Of a DNA stretch of 61,413 nt, positions 1 through 61,413 are shown piece after piece (positions within the stretch are counted from its first letter, which is position 1; each line of letters begins with the position of its first letter). The stretch is from Nitrosopumilaceae archaeon. GTDB lineage: Archaea > Thermoproteota > Nitrososphaeria > Nitrososphaerales > Nitrosopumilaceae. The notes under the pieces were generated by a model. That model did not search any database. It saw only the letters and a program-made list of their open reading frames with translations, and had not been told where the DNA came from. The position numbers were made by a program, and so were the translations under genes. The stretch spans positions 1-61,413 of the forward strand of contig JAHELB010000004.1 in the NCBI GenBank assembly GCA_024644385.1, read 5' to 3'.

Positions 1-54
1 TAGAATTTTTTGAATTTCCAACGGTAATTACTCGATAATTAAATAAAAAAAAGT

Positions 55-969
55 TTAGATCTCGATTCCTGAAATGGCATCCCTTACATTTTTTACACCT
101 GCATCAAATGTTTTTCTTTCGCTATCATCAAGTTCTAGCTCAATTATTTTTTCAACACCATTCTTTCCTATTATTGCCGGTACTCCAATTGTGACATTTG
201 AATGTCCATATTCACCCTCAAGAAACGTTGCAACAGGGATAACTTGTTTTCTATCTCTTACCACAGATTCTACAATTGCAGAAATTGCATTTCCTGGAGC
301 ATGGACGGTAGCCCCTTTTAACTCGATAACCTTAGCAGCAACCTGTTTGGTGTTTTGAATCAATTCGTCCAATTTTTCTTTGGGTAAAAACGAGGAAAGT
401 GGTATTCCAGAAACAGTTGAAAATCTAGGTAAAGGCAACATATTTTCTCCATGCTCTCCAATTACTAGTGCTCTGATTGAATCACGAGAATGACCTGTTG
501 CCTCATGAATGAATTGTCTAAATCTAGATAAATCTAACATGCCCCCCATTCCAAAGACTCTATTTTTCTCAAATCCTGATGCTTTATAGGTTACATACGC
601 CATAGGGTCAAGAGGATTGGTCACTGGCACAATCATAGAATCATTTGCATATTTTTTTATATTCTCAACTACACTTTTTACAACACTTGCGTTGATTTTT
701 AATAGGTCCATTCTGGTCATTCCAGGTTTTCTTCCAGAACCTGCGACAACAACTACTATTTTGGATCCTTGCATATCTGCAAAATCATTTGAGCCAGTTA
801 TTTCTACATCAATTCCTTGCTCTGACAACATGTGGTTGATATCCATTGCTTCTCCTTGAGGAAGTCCATCAACAACATCAAGGAGTAATATTTGATCGTC
901 TAGTTGTTTTAATGCCGAAAACAAAGCTGCATCGCCCCCAACTTTTCCTGAACCTATAATTGTAATCAT
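55..969 (-). CDS. mdh: Malate dehydrogenase (LDH/MDH family)
   Basis: NAD(P)-dependent oxidation of malate to oxaloacetate in the cytoplasm. The protein (304 aa from the chosen start) has an N-terminal Rossmann loop GSGKVGG, the family segment [15 protein letters not shown], where the arginines fit a dicarboxylic substrate rather than lactate, VTNPLDPM, and the catalytic histidine in [12 protein letters not shown]. Length is normal for the family. I chose ATG at 969 rather than a TTG three codons upstream because a TATA-like stretch (about 990-1002) lies some 27 nt ahead, as expected for a leaderless mRNA, and because the Rossmann strand begins right there (MITIIGSG). It is transcribed divergently from larC; the spacer of about 90 bp must hold both promoters. 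Confidence 0.95.
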
Positions 970-984
970 AAAAATCAAAGATAA

Positions 985-1045
985 TTTTCATTAATTAAAT
1001 CTAATGAAATTTGTAATTTAATTAGACAGAATTTATATGCATTTT
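985..1045. promoter_or_regulatory. Divergent promoter region mdh / larC
   Basis: On the plus strand the TATA-like element atttatatgc (1031-1040) lies about 26 nt before the larC ATG at 1062. On the minus strand tttaattaat (about 990-1002) lies about 27 nt before the mdh ATG at 969. Both spacings equal the usual archaeal TATA-to-start-site distance, so both mRNAs are probably leaderless. No clear operator palindrome is visible between them. Confidence 0.6.
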
Positions 1046-1061
1046 TGATGAATTTTAATCA

Positions 1062-2282
1062 ATGGTTATTGTTATCGATCCCTTTGTTGCGGGGATATCC
1101 GGTGATATGGTTTTATGCTCCTTGGTAGATCTTGGGGCTAATGGGAATAAAATCATTAGGGGAGTAAAATCTTGTGAAAAATTCCTTCCAGGGTCAATTT
1201 TAAAAAAAATCGATTTTACAAAAATCAATAAACATGGAATAGATTCTACTGGTTTACTTTTAGAAATAGAGGAAAAAAGTCATGAACGAACTGGCTTGGA
1301 GTTAAAACAAGCTCTAACCCAATCCATAGAAGAACTCCATCTATCTGAAAACGCCAAAAATTTTACAACATCTTGTATTGATACTCTTATTTTTGCTGAA
1401 TCTAAAATTCATGGAATTCCAAAAGAGTCTGTACTTTTTCATGAAGCCTCAAGTATAGATACGCTTGTAGATATTCTTGGGGTTGCAATTGCTATAGATG
1501 ATTTAGGTATTTTTGATGAAAAAATTGTCTCTATGCCTATTGGTGTTGGTGGGGGAACGGTAAATTTTTCCCATGGGACAATGACAAATCCTGCTAGTGC
1601 TGTACTTGAAATTTTAAAAAATACGAATTTGAAAATTCATGGAGGGATAGTTAAAAGTGAATTAACCACTCCAACAGGTGTCAGTATTTTGGTAAATTTA
1701 ACCAATACATCGATAGAATACTACCCTTCAATGAAAATTGATTCTATTGGATATGGAGCGGGTAAAAAGGATTTTGACAATTTTTCAAATGTTCTGAAAA
1801 TAGTAAAAGGAAATGAAAAAAATCTTGATTCTGATTTTGTAATAAATCTTGAAACTAATGTTGATGATGTTTCGGGTGAAATATTGGGAAATTTAATTGA
1901 AACCATTATGAAGGTTGGCGCAAAGGATGTATCCATTTATCATGGAATTACAAAAAAGGGGAGGCCAACAAATCTCATTTCAGTAATTTGTAATAATGAT
2001 ACAATTGATAAAATAACTGAAACTCTAATTTCAGAAACGGGAACTTTGGGGATTCGAGTTTCTTCCTCTGAACGAATAATAGTTCCACGAACAATTCATG
2101 AAACTCAAATTTTTCTAGGTGATAAATCGTTCAAAGTTAAATACAAAATTTCTTCTTTTAAAGGTAAATCTTCTTTTAAAATTGAATTTGATGATGTTAA
2201 AAAAATTGCCACTTCTCTTGATAAATCCATTAAAGAAACAGATTCATTGATTAGAAATGAGATTTTAAAGGAGGATGTCTAA
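1062..2282 (+). CDS. larC: Nickel insertion protein LarC (nickel pincer cofactor synthesis)
   Basis: LarC-family protein, 406 aa, full length in one frame, unlike the programmed-frameshift LarC1/LarC2 of Lactobacillus. In characterised members LarC inserts nickel into the pyridinium bis-thiocarboxylate mononucleotide made by LarB and LarE, using CTP. Seen here: the N-terminal segment IDPFVAGISGDM typical of the family (formerly UPF0272/DUF111), FHEASSIDTLVDILG, the glycine-rich PIGVGGGTVNFSHG, and the C-terminal half starting around NLETNVDDVSGE. It is the first gene of an apparent operon: the next gene (larE) starts at or just past its stop codon, and a cysteine desulfurase follows. A TATA box 26 nt upstream suggests a leaderless transcript. 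LarA and LarB are not in this window. Confidence 0.88.
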   Translation: MVIVIDPFVAGISGDMVLCSLVDLGANGNKIIRGVKSCEKFLPGSILKKIDFTKINKHGIDSTGLLLEIEEKSHERTGLELKQALTQSIEELHLSENAKNFTTSCIDTLIFAESKIHGIPKESVLFHEASSIDTLVDILGVAIAIDDLGIFDEKIVSMPIGVGGGTVNFSHGTMTNPASAVLEILKNTNLKIHGGIVKSELTTPTGVSILVNLTNTSIEYYPSMKIDSIGYGAGKKDFDNFSNVLKIVKGNEKNLDSDFVINLETNVDDVSGEILGNLIETIMKVGAKDVSIYHGITKKGRPTNLISVICNNDTIDKITETLISETGTLGIRVSSSERIIVPRTIHETQIFLGDKSFKVKYKISSFKGKSSFKIEFDDVKKIATSLDKSIKETDSLIRNEILKEDV

Positions 2283-2283
2283 A

Positions 2284-3084
2284 ATGTCAAAACTTGAAAA
2301 CCTGATTGAATGGTTTAACGGGAAAAAGGGAGTAATTATTGCTCTTTCAGGCGGTGTTGATAGTGCACTAGTGGCATATGCAGCTTTTCAAAAACTTGGA
2401 CCTAATGCTTTGGCAGTTACTGCTGATTACAAAACATTATCGAAAGAAGAACTGAACGATGCAAAACAAATTTGTTCAGAAATTGGAATCACTCAAAAAT
2501 TCTTGGAATATGATGAACTTGAAAATGAAGAATTTGTACAAAATGATTCTAAACGATGTTTTTATTGTCGACAAGAATTGGGAACCCACTTGCTAGAATT
2601 AGCACAGAAACATGGTATTGAATTTGTGGTTGACGGCACAAATTTGGATGATTTAGGAGATTATCGGCCAGGAATTGAGGCTCTTAAACAAAAGGGCATT
2701 AGGAGTCCATTAGTAGAAACCAATTTAACAAAAAATGAAATTCGAATAATAGCAAAATCTGTTGGTTTGTCTGTGTGTGACAAGCCATCAAATTCTTGTT
2801 TAGCCTCTAGAATTCCTTGGGGCCAAAAAATTACTATTGAACGATTACTAAGGATAGAATATGGAGAAAAAATAGTCAAACAAATAACCCAATTAAAACA
2901 AGTTAGGGTACGAGATCTCCAGGGTCTAGCAAAGGTAGAGGTTGAAAAGGAAAAAATTTCTGTTTTAGCAGAAACATCCATTCTTGAAGAAATTACAAAA
3001 AAATTAAAATTAATTGGATTTTCCGACGTTGTCATTGATCCAGAAGGATATAGTCCTGGAAAAATAAATGTGATCGTAGATTGA
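2284..3084 (+). CDS. larE: ATP-dependent sulfur transferase LarE (three-cysteine type)
   Basis: PP-loop ATPase that activates the pyridinium dicarboxylate intermediate by adenylylation and puts sulfur on it. The PP-loop SGGVDS is at residues 22-27 (numbering from ATG 2284). Three cysteines stand out: KRCFYC (C92, C95) and SNSCLASR (C172). The last aligns with the sacrificial cysteine of Lactobacillus LarE. The CxxC plus third Cys is the arrangement known from LarE enzymes that hold a [4Fe-4S] cluster and take sulfur catalytically instead of destroying their own cysteine. ATG 2284 is preferred over ATG 2275 because AGGAGG (2269-2274) would abut 2275 but lies 9 nt from 2284. The stop overlaps the next start by 4 bp, which strongly links larE to the cysteine desulfurase. 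Confidence 0.88.
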   Translation: MSKLENLIEWFNGKKGVIIALSGGVDSALVAYAAFQKLGPNALAVTADYKTLSKEELNDAKQICSEIGITQKFLEYDELENEEFVQNDSKRCFYCRQELGTHLLELAQKHGIEFVVDGTNLDDLGDYRPGIEALKQKGIRSPLVETNLTKNEIRIIAKSVGLSVCDKPSNSCLASRIPWGQKITIERLLRIEYGEKIVKQITQLKQVRVRDLQGLAKVEVEKEKISVLAETSILEEITKKLKLIGFSDVVIDPEGYSPGKINVIVD

Positions 3085-4238
3085 TCTATTTAGATAATGC
3101 GGCATCTACAAAAATCCATGATGAAGTCCTACAAGAAATGATTCCTTTTTTTAAGGAACAATATGGTAATCCTTCATCAATTCACAGTTATGGCCGGTTT
3201 ACCAGAAAAGCTATCGAGAAAGCAAGGAAACGAGTTGCAAATTTAATTAATGCAGATCCGTCCGAAATTTTGTTTACTTCTGGTGGAACTGAATCAAATA
3301 ATACCGCTCTTTTTGGAATCGCAAAAAAATATCCCAAATCGCAAATTATTACTTCCTCAATTGAACATGATGCTATATTAGAGCCATGTAAAAAATTAGA
3401 AAAAGAGGGATTCGATGTAATCTATCTCCCAGTCGATAAATATGGTTTGATAGATCCAATGAATTTAAAAAAAAATATTTCCAAAAATACTTCTTTGGTG
3501 TCCATAATGTTTGGTAACAACGAGGTAGGAACAATTGAGCCTATAGCAGAGTTGGCCAAAATTTGTATGGACCATGATATTATTTTTCATACAGATGCTA
3601 TTCAGGCATTGGGAAAAATCCCAATAAATGTAAAAGAATCAAGTATAGATTTACTTTCAGTTTCTTCCCATAAAATTCATGGTCCTAAAGGAATTGGCGC
3701 ATTATACATCAAAAGAGGAATTTCTCTAGATCCAGTAATCTTAGGTGGAGGACAAGAAAATGGCTTACGTTCCGGAACCGAAAACGTATCTAATATTGTG
3801 GGTTTTGGAAAAGCTTGTGAAATCTCAAGATTAAATTTTTTAGAAAATATTTCAAAATTGAAGGGGATGCGAGATTACCTATCTTCTAAAATTCTGCAAG
3901 AAATTCCAGAAGTATTTTTAAACGGTCATCCGGAAACGAGATTACCTAATAATGTTCATTTAACTTTTCTTGGAGTCAATGGAGAAGATCTTTTAATTAA
4001 ATTAGATGAAAATGGTATAGCTGCATCTACAGGCTCTGCTTGTTCGGTTCATATCCAAAAAGAATCTCATGTCCTTCGGGCTATGGGATTTTCGCATGAA
4101 CAAATTACTGGTTCTCTTCGATTAACAATTGGAGTTTTTAACAATTTAGAAGAAATGGATAAAACTGTGGAAATATTAAAAAATGTAGTTAAAGAATTAC
4201 GCTCCGTTTCACCGTTCAAAGAAAAATATTCTTTTTAA
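3081..4238 (+). CDS. Cysteine desulfurase (NifS/IscS family)
   Basis: PLP enzyme that removes sulfur from L-cysteine as a protein persulfide for Fe-S cluster or thio-cofactor assembly. The 385-aa protein starts with the family-typical IYLDNAASTK, has the PLP lysine in SSHKIHGPKG (K198), and the persulfide cysteine in the flexible loop STGSACSVH (C321). It is a group I (NifS/IscS-like) rather than SufS-like enzyme by its long active-site loop. The start is TTG 3081, overlapping the larE stop (ttga), so the two are translationally coupled. That position implies it feeds sulfur to LarE or its cluster, though a general role in Fe-S assembly is equally possible if it is the only copy in the genome. 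Confidence 0.93.
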   Translation: MIYLDNAASTKIHDEVLQEMIPFFKEQYGNPSSIHSYGRFTRKAIEKARKRVANLINADPSEILFTSGGTESNNTALFGIAKKYPKSQIITSSIEHDAILEPCKKLEKEGFDVIYLPVDKYGLIDPMNLKKNISKNTSLVSIMFGNNEVGTIEPIAELAKICMDHDIIFHTDAIQALGKIPINVKESSIDLLSVSSHKIHGPKGIGALYIKRGISLDPVILGGGQENGLRSGTENVSNIVGFGKACEISRLNFLENISKLKGMRDYLSSKILQEIPEVFLNGHPETRLPNNVHLTFLGVNGEDLLIKLDENGIAASTGSACSVHIQKESHVLRAMGFSHEQITGSLRLTIGVFNNLEEMDKTVEILKNVVKELRSVSPFKEKYSF

Positions 4239-4246
4239 TTGGAAAC

Positions 4247-5065
4247 CTAGATTTTCATTTGGAACTTTATTTTGGTAATCGCTGTTGTTATAATAATTCC
4301 CAATACTAAAATCAATGATATAAGTGTCCCAAATTCTGGAACTACTGTGGTTCCAATAATTTCGATTTTCGAGTCACCTTCTTCAAAATTAATTGTAATT
4401 AATCTTGTTTGGGGAGTTTTTTCAGTTTCTTGATAAAGATATTGTATATTGTCGATCAAAACGATGAACGTTTCATCTTGACCGTTGGGCTTTTCTGCAT
4501 CTATTGAATTTCTAGGAAGTTTAAGGGAGATGGTTCCCTCGTCTGGTGTATCAATAAGGACTATTAGAGTATAATTATCCGGCTCAAGAATCATATCTAC
4601 TACGCCTCCTCCTTTGATTGTAAATTCTACATCAAAAGTCCCACCATTTGGAATTTGGACTTCAAAACTATCCGTTGTTTCTAGGAACTCTTGTTTAGGC
4701 GTAAATTCTATTGTTGTTTCTGCTATGTTTCCTTCTCCATGTGAAACCCTAATCAAATATTCTCCCTCTGTTCTCCATAATGGTTTTTCTGCAATTATGG
4801 TATGAGAATAACTTCCATCTTGTGCTGGAAAAAATTGGGCAGCATCTATTAAATTTCCTTCCTTCCAAAGTTGAAGGATGATGGGAGTATCTACAATCAC
4901 AGTTTTTAATTGACCTGATATTACAACAGTATCTCCTTCATCATAGTGATTGTCATCAGTTTTAACTGTAAGAAATGGAATCTCGTCACTTTGAGCAAAG
5001 ACGGGATAGATACTAAAACCAATTAAAATAAAAAATAACAGAATCTTAACATTCACAAAAATCAT
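4247..5065 (-). CDS. Secreted PEFG-CTERM protein
   Basis: Exported or surface protein of 272 aa with unknown function. It has a signal peptide (hydrophobic residues about 5-23, ending PVFAQ), two beta-rich Ig-like stretches with the local repeat style seen in its neighbours (GDTVVISGQL, then WRTEGEYLIRVSHG), and a C-terminal tripartite sorting signal: VVPEFG, a hydrophobic helix, then a short Lys-containing tail. PEFG-CTERM signals are known in thaumarchaea and are thought to be processed by an archaeosortase. Its 3' end differs in DNA sequence from the three PEFG genes upstream, so it is the divergent member of the array. It converges with the cysteine desulfurase, 8 bp apart. Confidence 0.8.
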   Translation of the reverse strand: MIFVNVKILLFFILIGFSIYPVFAQSDEIPFLTVKTDDNHYDEGDTVVISGQLKTVIVDTPIILQLWKEGNLIDAAQFFPAQDGSYSHTIIAEKPLWRTEGEYLIRVSHGEGNIAETTIEFTPKQEFLETTDSFEVQIPNGGTFDVEFTIKGGGVVDMILEPDNYTLIVLIDTPDEGTISLKLPRNSIDAEKPNGQDETFIVLIDNIQYLYQETEKTPQTRLITINFEEGDSKIEIIGTTVVPEFGTLISLILVLGIIITTAITKIKFQMKI

Positions 5066-5093
5066 GCATTTTGGTTTCTATATCTCCTTTACT

Positions 5094-5222
5094 ATTAAAA
5101 AATGAAAAAAAGTTGTAGATTTAGTATCTTGGCATTATGCTTAGTCTTGATTTTGCAGAAACTGCAATTATTGATATAATTGCTACTGCTAGAATCAAAG
5201 CTGCAATAGAACCAAATTCCGG
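5094..5222. repeat. Direct repeat, copy A of 3 (3' end of PEFG genes)
   Basis: About 125 bp shared with 6014-6144 and 6933-7062. It covers the stretch downstream of the stop (aaaaaatgaaaaaaag), the stop itself, and the codons for the hydrophobic helix and tail of the PEFG sorting signal. Identity falls off abruptly just upstream of the PEFG codons. Copy A carries a few differences (for example aata-gaa instead of aattgcg) relative to copies B and C. Confidence 0.85.
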
Positions 5223-5978
5223 AATTACATGTGTTCCAATAATTTCAATTTTTTCAGAACCTGCTAAGAACATTACAGTAATTTTGTTTCCTTTGATTTC
5301 TACATCATCCCATTCCTCGCCATCCACAAGTACCATGAATGCTCCAGAAAGGACTTCTTTTGATGGAGTTATCGTTAGGGTTCCATCTTGGGTTGCACTG
5401 ATCATTATAACAAGAGATTTGTCATTAGTATTGACACTTATCCCAGTTACGGTTCCGCCTGTAATAGTATATGGGACACATTTGCCCTTCACGGATAATT
5501 CCGAGTTTGCACATTTGCCTGTAGTTGGTTCAGAAACAATTCCTCCAATTATTTCAAACAAAACTTTGTTACTTTTTACATTACTTCCATAACTTGCTTT
5601 GAGACGATAATCCCCATCAAGTTTCCAAAGATTACCTGCTGTATTGAAGGTAGTACTAAAGTCACCATTGTCGCTTACTGGTATTTGGTCAATCGCAATA
5701 ACAGAATTTAGGGAATTTCTGACAGTAAGAGTTACTGGAGTTCCCGAAACCACACTTGCTACATGTCCTTTGACCATGATGGTATCGCCATGAGCATACA
5801 TTGGCTTATCTGTCCAAAGGGAAAGTGGAAGATCTCGAATTAGTAGCTGTTTTGCAATATCTCGTGGATCATCTAATTCACAATTAGGACATGACACTTG
5901 GGCATATGCTGAAGATATCGTCAAAGTACTTACCGTGGTAAAAATGGCTAGCAGCACAAAAAATGTACGGTAATTCAT
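5121..5978 (-). CDS. Secreted PEFG-CTERM protein (array copy A)
   Basis: 285-aa exported protein of unknown function. Features in order: signal peptide ending SSAYAQ, a CPNC motif just after cleavage, an Ig-like domain (YAHGDTIMVKGHV ... LWKLDGDYRLKASYG), a short segment with two cysteines (GKCANSELSVKGKC), a second beta domain, and the C-terminal signal IPEFGSIAALILAVAII with tail ending SIMPRY. The last 36 or so codons and downstream flank are nearly identical in DNA to the two following genes. A TATA-like stretch in the 64-bp spacer (6005-6020) probably starts its own transcript. Confidence 0.8.
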   Translation of the reverse strand: MNYRTFFVLLAIFTTVSTLTISSAYAQVSCPNCELDDPRDIAKQLLIRDLPLSLWTDKPMYAHGDTIMVKGHVASVVSGTPVTLTVRNSLNSVIAIDQIPVSDNGDFSTTFNTAGNLWKLDGDYRLKASYGSNVKSNKVLFEIIGGIVSEPTTGKCANSELSVKGKCVPYTITGGTVTGISVNTNDKSLVIMISATQDGTLTITPSKEVLSGAFMVLVDGEEWDDVEIKGNKITVMFLAGSEKIEIIGTHVIPEFGSIAALILAVAIISIIAVSAKSRLSIMPRY

Positions 5979-6013
5979 CCTATAATCGGTTCACAATAAT
6001 CTCTATTTATGTA

Positions 6014-6144
6014 TATTTAAAAAATGAAAAAAAGATACAGATCTAATATCTTGGCATTATACTTAGTCTTGATTTTGCAGAAACTGCAATTATTGATATA
6101 ATTGCTACTGCTAGAATCAAAGCTGCAATTGCGCCAAATTCTGG
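6014..6144. repeat. Direct repeat, copy B of 3
   Basis: Second copy of the 125-130 bp repeat at the 3' ends of the three tandem PEFG-CTERM genes. Spacing to copies A and C is about 920 bp on each side. The segment just after the stop differs slightly (agatacagatcta versus agttgtagattta). Confidence 0.85.
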
Positions 6145-6897
6145 AATAACTTTTCCGTCTACAATACCTACGACTACTGAAGCTTTATGATCTGGAGATT
6201 CTCCTTGTTGTGCAGTTACAGTATAATCTCCATCTTGAATCCACAATGGGCCTCCTGTAGTAATATTTGTTGCAAACTTGTTGTCTAAACCAGGTGTTAT
6301 TTGCATCACAGAAACTACGTTACCATTTGGTGCAATAACCTTCAAGGTGACATCTGGATTAGTTCTATCTGTTTGTCCTGTAATACCTATAATAGTTGAA
6401 CCTTCAATTGCATTGGCCCTTATTGATAATCCCTTCTTCACTAGATTCTCTTTAGGCATAAAAATACCCGTCTCCAAATTTGATTCTGTTATTAAAGTCT
6501 CAACTGCCATACCATTTAATATTTCGACCTCAACTGACATTGTGTATATCGAATTTTTACTTACACTTTGCATTCCAGTTATGGTGTAGAAACCATTTTG
6601 TTTCCATAATGGACTAATTTTTATTTCAGTTGAATACTTTCCTGCTGCGTCAGGTGTTACTTGATCTACTGCTAACCTATTAAAACCATCAGGAGATGTC
6701 ACAGTAAATGTGATATCAGTAACCTGTTTTGCGGTTTGACCACGAATTAAGATTGTGTCTGATCCCTCTGATGCTTGGGCGGTTAAGGACATTCCTTGGA
6801 CTTGAGCAAAAGCATCTTGGTGAATCGAAGATACTGATACTACTGAAATTGCCATTAGGACCAACATGATCGATGTTGGTAAAACTTTGAAATTCAT
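6043..6897 (-). CDS. Secreted PEFG-CTERM protein (array copy B)
   Basis: 284-aa exported protein of unknown function. It has a signal peptide ending HQDAFAQ and two Ig-like domains that look like internal duplicates: each has IRGQT or GITGQT, then V..P.G...V.QITP, then PLW.Q.G.YT. The C-terminal PEFG signal and SIMPRY tail are almost identical to array copies A and C. The duplicate structure (residues about 35-135 and 155-245) suggests the basic unit of this whole family is one domain of about 95 aa. The family is abundant in thaumarchaea but uncharacterised; a cell-surface role is inferred from the signals only. Confidence 0.8.
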   Translation of the reverse strand: MNFKVLPTSIMLVLMAISVVSVSSIHQDAFAQVQGMSLTAQASEGSDTILIRGQTAKQVTDITFTVTSPDGFNRLAVDQVTPDAAGKYSTEIKISPLWKQNGFYTITGMQSVSKNSIYTMSVEVEILNGMAVETLITESNLETGIFMPKENLVKKGLSIRANAIEGSTIIGITGQTDRTNPDVTLKVIAPNGNVVSVMQITPGLDNKFATNITTGGPLWIQDGDYTVTAQQGESPDHKASVVVGIVDGKVIPEFGAIAALILAVAIISIIAVSAKSRLSIMPRY

Positions 6898-6932
6898 CCT
6901 GTTTCAACACCCGTTATCTTGGTATTTATAGA

Positions 6933-7062
6933 TATTTAAAAAATGAAAAAAAGTTGTAGATTTAGTATCTTGGCATTATACTTAGTCTTGATTTTGCAGA
7001 AACTGCAATTATTGATATAATTGCTACTGCTAGAATCAAAGCTGCAATTGCGCCAAATTCTG
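6933..7062. repeat. Direct repeat, copy C of 3
   Basis: Third copy of the repeat. It matches copy B through gcgccaaattctgg and copy A again in the segment after the stop and in the following acatgtgttcc codons, a mosaic that suggests gene conversion among copies rather than simple one-time duplication. Confidence 0.85.
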
Positions 7063-7777
7063 GGACTACATGTGTTCCGATAATCTCAATCTCCTCTGCA
7101 CCTGCTGGGAATGATATTACTAGGGTTCTGTCAGTGGATGTAGATGTTTCATCAAAGTCTACCTCTTCACCATCAACTAAGACGAAGAAGGCATCATCAT
7201 CATTTCCAATCTTTGCATCAATCAATTCTCTTGGTAGGGTAATTGTGAGTTGACCATCATCAAATGCATCAATTGCAATAATGAGAGAATTTGCATCTAC
7301 ATCAGGTGTAATTGATAATAGTTTTCCACCTGTGATTTCAAAGTTTATCCAGAAATCGGTTCCAACTACCTGTAACAAGTTGGGCTTCCCAGAATCACTT
7401 ATTCCGTCAAAGTAAAATGTTGTCTCTGCGGTTCGACTTTCGGTTGCATAGAGTACTTTAATCGTATAATCTCCCGCAAACTTCATGAGATTTCCTCCAG
7501 CGGTGAATTGTGTACCAAATGATTTGTCGGCTCCTGGCATAACTTGATCAACGGCCACTTTGTTTCCATTAGGTGCAAAAACCTCGATACTAATTGCATA
7601 TCCAAAAAGACTTTCGCTTACTTTTCCAGTAACCATGATTGTATCGCCTTCCATATAGGATGCCTTATCAGTAGTAACAACGATTGGTTCCACTATTTGT
7701 CCAAATGCGGGTGCTATTCCGATACCTGCAACCATGATCGCAAATAAGGAAAACACCGATAGACGAGTATTCATCAA
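6962..7777 (-). CDS. Secreted PEFG-CTERM protein (array copy C)
   Basis: 271-aa exported protein of unknown function. Signal peptide residues about 1-26 (ending APAFGQ), an Ig-like domain YMEGDTIMVTGKV ... LMKFAGDYTIKVLYA, then an acidic second domain carrying FVLVDGEEVDFDE, a motif shared with copy A (MVLVDGEEWDD) and loosely with the 4247-5065 gene (FIVLIDNIQYLY). The C-terminus is VVPEFGAIAALILAVA with tail SIMPRY. It is transcribed divergently from rpoH, with about 170 bp between them that hold both promoters. Copies A and C are most alike in domain layout, copy B differs in its second domain. Confidence 0.8.
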   Translation of the reverse strand: MMNTRLSVFSLFAIMVAGIGIAPAFGQIVEPIVVTTDKASYMEGDTIMVTGKVSESLFGYAISIEVFAPNGNKVAVDQVMPGADKSFGTQFTAGGNLMKFAGDYTIKVLYATESRTAETTFYFDGISDSGKPNLLQVVGTDFWINFEITGGKLLSITPDVDANSLIIAIDAFDDGQLTITLPRELIDAKIGNDDDAFFVLVDGEEVDFDETSTSTDRTLVISFPAGAEEIEIIGTHVVPEFGAIAALILAVAIISIIAVSAKSRLSIMPRY

Positions 7778-7946
7778 TTGTACGCTCAGATTTCTACTAT
7801 TTAACGTTATGAAAAAAATTATTGACTAAAAAGAAAAAATACTGACGAATTTCAGATTAGATATATATTAACCTCAGAGGGAGTTTTTGACAGTTTGTGC
7901 ATATTATTTATTATTACATCTAATTTTTGTTTTGAGGGTTTAAAAA

Positions 7947-8198
7947 ATGGCAACTAAAAAAAACCAAGTTCTTGTACCGGATCATGTCTATGTCCCCAAA
8001 CATGAAATAATTTCAAAAAAGGATGCTGAAGAGGTTTTAAAAAAATACAATTGTAAACCCACTGAATTACCATTAATTTTTGTAAACGATCCCGCTATCT
8101 TAGGACTAGGTGTAAAACCTGGTGATATGATAAAAATCACCAGAAAAAGCCCTACTGCTGGTGAGAGCTATTACTATAGATATGTGGTGGAAGTTTAG
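7947..8198 (+). CDS. rpoH: DNA-directed RNA polymerase subunit H (Rpb5-like)
   Basis: Archaeal RpoH, the counterpart of the C-terminal domain of eukaryotic Rpb5, 83 aa as usual. Recognisable: VPDHVYVPKHEIISKKDAEEVL near the start and the C-terminal DPAILGLGVKPGDMIKITRKS with RYVVE at the end. It is the first gene of the RNA polymerase operon rpoH-rpoB-rpoA, the normal archaeal order; its stop is directly followed by the rpoB ATG. A TATA-like sequence (gatatatatt, about 7860) is far upstream, and gagggt 8-13 nt before the ATG may serve as a ribosome binding site, so this mRNA likely has a leader. Confidence 0.96.
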   Translation: MATKKNQVLVPDHVYVPKHEIISKKDAEEVLKKYNCKPTELPLIFVNDPAILGLGVKPGDMIKITRKSPTAGESYYYRYVVEV

Positions 8199-11100
8199 AT
8201 GGTAAATCCCTCAACTAAACGTTGGCCAATAATTCAGGATATACTAAAAAGAGAAGGAATTGCTCGTCAACATTTGAATTCATTTGATGAATTTTTAGAA
8301 AGAGGGCTACAGAGTATAATTAATGAGGTAGGCCAGATAGAAATTGAAAATGCAGAATATCCTTACAAAATTCAATTAGGTAAAGTAAAACTTCAACAAC
8401 CCAGAATGATGGAACTTGATGGTTCTATAACACACATAACTCCAGCTGAAGCTAGACTTAGAAATGTTTCGTACTCTGCACCAGTGATGATGGAGGCAAG
8501 TGTAATAGAAGATGGCAAAATCTTAGAATCTAGATTTGTTCATATTGGAGATGTGCCAGTTATGGCCAAATCCAATGCGTGTATTTTGAATAATTTTTCA
8601 TCTCAAAAATTAGTTGAGCATGGCGAAGATCCTAATGATCCTGGTGGATATTTTATTATTAATGGATCTGAAAGAGTAATTGTTGGTTTAGAAGATCTTT
8701 CGTACAACAAAATAATCGTTGATAGGGAGACCGTTGGAGGAAACATTGTTTTCAAAGCGAAAGTATATTCCTCCATTGTTGGTTACCGAGCAAAATTAGA
8801 ATTGGTAATGAAAAATGATGGACTAATCGTAGCTAGAATTCCAGGATCCCCAGTAGACATTCCAGTGGTAATTTTGATGAGAGCCCTTGGATTAGAATCA
8901 GATAAGGAAGCTGCTGCTGCAGTTTCGCTTGTTGAGGAAGTTCAAGATGAGCTCGAAGGATCATTTGAAAAGGCTTCTGATGTTCCTACATCAAAGGATT
9001 CTATTGTTTATATCAGTAAGAGAATTGCACCTGGAATGTTAGAGGAATTTCAGATTAAACGAGCCGAGACACTTTTGGATTGGGGATTATTACCCCACTT
9101 GGGAAAACATCCTGAAAATAGGAAAGAAAAAGCACAATTTTTGGGAGAAGCTGCATGTAAACTACTTGAACTAAAACTAGGGTGGATTTATCCCGATGAT
9201 AAAGATCATTATGGGAACAAAGTGATAAAATTCGCTGGGCAAATGCTAGCAGATCTTTTCAGAACTGCTTTCAGAAATTTGGTAAGAGATATGAAATATC
9301 AATTAGAGAGATCAGGACAAAAACGGGGAATAAATGCAGTAGCTGCTGCAATTCGTCCAGGAATTATTAGTGATAAATTAAACAATGCGATTGCAACTGG
9401 AAATTGGGGAAGAGGTAGAGTTGGGGTAACGCAATTACTTGATAGAACAAATTATCTGTCAACAATTAGCCATTTAAGACGAATTCAATCTCCTTTGAGC
9501 AGAACTCAGCCCAACTTTGAAGCAAGGGATTTACACGCAACTCACTTTGGAAGAATTTGTCCAAGTGAAACTCCTGAAGGGTCAAATTGTGGTCTAGTAA
9601 AAAATTTAGCACTTTCAGGAATCATCTCAGTAAACATCCCATCAGAAGAAATCGTTGAGAAATTATATGATTTGGGAACGGTACATTTCTTTGATGCAAA
9701 AAATGATCTTAAAAAAGATGGAACTAGGATATTTGTTGATGGTAAATTAATTGGATATTTTAAAGATGGTGAACAATTGGCTGAATCTCTTAGAGAACAG
9801 AGAAGAAACTCAAAGATTCATCCTCATGTTGGAATTTCATTTCACAAATCTGATAAAGAAGGAGCAACCAAAAGACTTTATGTTAATTGTAATGCTGGCC
9901 GAGTCTTACGACCATTAATAATTATTAAAGAAAATAGATCCTTGTTAACCCAAGAACTCCTTGACAAAGTATCAAAAAAACTACTTTCCTGGAATGACCT
10001 ATTGAGAATGGGTGTACTTGAATTAATTGACGCTAATGAGGAAGAAAATTGTTATGTAACCTTACACGAAAAAGAAACCAAAAAACACACTCATTTGGAA
10101 GTATTTCCTCCTTCAATACTTGGTGCAGGAGCATCGATAATTCCGTATCCTGAACATAACCAATCTCCAAGAAATACCTATGAATCGGCAATGGCAAAAC
10201 AGAGTTTGGGATTTTCAACACCAATGATGAATACAAGTACTTACGTAAGGCAGCACCTAATGCTTTATCCGCAAACTCCTATGGTAAATACAAAGGCCAT
10301 GAAATTACTAGGTTTAGAAGATCGACCTGCCGGCCAAAATTGTGTTGTTGCTGTTTTACCATTTGACGGCTATAATATTGAAGATGCCATTGTTTTGAGT
10401 AAATCCTCTGTTGATAGGGGTCTGGGAAGAACTTTTTTCTTTAGAGTTTATGATACTGAGGCAAAACAATATCCTGGAGGAATGCGTGATAATTTTGAAA
10501 TTCCAAATGCTGAGGATAACATTCGAGGATACAAAGGTGAAAAAGCCTATAGATTACTAGAAGAAGATGGAGTTGTAGCTACGGAAGCCTCAATTCAAGG
10601 AGGTGATATCTTAATTGGAAAAACCAGTCCGCCAAGATTTATGGAAGAATATAGAGAATTTGAATCCACAGGTCCGTACAGGCGTGATACCTCGATTGGC
10701 GTAAGACCTTCTGAAACTGGGGTTATCGATACTGTGGTAATGACACAATCAAACGAAGGTGGAAAAATGTATAAAATTCGCGCAAGAGATATGAGAATTC
10801 CTGAGATTGGAGATAAATTTGCATCAAGACATGGACAAAAAGGAGTTCTTGGAATGTTGGCAAAGGGAGAAGATTTACCTTATACTGCTGATGGTATTTC
10901 TCCAGACGTTCTTATCAACCCCCATGCATTTCCATCACGAATGACAGTTGGCATGATGATGGAATCTATCTGTGGAAAAGCAGGTGCTCTACGAGGTAGT
11001 CAATTTGATGGCTCTGCTTTTGTTGGTGAAAAGATTGAAGAGGTTAAACCCGTTATGGATGCGGCCGGTTTCAAATATTCTGGAAAAGAAGTAATGTATG

Positions 11101-11546
11101 ATGGGCGAACTGGGAAAGCCTTCCCAGTTGAGGTTTTCATTGGAGTTGTTTATTATCAAAAATTACATCATATGGTTGCAGATAAAATTCATGCAAGAGC
11201 TAGAGGACAAGTTCAGATGCTAACCAAACAACCCACAGAAGGAAGAGCTAGAGGTGGAGGTTTAAGGTTTGGTGAAATGGAACGCGATTGTTTAATCGCT
11301 TACGGAGCATCAATGATTCTAAAAGATAGATTGCTAGACGAATCTGATAAATCAGATATCTTTGTTTGTGAAAGATGTGGGCTAGTTGCTTATCATGATG
11401 TTAAACAGCGAAAATATGTTTGCAGAGTTTGCGGCGACAAAGCTAAAGTATCCTCTGTAGCTGTTGCATATGCTTTCAAATTATTGCTTCAAGAGATGCA
11501 AAGTTTGAATGTAGCTCCTAGATTATTGATAAAGGAGAAAGTATAA
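8199..11546 (+). CDS. rpoB: DNA-directed RNA polymerase subunit B (unsplit)
   Basis: Second largest RNA polymerase subunit (bacterial beta, Rpb2). At 1115 aa it is one piece, not split into B' and B'' as in euryarchaeal methanogens and haloarchaea. Visible: the N-terminal lobe and protrusion, PSETPEGSNCGLVKNLAL, the hybrid-binding region with GYNIEDAIVLSKSSVDRG, the catalytic GDKFASRHGQKGV, and a C-terminal zinc-binding CERCGL ... CRVCGD. The ATG directly abuts the rpoH stop and its last base pairs overlap the start of rpoA, so the three subunits are made from one message. Confidence 0.98.
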   Translation: MVNPSTKRWPIIQDILKREGIARQHLNSFDEFLERGLQSIINEVGQIEIENAEYPYKIQLGKVKLQQPRMMELDGSITHITPAEARLRNVSYSAPVMMEASVIEDGKILESRFVHIGDVPVMAKSNACILNNFSSQKLVEHGEDPNDPGGYFIINGSERVIVGLEDLSYNKIIVDRETVGGNIVFKAKVYSSIVGYRAKLELVMKNDGLIVARIPGSPVDIPVVILMRALGLESDKEAAAAVSLVEEVQDELEGSFEKASDVPTSKDSIVYISKRIAPGMLEEFQIKRAETLLDWGLLPHLGKHPENRKEKAQFLGEAACKLLELKLGWIYPDDKDHYGNKVIKFAGQMLADLFRTAFRNLVRDMKYQLERSGQKRGINAVAAAIRPGIISDKLNNAIATGNWGRGRVGVTQLLDRTNYLSTISHLRRIQSPLSRTQPNFEARDLHATHFGRICPSETPEGSNCGLVKNLALSGIISVNIPSEEIVEKLYDLGTVHFFDAKNDLKKDGTRIFVDGKLIGYFKDGEQLAESLREQRRNSKIHPHVGISFHKSDKEGATKRLYVNCNAGRVLRPLIIIKENRSLLTQELLDKVSKKLLSWNDLLRMGVLELIDANEEENCYVTLHEKETKKHTHLEVFPPSILGAGASIIPYPEHNQSPRNTYESAMAKQSLGFSTPMMNTSTYVRQHLMLYPQTPMVNTKAMKLLGLEDRPAGQNCVVAVLPFDGYNIEDAIVLSKSSVDRGLGRTFFFRVYDTEAKQYPGGMRDNFEIPNAEDNIRGYKGEKAYRLLEEDGVVATEASIQGGDILIGKTSPPRFMEEYREFESTGPYRRDTSIGVRPSETGVIDTVVMTQSNEGGKMYKIRARDMRIPEIGDKFASRHGQKGVLGMLAKGEDLPYTADGISPDVLINPHAFPSRMTVGMMMESICGKAGALRGSQFDGSAFVGEKIEEVKPVMDAAGFKYSGKEVMYDGRTGKAFPVEVFIGVVYYQKLHHMVADKIHARARGQVQMLTKQPTEGRARGGGLRFGEMERDCLIAYGASMILKDRLLDESDKSDIFVCERCGLVAYHDVKQRKYVCRVCGDKAKVSSVAVAYAFKLLLQEMQSLNVAPRLLIKEKV

Positions 11547-14500
11547 TGTCAATGCAAGCAATCAAATCAATTGATGGAATAAGATTTTCTGTTTGGTCTC
11601 CCACTGAAATTAGAAAATATTCTGTTGCTGAAATTACTGCACCTGAAACATATGATGAGGATGGCATGCCTGTTCAAGGGGGTTTAATGGATGGAAGATT
11701 GGGAACATTGGAACCTGGACAAAAATGTCTTACGTGCGGAAATACTGCTGCAAGATGCCCTGGCCATTTTGGACACATTGAACTTGCAGAACCAATTTTA
11801 CATATTGCATTTATCGATAATATCCACAAACTCCTTCAATCTGTATGTCGCTCATGTGCAAGACTCCGAGTACCCCAAGAAGATTTGGATGCATTTAGAG
11901 CAACGAAAGAAAAACATTTGGCCTATACCGTAATTTCACAAAAACGTATACCTGAACAGATAATAGAAAAAGCAAAGAAAGCAAAAGAATGCCCACACTG
12001 TGGAAAAACACAGTATGAGTTAATTTTTACAAAACCCACAATCTTTGTTGAAAAAACTGAGATAGGCGAACATAGACTTCTCCCCATTACTATCCGAGAA
12101 AGATTTTCGCAAATTATTGATGATGATTTGCTTTTATTGTCTTATGATCCTGTAACTGCACGGCCAGAATGGTTTGTATTGCAAGCAATGCCTGTGGCTC
12201 CAGTAACCGTTAGACCTTCTATTATTCTTGAAACAGGAATTAGATCTGAAGATGATTTAACGCACAAGATGGTAGATATTATTCGAGTTAACCAAAGACT
12301 AAAAGAGAGTAAAGAAGCGGGGACTCCTCCTCTTATTGTTCAGGATTTAGTAGACCTACTACAATATCATGCAACAACGTATTTTGATAATGAGGTTTCT
12401 GGTATCCCCCAAGCTCACCATCGATCGGGTCGACCACTAAAAACATTAACTCAAAGACTAAAGGGCAAAGAAGGAAGATTTAGGGGTTCATTATCTGGAA
12501 AGAGAGTAGATTTTTCAAGCAGAACTGTCATTTCACCCGACCCAAACTTGGATTTGTCAGAAGTGGGAGTTCCTGAACAAATCGCAATGAAATTAACAAT
12601 TCCAGAAATTGTTACTGAATGGAATATTGAAAAAATGAGAAAACTTGTAATTAATGGTCCAAATAAATTTCCCGGTGTTAATTATATTGTCAGACCAGAT
12701 GGTGTGAAAATTAGACTTGATTTTGTTGAAGACCGCTCAATAATTGCTGAAACTCTCGAAATCGGTTACCTGGTAGAGAGACATCTTTCTGATGGGGACA
12801 TTGTGATGTTTAACAGACAACCTTCCCTTCACCAAATGTCCATTATGGCACATTACGTTAAGGTTTTACCAGGAAGAACTTTTAGATTGCATCCTTCTGT
12901 ATGTCCACCATATAACGCTGACTTTGATGGTGACGAAATGAATTTACATGTGCCCCAAAGCGAAGAAGCCAGGGCAGAAGCTATTCTATTAATGAGAGTT
13001 CAAGATCAATTAATTTCTCCACGTTATGGTGGACCGATTATTGGTGCTTTAAGAGACTTTGTAACGGGAGCCTATCTTCTTACAAAAGATGATACTATTT
13101 TATCCGTTCAAGAATTTTCCAACCTAGCTATGCTTGGTAGTTATACTGGAATATTGCCAAAACCTGCTACCAAAACCAAAGACGGTCCAGCATATACTGG
13201 AAAACAATTATTTTCTTTATTTTTGCCTAAAGATTTCAATTATGTTATAACATCAAAATGGTCTAAAGGAACAAAGGGTACTTCAAAAGACGTCGTGATA
13301 AAACAAGGAGAACTAATAAGCGGTGTTATTGACAAAGCCTCAATTGGTGCAGAAGAACCAGAAAGTGTTTTGCACAGAATCGCAAAAGATTACGGAAACG
13401 CAGAAGCAAAATCTTTCCTAAATTCTATTTTAATTATGGTAAAACAATACATCACACACTACGGGTTTAGTTATGGTTTTGCAGACTTGGAGGTTCCAGA
13501 AAAAGAAAAGCAGCAAATTCTAGATGATATTCAGGGAACATATGATGTAATTTCCGATTTAACTTCTCAATATGAAAAGGGTACTCTAAAACTAACCAGA
13601 GGAATGAAACCCGAAGAGGCTTTAGAGGCTTACATTGTAAACGAATTGGGTAAAGCAAGAGATAAGGCAGGAAATACTGCTGATCAATCCCTAGACCAAG
13701 GAAATGCAGGAAGGATAATGGCTACAACTGGTGCGAGAGGTTCTTCGTTAAACATTGGTCAGATGGCAGGTGCATTAGGACAACAATCAAGGCGAGGAAA
13801 TAGATTACATTCTGGTTTTCATAATAGGGCACTCCCACATTTCCAACAGCATGATAAAAATCCAGATGCAAAAGGATTTGTAAAATCAAACTATAGAGAA
13901 GGTTTGTCAACCCTTGAATTTTTCTTTCATGCTATGGGAGGAAGAGAGGGGCTGGTAGATACCGCGGTTAGAACTCAACAGAGCGGATACATGCAACGAA
14001 GGCTGATTAACGCTCTTGAACATATTCGGTTGGAATATGATGGAACAGTAAGGGATCCACATGGCCATATAATTCAATTTTTGTATGGTGAAGATGGTAT
14101 TGATGTTCAAAAAAGTGATCATGGAGAGGCTTTTAATGTTAACAGATTAATTGAGTCACAAACACTAATTGATTCTGGAAAGAAGGCAACAAAAGATGAA
14201 ATTGACGAAATTGCCAAAAAATACACCAGAACATTCAACCCAAGATTGAAACGACTAGTTACTGAAGGCCTTATCGATTCAAAACTAAGTAAAGAAGGTG
14301 TAACAATTGTTGGAAAAAAAGGACTTCTTCTATACAATAAAGCTCAGGTGGAGCCCGGCCAAGCAGTAGGAATTGTTACTGCTCAATCAATCGGAGAACC
14401 GGGAACACAAATGACCTTAAGAACATTCCATTTCGCGGGAATTAAAGAGAGAAATGTAACTTTAGGTCTTCCAAGATTAATTGAATTAGTTGATGCAAGG

Positions 14501-15337
14501 AAAAAACCTGTTACTCCAACTATGGATATTTACCTTGATGAGGAATCTAAAAAATCAAGAGAAAAGGCAATTGATATAGCTAGAAATATTCTTCAAACAA
14601 AAATCTCTGATTTAATTGAAGTTAGCGAAACTGATTACAATACTGAAATCAGACTTATTCTTAGTCCGAACAAATTGAGGAACAGAGGATGCACAATTGG
14701 GGAAGTTGAAGAAACGTTACAATCCAATAAAAAATTCAAAACTGAAACAACTGGGGAATTAATCCATCTAAAATTAATTGAAGAATCAGATGCTCCAACC
14801 GTAATCGCCATTCGAAACAAAGTTCTCAATTCTACCGTTAAAGGGGTACCAGAAATTGCCCGTGTAACTTTGGTTCAAAAAGATGATGAATGGGTCATTC
14901 AAACTACCGGTTCAAATATTGCCAAAGTCCTTGAGGTTAAAGGAATTGATAAGAACAATGTTCGAACTAATAACGTATTTGAGATTGCTGGCACACTAGG
15001 AATTGAGGCATCGAGAAATGCATTGATTGATGAACTAAATAATACCCTAGGCGATCAAGGATTAGAGGTTGATAATAGATACATTATGCTGGTAGCTGAC
15101 CTGATGTGTTCGAGAGGTTATATGCAACAAATTGGACGACATGGGATTGCCGGAACAAAAGACAGTGTTCTTGCAAGGGCGGCATTCGAAATCACTGTTC
15201 CCACCATTGCACACGCTGCCTTAGGTGGCGAAGTTGAGCAACTAAAAGGAATTACTGAAAATGTAATCGTTGGAAGTAATATTCCAATTGGAAGTGGAAC
15301 AGTCGATTTGTACATGCAAGTTAGTAAGAAAAAATAA
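11546..15337 (+). CDS. rpoA: DNA-directed RNA polymerase subunit A (A' and A'' in one polypeptide)
   Basis: Largest RNA polymerase subunit, 1263 aa. Most archaea encode it as two genes, rpoA1 and rpoA2; a single gene is a known hallmark of Thaumarchaeota. Visible: N-terminal zinc site CLTCGNTAARCPGHFGH, a second zinc pair CPHCGK, the active-site Mg-binding loop NADFDGDEMN (about residues 456-465), the bridge-helix/trigger-loop area with GQSIGEPGTQMTLRTFHFAG (in the former A'' part), and a C-terminal jaw. No intein or stop is seen at the usual A'/A'' boundary (around residue 880). The ATG overlaps the last codon region of rpoB by one base. Confidence 0.98.
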   Translation: MSMQAIKSIDGIRFSVWSPTEIRKYSVAEITAPETYDEDGMPVQGGLMDGRLGTLEPGQKCLTCGNTAARCPGHFGHIELAEPILHIAFIDNIHKLLQSVCRSCARLRVPQEDLDAFRATKEKHLAYTVISQKRIPEQIIEKAKKAKECPHCGKTQYELIFTKPTIFVEKTEIGEHRLLPITIRERFSQIIDDDLLLLSYDPVTARPEWFVLQAMPVAPVTVRPSIILETGIRSEDDLTHKMVDIIRVNQRLKESKEAGTPPLIVQDLVDLLQYHATTYFDNEVSGIPQAHHRSGRPLKTLTQRLKGKEGRFRGSLSGKRVDFSSRTVISPDPNLDLSEVGVPEQIAMKLTIPEIVTEWNIEKMRKLVINGPNKFPGVNYIVRPDGVKIRLDFVEDRSIIAETLEIGYLVERHLSDGDIVMFNRQPSLHQMSIMAHYVKVLPGRTFRLHPSVCPPYNADFDGDEMNLHVPQSEEARAEAILLMRVQDQLISPRYGGPIIGALRDFVTGAYLLTKDDTILSVQEFSNLAMLGSYTGILPKPATKTKDGPAYTGKQLFSLFLPKDFNYVITSKWSKGTKGTSKDVVIKQGELISGVIDKASIGAEEPESVLHRIAKDYGNAEAKSFLNSILIMVKQYITHYGFSYGFADLEVPEKEKQQILDDIQGTYDVISDLTSQYEKGTLKLTRGMKPEEALEAYIVNELGKARDKAGNTADQSLDQGNAGRIMATTGARGSSLNIGQMAGALGQQSRRGNRLHSGFHNRALPHFQQHDKNPDAKGFVKSNYREGLSTLEFFFHAMGGREGLVDTAVRTQQSGYMQRRLINALEHIRLEYDGTVRDPHGHIIQFLYGEDGIDVQKSDHGEAFNVNRLIESQTLIDSGKKATKDEIDEIAKKYTRTFNPRLKRLVTEGLIDSKLSKEGVTIVGKKGLLLYNKAQVEPGQAVGIVTAQSIGEPGTQMTLRTFHFAGIKERNVTLGLPRLIELVDARKKPVTPTMDIYLDEESKKSREKAIDIARNILQTKISDLIEVSETDYNTEIRLILSPNKLRNRGCTIGEVEETLQSNKKFKTETTGELIHLKLIEESDAPTVIAIRNKVLNSTVKGVPEIARVTLVQKDDEWVIQTTGSNIAKVLEVKGIDKNNVRTNNVFEIAGTLGIEASRNALIDELNNTLGDQGLEVDNRYIMLVADLMCSRGYMQQIGRHGIAGTKDSVLARAAFEITVPTIAHAALGGEVEQLKGITENVIVGSNIPIGSGTVDLYMQVSKKK

Positions 15338-15354
15338 AAAATAATGGAGATTCA

Positions 15355-15579
15355 ATGGCTGACGAAATATCCACACTTATGGGCAACAGTAAAAATAAAA
15401 CTATTTTACTTCGATTAAGAAGCAACAAAACTATCACTGGTAGTCTTCTTGATTTTGATGTTCATATGAATTTAACATTAGATGATGCCAAAGATGTTTC
15501 TGAAAAACCTCAAAATTTAGGAAAAATTCTATTACGCGGTGACAATATTCTAGCAATCTCTTTACCTGAAGAATCTTAA
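15355..15579 (+). CDS. Sm-like archaeal protein (Lsm)
   Basis: Small RNA-binding protein of the Sm/Lsm fold, 74 aa, expected to form a heptameric ring that binds U-rich RNA. The Sm1 motif is seen as LLRLRSNKTITGSLLDFDVHMNLTLDDA, with the conserved FDxHMN, and the Sm2 motif as KILLRGDNILAIS (RGDN close to the canonical RGxN). It lies 17 bp after rpoA with ggag 8 nt before ATG, so it is probably cotranscribed with the polymerase genes; a coupling between transcription and RNA metabolism genes is common in archaea. Confidence 0.93.
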   Translation: MADEISTLMGNSKNKTILLRLRSNKTITGSLLDFDVHMNLTLDDAKDVSEKPQNLGKILLRGDNILAISLPEES

Positions 15580-15634
15580 CCAATAATTATTGTAAATCTC
15601 AAAGATTAAATCACATCTATTTTAAATTCCAATA

Positions 15635-16816
15635 TTGCTAAATTTGTTTTTACTTATTCCTGTATTTCTTTTTCCGGTGTATGCAGAACCAATACCTGAT
15701 TATGACAAACCATATTCTCCCATTTTTACCGACAGAGAAGTATACTCATGGACTGATAAAGTAAAAATTACAATTCTTGCTCCAAGTTGGAATTCTGATA
15801 AGCATCTAATTGATTCTATTGGAGATGACCAATTCAATCCAATTGAAATTTCTACCGGCAGTCACTCTCTTGGACCTTATAGACTTACTGAGACCGGTGT
15901 AAACACTGGGATCTTTACAGGAGAAATCACCCTTACAGGATTTTCTCATGATGCTAATGGGGATGGGAAGATTGACACTATCCCTAGAACCTTCGGAAAC
16001 GGACCAACATCAGGATTTTTAGAAGTCGATCGAGATTCCGGAATAACGATTTCCTTTGAATTTGCTGATGGTGTTGTATTGACAGAATCAATTCGAACAA
16101 CATGGAATATTGGGGAGGTGATATTTTCTGAGGATAATTTTCTTTCCAATGACTCAGCATTGATCCGTGTAATTGATCCTGATCTAAATCTCAATCCTGA
16201 GGCATTAGATCAAATTCCGATTAATGTATTTTCAGATTCTGATATGGCTGGAATAAAAGTCACCGCAGTAGAAACATCTGAAAGATCAGGTGTTTTTGTT
16301 GCTACTATAATCTTAACTCAAAATAACCCTTCAGGTGGAAACAGGTTACTTGCCATGCCAGGTGATGAAATCTTTGCAAAATATAATGATCATACCCTAC
16401 CCAAACCGTATACAACATCAGATAATCTAGAAATTACAGCCTTTGCAAAAGTTGGTTCATCTTTTCCTTCGTTGGAAAAATTAACTATTTCTCCAATTAC
16501 TTTTACAGATAGTTCAGGAAAGCATCAAAATTCATTTCAAGAGCACAATCAAATTCAAATTATTGGTTCTATTAAAAATGAACAAATCATTAATCAAAAA
16601 TTTGTTTTTTTGATTCAGGTAAAAGATCATGCCGAATCAGTAACCTCCCTATCTTGGATGAGCGGAGAATTATCTGGAAACCAGATTCTAGATGTTTCTC
16701 AATCATGGTTACCACAAAACTCAGGAATTTTTTCAATAGAAACCTTCGTTTGGAATTCTATAGAAGATCAAATAGCTTTGACCCCATCAAAAAATACTTC
16801 AATCATTATTGAATAA
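15635..16816 (+). CDS. Secreted beta-domain protein, S-layer/adhesin-like
   Basis: 393-aa exported protein of unknown function. A signal peptide spans about residues 1-18 (ending FPVYAEP). Two related beta-rich units are visible: one contains RLTETGVNTGIFTGEITLTGF, the other TSERSGVFVATIILTQ; this E.G..TG.F.G.I.L pattern recurs in thaumarchaeal S-layer and large surface proteins. The segment DANGDGKIDTIPR resembles a calcium-binding loop. No PEFG signal or C-terminal membrane helix is present, so it is either released or held by partners. The start is a TTG; the only in-frame choice that gives a complete signal peptide. Confidence 0.7.
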   Translation: MLNLFLLIPVFLFPVYAEPIPDYDKPYSPIFTDREVYSWTDKVKITILAPSWNSDKHLIDSIGDDQFNPIEISTGSHSLGPYRLTETGVNTGIFTGEITLTGFSHDANGDGKIDTIPRTFGNGPTSGFLEVDRDSGITISFEFADGVVLTESIRTTWNIGEVIFSEDNFLSNDSALIRVIDPDLNLNPEALDQIPINVFSDSDMAGIKVTAVETSERSGVFVATIILTQNNPSGGNRLLAMPGDEIFAKYNDHTLPKPYTTSDNLEITAFAKVGSSFPSLEKLTISPITFTDSSGKHQNSFQEHNQIQIIGSIKNEQIINQKFVFLIQVKDHAESVTSLSWMSGELSGNQILDVSQSWLPQNSGIFSIETFVWNSIEDQIALTPSKNTSIIIE

Positions 16817-16870
16817 TCAAAAGTATAAATCCTACGCGATTATTAAATACAAAATTACGTTTTTACACCT

Positions 16871-18481
16871 GTGTTAGGAAAAAAGTTAGGAGTTTTTCTA
16901 GTGATAACCATCATATCCTTCTCTTTAATATCAGAAACTTTTGCAGATTCTATTTTTGTAGATTTTGATAAATCTGAATACAATACAGGAGACACACTAA
17001 CCCTATCTGGGACTATTTTGGAGTTTTCGATGCCTATTGTGGCAGTTAGTATCTATGATCCAAATGGAAATATCCTCTCTGCAAATAATTTGGAGATTGA
17101 TGAAGATGGAAATTTCTCCAAAACACTTTCATTGGATTATTCCTTTTACGAAACTCCTGGGAAATACAAAGTAAAATTAGACTATATGCAAATTAGTCAA
17201 GAAGAATTTTTTACAATAAAGGGCGAAACTTTTCCAAACGATCCTATACCTGAAAAACAAATTAAGCCAGAAATCATTTTGTTATTCTCTGAAAAGGACG
17301 TCTATAACGATGGAGATTATGTACAAATTAAAGGAATTGTTTCCTCCCTCGAATCTCCAACAGTTTTGATAGGGATTTATGATCCTATAGGGACCCCTGC
17401 AGGATTTTATTTTGGGACCATAGATGAAAATTTAGAGTTTTCAACCAGTTTCCTTGTTAAATCTGGTGTGAATTTTAAAGCTGATGGCATCTATTCTATT
17501 AAAGCTCACTATGCTGAAACGGAATACATAACAAATTTTGAATTCTATGCAACGAATTCCAATTCAACTGATGATGATTCCAATTCAACTGATGATGATT
17601 CCAATTCAACTGATGATGATTCCAATTCAACTGATGATGATTCCAATTCAACTGTTGATGATTCCAATTCAACTGATGATGATTCCAATTCAACTGATGA
17701 TGATTCCAATTCAACTGATGATTCCGTAATTCAAATTGATGATGACAAAACAATTACGGATACTAAATCAAATGATAACCCAACCGTTAAATCAAATGAA
17801 TCTAACCAAGAAGAAAAAGAAAATTCAAGAACTGCTGAACCAAAAACCCAAACTAAAACAGATAACCTATCGGTTGAAGATATTGAATTAGGACTGCTAC
17901 TAAATCAAAAAAATTTAGAATGTGATGGAAGTAAATATTCTGACACTATTTCATACTATGATGGGATGGGACCTGCATTATACCGACTTTGTAAATTTGA
18001 AAGTTCTCTTCAATTCTTTAACGAATCTTTATCTAAAGATCCCTATAATGTTGAAATTTTGACAAACAAAGGGTCTACCCTTGGAAAATTAGGGTTCTAT
18101 AACGAAGCAATGATTTACTATGATAAGGCAATAAAAATTAATTCCAATTTTCTTCCGGCTTTAAACAACAAAGCAAACTTACTTGCGAGCATCGGTAATT
18201 ATGAAGAAGCAATTTCTCTATATGCAAAAGTACTAGGAAAAAATTCCAATTATAATGCGGCTAGGCAAAATCTGGAAATAGCATTATCGGAAATGCCGCA
18301 AACCAAAAATGAGATTTCTCAAAACACAATAGCTATACAAAATGAAAAAAGTTCAAATTTTTCAGACACTGAAAACAATTTTGAAAAAGTAACCTTACAG
18401 AAAGAAGCACCTTCCAATTTTTTTGATCAAATGAGTTTAATGTTCTCCTCTCTTGGGTCCATTTTGGGAATTTCAAATTAA
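16871..18481 (+). CDS. Secreted protein with Ser/Asn/Asp repeats and TPRs
   Basis: 536-aa exported protein with no assigned function. Order of parts: signal peptide (1-25, ending ETFAD), two Ig-like domains of the type found in the PEFG proteins (residues about 26-115 and 135-225), a low-complexity linker with eight SNSTDDD-type heptads (about 230-285), a charged linker, and C-terminal tetratricopeptide repeats (about 355-470: FFNESLSKDPYNVEILTNKG, YNEAMIYYDKAIKINSN, YEEAISLYAKVLGKNSN). Each heptad has an NST sequon, so the linker is a likely N-glycosylation block. The start is GTG 16871. Unlike the other family members it lacks the PEFG tail; the TPR part may bind partner proteins at the cell surface. 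Confidence 0.72.
   Translation: MLGKKLGVFLVITIISFSLISETFADSIFVDFDKSEYNTGDTLTLSGTILEFSMPIVAVSIYDPNGNILSANNLEIDEDGNFSKTLSLDYSFYETPGKYKVKLDYMQISQEEFFTIKGETFPNDPIPEKQIKPEIILLFSEKDVYNDGDYVQIKGIVSSLESPTVLIGIYDPIGTPAGFYFGTIDENLEFSTSFLVKSGVNFKADGIYSIKAHYAETEYITNFEFYATNSNSTDDDSNSTDDDSNSTDDDSNSTDDDSNSTVDDSNSTDDDSNSTDDDSNSTDDSVIQIDDDKTITDTKSNDNPTVKSNESNQEEKENSRTAEPKTQTKTDNLSVEDIELGLLLNQKNLECDGSKYSDTISYYDGMGPALYRLCKFESSLQFFNESLSKDPYNVEILTNKGSTLGKLGFYNEAMIYYDKAIKINSNFLPALNNKANLLASIGNYEEAISLYAKVLGKNSNYNAARQNLEIALSEMPQTKNEISQNTIAIQNEKSSNFSDTENNFEKVTLQKEAPSNFFDQMSLMFSSLGSILGISN
17557..17724 (+). repeat. Tandem 21-bp coding repeat, about 8 copies
   Basis: In-frame 21-bp units with consensus tccaattcaactgatgatga(t), each coding SNSTDDD. 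One unit has Val in place of the first Asp (acTGTTGat), the last unit is shortened by one Asp codon. Low divergence between copies indicates recent slippage or selection for length. Confidence 0.9.
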
Positions 18482-18545
18482 TTTTTTCCACGCATAAAGT
18501 TTCCATAAACCTATAAAGCCCTGAATGACCGAATGACATTAAGGA

Positions 18546-18866
18546 ATGAGTAAGATACTTGAAAAAGCTCTAAAGGATGCCCTAAAAGAGGATAAAATTA
18601 CGATGGGCTCCAAGCAGGTATTAAACTCTTTAAAAAATTCCAAACTTATTGTATTGTCTCAGTCTGTAAAAAAAGAAAAATTTGAGAAAATTCAATCGGA
18701 TGCAAAAAAAGAAAAAATCCCCTTTGTTAACTTTCAAGGAACCTCAGTCGCATTAGGTAGATTATGCGGCCTTCAATTTAGAATTTCAACACTATCGTTT
18801 ACATCTCTAACGGACACAAACATTCAATCAATTCTTAAAGATACAGAAACTGAGGAAGCAAATTGA
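18546..18866 (+). CDS. rpl30e: Ribosomal protein L30e (eL30)
   Basis: Large-subunit protein of the L7Ae/L30e/S12e/Gadd45 fold, 106 aa. The pattern ITMGSKQVLNSLKNSKLIVLSQS near residue 20 and the following GTSVALGRLCG RNA-binding loop are typical. In archaea L30e commonly sits with RNA polymerase, NusA, S12 and S7, as it does here, which supports the call over a generic L7Ae-like protein. An SD-like aagga lies right before the ATG. Confidence 0.92.
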   Translation: MSKILEKALKDALKEDKITMGSKQVLNSLKNSKLIVLSQSVKKEKFEKIQSDAKKEKIPFVNFQGTSVALGRLCGLQFRISTLSFTSLTDTNIQSILKDTETEEAN

Positions 18867-18934
18867 GAAAACATTACATGCAAAATGTAGATTTAAATGA
18901 GACAAATTTTTTTTGGAGATAATTAAGATTTATT

Positions 18935-19399
18935 ATGGCACAATCAATCAAACTTACAACTGAACAAATGCGTATGATGTCGCTTTTCCAGAATGTAACT
19001 GGTGCAACAGCTAGAGATTGTATTGATGATGAAAAACAAGATCGTGTTATTTTTGTTGTAAATACAGGAAAAATGGGATTAGCTATTGGAAAAGGTGGAT
19101 GCCACATCAAATCATTACAAAATATTGTTAAGCGAAACGTTGAGTTAGTTGAATTCGACGAGGACCCAGCAAAATTTTTGACTAATCTGTTGAATTCCAA
19201 ATTAATTTCTGAAATAAAAATTAATTCTCGTCCAGATGGAACCAAACAAGCTATAATCACGGTCGATCCACGAAAGAAAGGAATTGTAGTCGGACGTGAG
19301 GGAAGAAACGCTGAGAAAGCAAGATTACTTGCAAAACGATATTTTGATATTACTAGTGTTCTAATTAACAGTCCACAAAGAGCTACTTTGGAGATGTAA
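18935..19399 (+). CDS. nusA: Archaeal NusA-like transcription factor (two KH domains)
   Basis: Short archaeal NusA, 154 aa, made of two KH domains without the N-terminal and S1 domains of bacterial NusA. The GxxG loops are visible as [12 protein letters not shown] (KH1) and [15 protein letters not shown] (KH2). It binds nascent RNA and RNA polymerase; its detailed archaeal role remains little studied. It lies between L30e and S12, the usual archaeal arrangement; an SD-like tttggag occurs ahead of the ATG, and S12 begins 5 bp after its stop. Confidence 0.94.
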
Positions 19400-19403
19400 A
19401 AAA

Positions 19404-19841
19404 TTGACAAAATCACCCCTTGGATTATTTGCTGGACGTGTCCTAAAAGAAAAAAAGAAAAAACAAAGATGGGCAATTTCTAGCTACAAGAGAAGAAAGC
19501 TTGGAATTGATAAAAAAGCAGATCCACTAGGTGGGGCACCACAAGGAAGAGGAATTGTGTTGGAAAAAGTAGGTATTGCTGCAAAACAGCCAAACTCTGC
19601 AGTCCGAAAATGTGTTAGAGTCCAATTAATTAAAAATGGGAAATCCGTAACTGCGTTTTTACCACGAGACGGAGCAATGAATTTTATTGACGAACATGAC
19701 GAAGTCCATATTCAAGGAATGGGTGCCACGCAAGGTGGAGCAATGGGTGATATTCCCGGGGTACGTTTCAAGGTTTTTAAGGTAAATGGTACCTCACTAC
19801 ATGAACTTGTGATAGGTAAAAAAGAAAAACCAAGGAGATAA
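19404..19841 (+). CDS. rps12: Ribosomal protein S12 (uS12)
   Basis: Small-subunit decoding-centre protein, 145 aa, archaeal length. The sequence shows the conserved [20 protein letters not shown] and the loop VTAFLPRDG with the PGVRFKV motif near the C-terminus. The start is TTG at 19404, chosen because the following residues [12 protein letters not shown] match the start of archaeal S12. It follows nusA by 4 bp and is followed by S7 after 2 bp, a str-operon remnant. Confidence 0.96.
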
Positions 19842-19843
19842 AA

Positions 19844-20443
19844 TTGGCAGAGACTAAAAATTTATTATTATTTAGAAAATGGGATCTGTCTGATATAGAA
19901 GTAAAGGATCCCGGCTTAAAAACTGCAATATCTCTAAGGAAACAAATTTTACCCTATACCTTTGGACGATCTGCCCTTAAACGATTCAATAAAGCAGAAG
20001 TAAACATTGTAGAACGACTTTGTAATGATATAATGCATTTCGGAAAAAAATATGCTAAAAATACTGGAAGGATGACCGGAAAAAAGGTCAGAGTTTTAAA
20101 CACTATTAAAGTTGCATTTGAAATTATTTCGCTTAAGACAGGAGAAAATCCTGTAGAGGTGTTGGTACGTGCAGTTGAATATTCAGCTCCTAATGAAGAC
20201 ACTACAAGAATTGTTTATGGTGGAACTGTTTATCATGTTTCAGTTGATGTTGCCCCTATCCGGAGAGTTGATTTGGCTTTAAGATTTATTTCAAATGCTA
20301 TCAAAGAGGCTACTTTCTCAAACCCTAAACCTATTGAAGAACATATGGCAGAACAGCTAATTCTTGCATCAAAAAATGATCCTAATGCCCCATCTGTAAA
20401 AAAGAAAAACGAGCTAGAAAGAATCGCTCAAGCATCAAGATAA
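19844..20443 (+). CDS. rps7: Ribosomal protein S7 (uS7)
   Basis: Small-subunit head protein contacting the 3' domain of 16S rRNA, 199 aa. Family hallmarks: IVERLCNDIMHFGKKYAKNTGRMTGKK, GENPVEVLVRAVEYSAPNED and GGTVYHVSVDVAPIRRVDLALRFI. The start is TTG 19844 preceded by aaggag (19831-19836) at a good spacing. The elongation factor genes that often follow S7 are not here: a tRNA on the other strand comes next. Confidence 0.96.
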   Translation: MAETKNLLLFRKWDLSDIEVKDPGLKTAISLRKQILPYTFGRSALKRFNKAEVNIVERLCNDIMHFGKKYAKNTGRMTGKKVRVLNTIKVAFEIISLKTGENPVEVLVRAVEYSAPNEDTTRIVYGGTVYHVSVDVAPIRRVDLALRFISNAIKEATFSNPKPIEEHMAEQLILASKNDPNAPSVKKKNELERIAQASR

Positions 20444-20454
20444 AATTTTTCCAG

Positions 20455-20557
20455 TAGCCCGAGGCAGATTCGAACTGCCGTCTCTGCCTATCCACTCTTG
20501 AGATCCAGAGGGCAGAATCCTTGATCTAAAATTATTTGACCGCTAGACTATCGGGCT
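20455..20557 (-). tRNA. tRNA-Gln (anticodon CTG) with two introns
   Basis: Read on the minus strand from 20557: acceptor AGCCCGA pairs with TCGGGCT, discriminator A at 20455; D-stem GTCT/GGAT; anticodon stem CTGCC/GGCAG; T-arm GGCAG-TTCGAAT-CTGCC; short variable loop. Loop 32-36 reads C-T-CTG, so the anticodon is CTG (Gln). The anticodon loop carries about 15 extra nt after position 37 (atctcaagagtggat). The D-loop carries a second insert, ataattttagatcaa (15 nt): GGTC in the exon pairs with GATC in the insert, flanked by 3-nt bulges AAA and AAG, a good bulge-helix-bulge; cutting after the second base of each gives a normal 9-nt D-loop. No CCA is encoded. Mature length would be about 73 nt. 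Confidence 0.85.
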
Positions 20558-20599
20558 ACCACAAAAATTTCTCATTATTTAGAATATAATTATTTGGTA

Positions 20600-20920
20600 C
20601 TACTTAATTCGAACCTCATGAATTGCTGTTGCATAATCACAATTTGCTTTCAGCCGCATATATGGAATTAATCGATAATGGATAGAATACAGCAGATCTT
20701 CTTTTAATAAAATTTCTTTTTGCATTAAAGAGACCAAACCTCGTGAAGTACTTGAAATATCCATTTTATTGCCCATGCACACTTCATCACGTTTTTTTTG
20801 ATATTGTTTTAAGGTAAAAGATACGTCATTTAATTCTAAAATTAAAGGCCATACAATCTCTGTCCAAACAAATCTTCTGTTTTCAGTAGCTGATGCGTAT
20901 TTTCCTTTTTCACTCAACAT
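20600..20920 (-). CDS. Hypothetical thaumarchaeal protein
   Basis: Small soluble protein of 106-111 aa with no recognised domain. It is helix-rich and charged, with aromatic WTEIVWPLILELND and a second half (LLKEDLLYSIHYRLIPYMRLKANCDYATAIHEVRIK). ATG 20920 is given because the TATA-like gttataac (20943-20950) lies about 27 nt ahead; ATG 20929 or TTG 20935 would add a few residues. It diverges from the YkgJ-type gene with only a few tens of bp between starts, and its 3' end is about 45 bp from the tRNA-Gln gene. Function unknown. Confidence 0.55.
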   Translation of the reverse strand: MLSEKGKYASATENRRFVWTEIVWPLILELNDVSFTLKQYQKKRDEVCMGNKMDISSTSRGLVSLMQKEILLKEDLLYSIHYRLIPYMRLKANCDYATAIHEVRIK

Positions 20921-20955
20921 TAATAACATCTTCAAAAGATGTTATAACTTAATAC

Positions 20956-21660
20956 TTGTCTTACAAAGAAATTGAAGAATCATTAAATCTATTACAAAAA
21001 AACTGGGATGTTGATTCCAAATTAAGACAATTTATGCTAGGAAAAATTACTAATGTCTCAGATTTTCGACTTAAGGTAAAAGATGTTATTTTCCACCTTC
21101 CATTTTTAGAATCAGAAAAAAAATATATTTTATGGACATGTTTTTGGCCTGATTGTCATAATTGCTGTGACAGACAAGGAAGGCTACCATTAACCTCGGA
21201 TGACCTTATCATAATTGGTCAAGGTCTGAAATATCAAAAAACTTCTGAATTTATTAAAAAAGAGACACTCACTGTAAACTACCAGGAACAAGGACCATCT
21301 GGGCAATCCACTACAATGACTACAATCAATCTTAAAAGAAAAGAAGATGAAACTATTCAAGATGACGGGACTCATATCTCATGCCGATTCCTTGATGCAG
21401 AGGGAGGATGCAGCATTCATCCTAATCGCCCTGGAGTTTGCTATTTGTATCCCTTTTCAACTTGGCTTGAAAATGAAAAAGGTACCCCACGGGTTCATGC
21501 AACATATCAATTCACAGGTGATTGCCCTGGATTTTACCTTTCAGATGATCTCAAAAACATGAACAAAGAATTTGAGGAATATTCAAAAATTATTTACAAT
21601 TACAACATGTCTTCAAATAGAACAAATCGAGAAAATTTTGGCTCAGTTAGTTTTAGTTAG
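20956..21660 (+). CDS. YkgJ-family cysteine cluster protein
   Basis: 234-aa cytoplasmic protein with the conserved cysteine arrangement of the YkgJ/CxxCxxCC family, proposed to bind zinc or an Fe-S cluster: CFWPDCHNCCDRQG (about 63-75), then SCRFLDAEGGCSIHPNRPGVCYLYPF (about 148-175; CxxxxxxxxC...C) and a last Cys in GDCPGFYLSDD. The function of the family is not established; some members act in iron or zinc handling or in protein modification. The start is a TTG near 20956. The 3' end overlaps the convergent flavoprotein gene by 4 bp. Confidence 0.75.
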   Translation: MSYKEIEESLNLLQKNWDVDSKLRQFMLGKITNVSDFRLKVKDVIFHLPFLESEKKYILWTCFWPDCHNCCDRQGRLPLTSDDLIIIGQGLKYQKTSEFIKKETLTVNYQEQGPSGQSTTMTTINLKRKEDETIQDDGTHISCRFLDAEGGCSIHPNRPGVCYLYPFSTWLENEKGTPRVHATYQFTGDCPGFYLSDDLKNMNKEFEEYSKIIYNYNMSSNRTNRENFGSVSFS

Positions 21661-22667
21661 GCTTTGGCAACTCTCATCAAATCCTTCATATGAATTTCCA
21701 TTCCAAAACGTGCCTGATTTTTTTTCATGTATTTGAAAATTGATAAAAGTTCTAAGATTTGCTTTAACATACTAAATTGGTTTTTCATTTTGTTTCTAAC
21801 AAAATTGAAAACTTTTCCATATATCTTGAAATGTTCCATTACTTCTTTTTCATAGGCTTTATTGTCTCCAAGGTTTTTTACAAAAATATCTGCACATTCC
21901 ATACTTGGAATTATTCCCTCTCCTAGAAGTGGATATACTGTCCCAATTGATTCCCCTACTCCGACCACTTTTCCCTTGTAAAATGGTTTACACATGTTAG
22001 GAGTTGCTAACCTGATTGGTCTTCCAACTGTTTTTATGACTTTACCCCCATATTTTTCTAAAAATTCATCAGTTGCTTTTATATGATTTTTCTTGTAATC
22101 CCCTGCGCCAATATGTGCAAGGTTTTTGCCTAGAGGGAAATACCAAAAGTAACCAGTCATTTTTGCAAACGGCCTAACTAAAAAGTCATCATATGGAACC
22201 TTGCCTTCGTATTGCACCTTATATTCATATGTTGGTAGAAAAAAGTCTTCTTTTAATTTGGGCAAATACACTCTATGAAATCCAGTACAATCTACAATTA
22301 GATCAAAGTTTTTTTCAAGATCTTCCAGTTTGGGGGATTTCCCATAATTTACCTCGCAACCTTTTACAAAATCCTTAATCAACTTAATCTTATCATAAGT
22401 ACACAATCCTTGTAACCCAATGTCAAATTTTTCATCATTATTCATTTCAACATGCATATTTTTTCCATCATGAATGACATATTCCTCGAAATCTACCCCT
22501 GATTTTTTACACAACTCCACCATCTTTTGTTTGCATGTCCCCCATGCACAGATAGAATCATGTCTATCCTCTGGCATCCTTTCAAATCCTACCACTTCAT
22601 GGGTATCTTTGAGTCTAGAAATAAGATAACTACCTGCAACCCCAATTCCGCATACTGCTATCTTCAT
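21657..22667 (-). CDS. Geranylgeranyl reductase-like FAD oxidoreductase
   Basis: Flavoprotein of 336 aa in the geranylgeranyl reductase / digeranylgeranylglycerophospholipid reductase superfamily, which saturates isoprenoid chains of archaeal lipids or quinones. Visible: N-terminal dinucleotide site MKIAVCGIGVAGSYLISRL followed by an acidic end of strand 2 (VVGFERMPED), the mid-protein FDLIVDCTGFHR, and the second FAD contact GVGESIGTVYPLLGEGI, where the P-x-GEGI segment is typical of the family. ATG 22667 is preferred over ATG 22682 because the TATA-like taataaataca (22690-22700) lies 28 nt upstream. Which isoprenoid it reduces is not readable from sequence. Confidence 0.75.
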   Translation of the reverse strand: MKIAVCGIGVAGSYLISRLKDTHEVVGFERMPEDRHDSICAWGTCKQKMVELCKKSGVDFEEYVIHDGKNMHVEMNNDEKFDIGLQGLCTYDKIKLIKDFVKGCEVNYGKSPKLEDLEKNFDLIVDCTGFHRVYLPKLKEDFFLPTYEYKVQYEGKVPYDDFLVRPFAKMTGYFWYFPLGKNLAHIGAGDYKKNHIKATDEFLEKYGGKVIKTVGRPIRLATPNMCKPFYKGKVVGVGESIGTVYPLLGEGIIPSMECADIFVKNLGDNKAYEKEVMEHFKIYGKVFNFVRNKMKNQFSMLKQILELLSIFKYMKKNQARFGMEIHMKDLMRVAKA

Positions 22668-22682
22668 TTGGCTAGAATCCAT

Positions 22683-23131
22683 TTTGACCTAATAAATACA
22701 CTATCTGGTGGTTTGTTCACAAATGAAGAGTTCTGGGCTCAAAAACCGAGGAAATTCAAATATTTTTTATCCTTGTATGTATTTTTTTTCACACACACAA
22801 GCTTAAGTTATCATTAGATCTATTAAAAATGAAACTCAAGTCCAACTCTCTATCGCCCGATTCTGAAAAGGGCTTGAAGTTTCTTTTTTTTACAATAAAT
22901 AATTAGTTCGATTTTTGTAAAGATAAATTTCAATTTTTCAAGGTTAAAAACAACTAATCATGGTACTGAAATTAATTAAATTATTCTTTTTTTTATTCCC
23001 CTCAATTTTGGATAAAATTAGTTTTAGAAAATCAAACTTATGAAAATAAGGAAATATTTTGTATGCATTGCTTAAATTTCAATAATTGAATTTGAAATTA
23101 ACTTTAAGTCAAAAAATGTGACACATTAAAT
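22683..23131. other. Intergenic spacer of about 450 bp with one structured element
   Basis: Lies upstream of the GGR-like gene and downstream of leuS. AT-rich, no convincing ORF. It holds the GGR promoter at 22690-22700 and a strong hairpin with T-run at 22831-22891 (separate entry). The stretch 22892-23131 is A/T-rich with no further pattern that I can support. Confidence 0.6.
22831..22891 (+). ncRNA. Putative small structured RNA or terminator hairpin
   Basis: gaaactcaag (22831-22840) pairs with cttgaagtttc (22873-22883) over 10 bp with one bulged base; the inner part can form CCC/GGG; the stem is followed directly by eight T (22884-22891). On the plus strand this looks like a short RNA ending at an intrinsic terminator; cttaagtta (22802-22810) lies about 26 nt before the 5' side and could be its TATA box. 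Alternatively it ends the leuS message on the minus strand, where the stem is followed by only five T. Confidence 0.4.
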
Positions 23132-26008
23132 TTATTCTATTAATATTGCAGGTTTGAAAGGCCTTGCATTCCGTGCCTTTCCCTTTGGATCATAAATGTC
23201 GGTATCATTTTCAGAATATATTGAAATCGGAACTTCAAATTCTTTTTTGCCAATATCTAAAAGTTCATCGAAAAGAAATTGTTTTTCATTGAATTCTTTG
23301 GATTCCGTTTTAAATTTTCTAATTTCCGGAGGATCCGATAGAATATCTTTAATTGTTTTTTGTACAAAATCGGGATTTTTTTTAATGGCCTGCAATTCAG
23401 GATTTGATATTAGATCTTTCATTATTAATCCCATGTTTGTTTGGCCTCCAATTATTTTTCCTAAAATAAAATGATATGTCTTTGATTTGAATGAACTTGC
23501 AGTATAGATAGTAATTTTTTGTGGAGTAATTTTTGTAACTTTAAGAATATTTGCAACATCGTCAATTATTATTTTTAACAACTCTTCCGATAAAATAGCT
23601 CTAGAGTCTATTTTTTCAGAAAGGTCTGGCCATCCTGACTTTGATATCATTTTTGTATTTCCTAACTTTTCCCACATTTCTTCTGCAATATGAGGGGCAA
23701 ATGGTGATAGCATAGCAACTCGGATGGAATTTATTTCATGTAAAATTCCAAAAATATTTTTTCTATTTTTTGAATTTGCCCTTTTCAAATACCAACTCAA
23801 ATCACTGTCGAAGGAATAGAGGATGTCGTGTAATGCCTCACGAAGTCTCATTTTCTCAATTGCGTGGGTTATTTGCACAACTAAACTTTGGGCTTTAGAT
23901 TTAATCCATCGATCTTCCGATTCTAAATATTCAATTTTTTCAACTTTAGATTTTGAGCAATCCTCAAGTAAGGTTTCAAGTTTTACCCTCAACCCTGAAA
24001 CAGAATCCATGTTGAAATCAGCATCCTGAAGTAGTTCTGCAGAAATAATTATCGCTAGTCGAATTGGGTCTGCACCATAGTCTTCTATGGCTTTTCTTAG
24101 GGGAATAATATTTCCCATACTCTTTGACATTTTCGAGCCATTCATCAAAACCGAACCATTAACCACAATTTCTCGAGGCCAGTTATTTTCAGGAAATATT
24201 GCCACATGGTTTAGGACAAAAAAGGTTAAATGGTTTGGAACAAGGTCTCGCCCTGAATGTCTTGAATCGACTGGATAAAAATATTCAAACTCGTGTTTTA
24301 TCTCATTAATTAAATCATGAGAAATTTTTGTAAGTTTAGAAATCTCAAAAATATCTCCTTTTCCCAAAAAAATATAATCAAAAAATTCATCACCTAAATT
24401 TTCTGCAACCAGTCTTTTATCATTTACAAATTTTGAAATGGTATAATATGCCATGTAAATTACAGAATCTGATAAACTCTCGACAATCCAGTTCTTATCC
24501 CATGGCAACTTTGTTCCAAGTCCATGTTGTCTTGCACAAGCTCGTTCTCGTAACCATCCAATTACATAGGTAAACTCTGACCTTATTTCATGTGGTAAAA
24601 TATTCATCAAACTAAAACATTGTATTGCTTTATCTTTCCAATCTTTATCCTTGTAATTTAGAAACCATTGATTATTCAATACCTTCACCACACACTCTTC
24701 ACCACATCTGCATTTTACTGGAGTGTTTGTAAGCTCTAAAAGTATTGAACCATAATTTTTTTCAATTAGCCAATCTTTTATCCTATCTTTTGCAAAAGAT
24801 ACTTTGATTCCAGCAAATTGTTTTGTATTTTCTTTTAGTTTCCCTTCATAGAATTCTTTTCCATATACTTCCTTAGTTGCCTCTTCAAGTTTAGGATCAG
24901 TTTGGTTTGATATCCCAAATCTTTCCACAATTTCTTTTGCAGGGTTATCTCCAAACCCTTTCGTTTCAATAATGGATATGGGTTGGATTTCTTTGATTTT
25001 TGAGACTAAATCATAGCTAAGATCAGATTTTCTGAGATCTATTAATGCCTGATAATCAAAAGGAGCATGGGCAGGAACTGACATTACCATTCCTGTTCCG
25101 GTTTCACTTTCCACAAAATTTGCTGGTAGAATCATAATTATTTTATCGCTGTTTGGAACTTTAACGGATTTTCCAATTAAATCAGAACCCCTTATCTCTC
25201 CTTCGTACGATATTTTCTTATCGAGGAATTCGAGTTTGTATGCACATTCGGAACTTACTATCCATTTTTCACCATCAACAGAAATCTTTTTGTAAACAAT
25301 TTCGGGATTTACCCAGAGATTAACAACTCCAAAAATTGTTTCTGGTCTAAGTGTAGCGGTTGGAATAACATGTTCCTCAAATTGAAATTTAATCAAAATG
25401 TATTCCGTGAAATCTGGTTCCACATCACCTAGAGTGTCATGCTGAGATACAGGATTTTGATCCTTTGGACACCATCCCACCGGATGTGAACCTTGTATTA
25501 TTAGATTCTTTTTTTGTAGAGTATTAATCTGCCACTCGATGAATTTACTATAAACAGGATCAATGGTGGTAAATTCACGTCTCCAATCAATGGAATATCC
25601 CATTTCAATCATTCCTGTTTTAATTTCTTCATGAAAATAATCCGCAATCTTTACAGGTTCAATGAACTCTTTTATTGTATTTTCTGGCACATGATACAAG
25701 TTTTTCAAGTTGTTGATTATTTCTGCATCATTGGATTCTACTCGTTTTGCCATTCCCAATATTGGGGTTCCTGTATAATGAAAGGCCATTGGGAATAACA
25801 CGTTGAATCCTCTCATCCTATAGAATCTTGCATGAACATCAGCTAATGTGTAAGTTCTACCATGACCAATATGTTGGGGCGAATTGGGGTAGGGATATGC
25901 TACTGTAATGAACTTTTTTTCCTTCTCATTTGGGTCGGTTTCAAAATCTTTATTCTTACTCCATCTTTCTCTCCACTTTGATTCAATTTCTGTCCAGTTA
26001 ATTGTCAT
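23132..26008 (-). CDS. leuS: Leucyl-tRNA synthetase
   Basis: Class I synthetase, 958 aa, archaeal/eukaryal type by length and by the position of the editing domain. The HIGH signature appears as PQHIGHGRTYTLADVHARF (about 42-60) and KMSKS as NGSKMSKSMGN (about 630). The CP1 editing domain includes TATLRPETIFGVVN and the later GTGMVMSVPAHAPFDYQ. Zn-like cysteines are seen in CRCGEECVVKVLNNQWFL. The ATG lies inside the end of alaS (11-bp overlap), so alaS and leuS form one transcription unit. Confidence 0.97.
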   Translation of the reverse strand: MTINWTEIESKWRERWSKNKDFETDPNEKEKKFITVAYPYPNSPQHIGHGRTYTLADVHARFYRMRGFNVLFPMAFHYTGTPILGMAKRVESNDAEIINNLKNLYHVPENTIKEFIEPVKIADYFHEEIKTGMIEMGYSIDWRREFTTIDPVYSKFIEWQINTLQKKNLIIQGSHPVGWCPKDQNPVSQHDTLGDVEPDFTEYILIKFQFEEHVIPTATLRPETIFGVVNLWVNPEIVYKKISVDGEKWIVSSECAYKLEFLDKKISYEGEIRGSDLIGKSVKVPNSDKIIMILPANFVESETGTGMVMSVPAHAPFDYQALIDLRKSDLSYDLVSKIKEIQPISIIETKGFGDNPAKEIVERFGISNQTDPKLEEATKEVYGKEFYEGKLKENTKQFAGIKVSFAKDRIKDWLIEKNYGSILLELTNTPVKCRCGEECVVKVLNNQWFLNYKDKDWKDKAIQCFSLMNILPHEIRSEFTYVIGWLRERACARQHGLGTKLPWDKNWIVESLSDSVIYMAYYTISKFVNDKRLVAENLGDEFFDYIFLGKGDIFEISKLTKISHDLINEIKHEFEYFYPVDSRHSGRDLVPNHLTFFVLNHVAIFPENNWPREIVVNGSVLMNGSKMSKSMGNIIPLRKAIEDYGADPIRLAIIISAELLQDADFNMDSVSGLRVKLETLLEDCSKSKVEKIEYLESEDRWIKSKAQSLVVQITHAIEKMRLREALHDILYSFDSDLSWYLKRANSKNRKNIFGILHEINSIRVAMLSPFAPHIAEEMWEKLGNTKMISKSGWPDLSEKIDSRAILSEELLKIIIDDVANILKVTKITPQKITIYTASSFKSKTYHFILGKIIGGQTNMGLIMKDLISNPELQAIKKNPDFVQKTIKDILSDPPEIRKFKTESKEFNEKQFLFDELLDIGKKEFEVPISIYSENDTDIYDPKGKARNARPFKPAILIE

Positions 26009-28688
26009 TTTCCGGTACCCCTAAAACCATTGATTTTGCTTTTTCAATTGCCTCATCTTTTTTAGACGTGTCTTTCCCTCCTCCTTGAGCAAAATTGGAA
26101 TCCCCTCCACCTGAGCCGCCTAAAATATTTGCAATTTCCTTTGCGATTTTACTTGCGTTTCTACCAGATGTCCTTCCAGAATATACCACTATTCGAATTG
26201 TTGATCCTGCCTCAAAAATTCCACAATAGGCTGCTGTTGGTTCCTGATTAACTAATTTCTTACCAAAATTAATGTGAAAAAACTCATCATATTGATCATT
26301 TGAGGTAAAGCACAACTTTCCCTTGACCTCGATATCGCTTAGATTTTCCACATTTCCAGAAGAAATTTGGTCTAACAACAAAGGTATTCTCTCTCTCGAT
26401 TTTTGCTTTTTTTCGTCCCTCTCTTTTTCTATCGTTTTCTTTTGTGATGATATCTTTTTTTGTTTTTCCCTTTCATCCTCTTGATTTTCCAAATAATCAA
26501 ATGCCTTTTGACCAGATACAAATTCTAATCTAACAACCCCATCTTGAATTCTTTTTGTTTTGGTCAGTTTGATTAATTCAATTTCTCCCGTGTTTTTCAC
26601 ATGTGTACCACCACACGCTTCAATATCTTTATCTTCTATGGATACTATTCTAACTGCTTTAACTGGTACCACGCCACCTTGATAAATCCTAAACCCATAC
26701 TTTTGTTCTGCTGTTCCGCGATCGAAGTATTCAATTTTCACTGGATAGTTTTGTTTTACCATGTTATTGGCTGTATCTTCAATTTGTTTTATTTGTGAAT
26801 CAGTCAATGATGAATGATGAGTTATGTCAAGTCTTGCATGATCATCCTCTTTGAACGCAGAATGTTGCCATACCCATGATCCTAAAATCTCACGTGATGA
26901 TGCATTCAGTATATGGGTGCTAGTATGATTTTTTGTAATATTTATTCTCCTTGCTGCATCAACTTTGCATAAAACCATCTCGCCCTCTCTTGGCACTCCT
27001 CCCTTTAGTTTGTGGACTATAATATTGGCATGTTTGTCCACATCAATTACTTTGAAATTTGCTATTGTTCCATGATCTGGTTCTTGTCCACCACCACGGG
27101 CATAAAACGAAGTTCGATCTAGGACTACATAATCTGCAAAAGTTTTGATTACTTTGGCGTCAAATTCCATCGGGTCTTCTTTGTAAAATAAAGCATTTGT
27201 TTCGGGAAGTCCTTCAAGCGGAAATTTCTCAACATCTTTTTTCTTTTCAGACTGATGTAGTTCTGACAACTGGGAATAGAAATTAGATGGGATTTCGGAA
27301 ATAGCGTTGACTTCTTTGAGATAGTCTGGAGTTATTCCATCTGACTCGTAAAGTGTAATTAACTCCTTTACCGTCGGGGGTTTTCCTTTTGAACTAATTT
27401 TTTCTGCAATTTTTTTCATTCTTATCTTTGATTCTTCGTATCTTTGGGATTCTATCTGGAGAATTGTTTTGACATCTTCCCGTTTTTCGTCAAGTTCAGG
27501 ATAGGTTTCTTTGAGATAATCTATGTGATTATCTATTAATTCTTCAATATCCAACTTTAACTTCAATCTATTTTTTGTTCCAATGATCCGACGGAGAATA
27601 ATTCGTAGATTGTATCCTCCTCCAACATTACTTGGGAGGGCACCATCCGCAATTGCAAAAATCAAGGTCCGTAAATGATCCTCAATCAGGTAAATTCCTT
27701 CTGAGGGGATTATCATTCGGTTTAATTGATCATCTGTTACTCCAGCTTTTTTTACGGCATGACGTCTTACATCATTTAAATCGCCAAAACTCTCTAGAGC
27801 TTTTGCAATTTCTATAAAATATTTTCTCCTAATTTTTGAATCTAGATCAACCCCAATTGTCTCAAATAATTTTTTATTGATTGGACCAAAACAACAATCA
27901 TAAGCAGTGGGGGTTCCCATCGTAATCCAGGAAAATCTTTCGAGTCCAGCTCCCATATCGATAATCCTTTGGTCAAGGGTGGTGTGTTTCCCAAGCTCTC
28001 CTTGAAATTCCGTAAACACTGCATTTCCAAGTTCTAATCCCTGTACAAAATATTCTAGCGAGGGTCCAAAAGAACCGCCACCGGCCCATACATCTTCGAC
28101 AAAAATCACTTCTTCCTTTTTAATTCCAAATTGATCTGTTAACAATCTAAAATCTAAATCAATACATTCGTCCTTCCAATATCCTTCAGAATCTGGTATT
28201 GAATGCTGACCAATCATACAGAAACTTGAAAAATGCCTTCCTGTTACCCCAACATTTTCCAAATCCTTGAATCGAAGACAGGTCTGTGGAACTACTAGCG
28301 GATTGGAAGGAAACTCAAAAACTACTTTGGACCCCATAACTCTTTGAAAATCAACTACAGAGGCAATCGTAAAATAAAGATCATCTCGCCACCTGCAAAC
28401 AACGGGATATCTAGATACAGAAGTATGACCATTTTTTACAAAAAACGATTCTACCTCCTTCCAGGATTGAGTATAATCAAATCTCTTTGCAGTCGGGGGA
28501 TCTCCAATGAATGAATACGTATCTTCTCCATCGTCTGGGCACAAATCTCTGTCCGAATTTAATGTCCAAAAATACCGCTTACACTTTAGGCATGATTTTC
28601 GGATGAATCCCTGTTCCTCAAACAATTTTACCTCATAATGTTTACTAGGCTCAGAGGAGAATTCACTTAAAATCTCTTTTTTATCCAA
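25998..28688 (-). CDS. alaS: Alanyl-tRNA synthetase
   Basis: Class II synthetase, 896 aa, archaeal type with an N-terminal extension (CLKCKRYFWTLNSDRDLCPDD, Cys pairs) ahead of the catalytic core. Motifs: RDDLYFTIASVVDFQR and LEYFVQGLELGNAVF in the core, and the editing domain zinc site NHTSTHILNA (HxxxH) and ACGGTHVKNTGEI (CxxxH). The C-terminal dimerisation part ends with the glycine-rich LGGSGGGDSNFAQGGGKD typical of AlaS. The start is TTG 28688. It leads the alaS-leuS operon; the spacer ahead of it is about 500 bp. Confidence 0.97.
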   Translation of the reverse strand: MDKKEILSEFSSEPSKHYEVKLFEEQGFIRKSCLKCKRYFWTLNSDRDLCPDDGEDTYSFIGDPPTAKRFDYTQSWKEVESFFVKNGHTSVSRYPVVCRWRDDLYFTIASVVDFQRVMGSKVVFEFPSNPLVVPQTCLRFKDLENVGVTGRHFSSFCMIGQHSIPDSEGYWKDECIDLDFRLLTDQFGIKKEEVIFVEDVWAGGGSFGPSLEYFVQGLELGNAVFTEFQGELGKHTTLDQRIIDMGAGLERFSWITMGTPTAYDCCFGPINKKLFETIGVDLDSKIRRKYFIEIAKALESFGDLNDVRRHAVKKAGVTDDQLNRMIIPSEGIYLIEDHLRTLIFAIADGALPSNVGGGYNLRIILRRIIGTKNRLKLKLDIEELIDNHIDYLKETYPELDEKREDVKTILQIESQRYEESKIRMKKIAEKISSKGKPPTVKELITLYESDGITPDYLKEVNAISEIPSNFYSQLSELHQSEKKKDVEKFPLEGLPETNALFYKEDPMEFDAKVIKTFADYVVLDRTSFYARGGGQEPDHGTIANFKVIDVDKHANIIVHKLKGGVPREGEMVLCKVDAARRINITKNHTSTHILNASSREILGSWVWQHSAFKEDDHARLDITHHSSLTDSQIKQIEDTANNMVKQNYPVKIEYFDRGTAEQKYGFRIYQGGVVPVKAVRIVSIEDKDIEACGGTHVKNTGEIELIKLTKTKRIQDGVVRLEFVSGQKAFDYLENQEDEREKQKKISSQKKTIEKERDEKKQKSRERIPLLLDQISSGNVENLSDIEVKGKLCFTSNDQYDEFFHINFGKKLVNQEPTAAYCGIFEAGSTIRIVVYSGRTSGRNASKIAKEIANILGGSGGGDSNFAQGGGKDTSKKDEAIEKAKSMVLGVPENDN

Positions 28689-29196
28689 CGCAGTGCCTGC
28701 AAAGCCCTGATATTAAGAATTAGCGATATATGCAAATCTCTAACCAGAGATGTCTTTTGAAAGCACTTCTTGTTTCTTATGTTATATTCAGAGTATTACA
28801 TTATATGGAATTAGAAGAACATGTGTATGGGAATCACCAAGAAAACACCGATTTTGAAAAATTCATGAAACATGTTGCCTTTAATCAAAGATAACCAAAA
28901 TTAAAGTAATATAATATTGATTAATTGCAATTGGGGAATTACTTCTTTCTGATAGGGTATTTGAGCTGAAAAACACAAGGAAAATTCCTCTCAAAAATTG
29001 TTAAATTTTCGTGTTTCCTCCTCATTTTAAATTTTCATAGGTTTAAATGGCTACTCTAGTAATTTGAGTAAATTATAATTTTTAATTTTACATTCAAATT
29101 TTTCAAGAAGAAATTAAAAATTTTAACAAATAATGGATCTTCCGTTTGTTAGTCAGCAAATGATACATTAAATACAATATCTGCTCCACTCTAGAC
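28689..29196. other. Intergenic spacer of about 510 bp, divergent alaS / hypothetical
   Basis: AT-rich spacer with promoters for alaS (minus) and the 29197 gene (plus, TATA-like cattaaatac at 29165-29174). It contains a possible 29-codon ORF at 28805-28894 and a hairpin-prone stretch near 28967-29018 (AAACAC ... GTGTTT enclosing AGGAAAATTCCT). I recognise no known RNA family in it. Confidence 0.6.
28805..28894 (+). CDS. Possible 29-aa small protein
   Basis: A short ORF from ATG 28805 to TAA 28894, coding MELEEHVYGNHQENTDFEKF and nine more residues. It is acidic with three histidines. A TATA-like gttatattc (about 28780-28788) sits about 21 nt ahead, slightly short for a leaderless start. No ribosome binding site. 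It could be chance; kept only because the spacer is otherwise unexplained and codon usage looks coding-like. Confidence 0.22.
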   Translation: MELEEHVYGNHQENTDFEKFMKHVAFNQR

Positions 29197-29706
29197 GTGT
29201 TTGGAAAAAAACCTCAGATTAAGGAAGGAATACATGTATTCTCTGTAAAAAAAAATGGAGAATTTAACGACTTTATTTTTGGGGTGGTGACTGGCATTAA
29301 AGGTAGAAAAGTGGGTGTGAATGGAATAATCATAAATCCTGTAGGCTTAAAAAATAAGATATCTCAGGGCAAAACTGGTGAGAGATCTTTGGAAATTTTA
29401 AAAAATCCCACACCAGATAATATTATTTTGGCCATGGTTTACAGAGTAGAGCATGAGAATTTTGCCGAAGTTTTAGATTTAGATCAAGATAAATGTGATT
29501 TGATTCCACCTAGAGTTTATGCTACTGTAGATGGATGGATTCGAGAGTCTCTACCCGAACTGGTTAACAATGTCTTGTCTCTACCAGATGGCCTAGAAAA
29601 GGAACAAGCCAAACGAGTTTTACGACAAAAGGCCGATTCTCTTGTAGATAAAAACCTTAAAAGAACTTTATATTCAATATCTAGAAGTCTCAAAATACTA
29701 AACTAG
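29197..29706 (+). CDS. Hypothetical conserved protein
   Basis: 169-aa soluble protein, no domain recognised. N-terminal half is beta-rich with glycine turns (GIHVFSVKKNGEFNDFIFGVVTGIKGRKVGVNG), the C-terminal half is helical and basic (LEKEQAKRVLRQKADSLVDKNLKRTLYSISRSLKIL). The start is GTG 29197. It ends 60 bp before the L12 gene in the same direction but L12 has its own promoter. Probably lineage-specific to thaumarchaea; function unknown. Confidence 0.6.
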   Translation: MFGKKPQIKEGIHVFSVKKNGEFNDFIFGVVTGIKGRKVGVNGIIINPVGLKNKISQGKTGERSLEILKNPTPDNIILAMVYRVEHENFAEVLDLDQDKCDLIPPRVYATVDGWIRESLPELVNNVLSLPDGLEKEQAKRVLRQKADSLVDKNLKRTLYSISRSLKILN

Positions 29707-29730
29707 GTTTTACCAAGCAAAAACCTCCAT

Positions 29731-29740
29731 AGTTTTATAT
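29731..29740 (+). promoter_or_regulatory. TATA box of the L12 gene
   Basis: ttttatatta ends 26 nt before the ATG at 29766. That spacing fits a leaderless start at 29766 and argues against the in-frame ATG at 29742, which would lie almost inside the TATA box and upstream of any transcript start. Confidence 0.7.
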
Positions 29741-29765
29741 TATGCCCAAGAATATTTTTGGTACA

Positions 29766-30065
29766 ATGGAATATGTTTACGCTGCTTTGCTACTTCACAA
29801 GCTCAAAAAGGAAGTAAATGAGGCAAACATTAGTTCAGTAGTAAAGGCATCTGGTGCAGAAGTTAATGATGCGCAAGTAAAAGCTATGGTTGCAGCCCTG
29901 GCTGATATAAATATTGAAGATGCAATTAAAGCCGCCCCAGTAGCTGTTGCAGCAGCAGCTCCAGCCGCAGAGCCCGCAGGTGAAGCAAAGAAAGAAGAAA
30001 AACCAAAAGACGATGGTAAAACAGAAGAAGCTGCCATGGAAGGATTATCCTCACTATTTGGCTAG
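29766..30065 (+). CDS. rpl12: Ribosomal protein L12 / P1 (stalk)
   Basis: Archaeal P1-type stalk protein, 99 aa. N-terminal dimerisation domain MEYVYAALLLHKLKKEV, an Ala/Pro hinge (AAPVAVAAAAPAAEPAG), a charged linker, and the C-terminal GTPase-recruiting peptide MEGLSSLFG. The start is set to ATG 29766, where archaeal P1 normally begins, supported by the TATA box 26 nt upstream. In most archaea it is in one operon after L11-L1-L10; here it stands alone on the opposite strand, about 0.7 kb from L10, showing that the stalk operon has been rearranged. Confidence 0.94.
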   Translation: MEYVYAALLLHKLKKEVNEANISSVVKASGAEVNDAQVKAMVAALADINIEDAIKAAPVAVAAAAPAAEPAGEAKKEEKPKDDGKTEEAAMEGLSSLFG

Positions 30066-30143
30066 ATCAATTATTTTTTTCCAAATTTAATTTTAAACTT
30101 TTTTCATCAATCTTAAGTAGCAATAGTTACTCCTTGATCATAA

Positions 30144-30782
30144 TTGATTGATTTTTCAATTCCGTCTGAAGTTTTCATTTATGTGTTAGATCTTTTTGGA
30201 ACGATGGCATTTGCCGTAACTGGTGCTTTCAAAGCTATTGAACATAAATCTGATTTGGTAGGAATTATTCTTCTTGCGACCATAACTGGAGTTGCAGGTG
30301 GAACAATTCGAGATGTGGTTATGGGGCAATTTCCCAATTCGATCTCTGATCCAACATACGTGATAATTACAGTCGCATCCGGGTTTAGTATTTTCTTTTT
30401 ATACTCCAGATTGAAAAAACATTGGAATTTATTTTTGAAGTTTGATGCTTTTGGTTTAGGCATATTTACAATAATTGGAGGAACATTTGCTTACAATTTA
30501 TTTGGAATTAATTTTTTGGCGATAATATTTGCAGGAATATTAACGGCTGTCGGAGGCGGCATTTTAAGGGACGTGTTTGTAAATCAAATCCCAATTGTCT
30601 TTGTTAAGGAACTATATATCACTGCGAGTTTTATTGGAATTTTTGTTTTTTATTTAATTTTGTATTTTGGAGGGGAACTATACCTTGCCACAATTGTTGG
30701 CATTGTAATATCTACCGGAGTACGTCTAACTGCAATGAAATATAATTGGAACTTACCACAAGTAAGGGGAAAACTAGATTAG
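30144..30782 (+). CDS. TRIC / UPF0126-family membrane protein
   Basis: 212-aa integral membrane protein with about seven hydrophobic helices and the internal duplicated glycine motifs of the prokaryotic trimeric intracellular cation (TRIC) channel family: GVAGGTIRDVVMGQFP near residue 50 and AVGGGILRDVFVNQIP near 135. Structural work on bacterial and archaeal members shows homotrimeric cation-permeable channels; ion choice here is unknown. The start is taken as TTG 30144; other TTGs nearby are possible. Converges with L10, overlapping by 4 bp at the stop codons. Confidence 0.85.
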   Translation: MIDFSIPSEVFIYVLDLFGTMAFAVTGAFKAIEHKSDLVGIILLATITGVAGGTIRDVVMGQFPNSISDPTYVIITVASGFSIFFLYSRLKKHWNLFLKFDAFGLGIFTIIGGTFAYNLFGINFLAIIFAGILTAVGGGILRDVFVNQIPIVFVKELYITASFIGIFVFYLILYFGGELYLATIVGIVISTGVRLTAMKYNWNLPQVRGKLD

Positions 30783-31645
30783 GATGGGGTGTAGTTTTTT
30801 GCTTGGCTTGCTAGAGATTTAGCTTGGGAATCAGCTTTTTGCAAAATTTGTTCCTTGGTTTCATCTGTCATAAAACCCGATTCCGTGGAAACCGAACGTG
30901 CAGATTGTGCTGCTTTACTTAGTATTTGAATTATGTTTTCTGGAGTAACGTAAGCAGCCTCAATTGATAAGGATACTGCTTGTTGATGGGCCTGAATAAA
31001 TTCATCTTTAATTTTTGCAATGTCTATTACCATTTCCTCTTGGGAATACATCAACCCTTCTTCCAAAGCAGAATAAAGTGAAATTCCAGCCTCAACTGGT
31101 TTAATGTCAAGTTTTCCTAAAAGTGGTGCTAATTTTTCATTTATTATTTCTCCCTTTTTTACTGGAATTGTTTCTTTTGATATCCATATTGTCCCTTGAT
31201 CAATTTTGGTTGGAATCTTTGCCTCCTTAAATTCTGTTAGCATAGGACCAGGAGCAATCCCGGTATTTTTTTCAGGAACTATGATGTCTATACTTGAAAT
31301 GTCGCCACCTCGTGCAGCCAACATTATTTTGTTTTTTGCCAGGAGAACATTGAGCTTGAACGGAGACATATTTGTAAACATAAAAAGGCATTGACCTGTT
31401 AATCCTCCAATCATCTCTTTAATTCCTGGAAGTTCAATTTTCGCCAGGGCTTTTTGAGCTACTTTATCTTTAATGCTGACAAATTCTACTTCTCCTTTGA
31501 GCTTTTTTCTTAAAGGAAGAATTTGTGATGCCCTAACTTTTGTCATTTTGACTAGGGCTAAAACTTTGTACTGTTTTGGAAGATCTTGTAACTGTTGATA
31601 CATCTGAGATTTTCTTTCAGGATAAACAGTTCTATTTTCATGCAT
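30779..31645 (-). CDS. rpl10: Ribosomal protein L10 / P0 (uL10)
   Basis: Stalk base protein, 288 aa, binding rRNA with its N-terminal domain (LVKMTKVRASQILPLRKKLKG; GLTGQCLFMFTNMSPFKL) and P1 dimers with its C-terminal spine. The insertion domain of archaeal P0 is present (ALEEGLMYSQEEMVIDIAKI). The C-terminus ends ASQAKNYTPS and lacks the acidic, GLFG/GLGALF-type tail that many archaeal and eukaryal P0 proteins share with P1. Its ATG overlaps the end of L1 by 8 bp, so L1 and L10 are cotranscribed. Confidence 0.94.
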   Translation of the reverse strand: MHENRTVYPERKSQMYQQLQDLPKQYKVLALVKMTKVRASQILPLRKKLKGEVEFVSIKDKVAQKALAKIELPGIKEMIGGLTGQCLFMFTNMSPFKLNVLLAKNKIMLAARGGDISSIDIIVPEKNTGIAPGPMLTEFKEAKIPTKIDQGTIWISKETIPVKKGEIINEKLAPLLGKLDIKPVEAGISLYSALEEGLMYSQEEMVIDIAKIKDEFIQAHQQAVSLSIEAAYVTPENIIQILSKAAQSARSVSTESGFMTDETKEQILQKADSQAKSLASQAKNYTPS

Positions 31646-32300
31646 ACTTTTTCTTTGCCTCTTGTGCTTGTTTTGTTGGTTTACCCATTGTAGTTTTAAT
31701 CATAATTCTTTTAATGTTCTTTTCACCATTTGGCAATTTCTTTTCTACAGCATTAACAATGGCGTGTGCATTAATCGCTAAATCGTTATCATCCATCGTT
31801 TCATCTCCAAATTTACATGATAAGGATAATGAACTTCTCACTCTAACCTTAATTGATGATCTAAATCTTTGCAAAAAGGATTCTATTGGAGCATCATAAG
31901 GAACTGGAACTGGCATTTTTCCTCTGGGACCTAAAAGCTGACCAAGGACCTTACCTACCACTGGCATAATTTTGGTATCTGCCAAAAAGAAATCATATTT
32001 GTTTATGAATTTTCTAGATTCTCTTTTATTGGCTGCAAACTTATCCAGATCTTCGGTGCCTATAACAGCATCAGCTTTTGCAGCTTTTGCCTTCACACTC
32101 ATATCACCTGTTGCCATTACACATACTGCTGCAGGGGAACTAGTCTTTGGAAGTTGAACCACCTCATTTAGGGCAAATCCCTTTTTTACATCAATATCTT
32201 TGAAAGTGATAATAATTTCTAAAGCTTGTTTGAATTTTCTCTGTTTAGAATTTTCTTTCACTTTTTTTATCATCTCAGCTAACTGTTTCTCGGTAATCAT
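31638..32300 (-). CDS. rpl1: Ribosomal protein L1 (uL1)
   Basis: Large-subunit L1-stalk protein, 220 aa. Hallmarks: DTKIMPVVGKVLGQLLGPRGKMPVPVP and the start of domain I (QLAEMIKKVKE). In archaea L1 also binds its own mRNA as a repressor; I did not find a clear mimic of the 23S site near the start. ATG 32300 is preferred to ATG 32309 because the TATA-like ttttaagta element on the minus strand (about 32324-32333) lies 28 nt upstream. It heads the L1-L10 operon; a Lrp-type regulator diverges from it across a spacer of about 150 bp. Confidence 0.95.
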   Translation of the reverse strand: MITEKQLAEMIKKVKENSKQRKFKQALEIIITFKDIDVKKGFALNEVVQLPKTSSPAAVCVMATGDMSVKAKAAKADAVIGTEDLDKFAANKRESRKFINKYDFFLADTKIMPVVGKVLGQLLGPRGKMPVPVPYDAPIESFLQRFRSSIKVRVRSSLSLSCKFGDETMDDNDLAINAHAIVNAVEKKLPNGEKNIKRIMIKTTMGKPTKQAQEAKKKYA

Positions 32301-32458
32301 TACGAACATTTTCGAGAAAGCCTACTTAAAATCGTTTAGTGGGTTGATTGTTGGTTTAATATCAAAACCTAAAAATTTTCACGTTTTGTGAGAGATATTT
32401 GTAATTTCATAGCCAAAATCTCCCTAAACTTACATTTATTAAATCTCTTGAAAGATTT

Positions 32459-32923
32459 TTGAACACATTGCATAGATTTGATGAACTTGACATGAATTTA
32501 CTTTTTGAACTTACATTGGATGGTTCAATTTCGGTCCCCGCACTTTCAAAAAAACTAGACATAAACGCCTCGGTTCTTTACAGCAGAATTAAACGTCTAA
32601 TAAAGAAAAAACTAATTAAAAAATTCACCATCGTCATTGATGATTCTCTTTTGGGAATTGCAGTAAAGGCATCCGTAGGAATTAACCGGGATCCAAAATT
32701 AAAAGACTCTATAATGAAAAAACTTCTCACTACCCCAGAGGTTGTTTCAATATCAGAAGTCACAGGACGATTTGATATGCTAATCAAAGTATATGCTGAA
32801 AACCTTGAAGAATTACATTCAATAGTAATTGAGAAAATCGGAAAAATCGAAGGAATTCAAAACACTGAAACTTTTGTGGAATTACAAAGAACTGATAAGG
32901 ATCCTGTTTATTTGACTAAATAA
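32459..32923 (+). CDS. Lrp/AsnC-family transcriptional regulator
   Basis: 154-aa regulator. N-terminal winged HTH (residues about 9-60: FDELDMNLLFELTLDGSISV, then ALSKKLDINASVLYSRIKRL) and a C-terminal RAM/ligand-binding alpha-beta domain (VVSISEVTGRFDMLIKVYAENLEELHSIV). Such proteins form octamers and sense amino acids. The position between L1 and L11, in the opposite direction, is unusual for a ribosomal cluster. The start is a TTG (32459 or 32468); the TATA-like tttattaaat at 32434-32443 better fits 32468. Convergent with L11, one base apart. Confidence 0.88.
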   Translation: MNTLHRFDELDMNLLFELTLDGSISVPALSKKLDINASVLYSRIKRLIKKKLIKKFTIVIDDSLLGIAVKASVGINRDPKLKDSIMKKLLTTPEVVSISEVTGRFDMLIKVYAENLEELHSIVIEKIGKIEGIQNTETFVELQRTDKDPVYLTK

Positions 32924-32924
32924 T

Positions 32925-33407
32925 TTATTGAAGTTTTTCGTCCCACTTACCCTCATTGATTTCTGCAGTAATTTCTTTTGGAGTTTTTCCTTCTATTTTG
33001 ATTCCAAGACAGAGACAAGTTCCAATAATAGTTTTTGCAACTGATTTTAATGAGGAAGCATAAGATTTTTCCAGTTTAGTATTGGCTATTTTTGCAATTG
33101 AATCAATAGAAACATCTCCTACCCACTCTGTTCCTGAGGTACCTGATCCTTTTTGAATACCTGCTTCTTTAAGAACAAGCGCAGCAGCTGAAGGAATTCC
33201 AACTTCGATTTCCCATTTTTTTGTGTCGGGATCAACTGAAACTGTAACTGGGACTTTCATTCCCTCAAAATCTTTGGTTTTATCATTTATGGCATTAATC
33301 ACTTCCATAATATTGACTCCAAGTGGACCCAAGGCAGGACCTAGTGGTGGACCAGCAGATGCCTTGCCCCCAGTAACAAGTGATGATATTTTTTGTGGTT
33401 CTGCCAT
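32925..33407 (-). CDS. rpl11: Ribosomal protein L11 (uL11)
   Basis: Large-subunit protein of the GTPase-associated centre, 160 aa. The N-terminal signature GGKASAGPPLGPALGPLGVNI and the C-terminal rRNA-binding KYASSLKSVAKTIIGTCLCLGIKIEG are clear. ATG 33407 is chosen over ATG 33413 because it gives the usual MAEPQKISSLV start and has a TATA-like ggattaaatttt element about 27 nt upstream. It lies downstream of Spt5 and SecE on the same strand but appears to have its own promoter. Confidence 0.95.
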   Translation of the reverse strand: MAEPQKISSLVTGGKASAGPPLGPALGPLGVNIMEVINAINDKTKDFEGMKVPVTVSVDPDTKKWEIEVGIPSAAALVLKEAGIQKGSGTSGTEWVGDVSIDSIAKIANTKLEKSYASSLKSVAKTIIGTCLCLGIKIEGKTPKEITAEINEGKWDEKLQ

Positions 33408-33441
33408 GATCATTCGTTTAACATGAAAAATTTAATCCTTG

Positions 33442-33897
33442 CTATGACTCACTTGTCAATTTTAGATAATTTGCATCAACTGTTACAGGTAATTGATAGG
33501 AGGCATCCAACAACACTACAGTTGCTTCCTCCTTGTCCACATCTATTCGGGTTATTGTCGCCTTCATTCCCTTAAAGGGACCTCCAGTTATCTCAATGAT
33601 ATTATCCACAGCTAATTGTGAAACTGTCGATTTCTTTACAAGATATCCCTCAATATCTTTAAATTCTAATTCACCTCGAAGTTGACCTCTAATGTGTCGT
33701 ACTCCCTCAACTGCCATGTAGGCATCACTTGGATTAACCGCTTCAATAACAACATATCCTTTTAAATTATCTACAAGCAAAACTGATTGGATATTGATTT
33801 TATTTGCATTAGCTTTTGCCTCCAGCAAACGCATTACTACTTTTTCTTGACCTCCTGTGGTCCTTATTGCAAAAAGATGTGATTTTAATTCTGACAA
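33442..33897 (-). CDS. spt5: Transcription elongation factor Spt5 (NusG homologue)
   Basis: Processivity factor that clamps RNA polymerase; 151 aa with an N-terminal NGN domain (HLFAIRTTGGQEKVVMRLLEAKA ... GYVVIEAVNPSDAYMAVEGVRHIRG) and a KOW domain (ITGGPFKGMKATITRIDVDKEEATVVLLDA). The start is TTG 33897. It lies 3 bp after the SecE stop; the secE-spt5-L11 order is the standard archaeal and bacterial arrangement. Its partner Spt4 is not in the window. Confidence 0.95.
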   Translation of the reverse strand: MSELKSHLFAIRTTGGQEKVVMRLLEAKANANKINIQSVLLVDNLKGYVVIEAVNPSDAYMAVEGVRHIRGQLRGELEFKDIEGYLVKKSTVSQLAVDNIIEITGGPFKGMKATITRIDVDKEEATVVLLDASYQLPVTVDANYLKLTSES

Positions 33898-33900
33898 TTT

Positions 33901-34074
33901 TTACCTACCAAATGTTATCACTGAAAAGACAAACTGTATTGTAAATCCAATGGCACCAACTCCTGCAATTCCCAAAAGAACCAATCTAAGGTGCTGTGAA
34001 TATTCATCCCTATCTGGTTTTTTAGCCATTTTCATTGTATTTGCCATATTCTTCAAAGTCTGCTTAGGGTTCAT
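33901..34074 (-). CDS. secE: Preprotein translocase subunit SecE (Sec61 gamma)
   Basis: 57-aa membrane protein, part of the SecYE-beta channel. It begins MNPKQTLKNMANTMKMAKKP, has the amphipathic DRDEYSQHLRLVLLG hinge, then a single C-terminal membrane helix (LVLLGIAGVGAIGFTIQFVFSVITF) ending in GR. Size, one-helix layout and position directly before spt5 identify it; the pattern KP.R.EY is typical of archaeal SecE. Stop TAA lies 3 bp ahead of the spt5 start. Its channel partner secY is at 45.5-46.9 kb. Confidence 0.92.
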   Translation of the reverse strand: MNPKQTLKNMANTMKMAKKPDRDEYSQHLRLVLLGIAGVGAIGFTIQFVFSVITFGR

Positions 34075-34189
34075 TGCCAGAAATAAATCCGATGTCCTTA
34101 TATTCTTATTCCAAGAAAAGCATTAAATTTTCCTAGGTTAGTACTAGCAAATTTTTTTATTTACAGGTGAAGTTACTCAAAATTGTCTC

Positions 34190-34966
34190 ATGGAACTTTT
34201 AGTGGCATATCAAGACGACCCAGCCGGAAATAATATGGCCCAATTCCTTTCTAAAAAATTGAGAAAAGAAGGTGAAATTTTTCATGGTAAGAAATATGAT
34301 CTTCTAATTATCCCTACTCCTGCAATTTCTGCAGATTGGTTAGAAGAAAAATATGACTATGATGGATTTATTTTTCTCTCCAAACATGCAGCAGAATCTG
34401 GAGTTTTGGCTTTAACCTGCCATAGTACTGGAAATTTTTCAGAAGCAAAATTTGGGGGGAAAAATAGACAAATTGCCATACCTCATCCCGATATCCAAAA
34501 GAAATATCTTCAAACTCTTTGGGAAAATAAATCCCAATTTCTTGATTTTCAAATTACTATCGAGGCCACCCATCATGGACCAACAGCTCTGAATAAACCA
34601 ACTATTTTCATAGAAGTTGGAACCAGTGTAAAACAATGGAATGATGTTTCTTTATGCACCTCTATAGCAACCTTAGTTGACCGAGTACTTTCTGAACCTA
34701 TTCCTATTTGCCCCACGGCTATATGTTTTGGGGGAACACATTATCCTGAAAAATTTACCCAAGAATTACTTAATGGTAAATTTGGATTAGGAACCGTAAT
34801 TCCTAAACATGCATTAGATTCAGTGGATGAAAAATTGTTTTTCCATATTTTAGAGAGAAACAGAAGAGCAAAAACTGCCCTCTTGGATTGGGGAAGTATG
34901 GGACCAAACAAAAAAAGAATAGTTGATTTGTTGGGACAAACTGACCTTGATATAATAAAATTATGA
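34190..34966 (+). CDS. dtdA: D-aminoacyl-tRNA deacylase (DTD2/GEK1 type)
   Basis: 258-aa zinc-dependent hydrolase that removes D-amino acids from mischarged tRNAs; the archaeal and plant type unrelated to bacterial DTD. Signature segments: LSKHAAESGVLALTCHSTGNF, TIEATHHGPTAL (metal-site histidines), IFIEVGTSVKQW and CFGGTHYPEKFT. Length is near the family norm. It shares an ATGA stop/start overlap with the ogt gene, so both are on one message. In plants and archaea this enzyme also clears N-ethyl-D-aminoacyl adducts; that may explain pairing with an alkyl-damage gene. Confidence 0.92.
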   Translation: MELLVAYQDDPAGNNMAQFLSKKLRKEGEIFHGKKYDLLIIPTPAISADWLEEKYDYDGFIFLSKHAAESGVLALTCHSTGNFSEAKFGGKNRQIAIPHPDIQKKYLQTLWENKSQFLDFQITIEATHHGPTALNKPTIFIEVGTSVKQWNDVSLCTSIATLVDRVLSEPIPICPTAICFGGTHYPEKFTQELLNGKFGLGTVIPKHALDSVDEKLFFHILERNRRAKTALLDWGSMGPNKKRIVDLLGQTDLDIIKL

Positions 34967-35262
34967 ACCTTGAAAAAAAATTGTACAAGAAATTATTAGA
35001 AGTACCAGAAGGAAAAATAACAACTTATGGTGATTTAGCAAAGGCGGTAGGTTTTACTAACGGCCAGCGAGTAGTTGGAAAAATAATGAACAAAAATCCT
35101 TTCCCGGTAATTATCCCCTGCCATCGGGTTGTAAAATCAGACGGCAAAGTAGGTGGATATGCATTTGGTGAAGAGATTAAAATCAACATGCTAAAAAAAG
35201 AAGGAATAAAAATTAAGAATGGTAAAATTCAGAATTGGAACGAAATAATTTATCGGTTTTAG
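34963..35262 (+). CDS. ogt: Methylated-DNA-protein cysteine methyltransferase, minimal
   Basis: 99-aa DNA alkyl-transfer domain. It has the helix-turn-helix YGDLAKAVGFTNGQRVVGKIM with the arginine finger, and the active site IPCHRVVKSDGKVGGYAFG (Cys53, PCHR). The active cysteine is present, so it is not an ATL-type inactive homologue. The N-terminal ribonuclease-H-like domain of typical Ogt/MGMT is missing, as in some small archaeal enzymes. Overlaps dtdA by 4 bp and converges with L19e by 4 bp. Confidence 0.9.
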   Translation: MNLEKKLYKKLLEVPEGKITTYGDLAKAVGFTNGQRVVGKIMNKNPFPVIIPCHRVVKSDGKVGGYAFGEEIKINMLKKEGIKIKNGKIQNWNEIIYRF

Positions 35263-35720
35263 GAGGTTCTTTTCGAAATAATCTCTTCCATCAATAATCT
35301 CAAGTGAGCTCTGTTTCTTACTGTATTTCCGCCTACTTTTTTGTAAAGAGACCAAAACTCTGGATTTGTAATTTCTTTTCTATCTTTTGCAATTTTTAGT
35401 AATCTTCTTAAAGCGCGAACCTTTGCCACGTAGATTTCTTTTTTGCCCACACGAGCACCTTTCCTACCTTGTTTGGATCCCTGCCCTGTTCCTCTTTTAT
35501 TTTTCTGGTTTTTCTTTTCTTGAGCCCTTCCTCTAGAAGTTCCAGTAAATGATTTTATTTGAATTGTGTTAGCGGTAATTAAACTACGAATATTCTCTCG
35601 TGTGATTGCATCTGCTACATCATCAAGATGGTCTGAATCAAATTTTATTCTATGAACTCCAACACCTGTTACCCTTGCCGCTAACTGTTTTTTAGCTCTA
35701 AGATTTACTACCACTTGCAC
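35259..35720 (-). CDS. rpl19e: Ribosomal protein L19e (eL19)
   Basis: Archaeal/eukaryal large-subunit protein, 153 aa, strongly basic. Typical segments: VNLRAKKQLAARVTGVGVHRIKFD and the basic stretch KKNQKNKRGTGQGSKQGRKGARVGKKE, then WVAKVRALRR-like (here YVAKVRALRRLLK) and the C-terminal helix. The start is given as GTG 35720, overlapping L32e by 23 bp; a slightly later GTG/GTA-region start at VNLRAK is possible. L32e-L19e is half of the conserved spc-type order, normally followed by L18. Confidence 0.95.
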   Translation of the reverse strand: MQVVVNLRAKKQLAARVTGVGVHRIKFDSDHLDDVADAITRENIRSLITANTIQIKSFTGTSRGRAQEKKNQKNKRGTGQGSKQGRKGARVGKKEIYVAKVRALRRLLKIAKDRKEITNPEFWSLYKKVGGNTVRNRAHLRLLMEEIISKRTS

Positions 35721-36102
35721 TCACTCTTGCGTTAAAAATTTTGAATTTTTTTTCCACAGCTTTTTCAATTATCTTTTTTCTTTTTCTCGTTCCAAGACTA
35801 TGCCCAAATCTTATTCCGTCTTTTTGTGGGTTTAGTTTATCTAAATCTTCAATTGTAAAAATCAAATTATCTGTGTATCCTGAAGGATGAAGGCCTCTAG
35901 ATTCCTTTGGTCCTCCATAACCAACTTTTACCAGTCCTGGCCTACCGCGACTCTTTTGTTTTCTTTGATGATGGTCAACTCCTTTTGGTTTTCTCCACGT
36001 TGATTCTAATCGTTTGTAACGCCAACTTTCAGGTCTTTTAAAGTCTGGATTGTGTTCCTTTACTTCTTCTCTTTTTGCTAAAAGATCTTTATTGATCGGC
36101 AT
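35698..36102 (-). CDS. rpl32e: Ribosomal protein L32e (eL32)
   Basis: Large-subunit protein, 134 aa from the chosen ATG. Family core: RPESWRYKRLESTWRKPKGVDHHQRKQ, then GYGGPKESRGLHPSGY. ATG 36102 (MPINKDLLAKREEV) is chosen over an in-frame ATG at 36156, because the upstream codons are hydrophobic and untypical and because the TATA-like cgtatttatgta element (minus strand, about 36121-36133) lies 25 nt ahead. Forms an operon with L19e. Confidence 0.94.
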   Translation of the reverse strand: MPINKDLLAKREEVKEHNPDFKRPESWRYKRLESTWRKPKGVDHHQRKQKSRGRPGLVKVGYGGPKESRGLHPSGYTDNLIFTIEDLDKLNPQKDGIRFGHSLGTRKRKKIIEKAVEKKFKIFNARVSASGSKS

Positions 36103-36255
36103 TAGAAAGAGTTTCGAAATTTTACATAAATACGTTCCTAGACTAAAAAATACCAAACCAGAAGAAAGAGATAATAAGGAAATTTAAGGCGGATCGAAAT
36201 ATCTCATGATTGTACCTGGGATTGACAAAATTACTTTTTTTGGAGATTACTACAA

Positions 36256-37857
36256 TTGACCGATGCCATTGGTCCTTGTCTAAATGAAAAATTCTTGTCC
36301 CAAATACGTGAATTTGGAATATTTCCTTCAACGGTTTTCAGAAATCTAGATCCGGACAATTTAGTTGAAAAAGCAGTAAAACGAAACGAAGGGGTGGTAA
36401 ACTCAACTGGGTCCCTGTCCGTTAATACTGGGAAATATACAGGAAGATCCCCCGATGACAGGTTTATCGTATTAGACGAGGAAACTCGAGATACTATTGA
36501 TTGGGGTAAAATTAACCACCAGTTTCCTCCTGAAAAATTCAAAGCAATTCTTGAAAAGATGAAAAATTTTGTAAATAACAAAGAACTTTATGTTTTTGAT
36601 GGATTTGTTGGAGCAGACCCAGAAACACGCTTACCTATTAGAGTGATTAATGATCATGCATGGCAAAACCTCTTTGCACGACAACTTTTCATTAGACCTT
36701 CAAAAGAGGAATTGGAGAAGCACACCCCTGAATTTACAGTGATGTGTATCAACGAATTTGAGGCAATACCTGATATTGACGGAACTAGATCAAATGTTTT
36801 CATCATAATTGATTTGACTAGAAAAATTGTATTGATTGGGGGAACAAATTATGCAGGAGAAATGAAAAAATCAATGTTTGGAGTCATGAATTTTTTATTG
36901 CCAGGTCGTGGAATCTTTCCCATGCATTGTTCTGCAAATATAGGAAAAAATAACGACACTGCATTATTCTTTGGATTATCCGGTACAGGAAAAACCACCT
37001 TATCTGCTGATCCAAATCGAAATTTGATTGGTGATGATGAACATGGATGGTCTGACCATGGAACATTTAATTTTGAAGGTGGGTGTTACGCCAAATGTAT
37101 AAATCTTAGTGAAGATGCCGAACCAGAAATTTGGAACGCGATTAAAACTGGTGCAGTTTTAGAAAATGTGGTATTAAATAATGGAAAACCCGATTATGAT
37201 GATAATGCATTAACTGAAAACACTCGAGTTGCATATCCATTAGACTACATCCCCGGGGCTGTTATTCCAAGTGTCGGTGGCCATCCAAAAGTTATTGTTT
37301 TTCTTACCGCTGATGCATTGGGCGTGTTACCTCCGATTTCAAGATTAACAAAAGAAGGAGCAATGTACCATTTTATGTCAGGATACACCAGCAAGTTGGC
37401 AGGAACTGAGAGAGGTATAAAAGAACCAAAATCTGTATTTTCTGAATGTTTTGGGGCTCCTTTTATGCCTAGACCTGCAGCAGTGTATGCAAAACTCTTA
37501 GGCGAAAAAATTAACAGGCATAACACCACTGTGTATTTAATTAATACTGGATGGTCTGGTGGCCCTTATGGTATTGGCGAAAGAATCAAAATAAAATATA
37601 GCCGCGCAATGATCACTGCAGCATTGGCTGGAGACCTAGATAAAGTAGAATATAGACGTGATGAATTATTTAATCTTGATATACCAACATTAGTGGATAA
37701 CGTTCCAGTAGAAATTTTAGATCCTAAACACACTTGGACCGATAAAAATGCCTATGATAATTCTGCCAAAAATCTTTGTAAAATGTTTATAGAAAATTTT
37801 GAAAAATTTCGTGATGTTTCACCCGAAATAAAAAAAGCTGGACCTAAACTTGCATAG
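36256..37857 (+). CDS. pckA: Phosphoenolpyruvate carboxykinase (ATP)
   Basis: ATP-dependent PEPCK interconverting oxaloacetate and PEP, 533 aa, full length. Motifs: RSPDDRF, FHINFTR-equivalent region, the kinase-1a P-loop GLSGTGKTTLSADP (about 240-253), the metal site LIGDDEHGW, and the adenine-binding NTGWSGGPYGIGERI. Start TTG 36256. It supplies PEP for gluconeogenesis from the C4 pool, consistent with autotrophic growth by the 3-hydroxypropionate/4-hydroxybutyrate cycle as known in thaumarchaea. The 3' end overlaps the convergent subtilase gene by 14 bp. Confidence 0.97.
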   Translation: MTDAIGPCLNEKFLSQIREFGIFPSTVFRNLDPDNLVEKAVKRNEGVVNSTGSLSVNTGKYTGRSPDDRFIVLDEETRDTIDWGKINHQFPPEKFKAILEKMKNFVNNKELYVFDGFVGADPETRLPIRVINDHAWQNLFARQLFIRPSKEELEKHTPEFTVMCINEFEAIPDIDGTRSNVFIIIDLTRKIVLIGGTNYAGEMKKSMFGVMNFLLPGRGIFPMHCSANIGKNNDTALFFGLSGTGKTTLSADPNRNLIGDDEHGWSDHGTFNFEGGCYAKCINLSEDAEPEIWNAIKTGAVLENVVLNNGKPDYDDNALTENTRVAYPLDYIPGAVIPSVGGHPKVIVFLTADALGVLPPISRLTKEGAMYHFMSGYTSKLAGTERGIKEPKSVFSECFGAPFMPRPAAVYAKLLGEKINRHNTTVYLINTGWSGGPYGIGERIKIKYSRAMITAALAGDLDKVEYRRDELFNLDIPTLVDNVPVEILDPKHTWTDKNAYDNSAKNLCKMFIENFEKFRDVSPEIKKAGPKLA

Positions 37858-39919
37858 TTTTTGGTTTTTTAATATATCTTACACCGACCAATCCAACAAA
37901 TACCATTATTGCAATAATTATCCCAATCTGTTTTTCTGGGAGATCAAAAAATTTCAAAGGTTTGGGAGTACCTGGTAACACAGAATTAACTTCTATAGTT
38001 TTAAAAGCATTAAAGGACTCTTCTCCAACTCTTATTTTTGCTTCCACCCAATATTCACCATTTTCAAACACATTTACGACAGCAGATTTGGTTGGTGAAG
38101 CTGAAATAATTTCGACAGTACCATCTTTGCTATTTGTCACAGCGATTTTTGTAAAAATCCATGGTTCAGGATGAGATATTTCGAAATTCAGTCTTCCGTT
38201 TTCTTGGGAAACTGAAATAGATCCTTGTGTATAATGTAATAAAAACGGAATAACGTATCTATTATCATTTTGCGTTATGAATATTTTCCCTTCATGATCT
38301 CCGTAGTGATCTCCTTGAACTTTCATTATAATTTGCAAATTTTTCCCTTCCAGAAAATGAGAGATTTGAATAAATTCTGGTACCACAGAGGTAACTTTGA
38401 TATCTTCCAAGGACCCAATAAGTGACTTTAATTCCAACACTTGTTTTCCAACAGGATCATCTGAGGAAATGTTAAGAATAAAATTAGCAGGTTGAATGAC
38501 TAAAGTTGCATCAAATGCTCTTGCAATATTTAATCGTCCTGACCCTGCATCATTGATAGAAAATTCTTGACCATATGCATCTGATACAGGCTCAGCTGTA
38601 GTGAGTAGAAGTGATTTTATTTCGTGATGATGAATTCCATGGTTCTTTTGAATCATTAATGCTGCTGCCCCGCTAACGTGTGGTGCAGCATAACTAGTGC
38701 CACTTGTAAAATTATATCCACCATTATTTTGAGTGGTGTTAATGTATGCACCCGGAGCTACCATATCTGGTTTTATGTAAAAAGGGGAAACAGGCCCTCT
38801 TGAGCTAAAATGTGCAACAAAATCTGGATTGAAAAACAGATGAAGACTAGCAAAATTTTCATCTTTTATTGTTTCCTTTATTTCTAAACCTTTTTCCCTA
38901 TCAATTGACACTACTGGAATTCTAGGTTGATATCCAGGTTCAACAAATTCATGTGTTAATTCGCCCAAAAAAATTCCAGGTTCATTATTATAAACTATCA
39001 GTGCACTTGCGCCTGCATCTGCAGAATTTTGTTCTTTTATTGAAAAATAAAGTAATTCTCCTTCGATATTACTGCCTCGTTCTACTAAGAGAATCGAATC
39101 TGTTGCATTGATTCCTGCAAGGTCATTTACTTTTCCATAACCTCCAAACTTAATTGGACCTTCTATTGGTTTTTCAAGTTGGAATGAACCAACCATTGGA
39201 ATAACTGTATATGGTTTTTCGTTGACTTCCAAGGTTGCCACCAGACTCGAAGTTAAATTATTGTAAGTGGCCCCAACAGTGACTGATCCATAATTTTTCC
39301 CTGGACTTCCTATTGTTCCAATTCCAGGACCATCATTTCCAGCAGCTGTTACTACAAAGATTTCTTTTTCTAATGCTTTGGTAACAGCGCTTTCAATCTT
39401 TGCATTTGTTTTATTCACACCAAGAGAAATGTTAATGATGTCGGCATTATCTTCTATTGCTTTTTCAATTGCCTTGATAATAAAATCAGAAGATACCGCT
39501 TTTCCATCTTCTGACACCTTATAAGCTAAAATTTTAGCTTTGGGAGCAACTCCTTTTACTTTTCCATCTGCCGCTATTACTCCAGCAACTTGGGTTCCAT
39601 GACCATTATTATCTAGGGGTAATTCATCCTCTTTAACAAAATTGAATCCACCAATTACCTTTCCTTCTGGACCCCAACCCAAAAGGTCTGGGTGGTTAAA
39701 ATCAACCCCTGTATCTATAACTGCAATCGTTACCCCCTCCCCGGTTATTCCCTCGGATCTCGGAATTTCTGTACCTACAAAGGGAATACTTTTTTCAAGA
39801 TACACCTTAGATGCTTCATCTCCATTAAATAATTCCTCCAGAATAAATGAGGAAGATAAAAAAATAATTACTAACAAAATTATTCTGATCTTCACAAATT
39901 TCTTAGTATTTTCTAGCAA
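37844..39919 (-). CDS. Membrane-anchored subtilisin-family protease with PA domain
   Basis: 691-aa S8 peptidase on the cell surface. N-terminal hydrophobic segment (residues 10-26), catalytic Asp in VIDTGVDFNHPDL (D69), His in NNGHGTQVAG (H107), Ser in TSGTSYAAPHVSG (near 410). Between His and Ser lies a protease-associated insertion (about 225-370; LVERGSNIEGELLYF, ADAGASALIVYN). A C-terminal beta region precedes one membrane helix (about 667-684) and a basic tail (RYIKKPKTMQV). Only some 20 residues separate the signal from the catalytic domain, so there is no classic I9 propeptide. Role in surface protein turnover or maturation is inferred. Confidence 0.9.
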   Translation of the reverse strand: MLENTKKFVKIRIILLVIIFLSSSFILEELFNGDEASKVYLEKSIPFVGTEIPRSEGITGEGVTIAVIDTGVDFNHPDLLGWGPEGKVIGGFNFVKEDELPLDNNGHGTQVAGVIAADGKVKGVAPKAKILAYKVSEDGKAVSSDFIIKAIEKAIEDNADIINISLGVNKTNAKIESAVTKALEKEIFVVTAAGNDGPGIGTIGSPGKNYGSVTVGATYNNLTSSLVATLEVNEKPYTVIPMVGSFQLEKPIEGPIKFGGYGKVNDLAGINATDSILLVERGSNIEGELLYFSIKEQNSADAGASALIVYNNEPGIFLGELTHEFVEPGYQPRIPVVSIDREKGLEIKETIKDENFASLHLFFNPDFVAHFSSRGPVSPFYIKPDMVAPGAYINTTQNNGGYNFTSGTSYAAPHVSGAAALMIQKNHGIHHHEIKSLLLTTAEPVSDAYGQEFSINDAGSGRLNIARAFDATLVIQPANFILNISSDDPVGKQVLELKSLIGSLEDIKVTSVVPEFIQISHFLEGKNLQIIMKVQGDHYGDHEGKIFITQNDNRYVIPFLLHYTQGSISVSQENGRLNFEISHPEPWIFTKIAVTNSKDGTVEIISASPTKSAVVNVFENGEYWVEAKIRVGEESFNAFKTIEVNSVLPGTPKPLKFFDLPEKQIGIIIAIMVFVGLVGVRYIKKPKTMQV

Positions 39920-39944
39920 GTAAAAACCAATTGGCTAGTAAAAC

Positions 39945-39953
39945 AATAAATGG
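39945..39953 (+). promoter_or_regulatory. TATA-like element of superoxide dismutase
   Basis: aataaatgg centred about 26 nt before ATG 39975. It supports a leaderless start at 39975 rather than TTG 39966. Confidence 0.45.
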
Positions 39954-39974
39954 AATAACTTACGCTTGGATTAC

Positions 39975-40595
39975 ATGGGAAAATACACTCTTCCAAAAAT
40001 GCCATATGCTTATGATGCATTAGAACCTCATATTGATGCCAAAACAATGGAGATTCATCACACAAAGCACCATCAAGCATACACCGATAAATTAAATGCG
40101 GCACTAGAAACTTGTTCTCAGGAAATTCAAGATAAAGATATTTTGGATATTTTATCTGATCTTAAACAAGTTCCTGAGGATAAAAGAGGAGCCGTTAATT
40201 TTAATGGTGGTGGTTATGATAACCATAGGTTATTTTGGAACAACATGAAGGCAAACGGAGGAGGAGAACCAGGAGGATCGGTTGCTGATGCAATTAATGA
40301 TTCATTTGGAAGCTTTTCTGACTTCAAAGAGAAATTTTCATCTACTTCTGCAGTAATTCAAGGAAGTGGTTGGGGATGGCTAGTATTCAATCCTTCTTCA
40401 GGAAAAGTTGAGTATAAAGCAATGCCAAACCAAACCAGTCCAAGAACAGAAGGGTTGGTTCCTCTCTTGGGATTAGATGTTTGGGAACATGCATACTATC
40501 TAAAATATCAGAACAAGAGACCAGATTATATTGCATCCTGGTGGAATTTAGTAAACTGGGATGAAGTAGAAGACAGATTCTCAAAAGCAAAATAA
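39975..40595 (+). CDS. sod: Superoxide dismutase, Fe/Mn family
   Basis: Converts superoxide to oxygen and peroxide, 206 aa. All four metal ligands are visible: His in EIHHTKHHQAYTDKL (H27-type), His in NHRLFWNNM, Asp and His in GLDVWEHAYYLKY. The C-terminal RPDYIASWWNLVNWDEV is typical. Metal use (Fe or Mn) cannot be decided from the residues seen. Needed by an aerobic ammonia oxidiser. ATG 39975 (MGKYTLPKMPYAY) chosen because of the TATA spacing; the upstream TTG would add three residues. Confidence 0.96.
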   Translation: MGKYTLPKMPYAYDALEPHIDAKTMEIHHTKHHQAYTDKLNAALETCSQEIQDKDILDILSDLKQVPEDKRGAVNFNGGGYDNHRLFWNNMKANGGGEPGGSVADAINDSFGSFSDFKEKFSSTSAVIQGSGWGWLVFNPSSGKVEYKAMPNQTSPRTEGLVPLLGLDVWEHAYYLKYQNKRPDYIASWWNLVNWDEVEDRFSKAK

Positions 40596-40669
40596 AGTTC
40601 AATCTTTATTTTTTTATTTTCAATTTTTTATGAATCCATTTATAACCATCAAAAAATAATTTATTGCTG

Positions 40670-41095
40670 ATGAGTGAGGAAAAGGCACAACAATTAATGC
40701 AACAAATGCAAATGCTGGAGACATATTTTACAGATTTATCTCAAAGAGAAGGAACTCTTTACAACATTTTAAGAGAAGCAATAGGAGCCATACAATCCAT
40801 AAAATCTCTCAATCAAAAAACTGATTCGGAATCCTTAGTTCCTATTGGAATGGGAACTTTTGTTAAAACAAAAATATCTTCCAAAGACAAAATTGTATTA
40901 AATATTGGAGCAGGAATTTCTTTAGAAAAAGATTCAAACTCTGCAATAAATTATTTAGAGGCAAGAATTAAAGAAATTGAAGTTGCTATACAAGATACAT
41001 TAGCAAAAAAGAATGATGCTGCTGCACAATTAGAACAAGGAAAAAACCAAATCAATCAATTAATGCAAAGAGATTCACAAAAAGACTCCGGATAA
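40670..41095 (+). CDS. pfdA: Prefoldin alpha subunit
   Basis: Co-chaperone that hands unfolded proteins to the thermosome; 141 aa. Two long coiled coils (about 1-45: EEKAQQLMQQMQMLETYFT, and 95-138: LEARIKEIEVAIQDTLAKKN) flank the beta-hairpin region SLVPIGMGTFVKTKISSKDK with the family-typical LVPIG. ATG 40670 is favoured by the TATA-like atttataacc (40638-40647) about 27 nt upstream; TTG 40664 is less likely. FtsY follows after 5 bp, the usual archaeal pfdA-ftsY pair. Confidence 0.93.
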   Translation: MSEEKAQQLMQQMQMLETYFTDLSQREGTLYNILREAIGAIQSIKSLNQKTDSESLVPIGMGTFVKTKISSKDKIVLNIGAGISLEKDSNSAINYLEARIKEIEVAIQDTLAKKNDAAAQLEQGKNQINQLMQRDSQKDSG

Positions 41096-41100
41096 AAAAA

Positions 41101-42435
41101 ATGTTTGATAAACTTCGTAGCGCATTTTCAGACGCAACGAAAAGTCTAACAGAAAAGGAATTAAATGAAAAAGATATAGAAAATGTCTTATTTGAATTGG
41201 AAATTTCTCTACATGAATCAGATGTTGCAAGTGAGGTTATCGATAAAATAAAAAAGGATTTAAAAAATAGATTAATTGGAACCAAAGTAGATAAAAAGGA
41301 AATTGAAGAATTTGTAAAAGAAAGTCTTATTTCTACAATATCCTCCTTATTTGATTCTGCAGGAAAAATTGATATTTTTGAATTAATTGATGACAAAAAG
41401 AAATTAGGCCAACCATTTTTGATCTTATTTGTTGGCATTAATGGAACTGGTAAAACGACATCTCTAGCAAAGATGGCATATTTGTTACAACAGAAAAAAT
41501 ATTCTGTGGTCATAGCTGCGGCTGATACTTTTAGAGCTGGGGCCATTGAACAATTACGGGAGCATTCAAATCGGCTAAACCTAAAACTTGTAGCTCAGAA
41601 TTATAATTCTGATCCAGCAGCAGTCGCAAGGGATGCGGTTCTCTATGCAAAATCACACAAAGTAGATTGTGTATTAATAGATACTGCCGGTAGAATGCAA
41701 ACCAGCAAAAACTTGATGGAGCAAATAAGTAAAATAACTAAAGTAGTTCAACCTGATTTTAAAATTTTTGTAGGTGATTCTCTTGCAGGAAACGATACTG
41801 TAAATCAAGCAAAAGAATTTTTTGAACACGTAAAATTTGACGGAACCATATTAACAAAAAGTGATGCTGATGCTCGGGGTGGTGCTGCACTCTCTGTGGT
41901 CAAAATTACATCTACGCCAGTTCTTTATGTTGGAATTGGACAGGAATACCAAGATCTAAAATCGTTTGATAAGGAAACTTTCCTGAAAACTGTTTTCGGA
42001 CCAATAGAAAATATTAATTTAAAAAAATCTGAACCCACACCAGAACCCATACCAGAACCCACACCAGAACCAACACCAGAACCAACACCAGAACCCACAC
42101 CAGAACCAACACCAGAACCCACCCCAGAAACCGAATCGAACGATATTGTAGTTTCGTCTGATCCATTTGAAGGAATCTCCGATGATGACATTTCAAAGTA
42201 TTCTAAATTGTTTGATGTTAGACCTCCCGAAAATGATGGTGAGGCGATTGTATTGAGTAAAAAAATTAAAGAATGGATAAACAAGGGCAAACCTACAACT
42301 GAAAATATCCAGAATGAAAATTTTGAAGATAACTTACAAGAACAACATTCAAGTAAAATCAATAAACCAAAACCAGATAAAGAAGAAAATCAAACAAAAA
42401 AGAAAAGGGGAAGGTTCGGGTTATTTAGAAAATGA
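41101..42435 (+). CDS. ftsY: Signal recognition particle receptor FtsY with unusual C-terminal tail
   Basis: SRP receptor GTPase that docks ribosome-nascent chains at the membrane. The N domain (1-100) and G domain are complete by about residue 300: P-loop GINGTGKTTSLAKM (112-125), ADTFRAGAIEQL, VLIDTAGRMQ, TKSDADARGGAAL and GIGQEYQDL. In FtsY the G domain is normally the C-terminus and any acidic extension is N-terminal. Here about 145 further residues follow: a PEPT-type repeat (312-343), an acidic segment (SSDPFEGISDDDISKYSK), a helix (EAIVLSKKIKEWINKGK) and a basic end KKKRGRFGLFRK. The last part could bind lipid or rRNA; that is inference. It overlaps argF by 4 bp. Confidence 0.95.
   Translation: MFDKLRSAFSDATKSLTEKELNEKDIENVLFELEISLHESDVASEVIDKIKKDLKNRLIGTKVDKKEIEEFVKESLISTISSLFDSAGKIDIFELIDDKKKLGQPFLILFVGINGTGKTTSLAKMAYLLQQKKYSVVIAAADTFRAGAIEQLREHSNRLNLKLVAQNYNSDPAAVARDAVLYAKSHKVDCVLIDTAGRMQTSKNLMEQISKITKVVQPDFKIFVGDSLAGNDTVNQAKEFFEHVKFDGTILTKSDADARGGAALSVVKITSTPVLYVGIGQEYQDLKSFDKETFLKTVFGPIENINLKKSEPTPEPIPEPTPEPTPEPTPEPTPEPTPEPTPETESNDIVVSSDPFEGISDDDISKYSKLFDVRPPENDGEAIVLSKKIKEWINKGKPTTENIQNENFEDNLQEQHSSKINKPKPDKEENQTKKKRGRFGLFRK
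42034..42130 (+). repeat. 12-bp coding repeat (PEPT) in ftsY
   Basis: Tandem units close to gaacccacacca that code PEPT, about eight in-frame copies with one PEPI variant. The near-identical codons point to recent slippage; it forms an extended proline-rich linker between the GTPase and the C-terminal segment. Confidence 0.85.
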
Positions 42436-43346
42436 AACTGAAAACAAAAAATTTACTTACTTTGTCGGAATTAACTCCAAAAGAATTTTCTCAATTAATT
42501 GATTTTGCTATTAAACTAAAAAAAGATTTGAAAGGAGGCAAGAGTATTCCTAGACTAAAAAATAAAACTCTAACAATGATTTTTCAAAAACCATCTACAA
42601 GAACACGGGTAAGTTTTGAAATCGCCATGTTTCAATTGGGGGGAAACGCAATCAATCTATCCACAACTGACATGCAATTATCCAGAGGTGAATCGATTGA
42701 AGATACAGCAAAAACTCTTTCGCGATATACAGACTGTATTATGGCAAGGGTTTATGATCATTCTTTATTGGAAAAACTATCAGAATTCTCTACCGTACCA
42801 GTCATAAATGGCCTTTCTGATTCATTCCACCCTTGTCAAATTCTAGCAGATTTTATGACGATTAAAGAAAAGAAAAAAAAACTCAAAGGACTGAAACTTG
42901 CTTGGATCGGCGATGGCAATAATGTTTGTAATTCAATGATTTACGGTTGTGCATTATCTGAAATAAAAATGTCCATTGCAACTCCAAAAGGATATGAACC
43001 CAATAAAATTGTGGTAAACAAAGCTCGACAATCTACTACTATTGAAATTACCGCCGATCCGGTAAAGGCAATAAAAAATGCGGATATTGTTGTAACTGAT
43101 ACATTCACATCGATTCATAATCGTGATCAAAAAAGAACAAAAAAATTTCTTCCAAAATATCAAGTCAATTCAAAATTAATGGAACACGCAAAGAAAAAAG
43201 CAATCTTTATGCACTGTCTTCCTGCAAAAAGAGGAAGTGAAGTAACAACATCTGTAATCGATGGCCCACAATCTGTGGTTTGGGATGAGGCAGAAAATCG
43301 TTTGCATACTCAAAAAGCGTTACTTGTTTTTCTAATTCGCGCTTAA
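42432..43346 (+). CDS. argF: Ornithine carbamoyltransferase
   Basis: Makes citrulline from ornithine and carbamoyl phosphate in arginine synthesis; 304 aa. Carbamoyl-phosphate site PSTRTRVSFE, the HPCQILADFMT segment, and the C-terminal FMHCLPAKRGSEVT (the HCLP ornithine site) are all present, which separates it from aspartate carbamoyltransferase. ATG 42432 overlaps the ftsY stop (atga), so argF is cotranscribed with ftsY although the pathways are unrelated. Confidence 0.96.
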   Translation: MKLKTKNLLTLSELTPKEFSQLIDFAIKLKKDLKGGKSIPRLKNKTLTMIFQKPSTRTRVSFEIAMFQLGGNAINLSTTDMQLSRGESIEDTAKTLSRYTDCIMARVYDHSLLEKLSEFSTVPVINGLSDSFHPCQILADFMTIKEKKKKLKGLKLAWIGDGNNVCNSMIYGCALSEIKMSIATPKGYEPNKIVVNKARQSTTIEITADPVKAIKNADIVVTDTFTSIHNRDQKRTKKFLPKYQVNSKLMEHAKKKAIFMHCLPAKRGSEVTTSVIDGPQSVVWDEAENRLHTQKALLVFLIRA

Positions 43347-43347
43347 C

Positions 43348-43357
43348 GTATATAAGA
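43348..43357 (+). promoter_or_regulatory. TATA box of the L18-SecY-TruB operon
   Basis: cgtatataag lies about 30 nt before the L18 ATG at 43383. It is the best TATA match in the area and probably drives the whole L18 to TruB run. Confidence 0.65.
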
Positions 43358-43382
43358 GCAAGTTCAAAATCGAGTCCTATAG

Positions 43383-43865
43383 ATGGCTTATTCCAAAATA
43401 TTGAGAAGACTTAGAGAACAAAAGACCAATTATAAAAAACGTGGGACTATGTTAATGGGTAAACGTGAATTTATCACCGTTAACATATCTAATGAAAATA
43501 CTCAAGTCCAAATTTTAAAACCAGAAATGAATGGAGATAAAGTTGTGGCTTCAGCACACTCTAGATTTCTTCTTGAAAAGGGATGGAAAGGCTCCAGAAA
43601 AAGTGTACCTGCCGCTTATCTTACTGGATATATTGCAGGAAAAAAGGCCCTCAGTAAAGGATCAAAAGGAGCAATTTTGTATAGTGGAACTAGAAAATAT
43701 ACCCAAAGGATGGCTGCTGCTCTAAAAGGAGTGATTGATGCAGGGCTAGAAGTTCCAGCAAATTCCGAGACATTCCCACCATCTGAAAGAATCAACGGTG
43801 AACACCTCCTTGTAAAAAATGATATTTCACAATTTAAAAAAACTATTGACAACGAGGTTAAGTAG
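43383..43865 (+). CDS. rpl18: Ribosomal protein L18 (uL18)
   Basis: 5S rRNA-binding large-subunit protein, 160 aa. Recognised from RRLREQKTNYKKRGTMLMGKREFITVNISN at the start and the AYLTGYIAGKKALSKGSKGAILYSG core; the late GEVPHSETFPP-like segment (here ANSETFPPSERINGEHL) is typical of archaeal L18. First gene of a long ribosomal/secretion operon; S5 follows after 3 bp. Confidence 0.95.
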   Translation: MAYSKILRRLREQKTNYKKRGTMLMGKREFITVNISNENTQVQILKPEMNGDKVVASAHSRFLLEKGWKGSRKSVPAAYLTGYIAGKKALSKGSKGAILYSGTRKYTQRMAAALKGVIDAGLEVPANSETFPPSERINGEHLLVKNDISQFKKTIDNEVK

Positions 43866-43868
43866 ACA

Positions 43869-44576
43869 ATGAGCCAAACATCTCAAACCAAACCAAAACA
43901 AAGTCGACCTGTACAATATGGGGGAGGTAGACCTGGAAGTGGCGGATCCGGACAAGGTAGTAAAAGACCAAGACGAGAACCAATAGAAGAAGAATGGATT
44001 CCCAAAACGATTTTAGGACAAAAAGTGGCATCTGGGGAAATATCTTCTATTGAGGAAATTATTGAAGATGGTTCGAGAATTCAAGAGGCAGGCATTATCA
44101 AGAAACTACTCCCTGAATTAAAAAGTGAAGTTGTAGATGTTGGAATTATTCAAAAAATGACATCTAATGGTCAATCAACAAGATTTAAAGCAATTGTTGC
44201 GGCAGGAAATGAAAATGGTTACTTGGGAATTGGTCAAGGAAAATCAAAACAAATGAGAATCGCCATTGAAAAAGCAACAAACCAAGCATTTCTTAATGTT
44301 AGTCCCATAAAATTAGGATGTGGAAGTTGGGAATGTAGATGTGATCAAAAACATTCGGTCCCATTTAGAATTAAAGGCAAAGGAGGAAGCGTCACAATTG
44401 AAATTATTCCTGCTCCCAGAGGATTGGGGTTAGTAGCGGGTGGTAAAATTAAACGATTGCTAGAGTTAGCTGGATTAAAAGACGCCTGGACAACCGCAAA
44501 AGGATCTACACCTACAATGAATTCAACTTCTAAAGCTATTTTGGATTGTCTTAGACAAACATTCAGTCAGGGTTGA
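43869..44576 (+). CDS. rps5: Ribosomal protein S5 (uS5)
   Basis: Small-subunit fidelity protein, 235 aa. It has an archaeal N-terminal extension that is unusually Gly/Arg/Ser-rich and disordered (about 1-45), then the double-stranded RNA-binding-like S5 domain (FKAIVAAGNENGYLGIGQGKSKQM) and the C-terminal domain (IIPAPRGLGLVAGG). The SWECRCDQKHSVPF segment with two Cys is the usual archaeal insertion. The stop overlaps the ORF of L30 at the codon level. Confidence 0.95.
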   Translation: MSQTSQTKPKQSRPVQYGGGRPGSGGSGQGSKRPRREPIEEEWIPKTILGQKVASGEISSIEEIIEDGSRIQEAGIIKKLLPELKSEVVDVGIIQKMTSNGQSTRFKAIVAAGNENGYLGIGQGKSKQMRIAIEKATNQAFLNVSPIKLGCGSWECRCDQKHSVPFRIKGKGGSVTIEIIPAPRGLGLVAGGKIKRLLELAGLKDAWTTAKGSTPTMNSTSKAILDCLRQTFSQG

Positions 44577-44581
44577 TAAAA

Positions 44582-45049
44582 ATGGCAAATGCATATCTTG
44601 TGGTTAGAATAAAAGGTCAAGCAGATGTGCCGCATTGGGCCGTTACTACCATGACCTTGTTAAAATTAGATAAAAAATACCGGGCCACTATTTTACCTGC
44701 CAAGGACAATACTTTAGGGATGCTTGACAAGGTGAAGCATTACATTTCTTGGATTGGATTGGATGTGGATTTGGCAAAGGATCTTCTAAGTAAAAAAGGA
44801 CGAAAATCAGGATATAAAAAAATCACTCCAGAAGATCTTACAAAATTAGGATTCAATAGCATAGATGATCTTGCGACTGCCTTAACTGAAGGAAAAGCAA
44901 CATTATCAAAATTAAAACCTCTTAAACCTTGGTTTGCTTTATCTCCTCCAAGACAAGGGTTTAAGCGAAGTACAAAAAAATTGTATGGACAGAAGGGCGT
45001 TCTTGGATTGAACAAAGAGCTTGGAACAATTGTGAGACGCATGATTTAA
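44582..45049 (+). CDS. rpl30: Ribosomal protein L30 (uL30)
   Basis: Large-subunit protein, 155 aa, the long archaeal/eukaryal L7-like version of bacterial L30. Core: YLVVRIKGQADVPHWAVTTMTLLKLDKKYRATILP. The C-terminal extension ends LWFALSPPRQGFK-like and IVRRMI. ATG 44582 gives the standard MANAYLVVRIKG start; an in-frame TTG three codons earlier overlaps S5. L15 follows one base after its stop. Confidence 0.94.
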   Translation: MANAYLVVRIKGQADVPHWAVTTMTLLKLDKKYRATILPAKDNTLGMLDKVKHYISWIGLDVDLAKDLLSKKGRKSGYKKITPEDLTKLGFNSIDDLATALTEGKATLSKLKPLKPWFALSPPRQGFKRSTKKLYGQKGVLGLNKELGTIVRRMI

Positions 45050-45050
45050 A

Positions 45051-45476
45051 ATGGCTACAAGACTCAGAAAAACAAGGCGATTACGGGGAGGCCGAAACAT
45101 GGGATGGGGACAAGTAGGTCAACATCGTGCAAGTGGTCATAAAGGCGGTCTTGGAATTACAGGTTTAATGAAACACCATTACAGTACAATGCTAAAAGAT
45201 TACCCTGATCATTATGGTCATTCTTCTACTCATCCACCTCATCCAAATATTACCAAAAAATGGACTAACATTCGTGAACTCGATGACTTGTTTAACAAAT
45301 TCGGACAAGAAGAAGGAGGAAAAAAAATTCTTGATCTTACCAAAGCAGGATATGACAAACTACTTGGTGGGGGTAAACCATCTGTGGCCTACACGATAAA
45401 AATACGTCAATTTACAGCTGCTGCTGAAGAGAAAATCAAATCTGTTGGTGGAGAAGTGTTAACTGAGAATGGCTGA
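45051..45476 (+). CDS. rpl15: Ribosomal protein L15 (uL15)
   Basis: Large-subunit protein, 141 aa. N-terminal glycine-rich RNA-binding region RKTRRLRGGRNMGWGQVGQHRASGHKGG and archaeal middle HHYSTMLKDYPDHYGHSST. Its last 8 bp overlap the start of secY, the order found in nearly all archaea and bacteria. Confidence 0.95.
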   Translation: MATRLRKTRRLRGGRNMGWGQVGQHRASGHKGGLGITGLMKHHYSTMLKDYPDHYGHSSTHPPHPNITKKWTNIRELDDLFNKFGQEEGGKKILDLTKAGYDKLLGGGKPSVAYTIKIRQFTAAAEEKIKSVGGEVLTENG

Positions 45477-46899
45477 GGGTAGCCTTACAAGTATTATAAG
45501 GAAAGTTGTTTTCAAGGCAGAACCATATCTTCCTCAAGTTCCAAAACCGAAAAAGAAAATTTCTCTACAAACAAAATTGTTATGGTCCGGTATTGCACTT
45601 TTAATTTATTTAGTAATGGGCCAAACTCCATTGTTTGGTGCCACCGCCCCTGAATTTGATTTCCTACAGTTTGCAAGAGTAATTTTTGCCTCACAACAAG
45701 GGACTCTTGTTGAATTAGGAATTGGCCCCATTGTTACAGCCGGTCTATTAATGCAATTACTTAGGGGTTCAGATATTTTGAAATTTGATTTCAAAAAACC
45801 AGACGAACGAGGAATATTTCAAACTGCTACTAAACTAGTAACATATGTAGTGATTGTAGCTGAGTCGATTGTTTATGCTATTGCAGTTTACGGACCAGGC
45901 GTTCAGGATCCCTATGTACTTTATGTAATGATTGGGCAATTAATGGCTGCCTCAATCATTGTCATGTTCTTAGATGAATTAATTCAAAAAGGATGGGGAC
46001 TAGGTAGTGGAATTAGTTTATTCATTATGGCAGGTGTTGCGCAACAAATACTCTGGAGTTTATTCAGCCCATTACCTGCTGGAGATGGCGGCACTATTGG
46101 AATTATCCCGTATATTGGCCAGTCCATTATGGCAGAAGATCTCTCCAACGTATTTTTCCGTTCAAATCAATTGCCTAGTATTTTCGGGTTGTTTTTGACA
46201 GCTGGCATATTGTTGATTTTGGTATTTACCCAGGGAATGAAAATAGAAATCCCCATTGTTTCCACAAAGTATAGGGGATTTTCAGCAGTATATCCAATTA
46301 AAATGATGTATGTTTCTAACATTCCAGTAATTTTAGCTTCTGCGCTAACTGCCAATGCAGTATTCATTTTCCAAATGCTTTGGGCAAACATGAACCCGCG
46401 AAACAACAACTTTTTTATGAATATTTTAGCTCAATTCGACCCGACAAGCCCTTCAACCCCAATTGGAGGAATAATCTATTACATCACTCCTCCCCGAGGA
46501 CTAGAACTAGCAATACTCGATCCTGGACGTGCAATTGGGTATGTCTTATTTATGATTGGAATAGTAGTAGTATTTGGAAAATTATGGGTAGAATTAGGAG
46601 GTTTATCCCCAAAAAGTGCTGCCCAAAATTTACTTGATGCAGATGTTCAAATTCCTGGATTTAGAAGGTCAAACAAACCAGTTGAAGCCCTTCTTAACAA
46701 ATACATTCCATCAGTAACTATTATCGGCTCTATGATTTTAGGACTTTTAGCTGGTGTATCTGATGTACTAGGAGTTTTTGGATCTGGCATCGGAATTTTA
46801 CTTATGGTGGATATTTTAATTAATTATTACACTCAACTAGTAAGAGAACACGTAGAAGTGGTGATGCCAAAATTGGGTGCTTTACTTGGTAGAAAATAA
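45469..46899 (+). CDS. secY: Preprotein translocase subunit SecY
   Basis: Channel-forming subunit of the Sec translocon, 476 aa with ten membrane helices. Archaeal features: plug-area GQTPLFGA, TAGLLMQLLRGSDIL, and the cytoplasmic loop motif TQGMKIEIPIVSTKYRGF ahead of helix 7, plus C-terminal VGGLSPKSAAQNLLDADVQIPGFR. Works with SecE (33.9-34.1 kb) and with FtsY-delivered ribosomes, and exports the PEFG-type proteins seen in this window. Overlaps adk by about 14 bp. Confidence 0.97.
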   Translation: MAEGSLTSIIRKVVFKAEPYLPQVPKPKKKISLQTKLLWSGIALLIYLVMGQTPLFGATAPEFDFLQFARVIFASQQGTLVELGIGPIVTAGLLMQLLRGSDILKFDFKKPDERGIFQTATKLVTYVVIVAESIVYAIAVYGPGVQDPYVLYVMIGQLMAASIIVMFLDELIQKGWGLGSGISLFIMAGVAQQILWSLFSPLPAGDGGTIGIIPYIGQSIMAEDLSNVFFRSNQLPSIFGLFLTAGILLILVFTQGMKIEIPIVSTKYRGFSAVYPIKMMYVSNIPVILASALTANAVFIFQMLWANMNPRNNNFFMNILAQFDPTSPSTPIGGIIYYITPPRGLELAILDPGRAIGYVLFMIGIVVVFGKLWVELGGLSPKSAAQNLLDADVQIPGFRRSNKPVEALLNKYIPSVTIIGSMILGLLAGVSDVLGVFGSGIGILLMVDILINYYTQLVREHVEVVMPKLGALLGRK

Positions 46900-47464
46900 A
46901 AGAGTAATTGTTGTAGGCATACCAGGGGTTGGCAAAACTACTATTATCAAAAAAATTGTGGAAATGATAAAGGATAACACAAAAAGTGTCAATGTTAAAA
47001 GTTTTGGGAGCATTATGCTCCAGGTCGCAAAGGAAAATGGAATTCAAGATAGAGATGAGCTAAGAACACTACCTGTTTTAGAGCAAAAAAAACTTCAAAA
47101 AAATACAGCAGAAAAGCTGAGTAAAATAGAGGATGATGTAGTAATTATTGATACTCATGCTTTCATAAAAACTCCAGAGGGGTACAATCCGGGATTACCG
47201 TATCATGTTCTAAAAATTATCGAACCTACTCATTTTATTTTAGTTACAGCAAAAACTGAAGAAATTTACAACCGTCGTATGAAAGATGAAACAAGAAATA
47301 GAGATAGGGTATCGATTAATACAATTAAAAAAGAATTGGGTATCCAATCCGCAATGATGTCTGCCTGTTCTATTTTAACGGGATCACCTCTGAAACCTGT
47401 TTTAAATAGTGAAGGAAAACTTGAAGAAGCAGCTGATCAAATAATACAAGCAATAGGGCTATAG
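46886..47464 (+). CDS. adkA: Adenylate kinase, archaeal AdkA type
   Basis: Interconverts ATP+AMP and 2 ADP; 192 aa. P-loop VVGIPGVGKTTIIKKIVE, then DELRTLPVLEQKKLQ typical of the archaeal trimeric form, and VIIDTHAFIKTPEGYNPGLP. It is closer to archaeal AdkA than to bacterial Adk. TTG 46886 is my choice (MVENKRVIVVG); GTG 46877 is another in-frame option. Within the secY-linked operon, a conserved archaeal arrangement. Confidence 0.92.
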   Translation: MVENKRVIVVGIPGVGKTTIIKKIVEMIKDNTKSVNVKSFGSIMLQVAKENGIQDRDELRTLPVLEQKKLQKNTAEKLSKIEDDVVIIDTHAFIKTPEGYNPGLPYHVLKIIEPTHFILVTAKTEEIYNRRMKDETRNRDRVSINTIKKELGIQSAMMSACSILTGSPLKPVLNSEGKLEEAADQIIQAIGL

Positions 47465-47466
47465 AT

Positions 47467-48102
47467 ATGGAATTCGACATTTTTCTTCTATTCTTAGATA
47501 CAATTTTACTTCAAGATGATGGGGGAATTTTTGGATTTTTTGAGGATACTAAAGATGGGTTGGGGAGTGATGATCCTCTTATCAAAGGGATAATCCCATC
47601 ATTATTTGCCGTATCTGGATTTGGGATAATATTGAATTTCTTTAACGCAGCAGTAAGAAGGAAAATGGTAGACCAAGTCAAACTAAAGCGAATTATGAAA
47701 GAAACCCGTACTTGGCAAAAAGAAAGAATGGCTGCAATGAGATCAAAAGACCAAGCAAAAACAGATCAGCTTAACAAAAAATCCTCATACATGAACAAAA
47801 TGTCGATGGAGATGATGCAAATGAATATGCGCCCAATGATGATTACCTTTGTACCACTAATTTTGATTTTTTATTTGGTTTTACCTGTGTTATTTTCATA
47901 TACTGTTGCTTTATCTCCAATTCCACTCAATGTTATTCCAGGGGATTTCTTTCACCTAACATGCACTGCAGAACAAGTAGCTGATGTAGATCATGTTTGT
48001 GAAGAGGAAAATGCTCTCTACCTTTGGGCTTGGTATTTTCTTTCCTCAATAGCATTTAGTGGAATAATTATGAAGTTAACCAAAACCTCAATGGGAATTT
48101 GA
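47467..48102 (+). CDS. Archaeal Oxa1-superfamily membrane insertase (DUF106)
   Basis: 211-aa membrane protein, DUF106/EMC3/TMCO1/YidC-like. Three main helices: about 40-58 (LIKGIIPSLFAVSGFGIILNF), about 120-142 (PMMITFVPLILIFYLVLPVLF) and a C-terminal one, with a long basic, Met-rich cytoplasmic coiled coil between the first two (RRKMVDQVKLKRIMKETRTWQKERM ... MEMMQMNMRP). That layout is the hallmark of the archaeal insertase, which binds ribosomes. Location after secY and adk is conserved in archaea. Its stop overlaps cmk by 4 bp. Confidence 0.9.
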   Translation: MEFDIFLLFLDTILLQDDGGIFGFFEDTKDGLGSDDPLIKGIIPSLFAVSGFGIILNFFNAAVRRKMVDQVKLKRIMKETRTWQKERMAAMRSKDQAKTDQLNKKSSYMNKMSMEMMQMNMRPMMITFVPLILIFYLVLPVLFSYTVALSPIPLNVIPGDFFHLTCTAEQVADVDHVCEEENALYLWAWYFLSSIAFSGIIMKLTKTSMGI

Positions 48103-48659
48103 CGAAATCTATTGTAATTTCCGGTCCACCCGCAGTTGGAAAAACTACTGTAGCAAAGGGACTAGCAAATGAATTCAATTTAACATATCTTAGTGGAGGT
48201 GATGTCCTAAAAGAGATGGCAAGGGAACAAGGATTTGAGGTAGATGGGAATGATTGGTGGGATACCAAAGATGGAATGAAATTTCTAGAGCAAAGAGAAA
48301 AAAACTCTGAATTTGATAAAAAAGTTGATGAAAAACTAATTGAACTTTTCAAAGGAGGGGGGATGGTCATAACCAGTTATACCCTCCCTTGGTTAGTTGA
48401 AAATGGAATAAAAATATGGCTAGCCGCTTCTCATGATAGTAGTTCTAAAAGAATGCAAAATCGTGATAATATGAGTTCTAAAGAAGCCTTTGAAGTAACA
48501 AAGGAACGATATGATAAAAATAAATCAATATACAAAAAATTATATGATTTTAACTTTGGAGAAGATGTTTCTGTTTTTGATGCTATCATAAACACCGACA
48601 ATCTTACTGCTAACCAGGTAATTGAAATGTCAAAAGAAACTGTGAGAAATCTATTATGA
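48099..48659 (+). CDS. cmk: Cytidylate kinase, archaeal
   Basis: Phosphorylates CMP/dCMP with ATP; 186 aa. P-loop ISGPPAVGKTTVAKGLA at the start, then YLSGGDVLKEMAREQGFEVDG, where archaeal Cmk reads S.G..FR.MA; and LID arginine region RMQNRDNMSSKEA. TTG 48099 overlaps the DUF106 stop. Overlaps truB by 4 bp, so this part of the operon is tightly coupled. Confidence 0.92.
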   Translation: MTKSIVISGPPAVGKTTVAKGLANEFNLTYLSGGDVLKEMAREQGFEVDGNDWWDTKDGMKFLEQREKNSEFDKKVDEKLIELFKGGGMVITSYTLPWLVENGIKIWLAASHDSSSKRMQNRDNMSSKEAFEVTKERYDKNKSIYKKLYDFNFGEDVSVFDAIINTDNLTANQVIEMSKETVRNLL

Positions 48660-49654
48660 CATTAAAACAATTAGAAGATCTAATTGAAATTGATCAAGAT
48701 GTAACTGATAATTCGTTTGGGACTTATTATGATAAAAGAACAATTAGGCAATTGCTTGATTATGGCTTAATAATTTTAGACAAACCCCCAGGCCCCACAA
48801 GCCATGAAACGGTCGCATGGACCAAACGGCTACTTAAACTCCCAAAAATTGGGCATAGTGGGACCCTGGATCCCCAGGTGTCAGGAGTTCTTCCACTTGG
48901 TCTCGGGGAGGCAACAAAGGCTCTTGGGGTCTTACTCTATGGTCCAAAAGAGTATCATGCTCTCGGAAGAATTCACTCTTTTCCATCCAAAGAAAAATTG
49001 GAACAAACCCTACAATTGTTCACGGGGGAGATATTTCAAAAACCACCTCAACGTTCTGCAGTGTTGAGAAAAACAAGAACAAGAACTATCTATGAGTTGG
49101 AAGTTCTTGAACGAAAAGAGAGACTCCTTTTAACAAGAATTGTTTGTGAATCAGGAACCTATATCCGAAAGCTATACTATGACATGGGAGAGTTTTTGGG
49201 TCCAGGGGCAACAATGATAGAACTAAGAAGAACAAGGGTTAACCAATTTTACGAATCCGACGGGTTAGTAACAATGCACGAACTTGCAAATGGCTTTTCG
49301 CTTTGGGAGGAAAAAGGGGATGAACGCAAACTTAGAGAAATGATAAAACCAATTGAATTTGCCCTAAGTGAAATTAAATCAGTTGTAATACGCGATTCTG
49401 CGATTGATGCAATGTGTCACGGAGCTCAATTAGCTATCCCTGGAATTCTACAAATAAGCCCAAATTTAAAGAAAGGAGAATTAGTTGGAATTTATACTCA
49501 AAAAGGTGAGGCTGTAGCACTAGCTGAATCTATAATGTCTGAAAAAGAAATTTGTGATGCAACAAAGGGGTATGGTTTTGAAACAAGACGTATCATAATG
49601 ACTCCTAACACCTATCCAAGAAAATGGAGAACTAAGCCTACTCCAAAAGATTAA
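48656..49654 (+). CDS. truB: tRNA/rRNA pseudouridine synthase TruB/Cbf5
   Basis: Catalytic subunit of archaeal H/ACA RNPs that also makes tRNA psi55; 332 aa. Catalytic Asp in HSGTLDPQVSGVLPLGLG, the RTRTIYELEVLE and CESGTYIRKLYYDMGEFLG segments, and a C-terminal PUA domain (about 245-320: SAIDAMCHGAQLAIPGI, KGEAVALAES). The N-terminal extension before LDKPPGPTSHE (about 45 aa) is normal for Cbf5. It ends the operon that starts at L18. Confidence 0.95.
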   Translation: MTLKQLEDLIEIDQDVTDNSFGTYYDKRTIRQLLDYGLIILDKPPGPTSHETVAWTKRLLKLPKIGHSGTLDPQVSGVLPLGLGEATKALGVLLYGPKEYHALGRIHSFPSKEKLEQTLQLFTGEIFQKPPQRSAVLRKTRTRTIYELEVLERKERLLLTRIVCESGTYIRKLYYDMGEFLGPGATMIELRRTRVNQFYESDGLVTMHELANGFSLWEEKGDERKLREMIKPIEFALSEIKSVVIRDSAIDAMCHGAQLAIPGILQISPNLKKGELVGIYTQKGEAVALAESIMSEKEICDATKGYGFETRRIIMTPNTYPRKWRTKPTPKD

Positions 49655-49680
49655 AAATTAAATAAAAAAATTGTAATTGC

Positions 49681-50139
49681 TTGTCTTCTAAAACTTTAAT
49701 TTCATTTACGGCAGTTGGCCTGATTGCGGGGCTTGTTTTTGGAATATATTTGCTAGATGTGAAAAATACAAACCAGCTGGTATTTGTTGAGGGTCCTTCA
49801 ATTTCAATTGTTACCGAAAAATTCGATTTTAAAAAGGGAGAAGAAATTAAAATACGTATTATAAATTCTGGAACTGTTCCCTTGACCTTTCCTGATTCGT
49901 CATATGGTCTTAGAATAACAGGATTGTCCGGGATTTTAATGTACTCTCCTAAACCTATACATGAATCTGATTTTCAATCATATTCACTATCTCCAAAAGA
50001 GGAAATCGAGTTTGTTTGGGATCAAATAAAAAATGATGGTGATTCTATTCACGAAGGATTATACAAAATTCATTCTAAAGGATTAAATCCTGATTCACAC
50101 AAAATTGAAAAATCCACTACCATTACTATTTGGAAATAA
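49681..50139 (+). CDS. Membrane-anchored beta-domain protein, unknown
   Basis: 152-aa protein with one N-terminal membrane helix (about 5-25: LISFTAVGLIAGLVFGIYLL) and an exported beta-sandwich-like domain (SIVTEKFDFKKGEEIKIRIINSGTVPLTFPDSSYGLRI) that resembles the intracellular-proteinase-inhibitor or Ig-like fold seen in lipoprotein accessory proteins. No lipobox cysteine. The start is TTG. Function unknown. It lies 26 bp after truB in the same direction and could be read through from that operon. Confidence 0.6.
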   Translation: MSSKTLISFTAVGLIAGLVFGIYLLDVKNTNQLVFVEGPSISIVTEKFDFKKGEEIKIRIINSGTVPLTFPDSSYGLRITGLSGILMYSPKPIHESDFQSYSLSPKEEIEFVWDQIKNDGDSIHEGLYKIHSKGLNPDSHKIEKSTTITIWK

Positions 50140-50163
50140 CTTTTCAATTATCAAGTAACACAA

Positions 50164-50170
50164 TATATAA
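50164..50170 (+). promoter_or_regulatory. TATA box upstream of tRNA-Ser
   Basis: tatataa centred about 40 nt before the mature 5' end of tRNA-Ser, allowing a short 5' leader for RNase P. Confidence 0.6.
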
Positions 50171-50206
50171 TCAATTTTGGCGAATTTAATTTGTCTAATG
50201 ACAAAT

Positions 50207-50304
50207 GCCGGGGTCGCCTAGCCTGGTAGGGCGCGCGCCTGGAAATATTTAACCATAAAGCGCGTTCTCGCAAGGGAACGGGAGTTCAAATCTCCCTCCC
50301 GGCG
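50207..50304 (+). tRNA. tRNA-Ser (anticodon GGA) with anticodon-loop intron
   Basis: Acceptor GCCGGGG pairs with TCCCGGC, discriminator G at 50304; D-stem GCCT/GGGC; anticodon stem CGCGC/GCGCG; loop 32-36 C-T-GGA, so Ser; long class II variable arm TTCTC-GCAA-GGGAA; T-arm GGGAG-TTCAAAT-CTCCC. The anticodon loop holds about 14 extra nt, most simply cut as CTGGAA^atatttaaccataa^A at the canonical 37/38 site. The splice motif is relaxed: TGG in the exon pairs with CCA in the intron over 3 bp. CCA is not encoded; TTTT follows at once and may terminate transcription. Confidence 0.92.
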
Positions 50305-50419
50305 CTTTTATCACTTATTTCCATATAATGGAATTTTCCAGAACTTAGAAAAATTTTATCCGAAATAATAAAAAATCGCCCAAAAATATGGACAAAATAT
50401 TTTCTTATTTATCTAATGC

Positions 50420-50716
50420 CTAAACGCCCTTAAGGCTTTTCTGTATTTCATCGAAAACCATTTCAAAGCATTTTCTAAGATCTTCCTCTTTAATATGTGA
50501 AATCTCTGCAATCTCTTCCAGAGTTGTGGATTGATCTTCAATCCTGGAAACAGTAAAAATACAAATTCCTACCAACAAATAAGGTGATTCATTCTTGAGA
50601 GAATTTTTCTCTAATAAATCATGGTATAGAGTTTGAGCATATTGAATAATTTGATTTTTTAATTTTAATTTAAATTGAAATTTTTTAAAAATAATTTCCG
50701 TTTTTCTATCCAACAT
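50420..50716 (-). CDS. Small protein with a single TFIIB-like cyclin fold
   Basis: 98 aa. The central part (LLEKNSLKNESPYLLVGICIFTVSRIEDQSTTLEEIAEISHIKEEDLRKCFEMV) resembles one cyclin repeat of archaeal TFB: helix, YLLVGICIFTVSR in the place of the A.A.IY.A.R helix, then T..EIA...HI.E..LR..... . There is no zinc ribbon, B-finger or second repeat, so it is not a functional TFB by itself. It could be an accessory factor or a shrunken paralogue. The assignment rests on pattern recognition only. Stand-alone gene between tRNA-Ser and the TrmB-like gene. Confidence 0.5.
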   Translation of the reverse strand: MLDRKTEIIFKKFQFKLKLKNQIIQYAQTLYHDLLEKNSLKNESPYLLVGICIFTVSRIEDQSTTLEEIAEISHIKEEDLRKCFEMVFDEIQKSLKGV

Positions 50717-50918
50717 GTAATAAGTAAATTCATTTCGTTATAGACTCAAATTTGTTCAATAATTACACACTTTCATTTAAATTCGGCTTTTTATTTGGGG
50801 GTAATCTACTGATAATTCCTACGTGAGTTTTTTAAGTAAATTTTTACAATTTTTATCATGAATTATTTCAGTTGTGAATCATGGGAAGAAATTAGAGGAT
50901 TATCTTGGGTAATATTAG

Positions 50919-51302
50919 ATGAGGGTTAAAGATCAGATTTGTTTGGATAAAGAATCATCTGTTAACCAATCTAAAAAGCGGCTCGTAATTGGTACTAATT
51001 TATTTAAACTTGGCTTTTCTACGAATCAGTCAAAGGTATATTTTTTCCTTAGCAATGAAGGATTAAGGACTGCCCCACAATTGTCCAAATCATTAGATAT
51101 GCCACGAACAGAAATCTACCATTTGCTTAACAAACTTGAAGAAAAAGACTGCATTTTTAAAATAAATGAAAAACCTATGAAATTTGGTGCAATCCCAATT
51201 GAAGACTTTTTAGAAAAATGGATTTATCGGGAAAAAATCAAGGTTAAAAATTTAGAAGAAGAACTTGCTGAAATCAAGAAAAAAAAGTCCTACAAAAGTT
51301 AA
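50919..51302 (+). CDS. TrmB-like helix-turn-helix regulator
   Basis: 127-aa DNA-binding protein. After a 25-aa basic N-terminus, a winged HTH of the TrmB type is clear (about 27-95: LGFSTNQSKVYFFLSNEGLRTAPQLSKSLDMPRTEIYHLLNKLEEKDCI), followed by a C-terminal coiled coil (KIKVKNLEEELAEIKKKK). The sugar-binding domain of full TrmB is missing; such short forms are numerous in thaumarchaea. Targets unknown; possible self-regulation given its isolated location. Confidence 0.78.
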   Translation: MRVKDQICLDKESSVNQSKKRLVIGTNLFKLGFSTNQSKVYFFLSNEGLRTAPQLSKSLDMPRTEIYHLLNKLEEKDCIFKINEKPMKFGAIPIEDFLEKWIYREKIKVKNLEEELAEIKKKKSYKS

Positions 51303-51389
51303 TTGATCTATCCTTCATTAATCTTTTTTCTTAAAATTAAAATCCATACAATTTAGAATGTTTATCTAGTAAAAAGAGAATTTTAAATT

Positions 51390-51644
51390 ATGCAGGCATA
51401 TGTTCTCCTTAATTGTACCACAGGGAGTGAAATTACTTTAATCTCGGAATTAAAAAAATTTCCAGAAATAATCGAAATTAATGGAATCTGGGGAAAATAT
51501 GATATTTTTCTAAAAATTTGTAGTGATGATCCAGACGGCGTGGATAAAATTGTTTCAAATCTTCGTAACCATAAAGATATTACCAAAAGCTATACCATGC
51601 ATGTATTGTATGGTCAAGGCGGAACCATAGACGAGAGGGATTAG
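51390..51644 (+). CDS. Stand-alone Lrp/AsnC ligand-binding (RAM) domain protein
   Basis: 84 aa, only the alpha-beta RAM domain of Lrp proteins with no HTH: YVLLNCTTGSEITLISELKKFPEIIEINGIWGKYDIFLKICSDD (the typical G..D....V strand appears as GKYDIFLKI). Such domains oligomerise and bind amino acids; they may modulate full-length Lrp proteins such as that at 32.5 kb. ATG 51390 has a TATA-like tgtttatcta about 26 nt upstream, so it has its own leaderless transcript. Confidence 0.82.
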   Translation: MQAYVLLNCTTGSEITLISELKKFPEIIEINGIWGKYDIFLKICSDDPDGVDKIVSNLRNHKDITKSYTMHVLYGQGGTIDERD

Positions 51645-51790
51645 AAGATACAATATTTTGACATCCACAATGTAATTTTTGTTTTACCATAAAGAATTTT
51701 GGAAATCATCATTAAATTTGGAAACCTCCTCTGAATTAATTAAGATTCAATCCAATAGACTTAAGTTTCTATAAATTAAAAATTTTTGTT

Positions 51791-51973
51791 ATGACTCAAA
51801 TCGCAGATAAAATAAATGAATCTGGTTTAACCCAACAAGAATTAATTAAATATTTTCGGGAAAAATGTGTTTTTTGTGGACATCATAGAATAATGCATGA
51901 CGAACTAGGAAAATGCGAAGGGGTAATGAATAAACCTTGTAATTCTGGGTGTGATAAATTTAATCCTGAATAA
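51791..51973 (+). CDS. Small Cys-rich (zinc-binding) protein
   Basis: 60 aa. N-terminal helix (IADKINESGLTQQELIKYFREK), then a metal-binding-like part: CVFCGHHRIMHDELGKCEGVMNKPCNSGC with Cys/His ligands CxxCxxH...C....C..C. The fold could be a zinc ribbon or knuckle. ATG 51791; TATA-like tataaatta at 51770-51778 or cttaagttt at 51760-51768. Function unknown. Confidence 0.6.
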   Translation: MTQIADKINESGLTQQELIKYFREKCVFCGHHRIMHDELGKCEGVMNKPCNSGCDKFNPE

Positions 51974-52014
51974 CACTTTAATTTAATTTTAAATCCTTCA
52001 TACTAAAGAATTAA

Positions 52015-52845
52015 TTAAAAATTACAATTTTTTTGAATAAGGTGATCTTTTTTTAATAGTCTTGGTGAAAAAACTATAGTAATCATAGTTAGAGCCAAAA
52101 CAACAAAGACTAAGGTTCCAAATTCGGGGACGACAGTAAAAATCATTATCTCTCCCTTTGGCTCTTTCCACTCCTCTTGATTTTCTGGGAGGCCAATTCC
52201 ATTAACTATCAAACTTATCTCCACAGGATCGTCAGAAGTTAATGGACGAGAAATCAGTGTAGATAATCCATTCTCTGAATGGATATTTTTATTTTCAAAA
52301 ATATTTTTTTCATTTTGTGTGATTAGGATCCCATAATTCACTTTAGACATTAAACGATTATTTTTGTCAATAAATGATAAATTAATTTCTAATCCTTGAT
52401 TCACCACCGGCGAACTTGAAATAATTTGAATTATTACTTCCCCATCTTGTGTGGTTCCACGAAGAAGAGTCTGATCTTTATTACCTGCAGGTGTAGTGTC
52501 GATTATTCCAGTTTCTGATTCTTCATAACTTTCAAAAATCTCTAACTGGGAATAATGTTTACTTCTTTCAATTAATTTTTCTATTCGATCTGGCCCATCA
52601 TAGGTCCAAAAATAATCTTGATACAAGCTTGCACAAACTCTGGATTCTATAGAATGTCTGTGATGGTCAAAAAACCCTTCCCCTAAAATTTCATACAATC
52701 CCCTATTTTCCTGACACCAATCAATTCCATTTTCTGTAAAATAACCGTCTGAATAAAAGGGACTTCCATAACTATTTTGATTTAAATAAATTATACCTAG
52801 GATTAAGGTTACTGTTAAAACCAGTCCAAAATTCTTATTCAACAA
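52015..52845 (-). CDS. Secreted PEFG-CTERM protein
   Basis: 276 aa. Signal or anchor helix at residues 7-24 (LVLTVTLILGIIYLNQNSYG), an N-terminal segment with two Cys (DWCQENRGLYEILGEGFFDHHRHSIESRVCASLYQDYFW), an Ig-like domain (about 125-215), and the C-terminal signal TVVPEFGTLVFVVLALTMI with tail LLKKDHLIQKNCNF. The His/Cys-rich first domain (FDHHRHS) is distinctive. It differs clearly from the four PEFG proteins at 4.2-7.8 kb. Function unknown. Confidence 0.78.
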   Translation of the reverse strand: MLNKNFGLVLTVTLILGIIYLNQNSYGSPFYSDGYFTENGIDWCQENRGLYEILGEGFFDHHRHSIESRVCASLYQDYFWTYDGPDRIEKLIERSKHYSQLEIFESYEESETGIIDTTPAGNKDQTLLRGTTQDGEVIIQIISSSPVVNQGLEINLSFIDKNNRLMSKVNYGILITQNEKNIFENKNIHSENGLSTLISRPLTSDDPVEISLIVNGIGLPENQEEWKEPKGEIMIFTVVPEFGTLVFVVLALTMITIVFSPRLLKKDHLIQKNCNF

Positions 52846-52904
52846 TGATCCCGAATTAAAATTATGATTAAAATTTTGCTACTTTATTTTCAAAATTTAG
52901 AAAT

Positions 52905-54215
52905 TTAAGAAGAAATCGCTTCAATAATTTCACTAAATTTCCAAGGACCGCAATTGCTATCACTTTTCTCATTTCTAAAGAGCCCTTTATCATTTAATTG
53001 ATTAATGATTTGAGCGGAAAATGGTAAGGCGCCTGTTGCACCTGGAGAATTATAGTTCAGAATATGAAAGGACATTGAATCTTCCATCAAAATTACATCT
53101 GGTACAAACTTTCCTTTTTCATTTATTACTGAAGATCTTATCCCAGCTGTTCCTTTTTCTGTGATTTTTTCTGGATCAATTTTTGGTAGAAATCTCTTTA
53201 CTCTTTCAACCATTGATGATTTTGACATTGATGATTGAATTTCGTTTATTGCCAATTCTTGAAATTGTTTGTCAAAAATTGCTTTTCTGGCACCCGAACC
53301 AATCATTTCTAACATTTTTGGAAAAAATTCTTTAATGTTTTCTGTTCTATCATAACCGTAGGGGCTAAAAACCGGTACTGCGTTTGGTCCAATTTCACAA
53401 GTACCGTCTACTCGTATTATCCAATGTGGGTCCAAAAAAGGATAATCTGGAAACTCTGGTACAGAGTAAACACTTGTCTTTGTTAAATTGAAATATTCCT
53501 TGGGTGCTTTCCAATACTCTCCTCTAAAATGAACATCTGTAAAATTTTTTGCAATACCCAATCTATGTGCAATATCTATTGATTCCCCACCAGCGGCATT
53601 AATTATAAAATTAGAAAAAATTTCATGCTCATCATTTAATGTAATTTTCCATTTACCTTCTCTGTTTTTAATATCAGTAACTTTTGTGTCCAATAGAAAT
53701 TTTATTCCGTTTTGCTTGCTGTCATCCATTAAAGATTTTGTTAAAATTGAATAGTCCGTAGATGCATCTTTATAAACACATAATGCAGAATCACATTTTA
53801 TTTCAGGTTCTAATTTTTTTAATTCAGATTTATCTAGTAGTTTAATTTCGTCTTCATTTAGCCCATTTTCTTTTCCCCACTTGAGATATTTCTCCAAAAC
53901 TTTGGTTCCTTTTTTATCCTTGGAAACTTCTATAACTCCATCTTCTTTGAAAGGTAAATCGTTGATCTGGGAGTATTTTTTCCACATTTCATATCCATGA
54001 AAGGCTGCTGTTGCGAACATTTTTTTCTTTTCTGGGTTGTAAAGATAGGGTGCATGAACCTTACCTGTATTTCTGCCGCTGGTATGAAATGCAACTTGTT
54101 TAGCTTGCTCTATAACTGCAATTTGTTTTGATTTGTTTAGGTGGGATAAAAAAAATGATAAAGAGGTTCCTAGAATTCCCCCGCCAATTATTACCAGATC
54201 AAAATTATGAGCCAA
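52905..54215 (-). CDS. LhgO-like FAD-dependent 2-hydroxyacid oxidoreductase
   Basis: 436-aa DAO-superfamily flavoprotein, most like L-2-hydroxyglutarate oxidase/dehydrogenase (LhgO). FAD site VIIGGGILGTSLSFFLS, IEQ at the end of strand 2, HTSGRNTGKVHAPYLYNP (H.S..N.G..H.G..Y.P pattern of LhgO), NAAGGESIDIAHRLG, then the substrate-side FRGEYWKAP, RVDGTCEIGPNAVPVFSPYGY. It would oxidise L-2-hydroxyglutarate or a related 2-hydroxy acid and pass electrons to quinone. Malate:quinone oxidoreductase-like activity cannot be excluded. Its product would be substrate of the KorAB enzyme 2.2 kb away. Confidence 0.82.
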   Translation of the reverse strand: MAHNFDLVIIGGGILGTSLSFFLSHLNKSKQIAVIEQAKQVAFHTSGRNTGKVHAPYLYNPEKKKMFATAAFHGYEMWKKYSQINDLPFKEDGVIEVSKDKKGTKVLEKYLKWGKENGLNEDEIKLLDKSELKKLEPEIKCDSALCVYKDASTDYSILTKSLMDDSKQNGIKFLLDTKVTDIKNREGKWKITLNDEHEIFSNFIINAAGGESIDIAHRLGIAKNFTDVHFRGEYWKAPKEYFNLTKTSVYSVPEFPDYPFLDPHWIIRVDGTCEIGPNAVPVFSPYGYDRTENIKEFFPKMLEMIGSGARKAIFDKQFQELAINEIQSSMSKSSMVERVKRFLPKIDPEKITEKGTAGIRSSVINEKGKFVPDVILMEDSMSFHILNYNSPGATGALPFSAQIINQLNDKGLFRNEKSDSNCGPWKFSEIIEAISS

Positions 54216-54303
54216 TGATTTCCTATTTTATTTTTAGATTACTTCGTATTAAATTCAATACGCAGTAATCAAGATTAATATCATATAAAAAATAATATTA
54301 TGT

Positions 54304-54582
54304 GTGTTTCCAGATAAGTGTTCAATAGCTGAACAGGGGAAAGCATGCATTAATCCCCCTAAATTTGTTGTTTCTGTTACGGTAAAGTCTGATGAGTATA
54401 TGGTTGGTGTTACATGCCAAAAACATAAGCAAATCGTATCTGGAAAAATTCGTATCCTACAAGGAGAAGGAAAAATTCCTTTAGGGAAAATTGGATTTTC
54501 ACCGCTAAAGGCGATTGGAACAGATTGTATACATGGTAACGAAGAAGATTTTATCGAATTAGATAGAAACTTTAAAAATTAA
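54304..54582 (+). CDS. Small conserved protein with Cys/His pairs
   Basis: 92 aa, soluble. Possible metal ligands C6, C14, C38 and H41 (DKCSIAEQGKAC; GVTCQKHKQIV), with a later CIHGNEED. Pattern resembles a degraded zinc ribbon. GTG 54304 is the start; a TATA-like catataaaaa (54281-54291) is just upstream. Function unknown; likely limited to thaumarchaea. Confidence 0.5.
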   Translation: MFPDKCSIAEQGKACINPPKFVVSVTVKSDEYMVGVTCQKHKQIVSGKIRILQGEGKIPLGKIGFSPLKAIGTDCIHGNEEDFIELDRNFKN

Positions 54583-54605
54583 AATAATTTTAATTTCTAA
54601 ATGAC

Positions 54606-54983
54606 TTGCTGTTATTGGAAATTTTGTCAGATCTAGTAAAAATAGATGATATTTTATTTATAGTGAAAAGCAGTTCATCCACAAGCGAAATTAAAAGTAA
54701 TTCACTTAGTATTAAACAACGAGAAAATTGGATAACTATTGGTGATAATAATGATCCAGCACATTTGCATGTTAATTCTAATCTGATAAAGGCAATAGAG
54801 TTTATTCAGGAAAAAAAATCTGAGCGTACAAGTTTTAGTGTGAGATTTTTGGATAGTAATGGCGATCGAACTCTTGTGGCATTTTTTACAAAAATGTATG
54901 ATGAAATGAGTCATCTAGATTTACCTAGAAAAAAAATTTATGATGAATTATGTCTAAAATATGGCTCGATAAAAAAAATTTAA
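54606..54983 (+). CDS. Hypothetical protein, weak resemblance to HemS/ChuX fold
   Basis: 125-aa soluble protein. The region WITIGDNNDPAHLHVNSN, then FSVRFLDSNGDRTLVAFFTKMYDE and the ending KIYDELCLKYG suggest an alpha-beta fold reminiscent of the heme-utilisation HemS/ChuX half domain, with HLH as a candidate ligand pair; this is a weak pattern match, not an assignment. The start is TTG at 54606 (or 54615). Ends about 10 bp before a hairpin terminator that belongs to the opposite strand. Confidence 0.5.
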   Translation: MLLLEILSDLVKIDDILFIVKSSSSTSEIKSNSLSIKQRENWITIGDNNDPAHLHVNSNLIKAIEFIQEKKSERTSFSVRFLDSNGDRTLVAFFTKMYDEMSHLDLPRKKIYDELCLKYGSIKKI

Positions 54984-55014
54984 AATAAAAAAAATCTTGT
55001 CTGAAAAGACAAGA
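54979..55014 (-). terminator. Hairpin plus T-run terminator
   Basis: tcttgtct (54995-55002) and agacaaga (55007-55014) form a perfect 8-bp stem around a GAAA tetraloop. On the minus strand it is followed by a long T-rich run (A-run on plus, 54979-54994). It lies 9 nt after the stop of the 29-codon gene at 55023-55112. Confidence 0.75.
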
Positions 55015-55022
55015 GAAAAATA

Positions 55023-55112
55023 TTATTGTTGTAATTCTTTCTTCTTCTTTTCCTTTTCAGTTTGTTGTTTTGCTAATTCTAATTCTTCATTGGAATGTTT
55101 GAATTTTTTCAT
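55023..55112 (-). CDS. 29-aa charged small protein with own promoter and terminator
   Basis: ORF from ATG 55112 to TAA 55023 coding MKKFKHSNEELELAKQQTEK plus nine residues (EKKKKELQQ): a single, highly charged helix. A strong TATA box (tttatataaata on the minus strand, 55131-55142) centres 24 nt before the ATG, and a perfect GAAA hairpin with a T-run follows the stop. The whole unit looks like a complete leaderless gene of about 130 bp. It could instead be a non-coding RNA that happens to contain an ORF. Its plus-strand complement has an ORF too but without promoter. Confidence 0.6.
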   Translation of the reverse strand: MKKFKHSNEELELAKQQTEKEKKKKELQQ

Positions 55113-55130
55113 TCTACTGATAGATGATGT

Positions 55131-55142
55131 TATTTATATAAA
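55131..55142 (-). promoter_or_regulatory. Strong TATA box of the 29-aa gene
   Basis: Minus-strand tttatataaata, about 24-27 nt before ATG 55112. One of the best TATA matches in the window. Confidence 0.7.
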
Positions 55143-55193
55143 AACCGCAGTATTTTCTCCCGAACAACTTGTGGCTAAAATGAAATATCTGCC

Positions 55194-56165
55194 CTAGTAT
55201 CCTACAGAATACTTTGGTTTTTTACCCTTAATTCCAAGATGAATATTCGCTATTGTGATCTGAGCCATTTTAGCTCGGGTCTCTTTTGTAGAACTTCCAA
55301 TATGTGGTGCCAATGTTACATTTTGAATTTTTGTAAATGGATGATCTTTTTTAATAGGCTCCGATTCAAAGACATCCAGAGCTGCACCTGCAATTGTTTT
55401 TTTCTTTAACGCCTCTATCAGATCTTTTTCATTTATTATTTTTCCCCTCGCAGTATTAATTAAAAAAGAAGTTTTTTTCATTTTTTGGAAGATATTTTTA
55501 TTAAATATTTGGTTTGTTTGTTTTGTGTGAGGAACATGAATCGATATTACATCACTCTGGTTAACAAGTTTTTCAAATGAAACATACTTTATTCCGAGCA
55601 ATTTTTCTTTGGTTATAGAAATTCGTTTTCGATTGTGATAGATTATATTCATTTCAAATGATTTTGCACGTTTTGCAAGAGTACTCCCAATCCTACCTAA
55701 TCCAAAAATCCCTAGAGTCTTTTCCTGTAAATCCGTACCAACATAGTCATACGCTCCATAAATTTTCCGCCAATTTCCTTTTCTGATAATTCGATCTCCT
55801 TCTGAAACCCTTCGCATCACATCTATCATTAAAGAAAAGGCCAGATCAGCTGTAGCGTCTGTCAATACTTCAGGAGTATATCCTACTCTAATCTTATTTT
55901 TTTTTGCGTATTTTATGTCAATATGGTCAAAACCTACACTAAAAGTGCTAATCACTTGGAGATTTTTGGCCCTATCAATTAACTTACTATCAATTACATC
56001 ATATGGAAAACAAATTAGTCCATTAATTTCTTCTATTTTTGCCTCTAGTTTTTTTCTAGGGATAGGGATCTTTCCAAAGTGAACTTCAATTAGGTAATGT
56101 TTTTTTAATTCTTTTAATGCAAAATCATGAAGAGTTCTTGTGAGGAATATTTTTTTTTTGGTCAT
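55194..56165 (-). CDS. D-2-hydroxyacid dehydrogenase (glyoxylate/hydroxypyruvate reductase type)
   Basis: 323-aa NAD(P)-dependent enzyme that reduces 2-oxo acids such as glyoxylate or hydroxypyruvate. NAD site LGIFGLGRIGSTLAKRAKSF, then NHRKR at strand 2, whose Asn-His-Arg hints at NADP; catalytic Arg in INTARGKIINEKDLIEAL, Glu in LDVFESEP, His in VTLAPHIGSSTKETR. Closest named group is GyaR. ATG 56165 is chosen over an in-frame ATG at 56234 because the TATA-like cgtataaatgg (minus, 56188-56198) lies 27 nt upstream; the longer reading would overlap the divergent gene. Confidence 0.9.
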   Translation of the reverse strand: MTKKKIFLTRTLHDFALKELKKHYLIEVHFGKIPIPRKKLEAKIEEINGLICFPYDVIDSKLIDRAKNLQVISTFSVGFDHIDIKYAKKNKIRVGYTPEVLTDATADLAFSLMIDVMRRVSEGDRIIRKGNWRKIYGAYDYVGTDLQEKTLGIFGLGRIGSTLAKRAKSFEMNIIYHNRKRISITKEKLLGIKYVSFEKLVNQSDVISIHVPHTKQTNQIFNKNIFQKMKKTSFLINTARGKIINEKDLIEALKKKTIAGAALDVFESEPIKKDHPFTKIQNVTLAPHIGSSTKETRAKMAQITIANIHLGIKGKKPKYSVGY

Positions 56166-56187
56166 ATTCACTGAAATTAATCTCAAA

Positions 56188-56198
56188 CCATTTATACG
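56188..56198. promoter_or_regulatory. Shared bidirectional TATA element
   Basis: ccatttatacg lies at the midpoint of the 54 bp between ATG 56165 (minus) and ATG 56220 (plus). Read on the minus strand it is TATAAATGG, on the plus strand TTTATAC; each is about 27 nt from the start codon it would serve, so one box may set both leaderless starts. Confidence 0.5.
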
Positions 56199-56219
56199 AT
56201 TTCTTTCTAGACTTGCTAT

Positions 56220-56363
56220 ATGAATTCTGAACAAGAAGAGGAAGAATTTGCGATTTGTGTGGAATGTGGAAACTCCATTGAAAAATGTGTTTGTGTTTGT
56301 CCTTATTGTGGAGAACGTGATAAATGTGAATGTGCTCTATTTGATGCAGCTACAGGTGGTTAG
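56220..56363 (+). CDS. 47-aa protein with eight cysteines
   Basis: ORF from ATG 56220 to TAG 56361-56363. After an acidic N-terminus (MNSEQEEEEFA) come Cys at 13, 16, 23, 25, 27, 30, 36 and 38 (ICVECG, KCVCVCPYCG, KCEC), then a short C-terminus ending ATGG. The two CxxC pairs with nearby Cys could bind two zinc ions or an Fe-S cluster; no known family is recognised. It diverges from the hydroxyacid dehydrogenase and shares a TATA element with it. It lies 51 bp ahead of korA in the same direction. Confidence 0.72.
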   Translation: MNSEQEEEEFAICVECGNSIEKCVCVCPYCGERDKCECALFDAATGG

Positions 56364-56414
56364 CAAAAATATTTCACCATGTGATTAATATCAGGAAAAA
56401 TTAGGCTGTAATCT

Positions 56415-58325
56415 ATGAGTTCTATTGACTTCTCTTGGCTAATTGGAGGACCGCAAGGTAGCGGAGTAGAATCCGGAGCTAATGTTTTCTCAAAGGTTTG
56501 CGCAGAACTTGGGTATCAAGTATTCGGGAAAAGGGAATTTCACTCAAATATCAAGGGTGAACATAGTTACTTTACAGTTCGAATTTCTGATCAGTTAATC
56601 CATTCAAATGTTAATGACGTAACTTTGATGATTTCGTTTGATGCAGAGACCATTTTTAGACATTATGATGAAGTGCTTTCTGGAGGTGGGATAATTTATG
56701 ATTCTGATTTGGAAAAAATCACCACCGATTCCGTACATACTCTGGATAATTTTTTTAGAGAACGACTACATAAAGAGTTGGAAACTAAAAATAAACCGTT
56801 TACTATAGCAGGAGTTCTTGAAATCGCTAAAGAAAAAGGGGTTCACCTTTTTCCGGTTTCATTTAAGAATATTCTTGCAAATCTTGCAGAAGAAACCGAA
56901 AATCCTAGATTGAAAAATATGGTTAGAATGTTTAATGTCATTGGTGTTTCTCTCTCTTTGGGCTTGATTAAGATGCCCCCCAAATCTTTACTAGAATCGA
57001 TTGATTCTATATTTTACAAAAAACCACAAATTGCAGAAATAAACAAACTAGCTGCAAATTATTCTTATAACTATGCTACATCAACATTCATCGATTTCCC
57101 TTTTACTTTACCTGGTATTGAAAAACAATCTGACACCATCCTTGTACAAGGACATCAGGGAACATCTATCGGAAAAATGGTGAGCGGATGTCGTTTCCAA
57201 TCATATTATCCCATCACTCCTGCATCAGATGAAAGTGTTTTTCTAGAATCACATGAAATTTTAGAAATCAACAACGATAGACCAGGATCAACTATTGTGA
57301 TTCAAACTGAGGATGAAATATCTGCAATGGGTATGATGATTGGCTCTGCATTGACTGGCACCAGATCATCAACATCCACATCGGGACCCGGTTTTGCATT
57401 GATGGCAGAGGCTATTGGTTGGGCTGGAATGAATGAAGTCCCAATTGTTTTAACATTGTATCAACGAAGCGGTCCATCCACTGGTCTTCCTACAAGACAT
57501 GGACAAGATGATTTGTTATTTGCAGTAGCTGGAAGTTTTGGAGATTTTCCAAAAATTGTATATGCTTCGGGTGATATTGAAGAAAGCTTTTATGATACAG
57601 GAAGATGTTTTAATTATTCTGATGTATATCAGCTTCCTGTAATTCACATGATGGATAAGTTCCTTTCAAGTTCTGTTGTAACATGTAAAATGTTTGATCC
57701 CCAAAAAATTACAATAAACCGAGGAAAACTACTAGATAAGATAGAAGGTGAGTACAAACGATTTGCTCTGACTACTGATGGTATTTCACCACGTTCAAGT
57801 CTAGGGTTGGATAACGGCATTTTTTGGAATACTGGAGATGAATCTGATGAATATGGTCACATTACTGAGGATCCTCAAATGAGAATAAAAATGATGGATA
57901 AAAGAATGTCCAAATTAGATTTGATTTTAAAACAAGTCCCTGTAGAGGAACAGATAGTTTCCAATGGGATTCATGATTACACTATAATCTCATGGGGGTC
58001 TACTAAAGGTCCAATTTTAGATGCACTAAAAACCCTCAAAAAAGAAGGAATTGAAATTGGTTTTATTCAGGTGAAAATGATCCATCCGTTCCCAGAAGAA
58101 ATCGTCAAATCATTAATTAAAAATGTGAAAACCATAATTGATATTGAGGCAAATCATTCAGGTCAATTGGGAAAAATTTTCAAACAAAATGTTGCCAGAG
58201 AAATTGATTACTTTATTCTAAAATATTCTGGAAGAGGAATGACAAGTACTGAAATCTATGATTCGTTGAAAAAAATCCTTCAAAATAAAGCAAACAAGAG
58301 AGAGGTTTTAGAACATGGCGCTTAA
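56415..58325 (+). CDS. korA: 2-oxoacid:ferredoxin oxidoreductase, alpha subunit with fused gamma domain
   Basis: 636-aa subunit. Residues about 1-190 form the gamma domain ([22 protein letters not shown]), about 220-610 the alpha/pyrimidine-binding and domain II part ([56 protein letters not shown]). The YPITPASD motif marks the 2-oxoacid family of archaea. Together with the beta subunit it oxidises 2-oxoglutarate or pyruvate to the CoA ester and reduces ferredoxin; in autotrophic thaumarchaea the reverse (carboxylating) direction is also discussed. Overlaps korB by 11 bp. Confidence 0.95.
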
Positions 58326-59277
58326 ACTAGCGGATTACAAAACTACCGTACATAATGATTGGTGTCCCGGATGTGGTGATTTTGGGATAGTAAATGCATT
58401 GCAAATGGCTTTAGCTGAAATGGGAATAGAGCGGGATAAAGCTGCCATATTTTCTGGGATTGGATGTTCTGGTAAAACTTCTCATTTTATCAATACCTAT
58501 GGGATACACACCCTCCATGGAAGAGTTTTGACATTTGCACAAGGGGGAAAACTCGCAAACCCCGAAATGACCGTAGTGGCAGTAGGAGGCGATGGTGATG
58601 GATTAGGAATTGGTGCTGGTCATTTTGTTGCAGCAGGAAGAAGAAATATTGACATGACATACATCATATTTGATAATGGTGTTTATGGATTAACCAAAGG
58701 ACAGGCATCTCCCACTTTAAGATTAGGTGAAAAAACAAAATCCTTGCCTTCTCCTAATACAAATTTTAATGTAAATCCAATTGGATTGGCAGTAGCCAGT
58801 GGATTCACGTTTGTTGCACGTGCTTATTCCTACGATGTTAGGCATCTCAAAGATTTAATTGTAAAGGCAGTTCAGCATAAAGGTCTATCCTTTTTGGATG
58901 TTTTACAACCCTGTCCAACATACAATGATATCAATACTAGAGATTGGTATGCTGGTGAAGATCTTGCTAAGGAAGCCGCAGATAGACATTCGAGAATTTA
59001 CAAATTAGAGGAAACTCACTTTGATCCTGTGGTACATTATGATGATGACACAGAAGTGAACGAGAAATTGGCTCAGGCCTTGATTAAATCCTTAGAATGG
59101 GGCAATAAAATTCCGACTGGAATATTTTACAAAAATGAAACTATTTCTCCATTTAGTGCGCGTCTGACAGACAAAATACCGAATTATCTGGAAAATCCCC
59201 CAGCAAAACAAAAAATTTCAAAGGATAGCCTTCCTATTACAGATGTCTCCAAATTGTTAGATTCTCTTAAAGTTTAG
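58315..59277 (+). CDS. korB: 2-oxoacid:ferredoxin oxidoreductase, beta subunit
   Basis: 320-aa TPP- and Fe-S-binding subunit. Cys of the [4Fe-4S] cluster: C17 and C20 ([10 protein letters not shown]), one in GIGCSGK and one in [12 protein letters not shown]/Mg site [14 protein letters not shown] ... [15 protein letters not shown]. Fits the two-subunit archaeal OFOR layout. Strict substrate (2-oxoglutarate or pyruvate) is not decidable from the motifs alone. Translationally coupled to korA. Confidence 0.95.
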
Positions 59278-59330
59278 GAATCGGAAACCTAAGAGGTTAT
59301 AGTCTAGTTTGTGTTTAGTTCATTTTGCAA

Positions 59331-59762
59331 ATGAACATAAACGATGCCAATAAAATTTTTCGAAAATCTATTATCAAAGGATTCTTTGAACCCCAGTTGG
59401 TAAATCTCGATTTTAAAAAATCAGGGATAAAACACCCATCAATTAATGATGATGGAATGATGCAATCAGATTTACTTCATATATTTTTTGACATCGAGAC
59501 AGGCTCTGATTATCCAGATGGTGATGAATGGTTTATTGTAGAGTTTCTTTTTCCTCACGATGTCCCATTTCCTGATAATTTAAAGGGAGCAGATTTTTTT
59601 ACAAAAATTGCTGTCGAAGGTAAAAAAACTTATTGGCATCATCGTGAACTTATTCGTTTCAAATACGGAAAGTCAAAAAAACTTACTGATGCTCTAGAAT
59701 TTTTAGAATCAAAATACAAAGAACTTCATACTCTTCTAGAGCCCTTACATGATCTTAATTGA
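59331..59762 (+). CDS. Hypothetical protein
   Basis: 143-aa soluble protein, acidic in the middle (DIETGSDYPDGDEWFIVEFLFPHDVPFPD) with a helical end. No known domain. ATG 59331 is preferred over TTG 59325. It overlaps the convergent gene at 59755 by 8 bp. Function unknown. Confidence 0.55.
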   Translation: MNINDANKIFRKSIIKGFFEPQLVNLDFKKSGIKHPSINDDGMMQSDLLHIFFDIETGSDYPDGDEWFIVEFLFPHDVPFPDNLKGADFFTKIAVEGKKTYWHHRELIRFKYGKSKKLTDALEFLESKYKELHTLLEPLHDLN

Positions 59763-60291
59763 TTGGGGTCCAGATGTCTCCTCTAAAGACATATTGTTTT
59801 TCTTTTGATGTTGCAACGTTCAGACGCCATCTGATCGACTTTGGATCAAATTTGTAAATCAATCCTACGATGTCAGACGGTAGTTTTTTGGGATCGGTAT
59901 GATATGGAAGTAACTCTAAAACAAAATCAATTTTCTCTATTGCATTATCAAACCATTGCTTTTCTTCAGTATCTAAAATAAAAGAAATTTTTGGACGACC
60001 TAAAAAATTAATGTTAATTTTTATGGCATTGCCAGATCCACGTCTTCGCTTCATCTCCTTAAAAACACCTTTAATTTGCTCCCACCTTTTAAATTCAAAC
60101 CATTTGAAAAATTCCTCATTAAACGGTAATGGGATTTCCCAATCTAGAAAACTAACAAATTCTCCCTCTTCCACTTCAATTTCTTCTTGAGATACCAAAA
60201 ATCTCCCATTTAGATAGCCGTACAGCACTTCGATTTCCCATGGGGATATCCCAAAGTATCTAAGATTTGTTTTTAATCTATCATCTGACAC
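59755..60291 (-). CDS. Hypothetical protein
   Basis: 178-aa soluble protein rich in Trp and Phe, e.g. LRYFGISPWEIEVLYGYLNGRF and EEFFKWFEFKRWEQIKGVF; middle basic stretch KEMKRRRGSGNA; C-terminal beta-rich YKFDPKSIRWRLNVATS. No domain recognised. It may form an alpha-beta fold; nothing about function can be read. Transcribed away from the 60.4 kb gene. Confidence 0.55.
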   Translation of the reverse strand: MSDDRLKTNLRYFGISPWEIEVLYGYLNGRFLVSQEEIEVEEGEFVSFLDWEIPLPFNEEFFKWFEFKRWEQIKGVFKEMKRRRGSGNAIKININFLGRPKISFILDTEEKQWFDNAIEKIDFVLELLPYHTDPKKLPSDIVGLIYKFDPKSIRWRLNVATSKEKQYVFRGDIWTPIN

Positions 60292-60396
60292 TAATCTAAA
60301 ATCCTGAAATTTGTAATTAAAGCTTCTAATTTTGCTTTAATGTAAAAAATCTTGATAAAAACTAAAATTATAAGGAATGAATTTTTTATCTAATTG

Positions 60397-60723
60397 ATGA
60401 AGAAGGAATACGTTGTAAAGAGTATCGATTCTGCCCCTGATGGAGCGCCATATGTCGTAGTTTCGCTTTCCTCTATCAAAGATTTAAAGGAAGGTTCTAC
60501 ATCTACTCAAAACCCTTTTGGGGGATCCAAAGTAATGGGATTCACCAACATGAATGACATGATGAAAGATCTGAACAAAATGCTTTCTGGAGGAGGGGGG
60601 TTTGGTATGCAAGGAGGGGTAACTCAGTTAAAATTAGAGATGCATGAGTACAAAGAAATGGGGTTAGCAGTAGGTGACAAGGTTTTCCTTGAATTGACCA
60701 AAGAGGAAACTTTAGGCGTTTAA
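60397..60723 (+). CDS. Hypothetical protein with Gly/Met-rich middle
   Basis: 108 aa. Beta-type N- and C-terminal parts (EYVVKSIDSAPDGAPYVVVSLSS; VTQLKLEMHEYKEMGLAVGDKVFLEL) are joined by a Gly/Met/Asn-rich flexible segment (FGGSKVMGFTNMNDMMKD; MLSGGGGFGMQGG). The end resembles a small OB or double-psi-like barrel strand set. ATG 60397 fits the TATA-like attataagg (60367-60375) about 27 nt upstream. Function unknown; likely thaumarchaeal. Confidence 0.6.
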   Translation: MKKEYVVKSIDSAPDGAPYVVVSLSSIKDLKEGSTSTQNPFGGSKVMGFTNMNDMMKDLNKMLSGGGGFGMQGGVTQLKLEMHEYKEMGLAVGDKVFLELTKEETLGV

Positions 60724-60744
60724 TGCTTTTCTATTTTTTATCTT

Positions 60745-61296
60745 TTAGATTGTATTGATATATTTCCACAAGTAAAAAACACCAATAGTGCCTATTACAA
60801 ACAGCATTGGTTTCCAAGCAAAAACTGGAATGCTGGGTGTTGAAAGCTTTACTTTGTAATTATCAAAAATCTTTTGGACATTTTTTTTGACCTTATCATG
60901 CCAAAATTCATACTCTATTTGATATTTCTTTAAAATCTCCTCTATTTCATATACAACTGGTGTTCTTTGAGAAAAAAGATGTTGAAGATAATCTCTGGAA
61001 ACCTCTACTTCTGCATGAATTCCAATTAGTCCTTTTTTCAAATCAACCATTCTGACATGCATCTCCCAAGGTTTTTTTAATTTAAGATTTAGACCATTTC
61101 CAATTTGATCTGGTTGTTTGTGTTCCAATTTTACTTTGGTGAATCCTTCTGTGGTAAAAATTTGTAGTAATTCTTCAAAATTTTTCTTTACAACAATATG
61201 TAGTTGTTCTAATCCTTCCTTACTGTCTACATTAATCCTATGTTTTAATCCATCTAGAAATGAAACTGTTTTTGGATAACTTGTCAAATACTCCAT
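60745..61296 (-). CDS. Hypothetical protein with C-terminal membrane anchor
   Basis: 183 aa. Soluble alpha-beta N-terminal part, a predicted coiled segment (VVYEIEEILKKYQIEYEFWHDKVKKN), then a single C-terminal membrane helix (about 163-180: KPMLFVIGTIGVFYLWKYI). It looks like a tail-anchored cytoplasmic protein. ATG 61296 is preferred over ATG 61338 because gctttaaatag (minus, 61320-61330) sits about 28 nt ahead. Function unknown. Confidence 0.55.
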   Translation of the reverse strand: MEYLTSYPKTVSFLDGLKHRINVDSKEGLEQLHIVVKKNFEELLQIFTTEGFTKVKLEHKQPDQIGNGLNLKLKKPWEMHVRMVDLKKGLIGIHAEVEVSRDYLQHLFSQRTPVVYEIEEILKKYQIEYEFWHDKVKKNVQKIFDNYKVKLSTPSIPVFAWKPMLFVIGTIGVFYLWKYINTI

Positions 61297-61350
61297 TAAA
61301 ATGACCAAAAGAACTCTTCTATTTAAAGCACAAGGCAAAATTTTTAGATT

Positions 61351-61413
61351 TTAGGCGTTTGCAAATCCTCTAACATAAACACATTGATCCGGAGAAATTG
61401 CCATTTCAGACTG
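61351..61413 (-). CDS. C-terminal fragment of a gene cut by the window edge
   Basis: The minus-strand reading from the edge gives 20 residues, QSEMAISPDQCVYVRGFANA, then TAA at 61351-61353. It is open to the edge without a stop; the rest of the gene lies beyond the window. Too short to assign a family. Confidence 0.45.
   Translation of the reverse strand, partial: QSEMAISPDQCVYVRGFANA

Follow-up and report, generated by a model that had tools for sequence, protein, structure and literature searches.

The window, the whole stretch of 61,413 nucleotides analyzed here, is contig C77 of a genome that is ~96% complete in 85 contigs. At its left end a malate dehydrogenase (MDH) gene lies divergent to larC, which is followed on the same strand by larE and a cysteine desulfurase gene of the nifS type (Table 1). 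Profile models back the identities of the three open reading frames as they had been named in a first-pass annotation of this DNA, and NCBIfam and Pfam confirm the divergent mdh that it had also called. A LarE start at position 2275 gives its reading frame an 8-bp overlap with that of LarC, and a start at its second ATG, at 2284, leaves no overlap; larE and nifS share the four bases TTGA (3081–3084), the overlap noted earlier. The intergenic region between the two transcription directions holds a TATA-like box, TTTATATG, ~30 bp upstream of the larC start, which we take to be a putative promoter element of that gene. Four adjacent minus-strand genes (4247–7777) lie between the lar unit and RNA polymerase genes; their products are secreted and resemble one another in their C-terminal PEFG-like anchors, and the genes are apparently tandem paralogues.

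Table 1. Features at the lar locus, given in window coordinates except for LarB, which is given on contig C23.
Feature	Position	Strand	Evidence
Assembly overlap with C23 (G000:C23:12266-12386)	1..121	.	Exact 121-bp identity
Malate dehydrogenase (MDH)	55..978	-	NCBIfam and Pfam; RKPGM motif in PDB alignment; single close orthologue per genome
83-bp divergent intergenic region, mdh-larB versus larC-larE-nifS	979..1061	.	Sequence
LarC, single ORF with LarC1 and LarC2 domains, predicted nickel insertion	1062..2282	+	Models, solved chains, dN/dS
LarE, predicted PP-loop sulfur insertase, CxxC...C	2275..3084	+	ORF, models, alignment
NifS/IscS-type cysteine desulfurase, K198 and C321	3081..4238	+	ORF, models, alignment
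LarB, outside the window, directly beyond the 121-bp overlap	C23:11501-12286	-	ORF above cut-off

LarC scores above the curated cut-offs of both TIGR00299 and NF052512 (LarC1, LarC2), matches PF01969 with an E value of 5.5e-106 and matches the solved LarC chains 12bi and 6bwo. LarE reaches 267.9 bits against TIGR00268 (cut-off 150) and has the SGGxDS motif, as do all relatives compared. Its cysteines 95, 98 and 175 in the called ORF become 92, 95 and 172 when counted from the second ATG, which is how the first-pass annotation had numbered them and which is also the numbering in Thermotoga maritima LarE (PMC9283937). The CxxC...C pattern is kept in 12 of 12 sequences compared, and the three cysteines, at positions equivalent to those of T. 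maritima, support the assignment of this LarE to the [4Fe-4S] cluster type.

The absence of a visible LarB, part of the earlier description, holds within the window only, where the gene is missing from view because the contig breaks there. The final 121 bases of contig C23 (12,386 bp) are identical to the initial 121 of the window, and this sequence occurs at just those two places in the whole genome. C23 ends in LarB, which thereby adjoins MDH across the contig junction, so that the absence of LarB from the genome is rejected. The protein scores 240.7 bits against NF033503 (cut-off 175), and its Cys-227 aligns with the catalytic cysteine of LarB chain 7mj0, in an NSC motif. The complete unit therefore comprises larB-mdh and, on the opposite strand, larC-larE-nifS, and the window carries its right part. 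MDH is probably transcribed together with larB, and in Nitrosopumilaceae this transcript possibly extends to the gene after larB. That gene encodes a B12-binding type radical SAM protein (G000:C23 9832-11433) that directly follows larB in this family and is ~81–96% identical across it, far above the lar genes.

With LarB, LarC and LarE all above cut-offs, the CxxC...C present and the equivalents of catalytic or ligand residues conserved in all three proteins, the gene content agrees with the earlier prediction of a pathway to the nickel-pincer nucleotide (NPN) with a cluster-type LarE. As in the NPN biosynthesis of Lactobacillus plantarum, T. maritima and Moorella, LarB, LarE and LarC are all present, with both LarC domains, a PP-loop LarE and the equivalent of the LarB cysteine. 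Unlike in L. plantarum, where LarC is split into two ORFs, LarC is here a single ORF; unlike in all three, mdh and a NifS-type desulfurase belong to the unit and the genome has no canonical LarA.

The best matches of the desulfurase are of the NifS/IscS type: it falls just short of the NifS equivalog (518.7 bits, cut-off 530.75) and passes the IscS subfamily model NF002806 (318.5 bits, cut-off 304). Alignment supports the PLP lysine (Lys-198) and persulfide cysteine (Cys-321) that had been read from the sequence. That this might be the genome's only desulfurase, serving general Fe-S assembly, is rejected, because contig C12 carries a separate suf operon (sufB-sufD-sufS-sufU) with its own SufS; the desulfurase of the lar unit is distinct from the general one. 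A third, SufS-like class-V aminotransferase is encoded on C32. The five genomes of family f4 that were checked, all without lar genes, have SufS and no NifS-type match of comparable score. Together with the separate suf operon, this supports specificity for LarE, and the desulfurase is likely the dedicated sulfur donor that the first-pass annotation had proposed, with the qualification that the arrangement is not universal: Nitrosopelagicus loci keep LarC and LarE and lack the adjacent nifS, and two relatives that are not ammonia oxidizers (G151 and G197) have a SufS-type gene in the nifS position. The [4Fe-4S] LarE of T. maritima, which resembles the present one in its CxxC...C, accepts sulfur from the cysteine desulfurase IscS in vitro (PMC9283937). 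Both desulfurase genes of that organism lie far from larE, whereas here one overlaps it, and this linkage provides genomic support for a sulfur donor so far shown only in vitro.

To place the unit in its lineage, we surveyed 200 genomes drawn from the class Nitrososphaeria, 140 of which have amoA. LarC was detected in 155 of the 200, LarB and LarE above cut-off in 154 and 153, respectively, and canonical LarA (PF09861) in 16. Among the amoA-bearing genomes, 136 of 140 have LarB and LarC and 135 have LarE above cut-off. The four without LarC also lack LarB and LarE, as would be expected had a single locus been lost to a gap in the assembly. Sister lineages of the same order that have LarBCE and no amoA (families f6–f10) are represented by nine genomes, and seven of these nine have LarA; family f4 has neither amoA nor LarBCE. 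Across the sample the presence of LarBCE coincides almost perfectly with that of amoA, although the counts are not independent events because the genomes share ancestry. Two amoA copies are present in the genome under study (G000:C84:95-643 and G000:C45:1348-1896), and likewise in some relatives; they could be a real duplication or a strain mixture.

The larC-larE-nifS order described in the first-pass annotation is conserved, as part of the larB-mdh / larC-larE-nifS unit, across Nitrosopumilaceae and much of Nitrososphaeraceae, apart from the Nitrosopelagicus loci already mentioned. Named loci of Nitrosopumilus, Nitrosarchaeum, Nitrosopolaris and other Nitrososphaerota have the unit order in common, some contigs stopping inside the unit. 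Candidatus Nitrosocaldus has larB at a distance of ~5 kb, and genome G136 (family f3) has larB-mdh ~12 kb from larC. Among the loci examined, linkage to mdh is confined to Nitrososphaeria. In a LarC tree the ammonia oxidizers form one clade (support 100/99), within which the Nitrosopumilaceae, Nitrososphaeraceae and Nitrosocaldus groups are separate. This tree follows the family structure and so fits vertical inheritance of LarC in ammonia oxidizers. Family f2 groups with Nitrosocaldus (100/100); an assignment of the amoA-less family f4 to Nitrosocaldaceae was wrong. Median pairwise dN/dS, taken over pairs with 0.05 < dS < 1.5, is 0.11 for LarB, 0.20 for LarC, 0.18 for LarE, 0.14 for NifS and 0.06 for MDH. 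With medians this low the unit is not decaying; purifying selection acts on each of its five genes.

To our knowledge, LarA is the only enzyme family that uses NPN. A profile search of the genome under study found no canonical Lar_N domain (PF09861), so that the other half of the earlier description, the lack of a visible LarA, extends by Pfam from the window to the whole genome. The claim that the client need not be lactate racemase is upheld by the same domain, which is missing in 138 of the 140 amoA genomes, the exceptions being G128 and G176. The two LarA proteins of these LarA-bearing ammonia oxidizers score best with a malate racemase model, below its cut-off. DUF362, of the same clan as Lar_N, is likewise missing from the genome under study and was set aside as an alternative client, being absent from nearly all ammonia oxidizers. 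Divergent LarA proteins could escape PF09861, because this model gave no match in the C. glutamicum genome used as a control, and a LarA homologue has been reported from that species (PMC11770544).

The genome does encode a degenerate protein of the LarA fold away from the lar unit. It has 360 residues (G000:C85:863-1945, starting MPEIWLNYG), matches the LarA C-terminal domain and has a gene flanked by those of a phosphoribosyltransferase-domain protein and an M50 peptidase. As a candidate client it would bind NPN despite lacking the usual lysine and histidines and would perform an altered chemistry. PF21113, the model of the C-terminal domain, matches weakly, as a rule once per genome, in 96 genomes listed, of which the majority are ammonia oxidizers; a few of the matches are true LarA. 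The best NCBIfam match of the protein is the LarAH6 malate racemase (a local match with E = 7e-15 here; 8e-25 over residues 106–375 in G151), and hhalign gives 98.1% over 355 columns against true LarA, indicating full-length homology. Against this, alignment and profile comparison show that the residues conserved in characterized LarA homologues (PMC12611868) are not conserved here, neither the NPN lysine nor the two catalytic histidines, nor the histidine that binds nickel, nor the ribose aspartate. The protein is moreover conserved across Nitrososphaeria, including families f4 and f15, neither of which has LarBCE. With its key residues lost and its presence where LarBCE is absent, we consider it rather unlikely to be the client; it is probably a LarA fold that has departed from NPN chemistry, though it could still bind NPN noncovalently.

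We therefore consider it probable that the unit makes NPN, or something closely related to it, for a protein other than LarA in ammonia-oxidizing archaea. LarB would carboxylate and hydrolyze nicotinic acid adenine dinucleotide, LarE would thiolate both carboxylates with persulfide sulfur that its [4Fe-4S] cluster receives from the adjacent desulfurase, and LarC would insert nickel with CTP. The NPN-type product would then be used by a protein other than canonical LarA. From the genes we infer an active pathway, with the desulfurase as sulfur donor to LarE, nickel as the metal and a client outside the LarA family. A pathway kept clade-wide without canonical LarA suggests that ammonia-oxidizing archaea possess another nickel enzyme. 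Because LarBCE follows amoA so closely, this enzyme may act in central nitrogen, carbon or energy metabolism; we regard it as evenly balanced whether a core enzyme of ammonia oxidizers, unrelated to LarA, uses NPN in this way. If so, it would be the first NPN enzyme outside the LarA family.

The retention of LarBCE while LarA is absent would also be accommodated if the pathway made something else, either a pincer with another metal, for example copper, or a thiolated nucleotide that acts as a metal ligand or carrier. Ammonia oxidizers are copper-rich organisms, which counts in favor of such a product. The known features of LarB, LarE and LarC are nevertheless conserved, with no altered sites seen at this resolution, and we judge a different product to be unlikely.

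The first-pass annotation had moved from the divergent MDH to a hydroxyacid racemase or epimerase, a step that is not supported. In an alignment with solved MDHs from the PDB, MDH has the malate-type RKPGM motif, and one close orthologue per genome was found in 30 genomes, lar-less lineages included, with the exception of G197. By these sequence criteria it is the cell's ordinary housekeeping malate dehydrogenase. As the only close MDH, present also without lar genes, its linkage to them can be incidental; it may exist for regulation or by chance. MDH is thus weak evidence for a hydroxyacid racemase and a weak candidate for the partner of one. Malate racemase or hydroxyacid epimerase chemistry tied to MDH would be in keeping with the place of mdh within the conserved unit in Nitrososphaeria and with the best-scoring, though sub-threshold, model of the two ammonia-oxidizer LarA proteins, but the near-complete lack of canonical LarA and the distribution of MDH make it very unlikely. 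A reading of the lar genes as remnants of an earlier LarA system, still to be lost, could draw on the presence of LarA in related lineages and is hardly tenable, being already contradicted by their persistence from the ancestor that ammonia oxidizers have in common, even in genomes of 0.8–1.2 Mb, by the lack of stops within the LarC, LarB and LarE frames listed and by dN/dS values of 0.1–0.2.

A clade-wide NPN pathway without a known client means that the earlier observation at this locus was right and understated. Genomes with larBCE and no larA have been put at ~15%, many of them cyanobacterial, and non-LarA NPN proteins have been proposed (PMC11796402); Haloferax volcanii was noted to have larBCE without larA (PMC8305020). 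The present case resembles these in having the pathway without a LarA client and differs in that the genes are clustered, apparently vertically inherited and near-universal across an entire functional guild. Ammonia-oxidizing archaea are a good place to look for the client that NPN has in the ~15% of genomes that make it without LarA: they are abundant and of global importance, cultures of some exist, and the pathway is present in nearly all of their small genomes. We found no report of LarBCE retention in ammonia oxidizers, in a search that had most subscription journals outside it. In the accessible text of PMC8397731, LarA among ammonia oxidizers is specific to the sediment Nitrosopumilales clades NP-theta, -delta and -iota and is interpreted as lactate use, with no mention there of LarBCE retention in other ammonia oxidizers; going by that text, our two LarA-bearing amoA genomes are the same kind of exception. 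Soil ammonia oxidizers have been said to be without LarA (PMC11131427), and a "lactate racemase" cluster reported in NS-delta (PMC10579303) is at odds with the absence of PF09861 from family f3 here. To read the lar genes of ammonia oxidizers as lactate metabolism is misleading. The mirror case also occurs in our sample: genomes G001, G005, G009, G013, G017 (f11) and G027 (f16) have LarA-family matches without detectable LarB or LarC.
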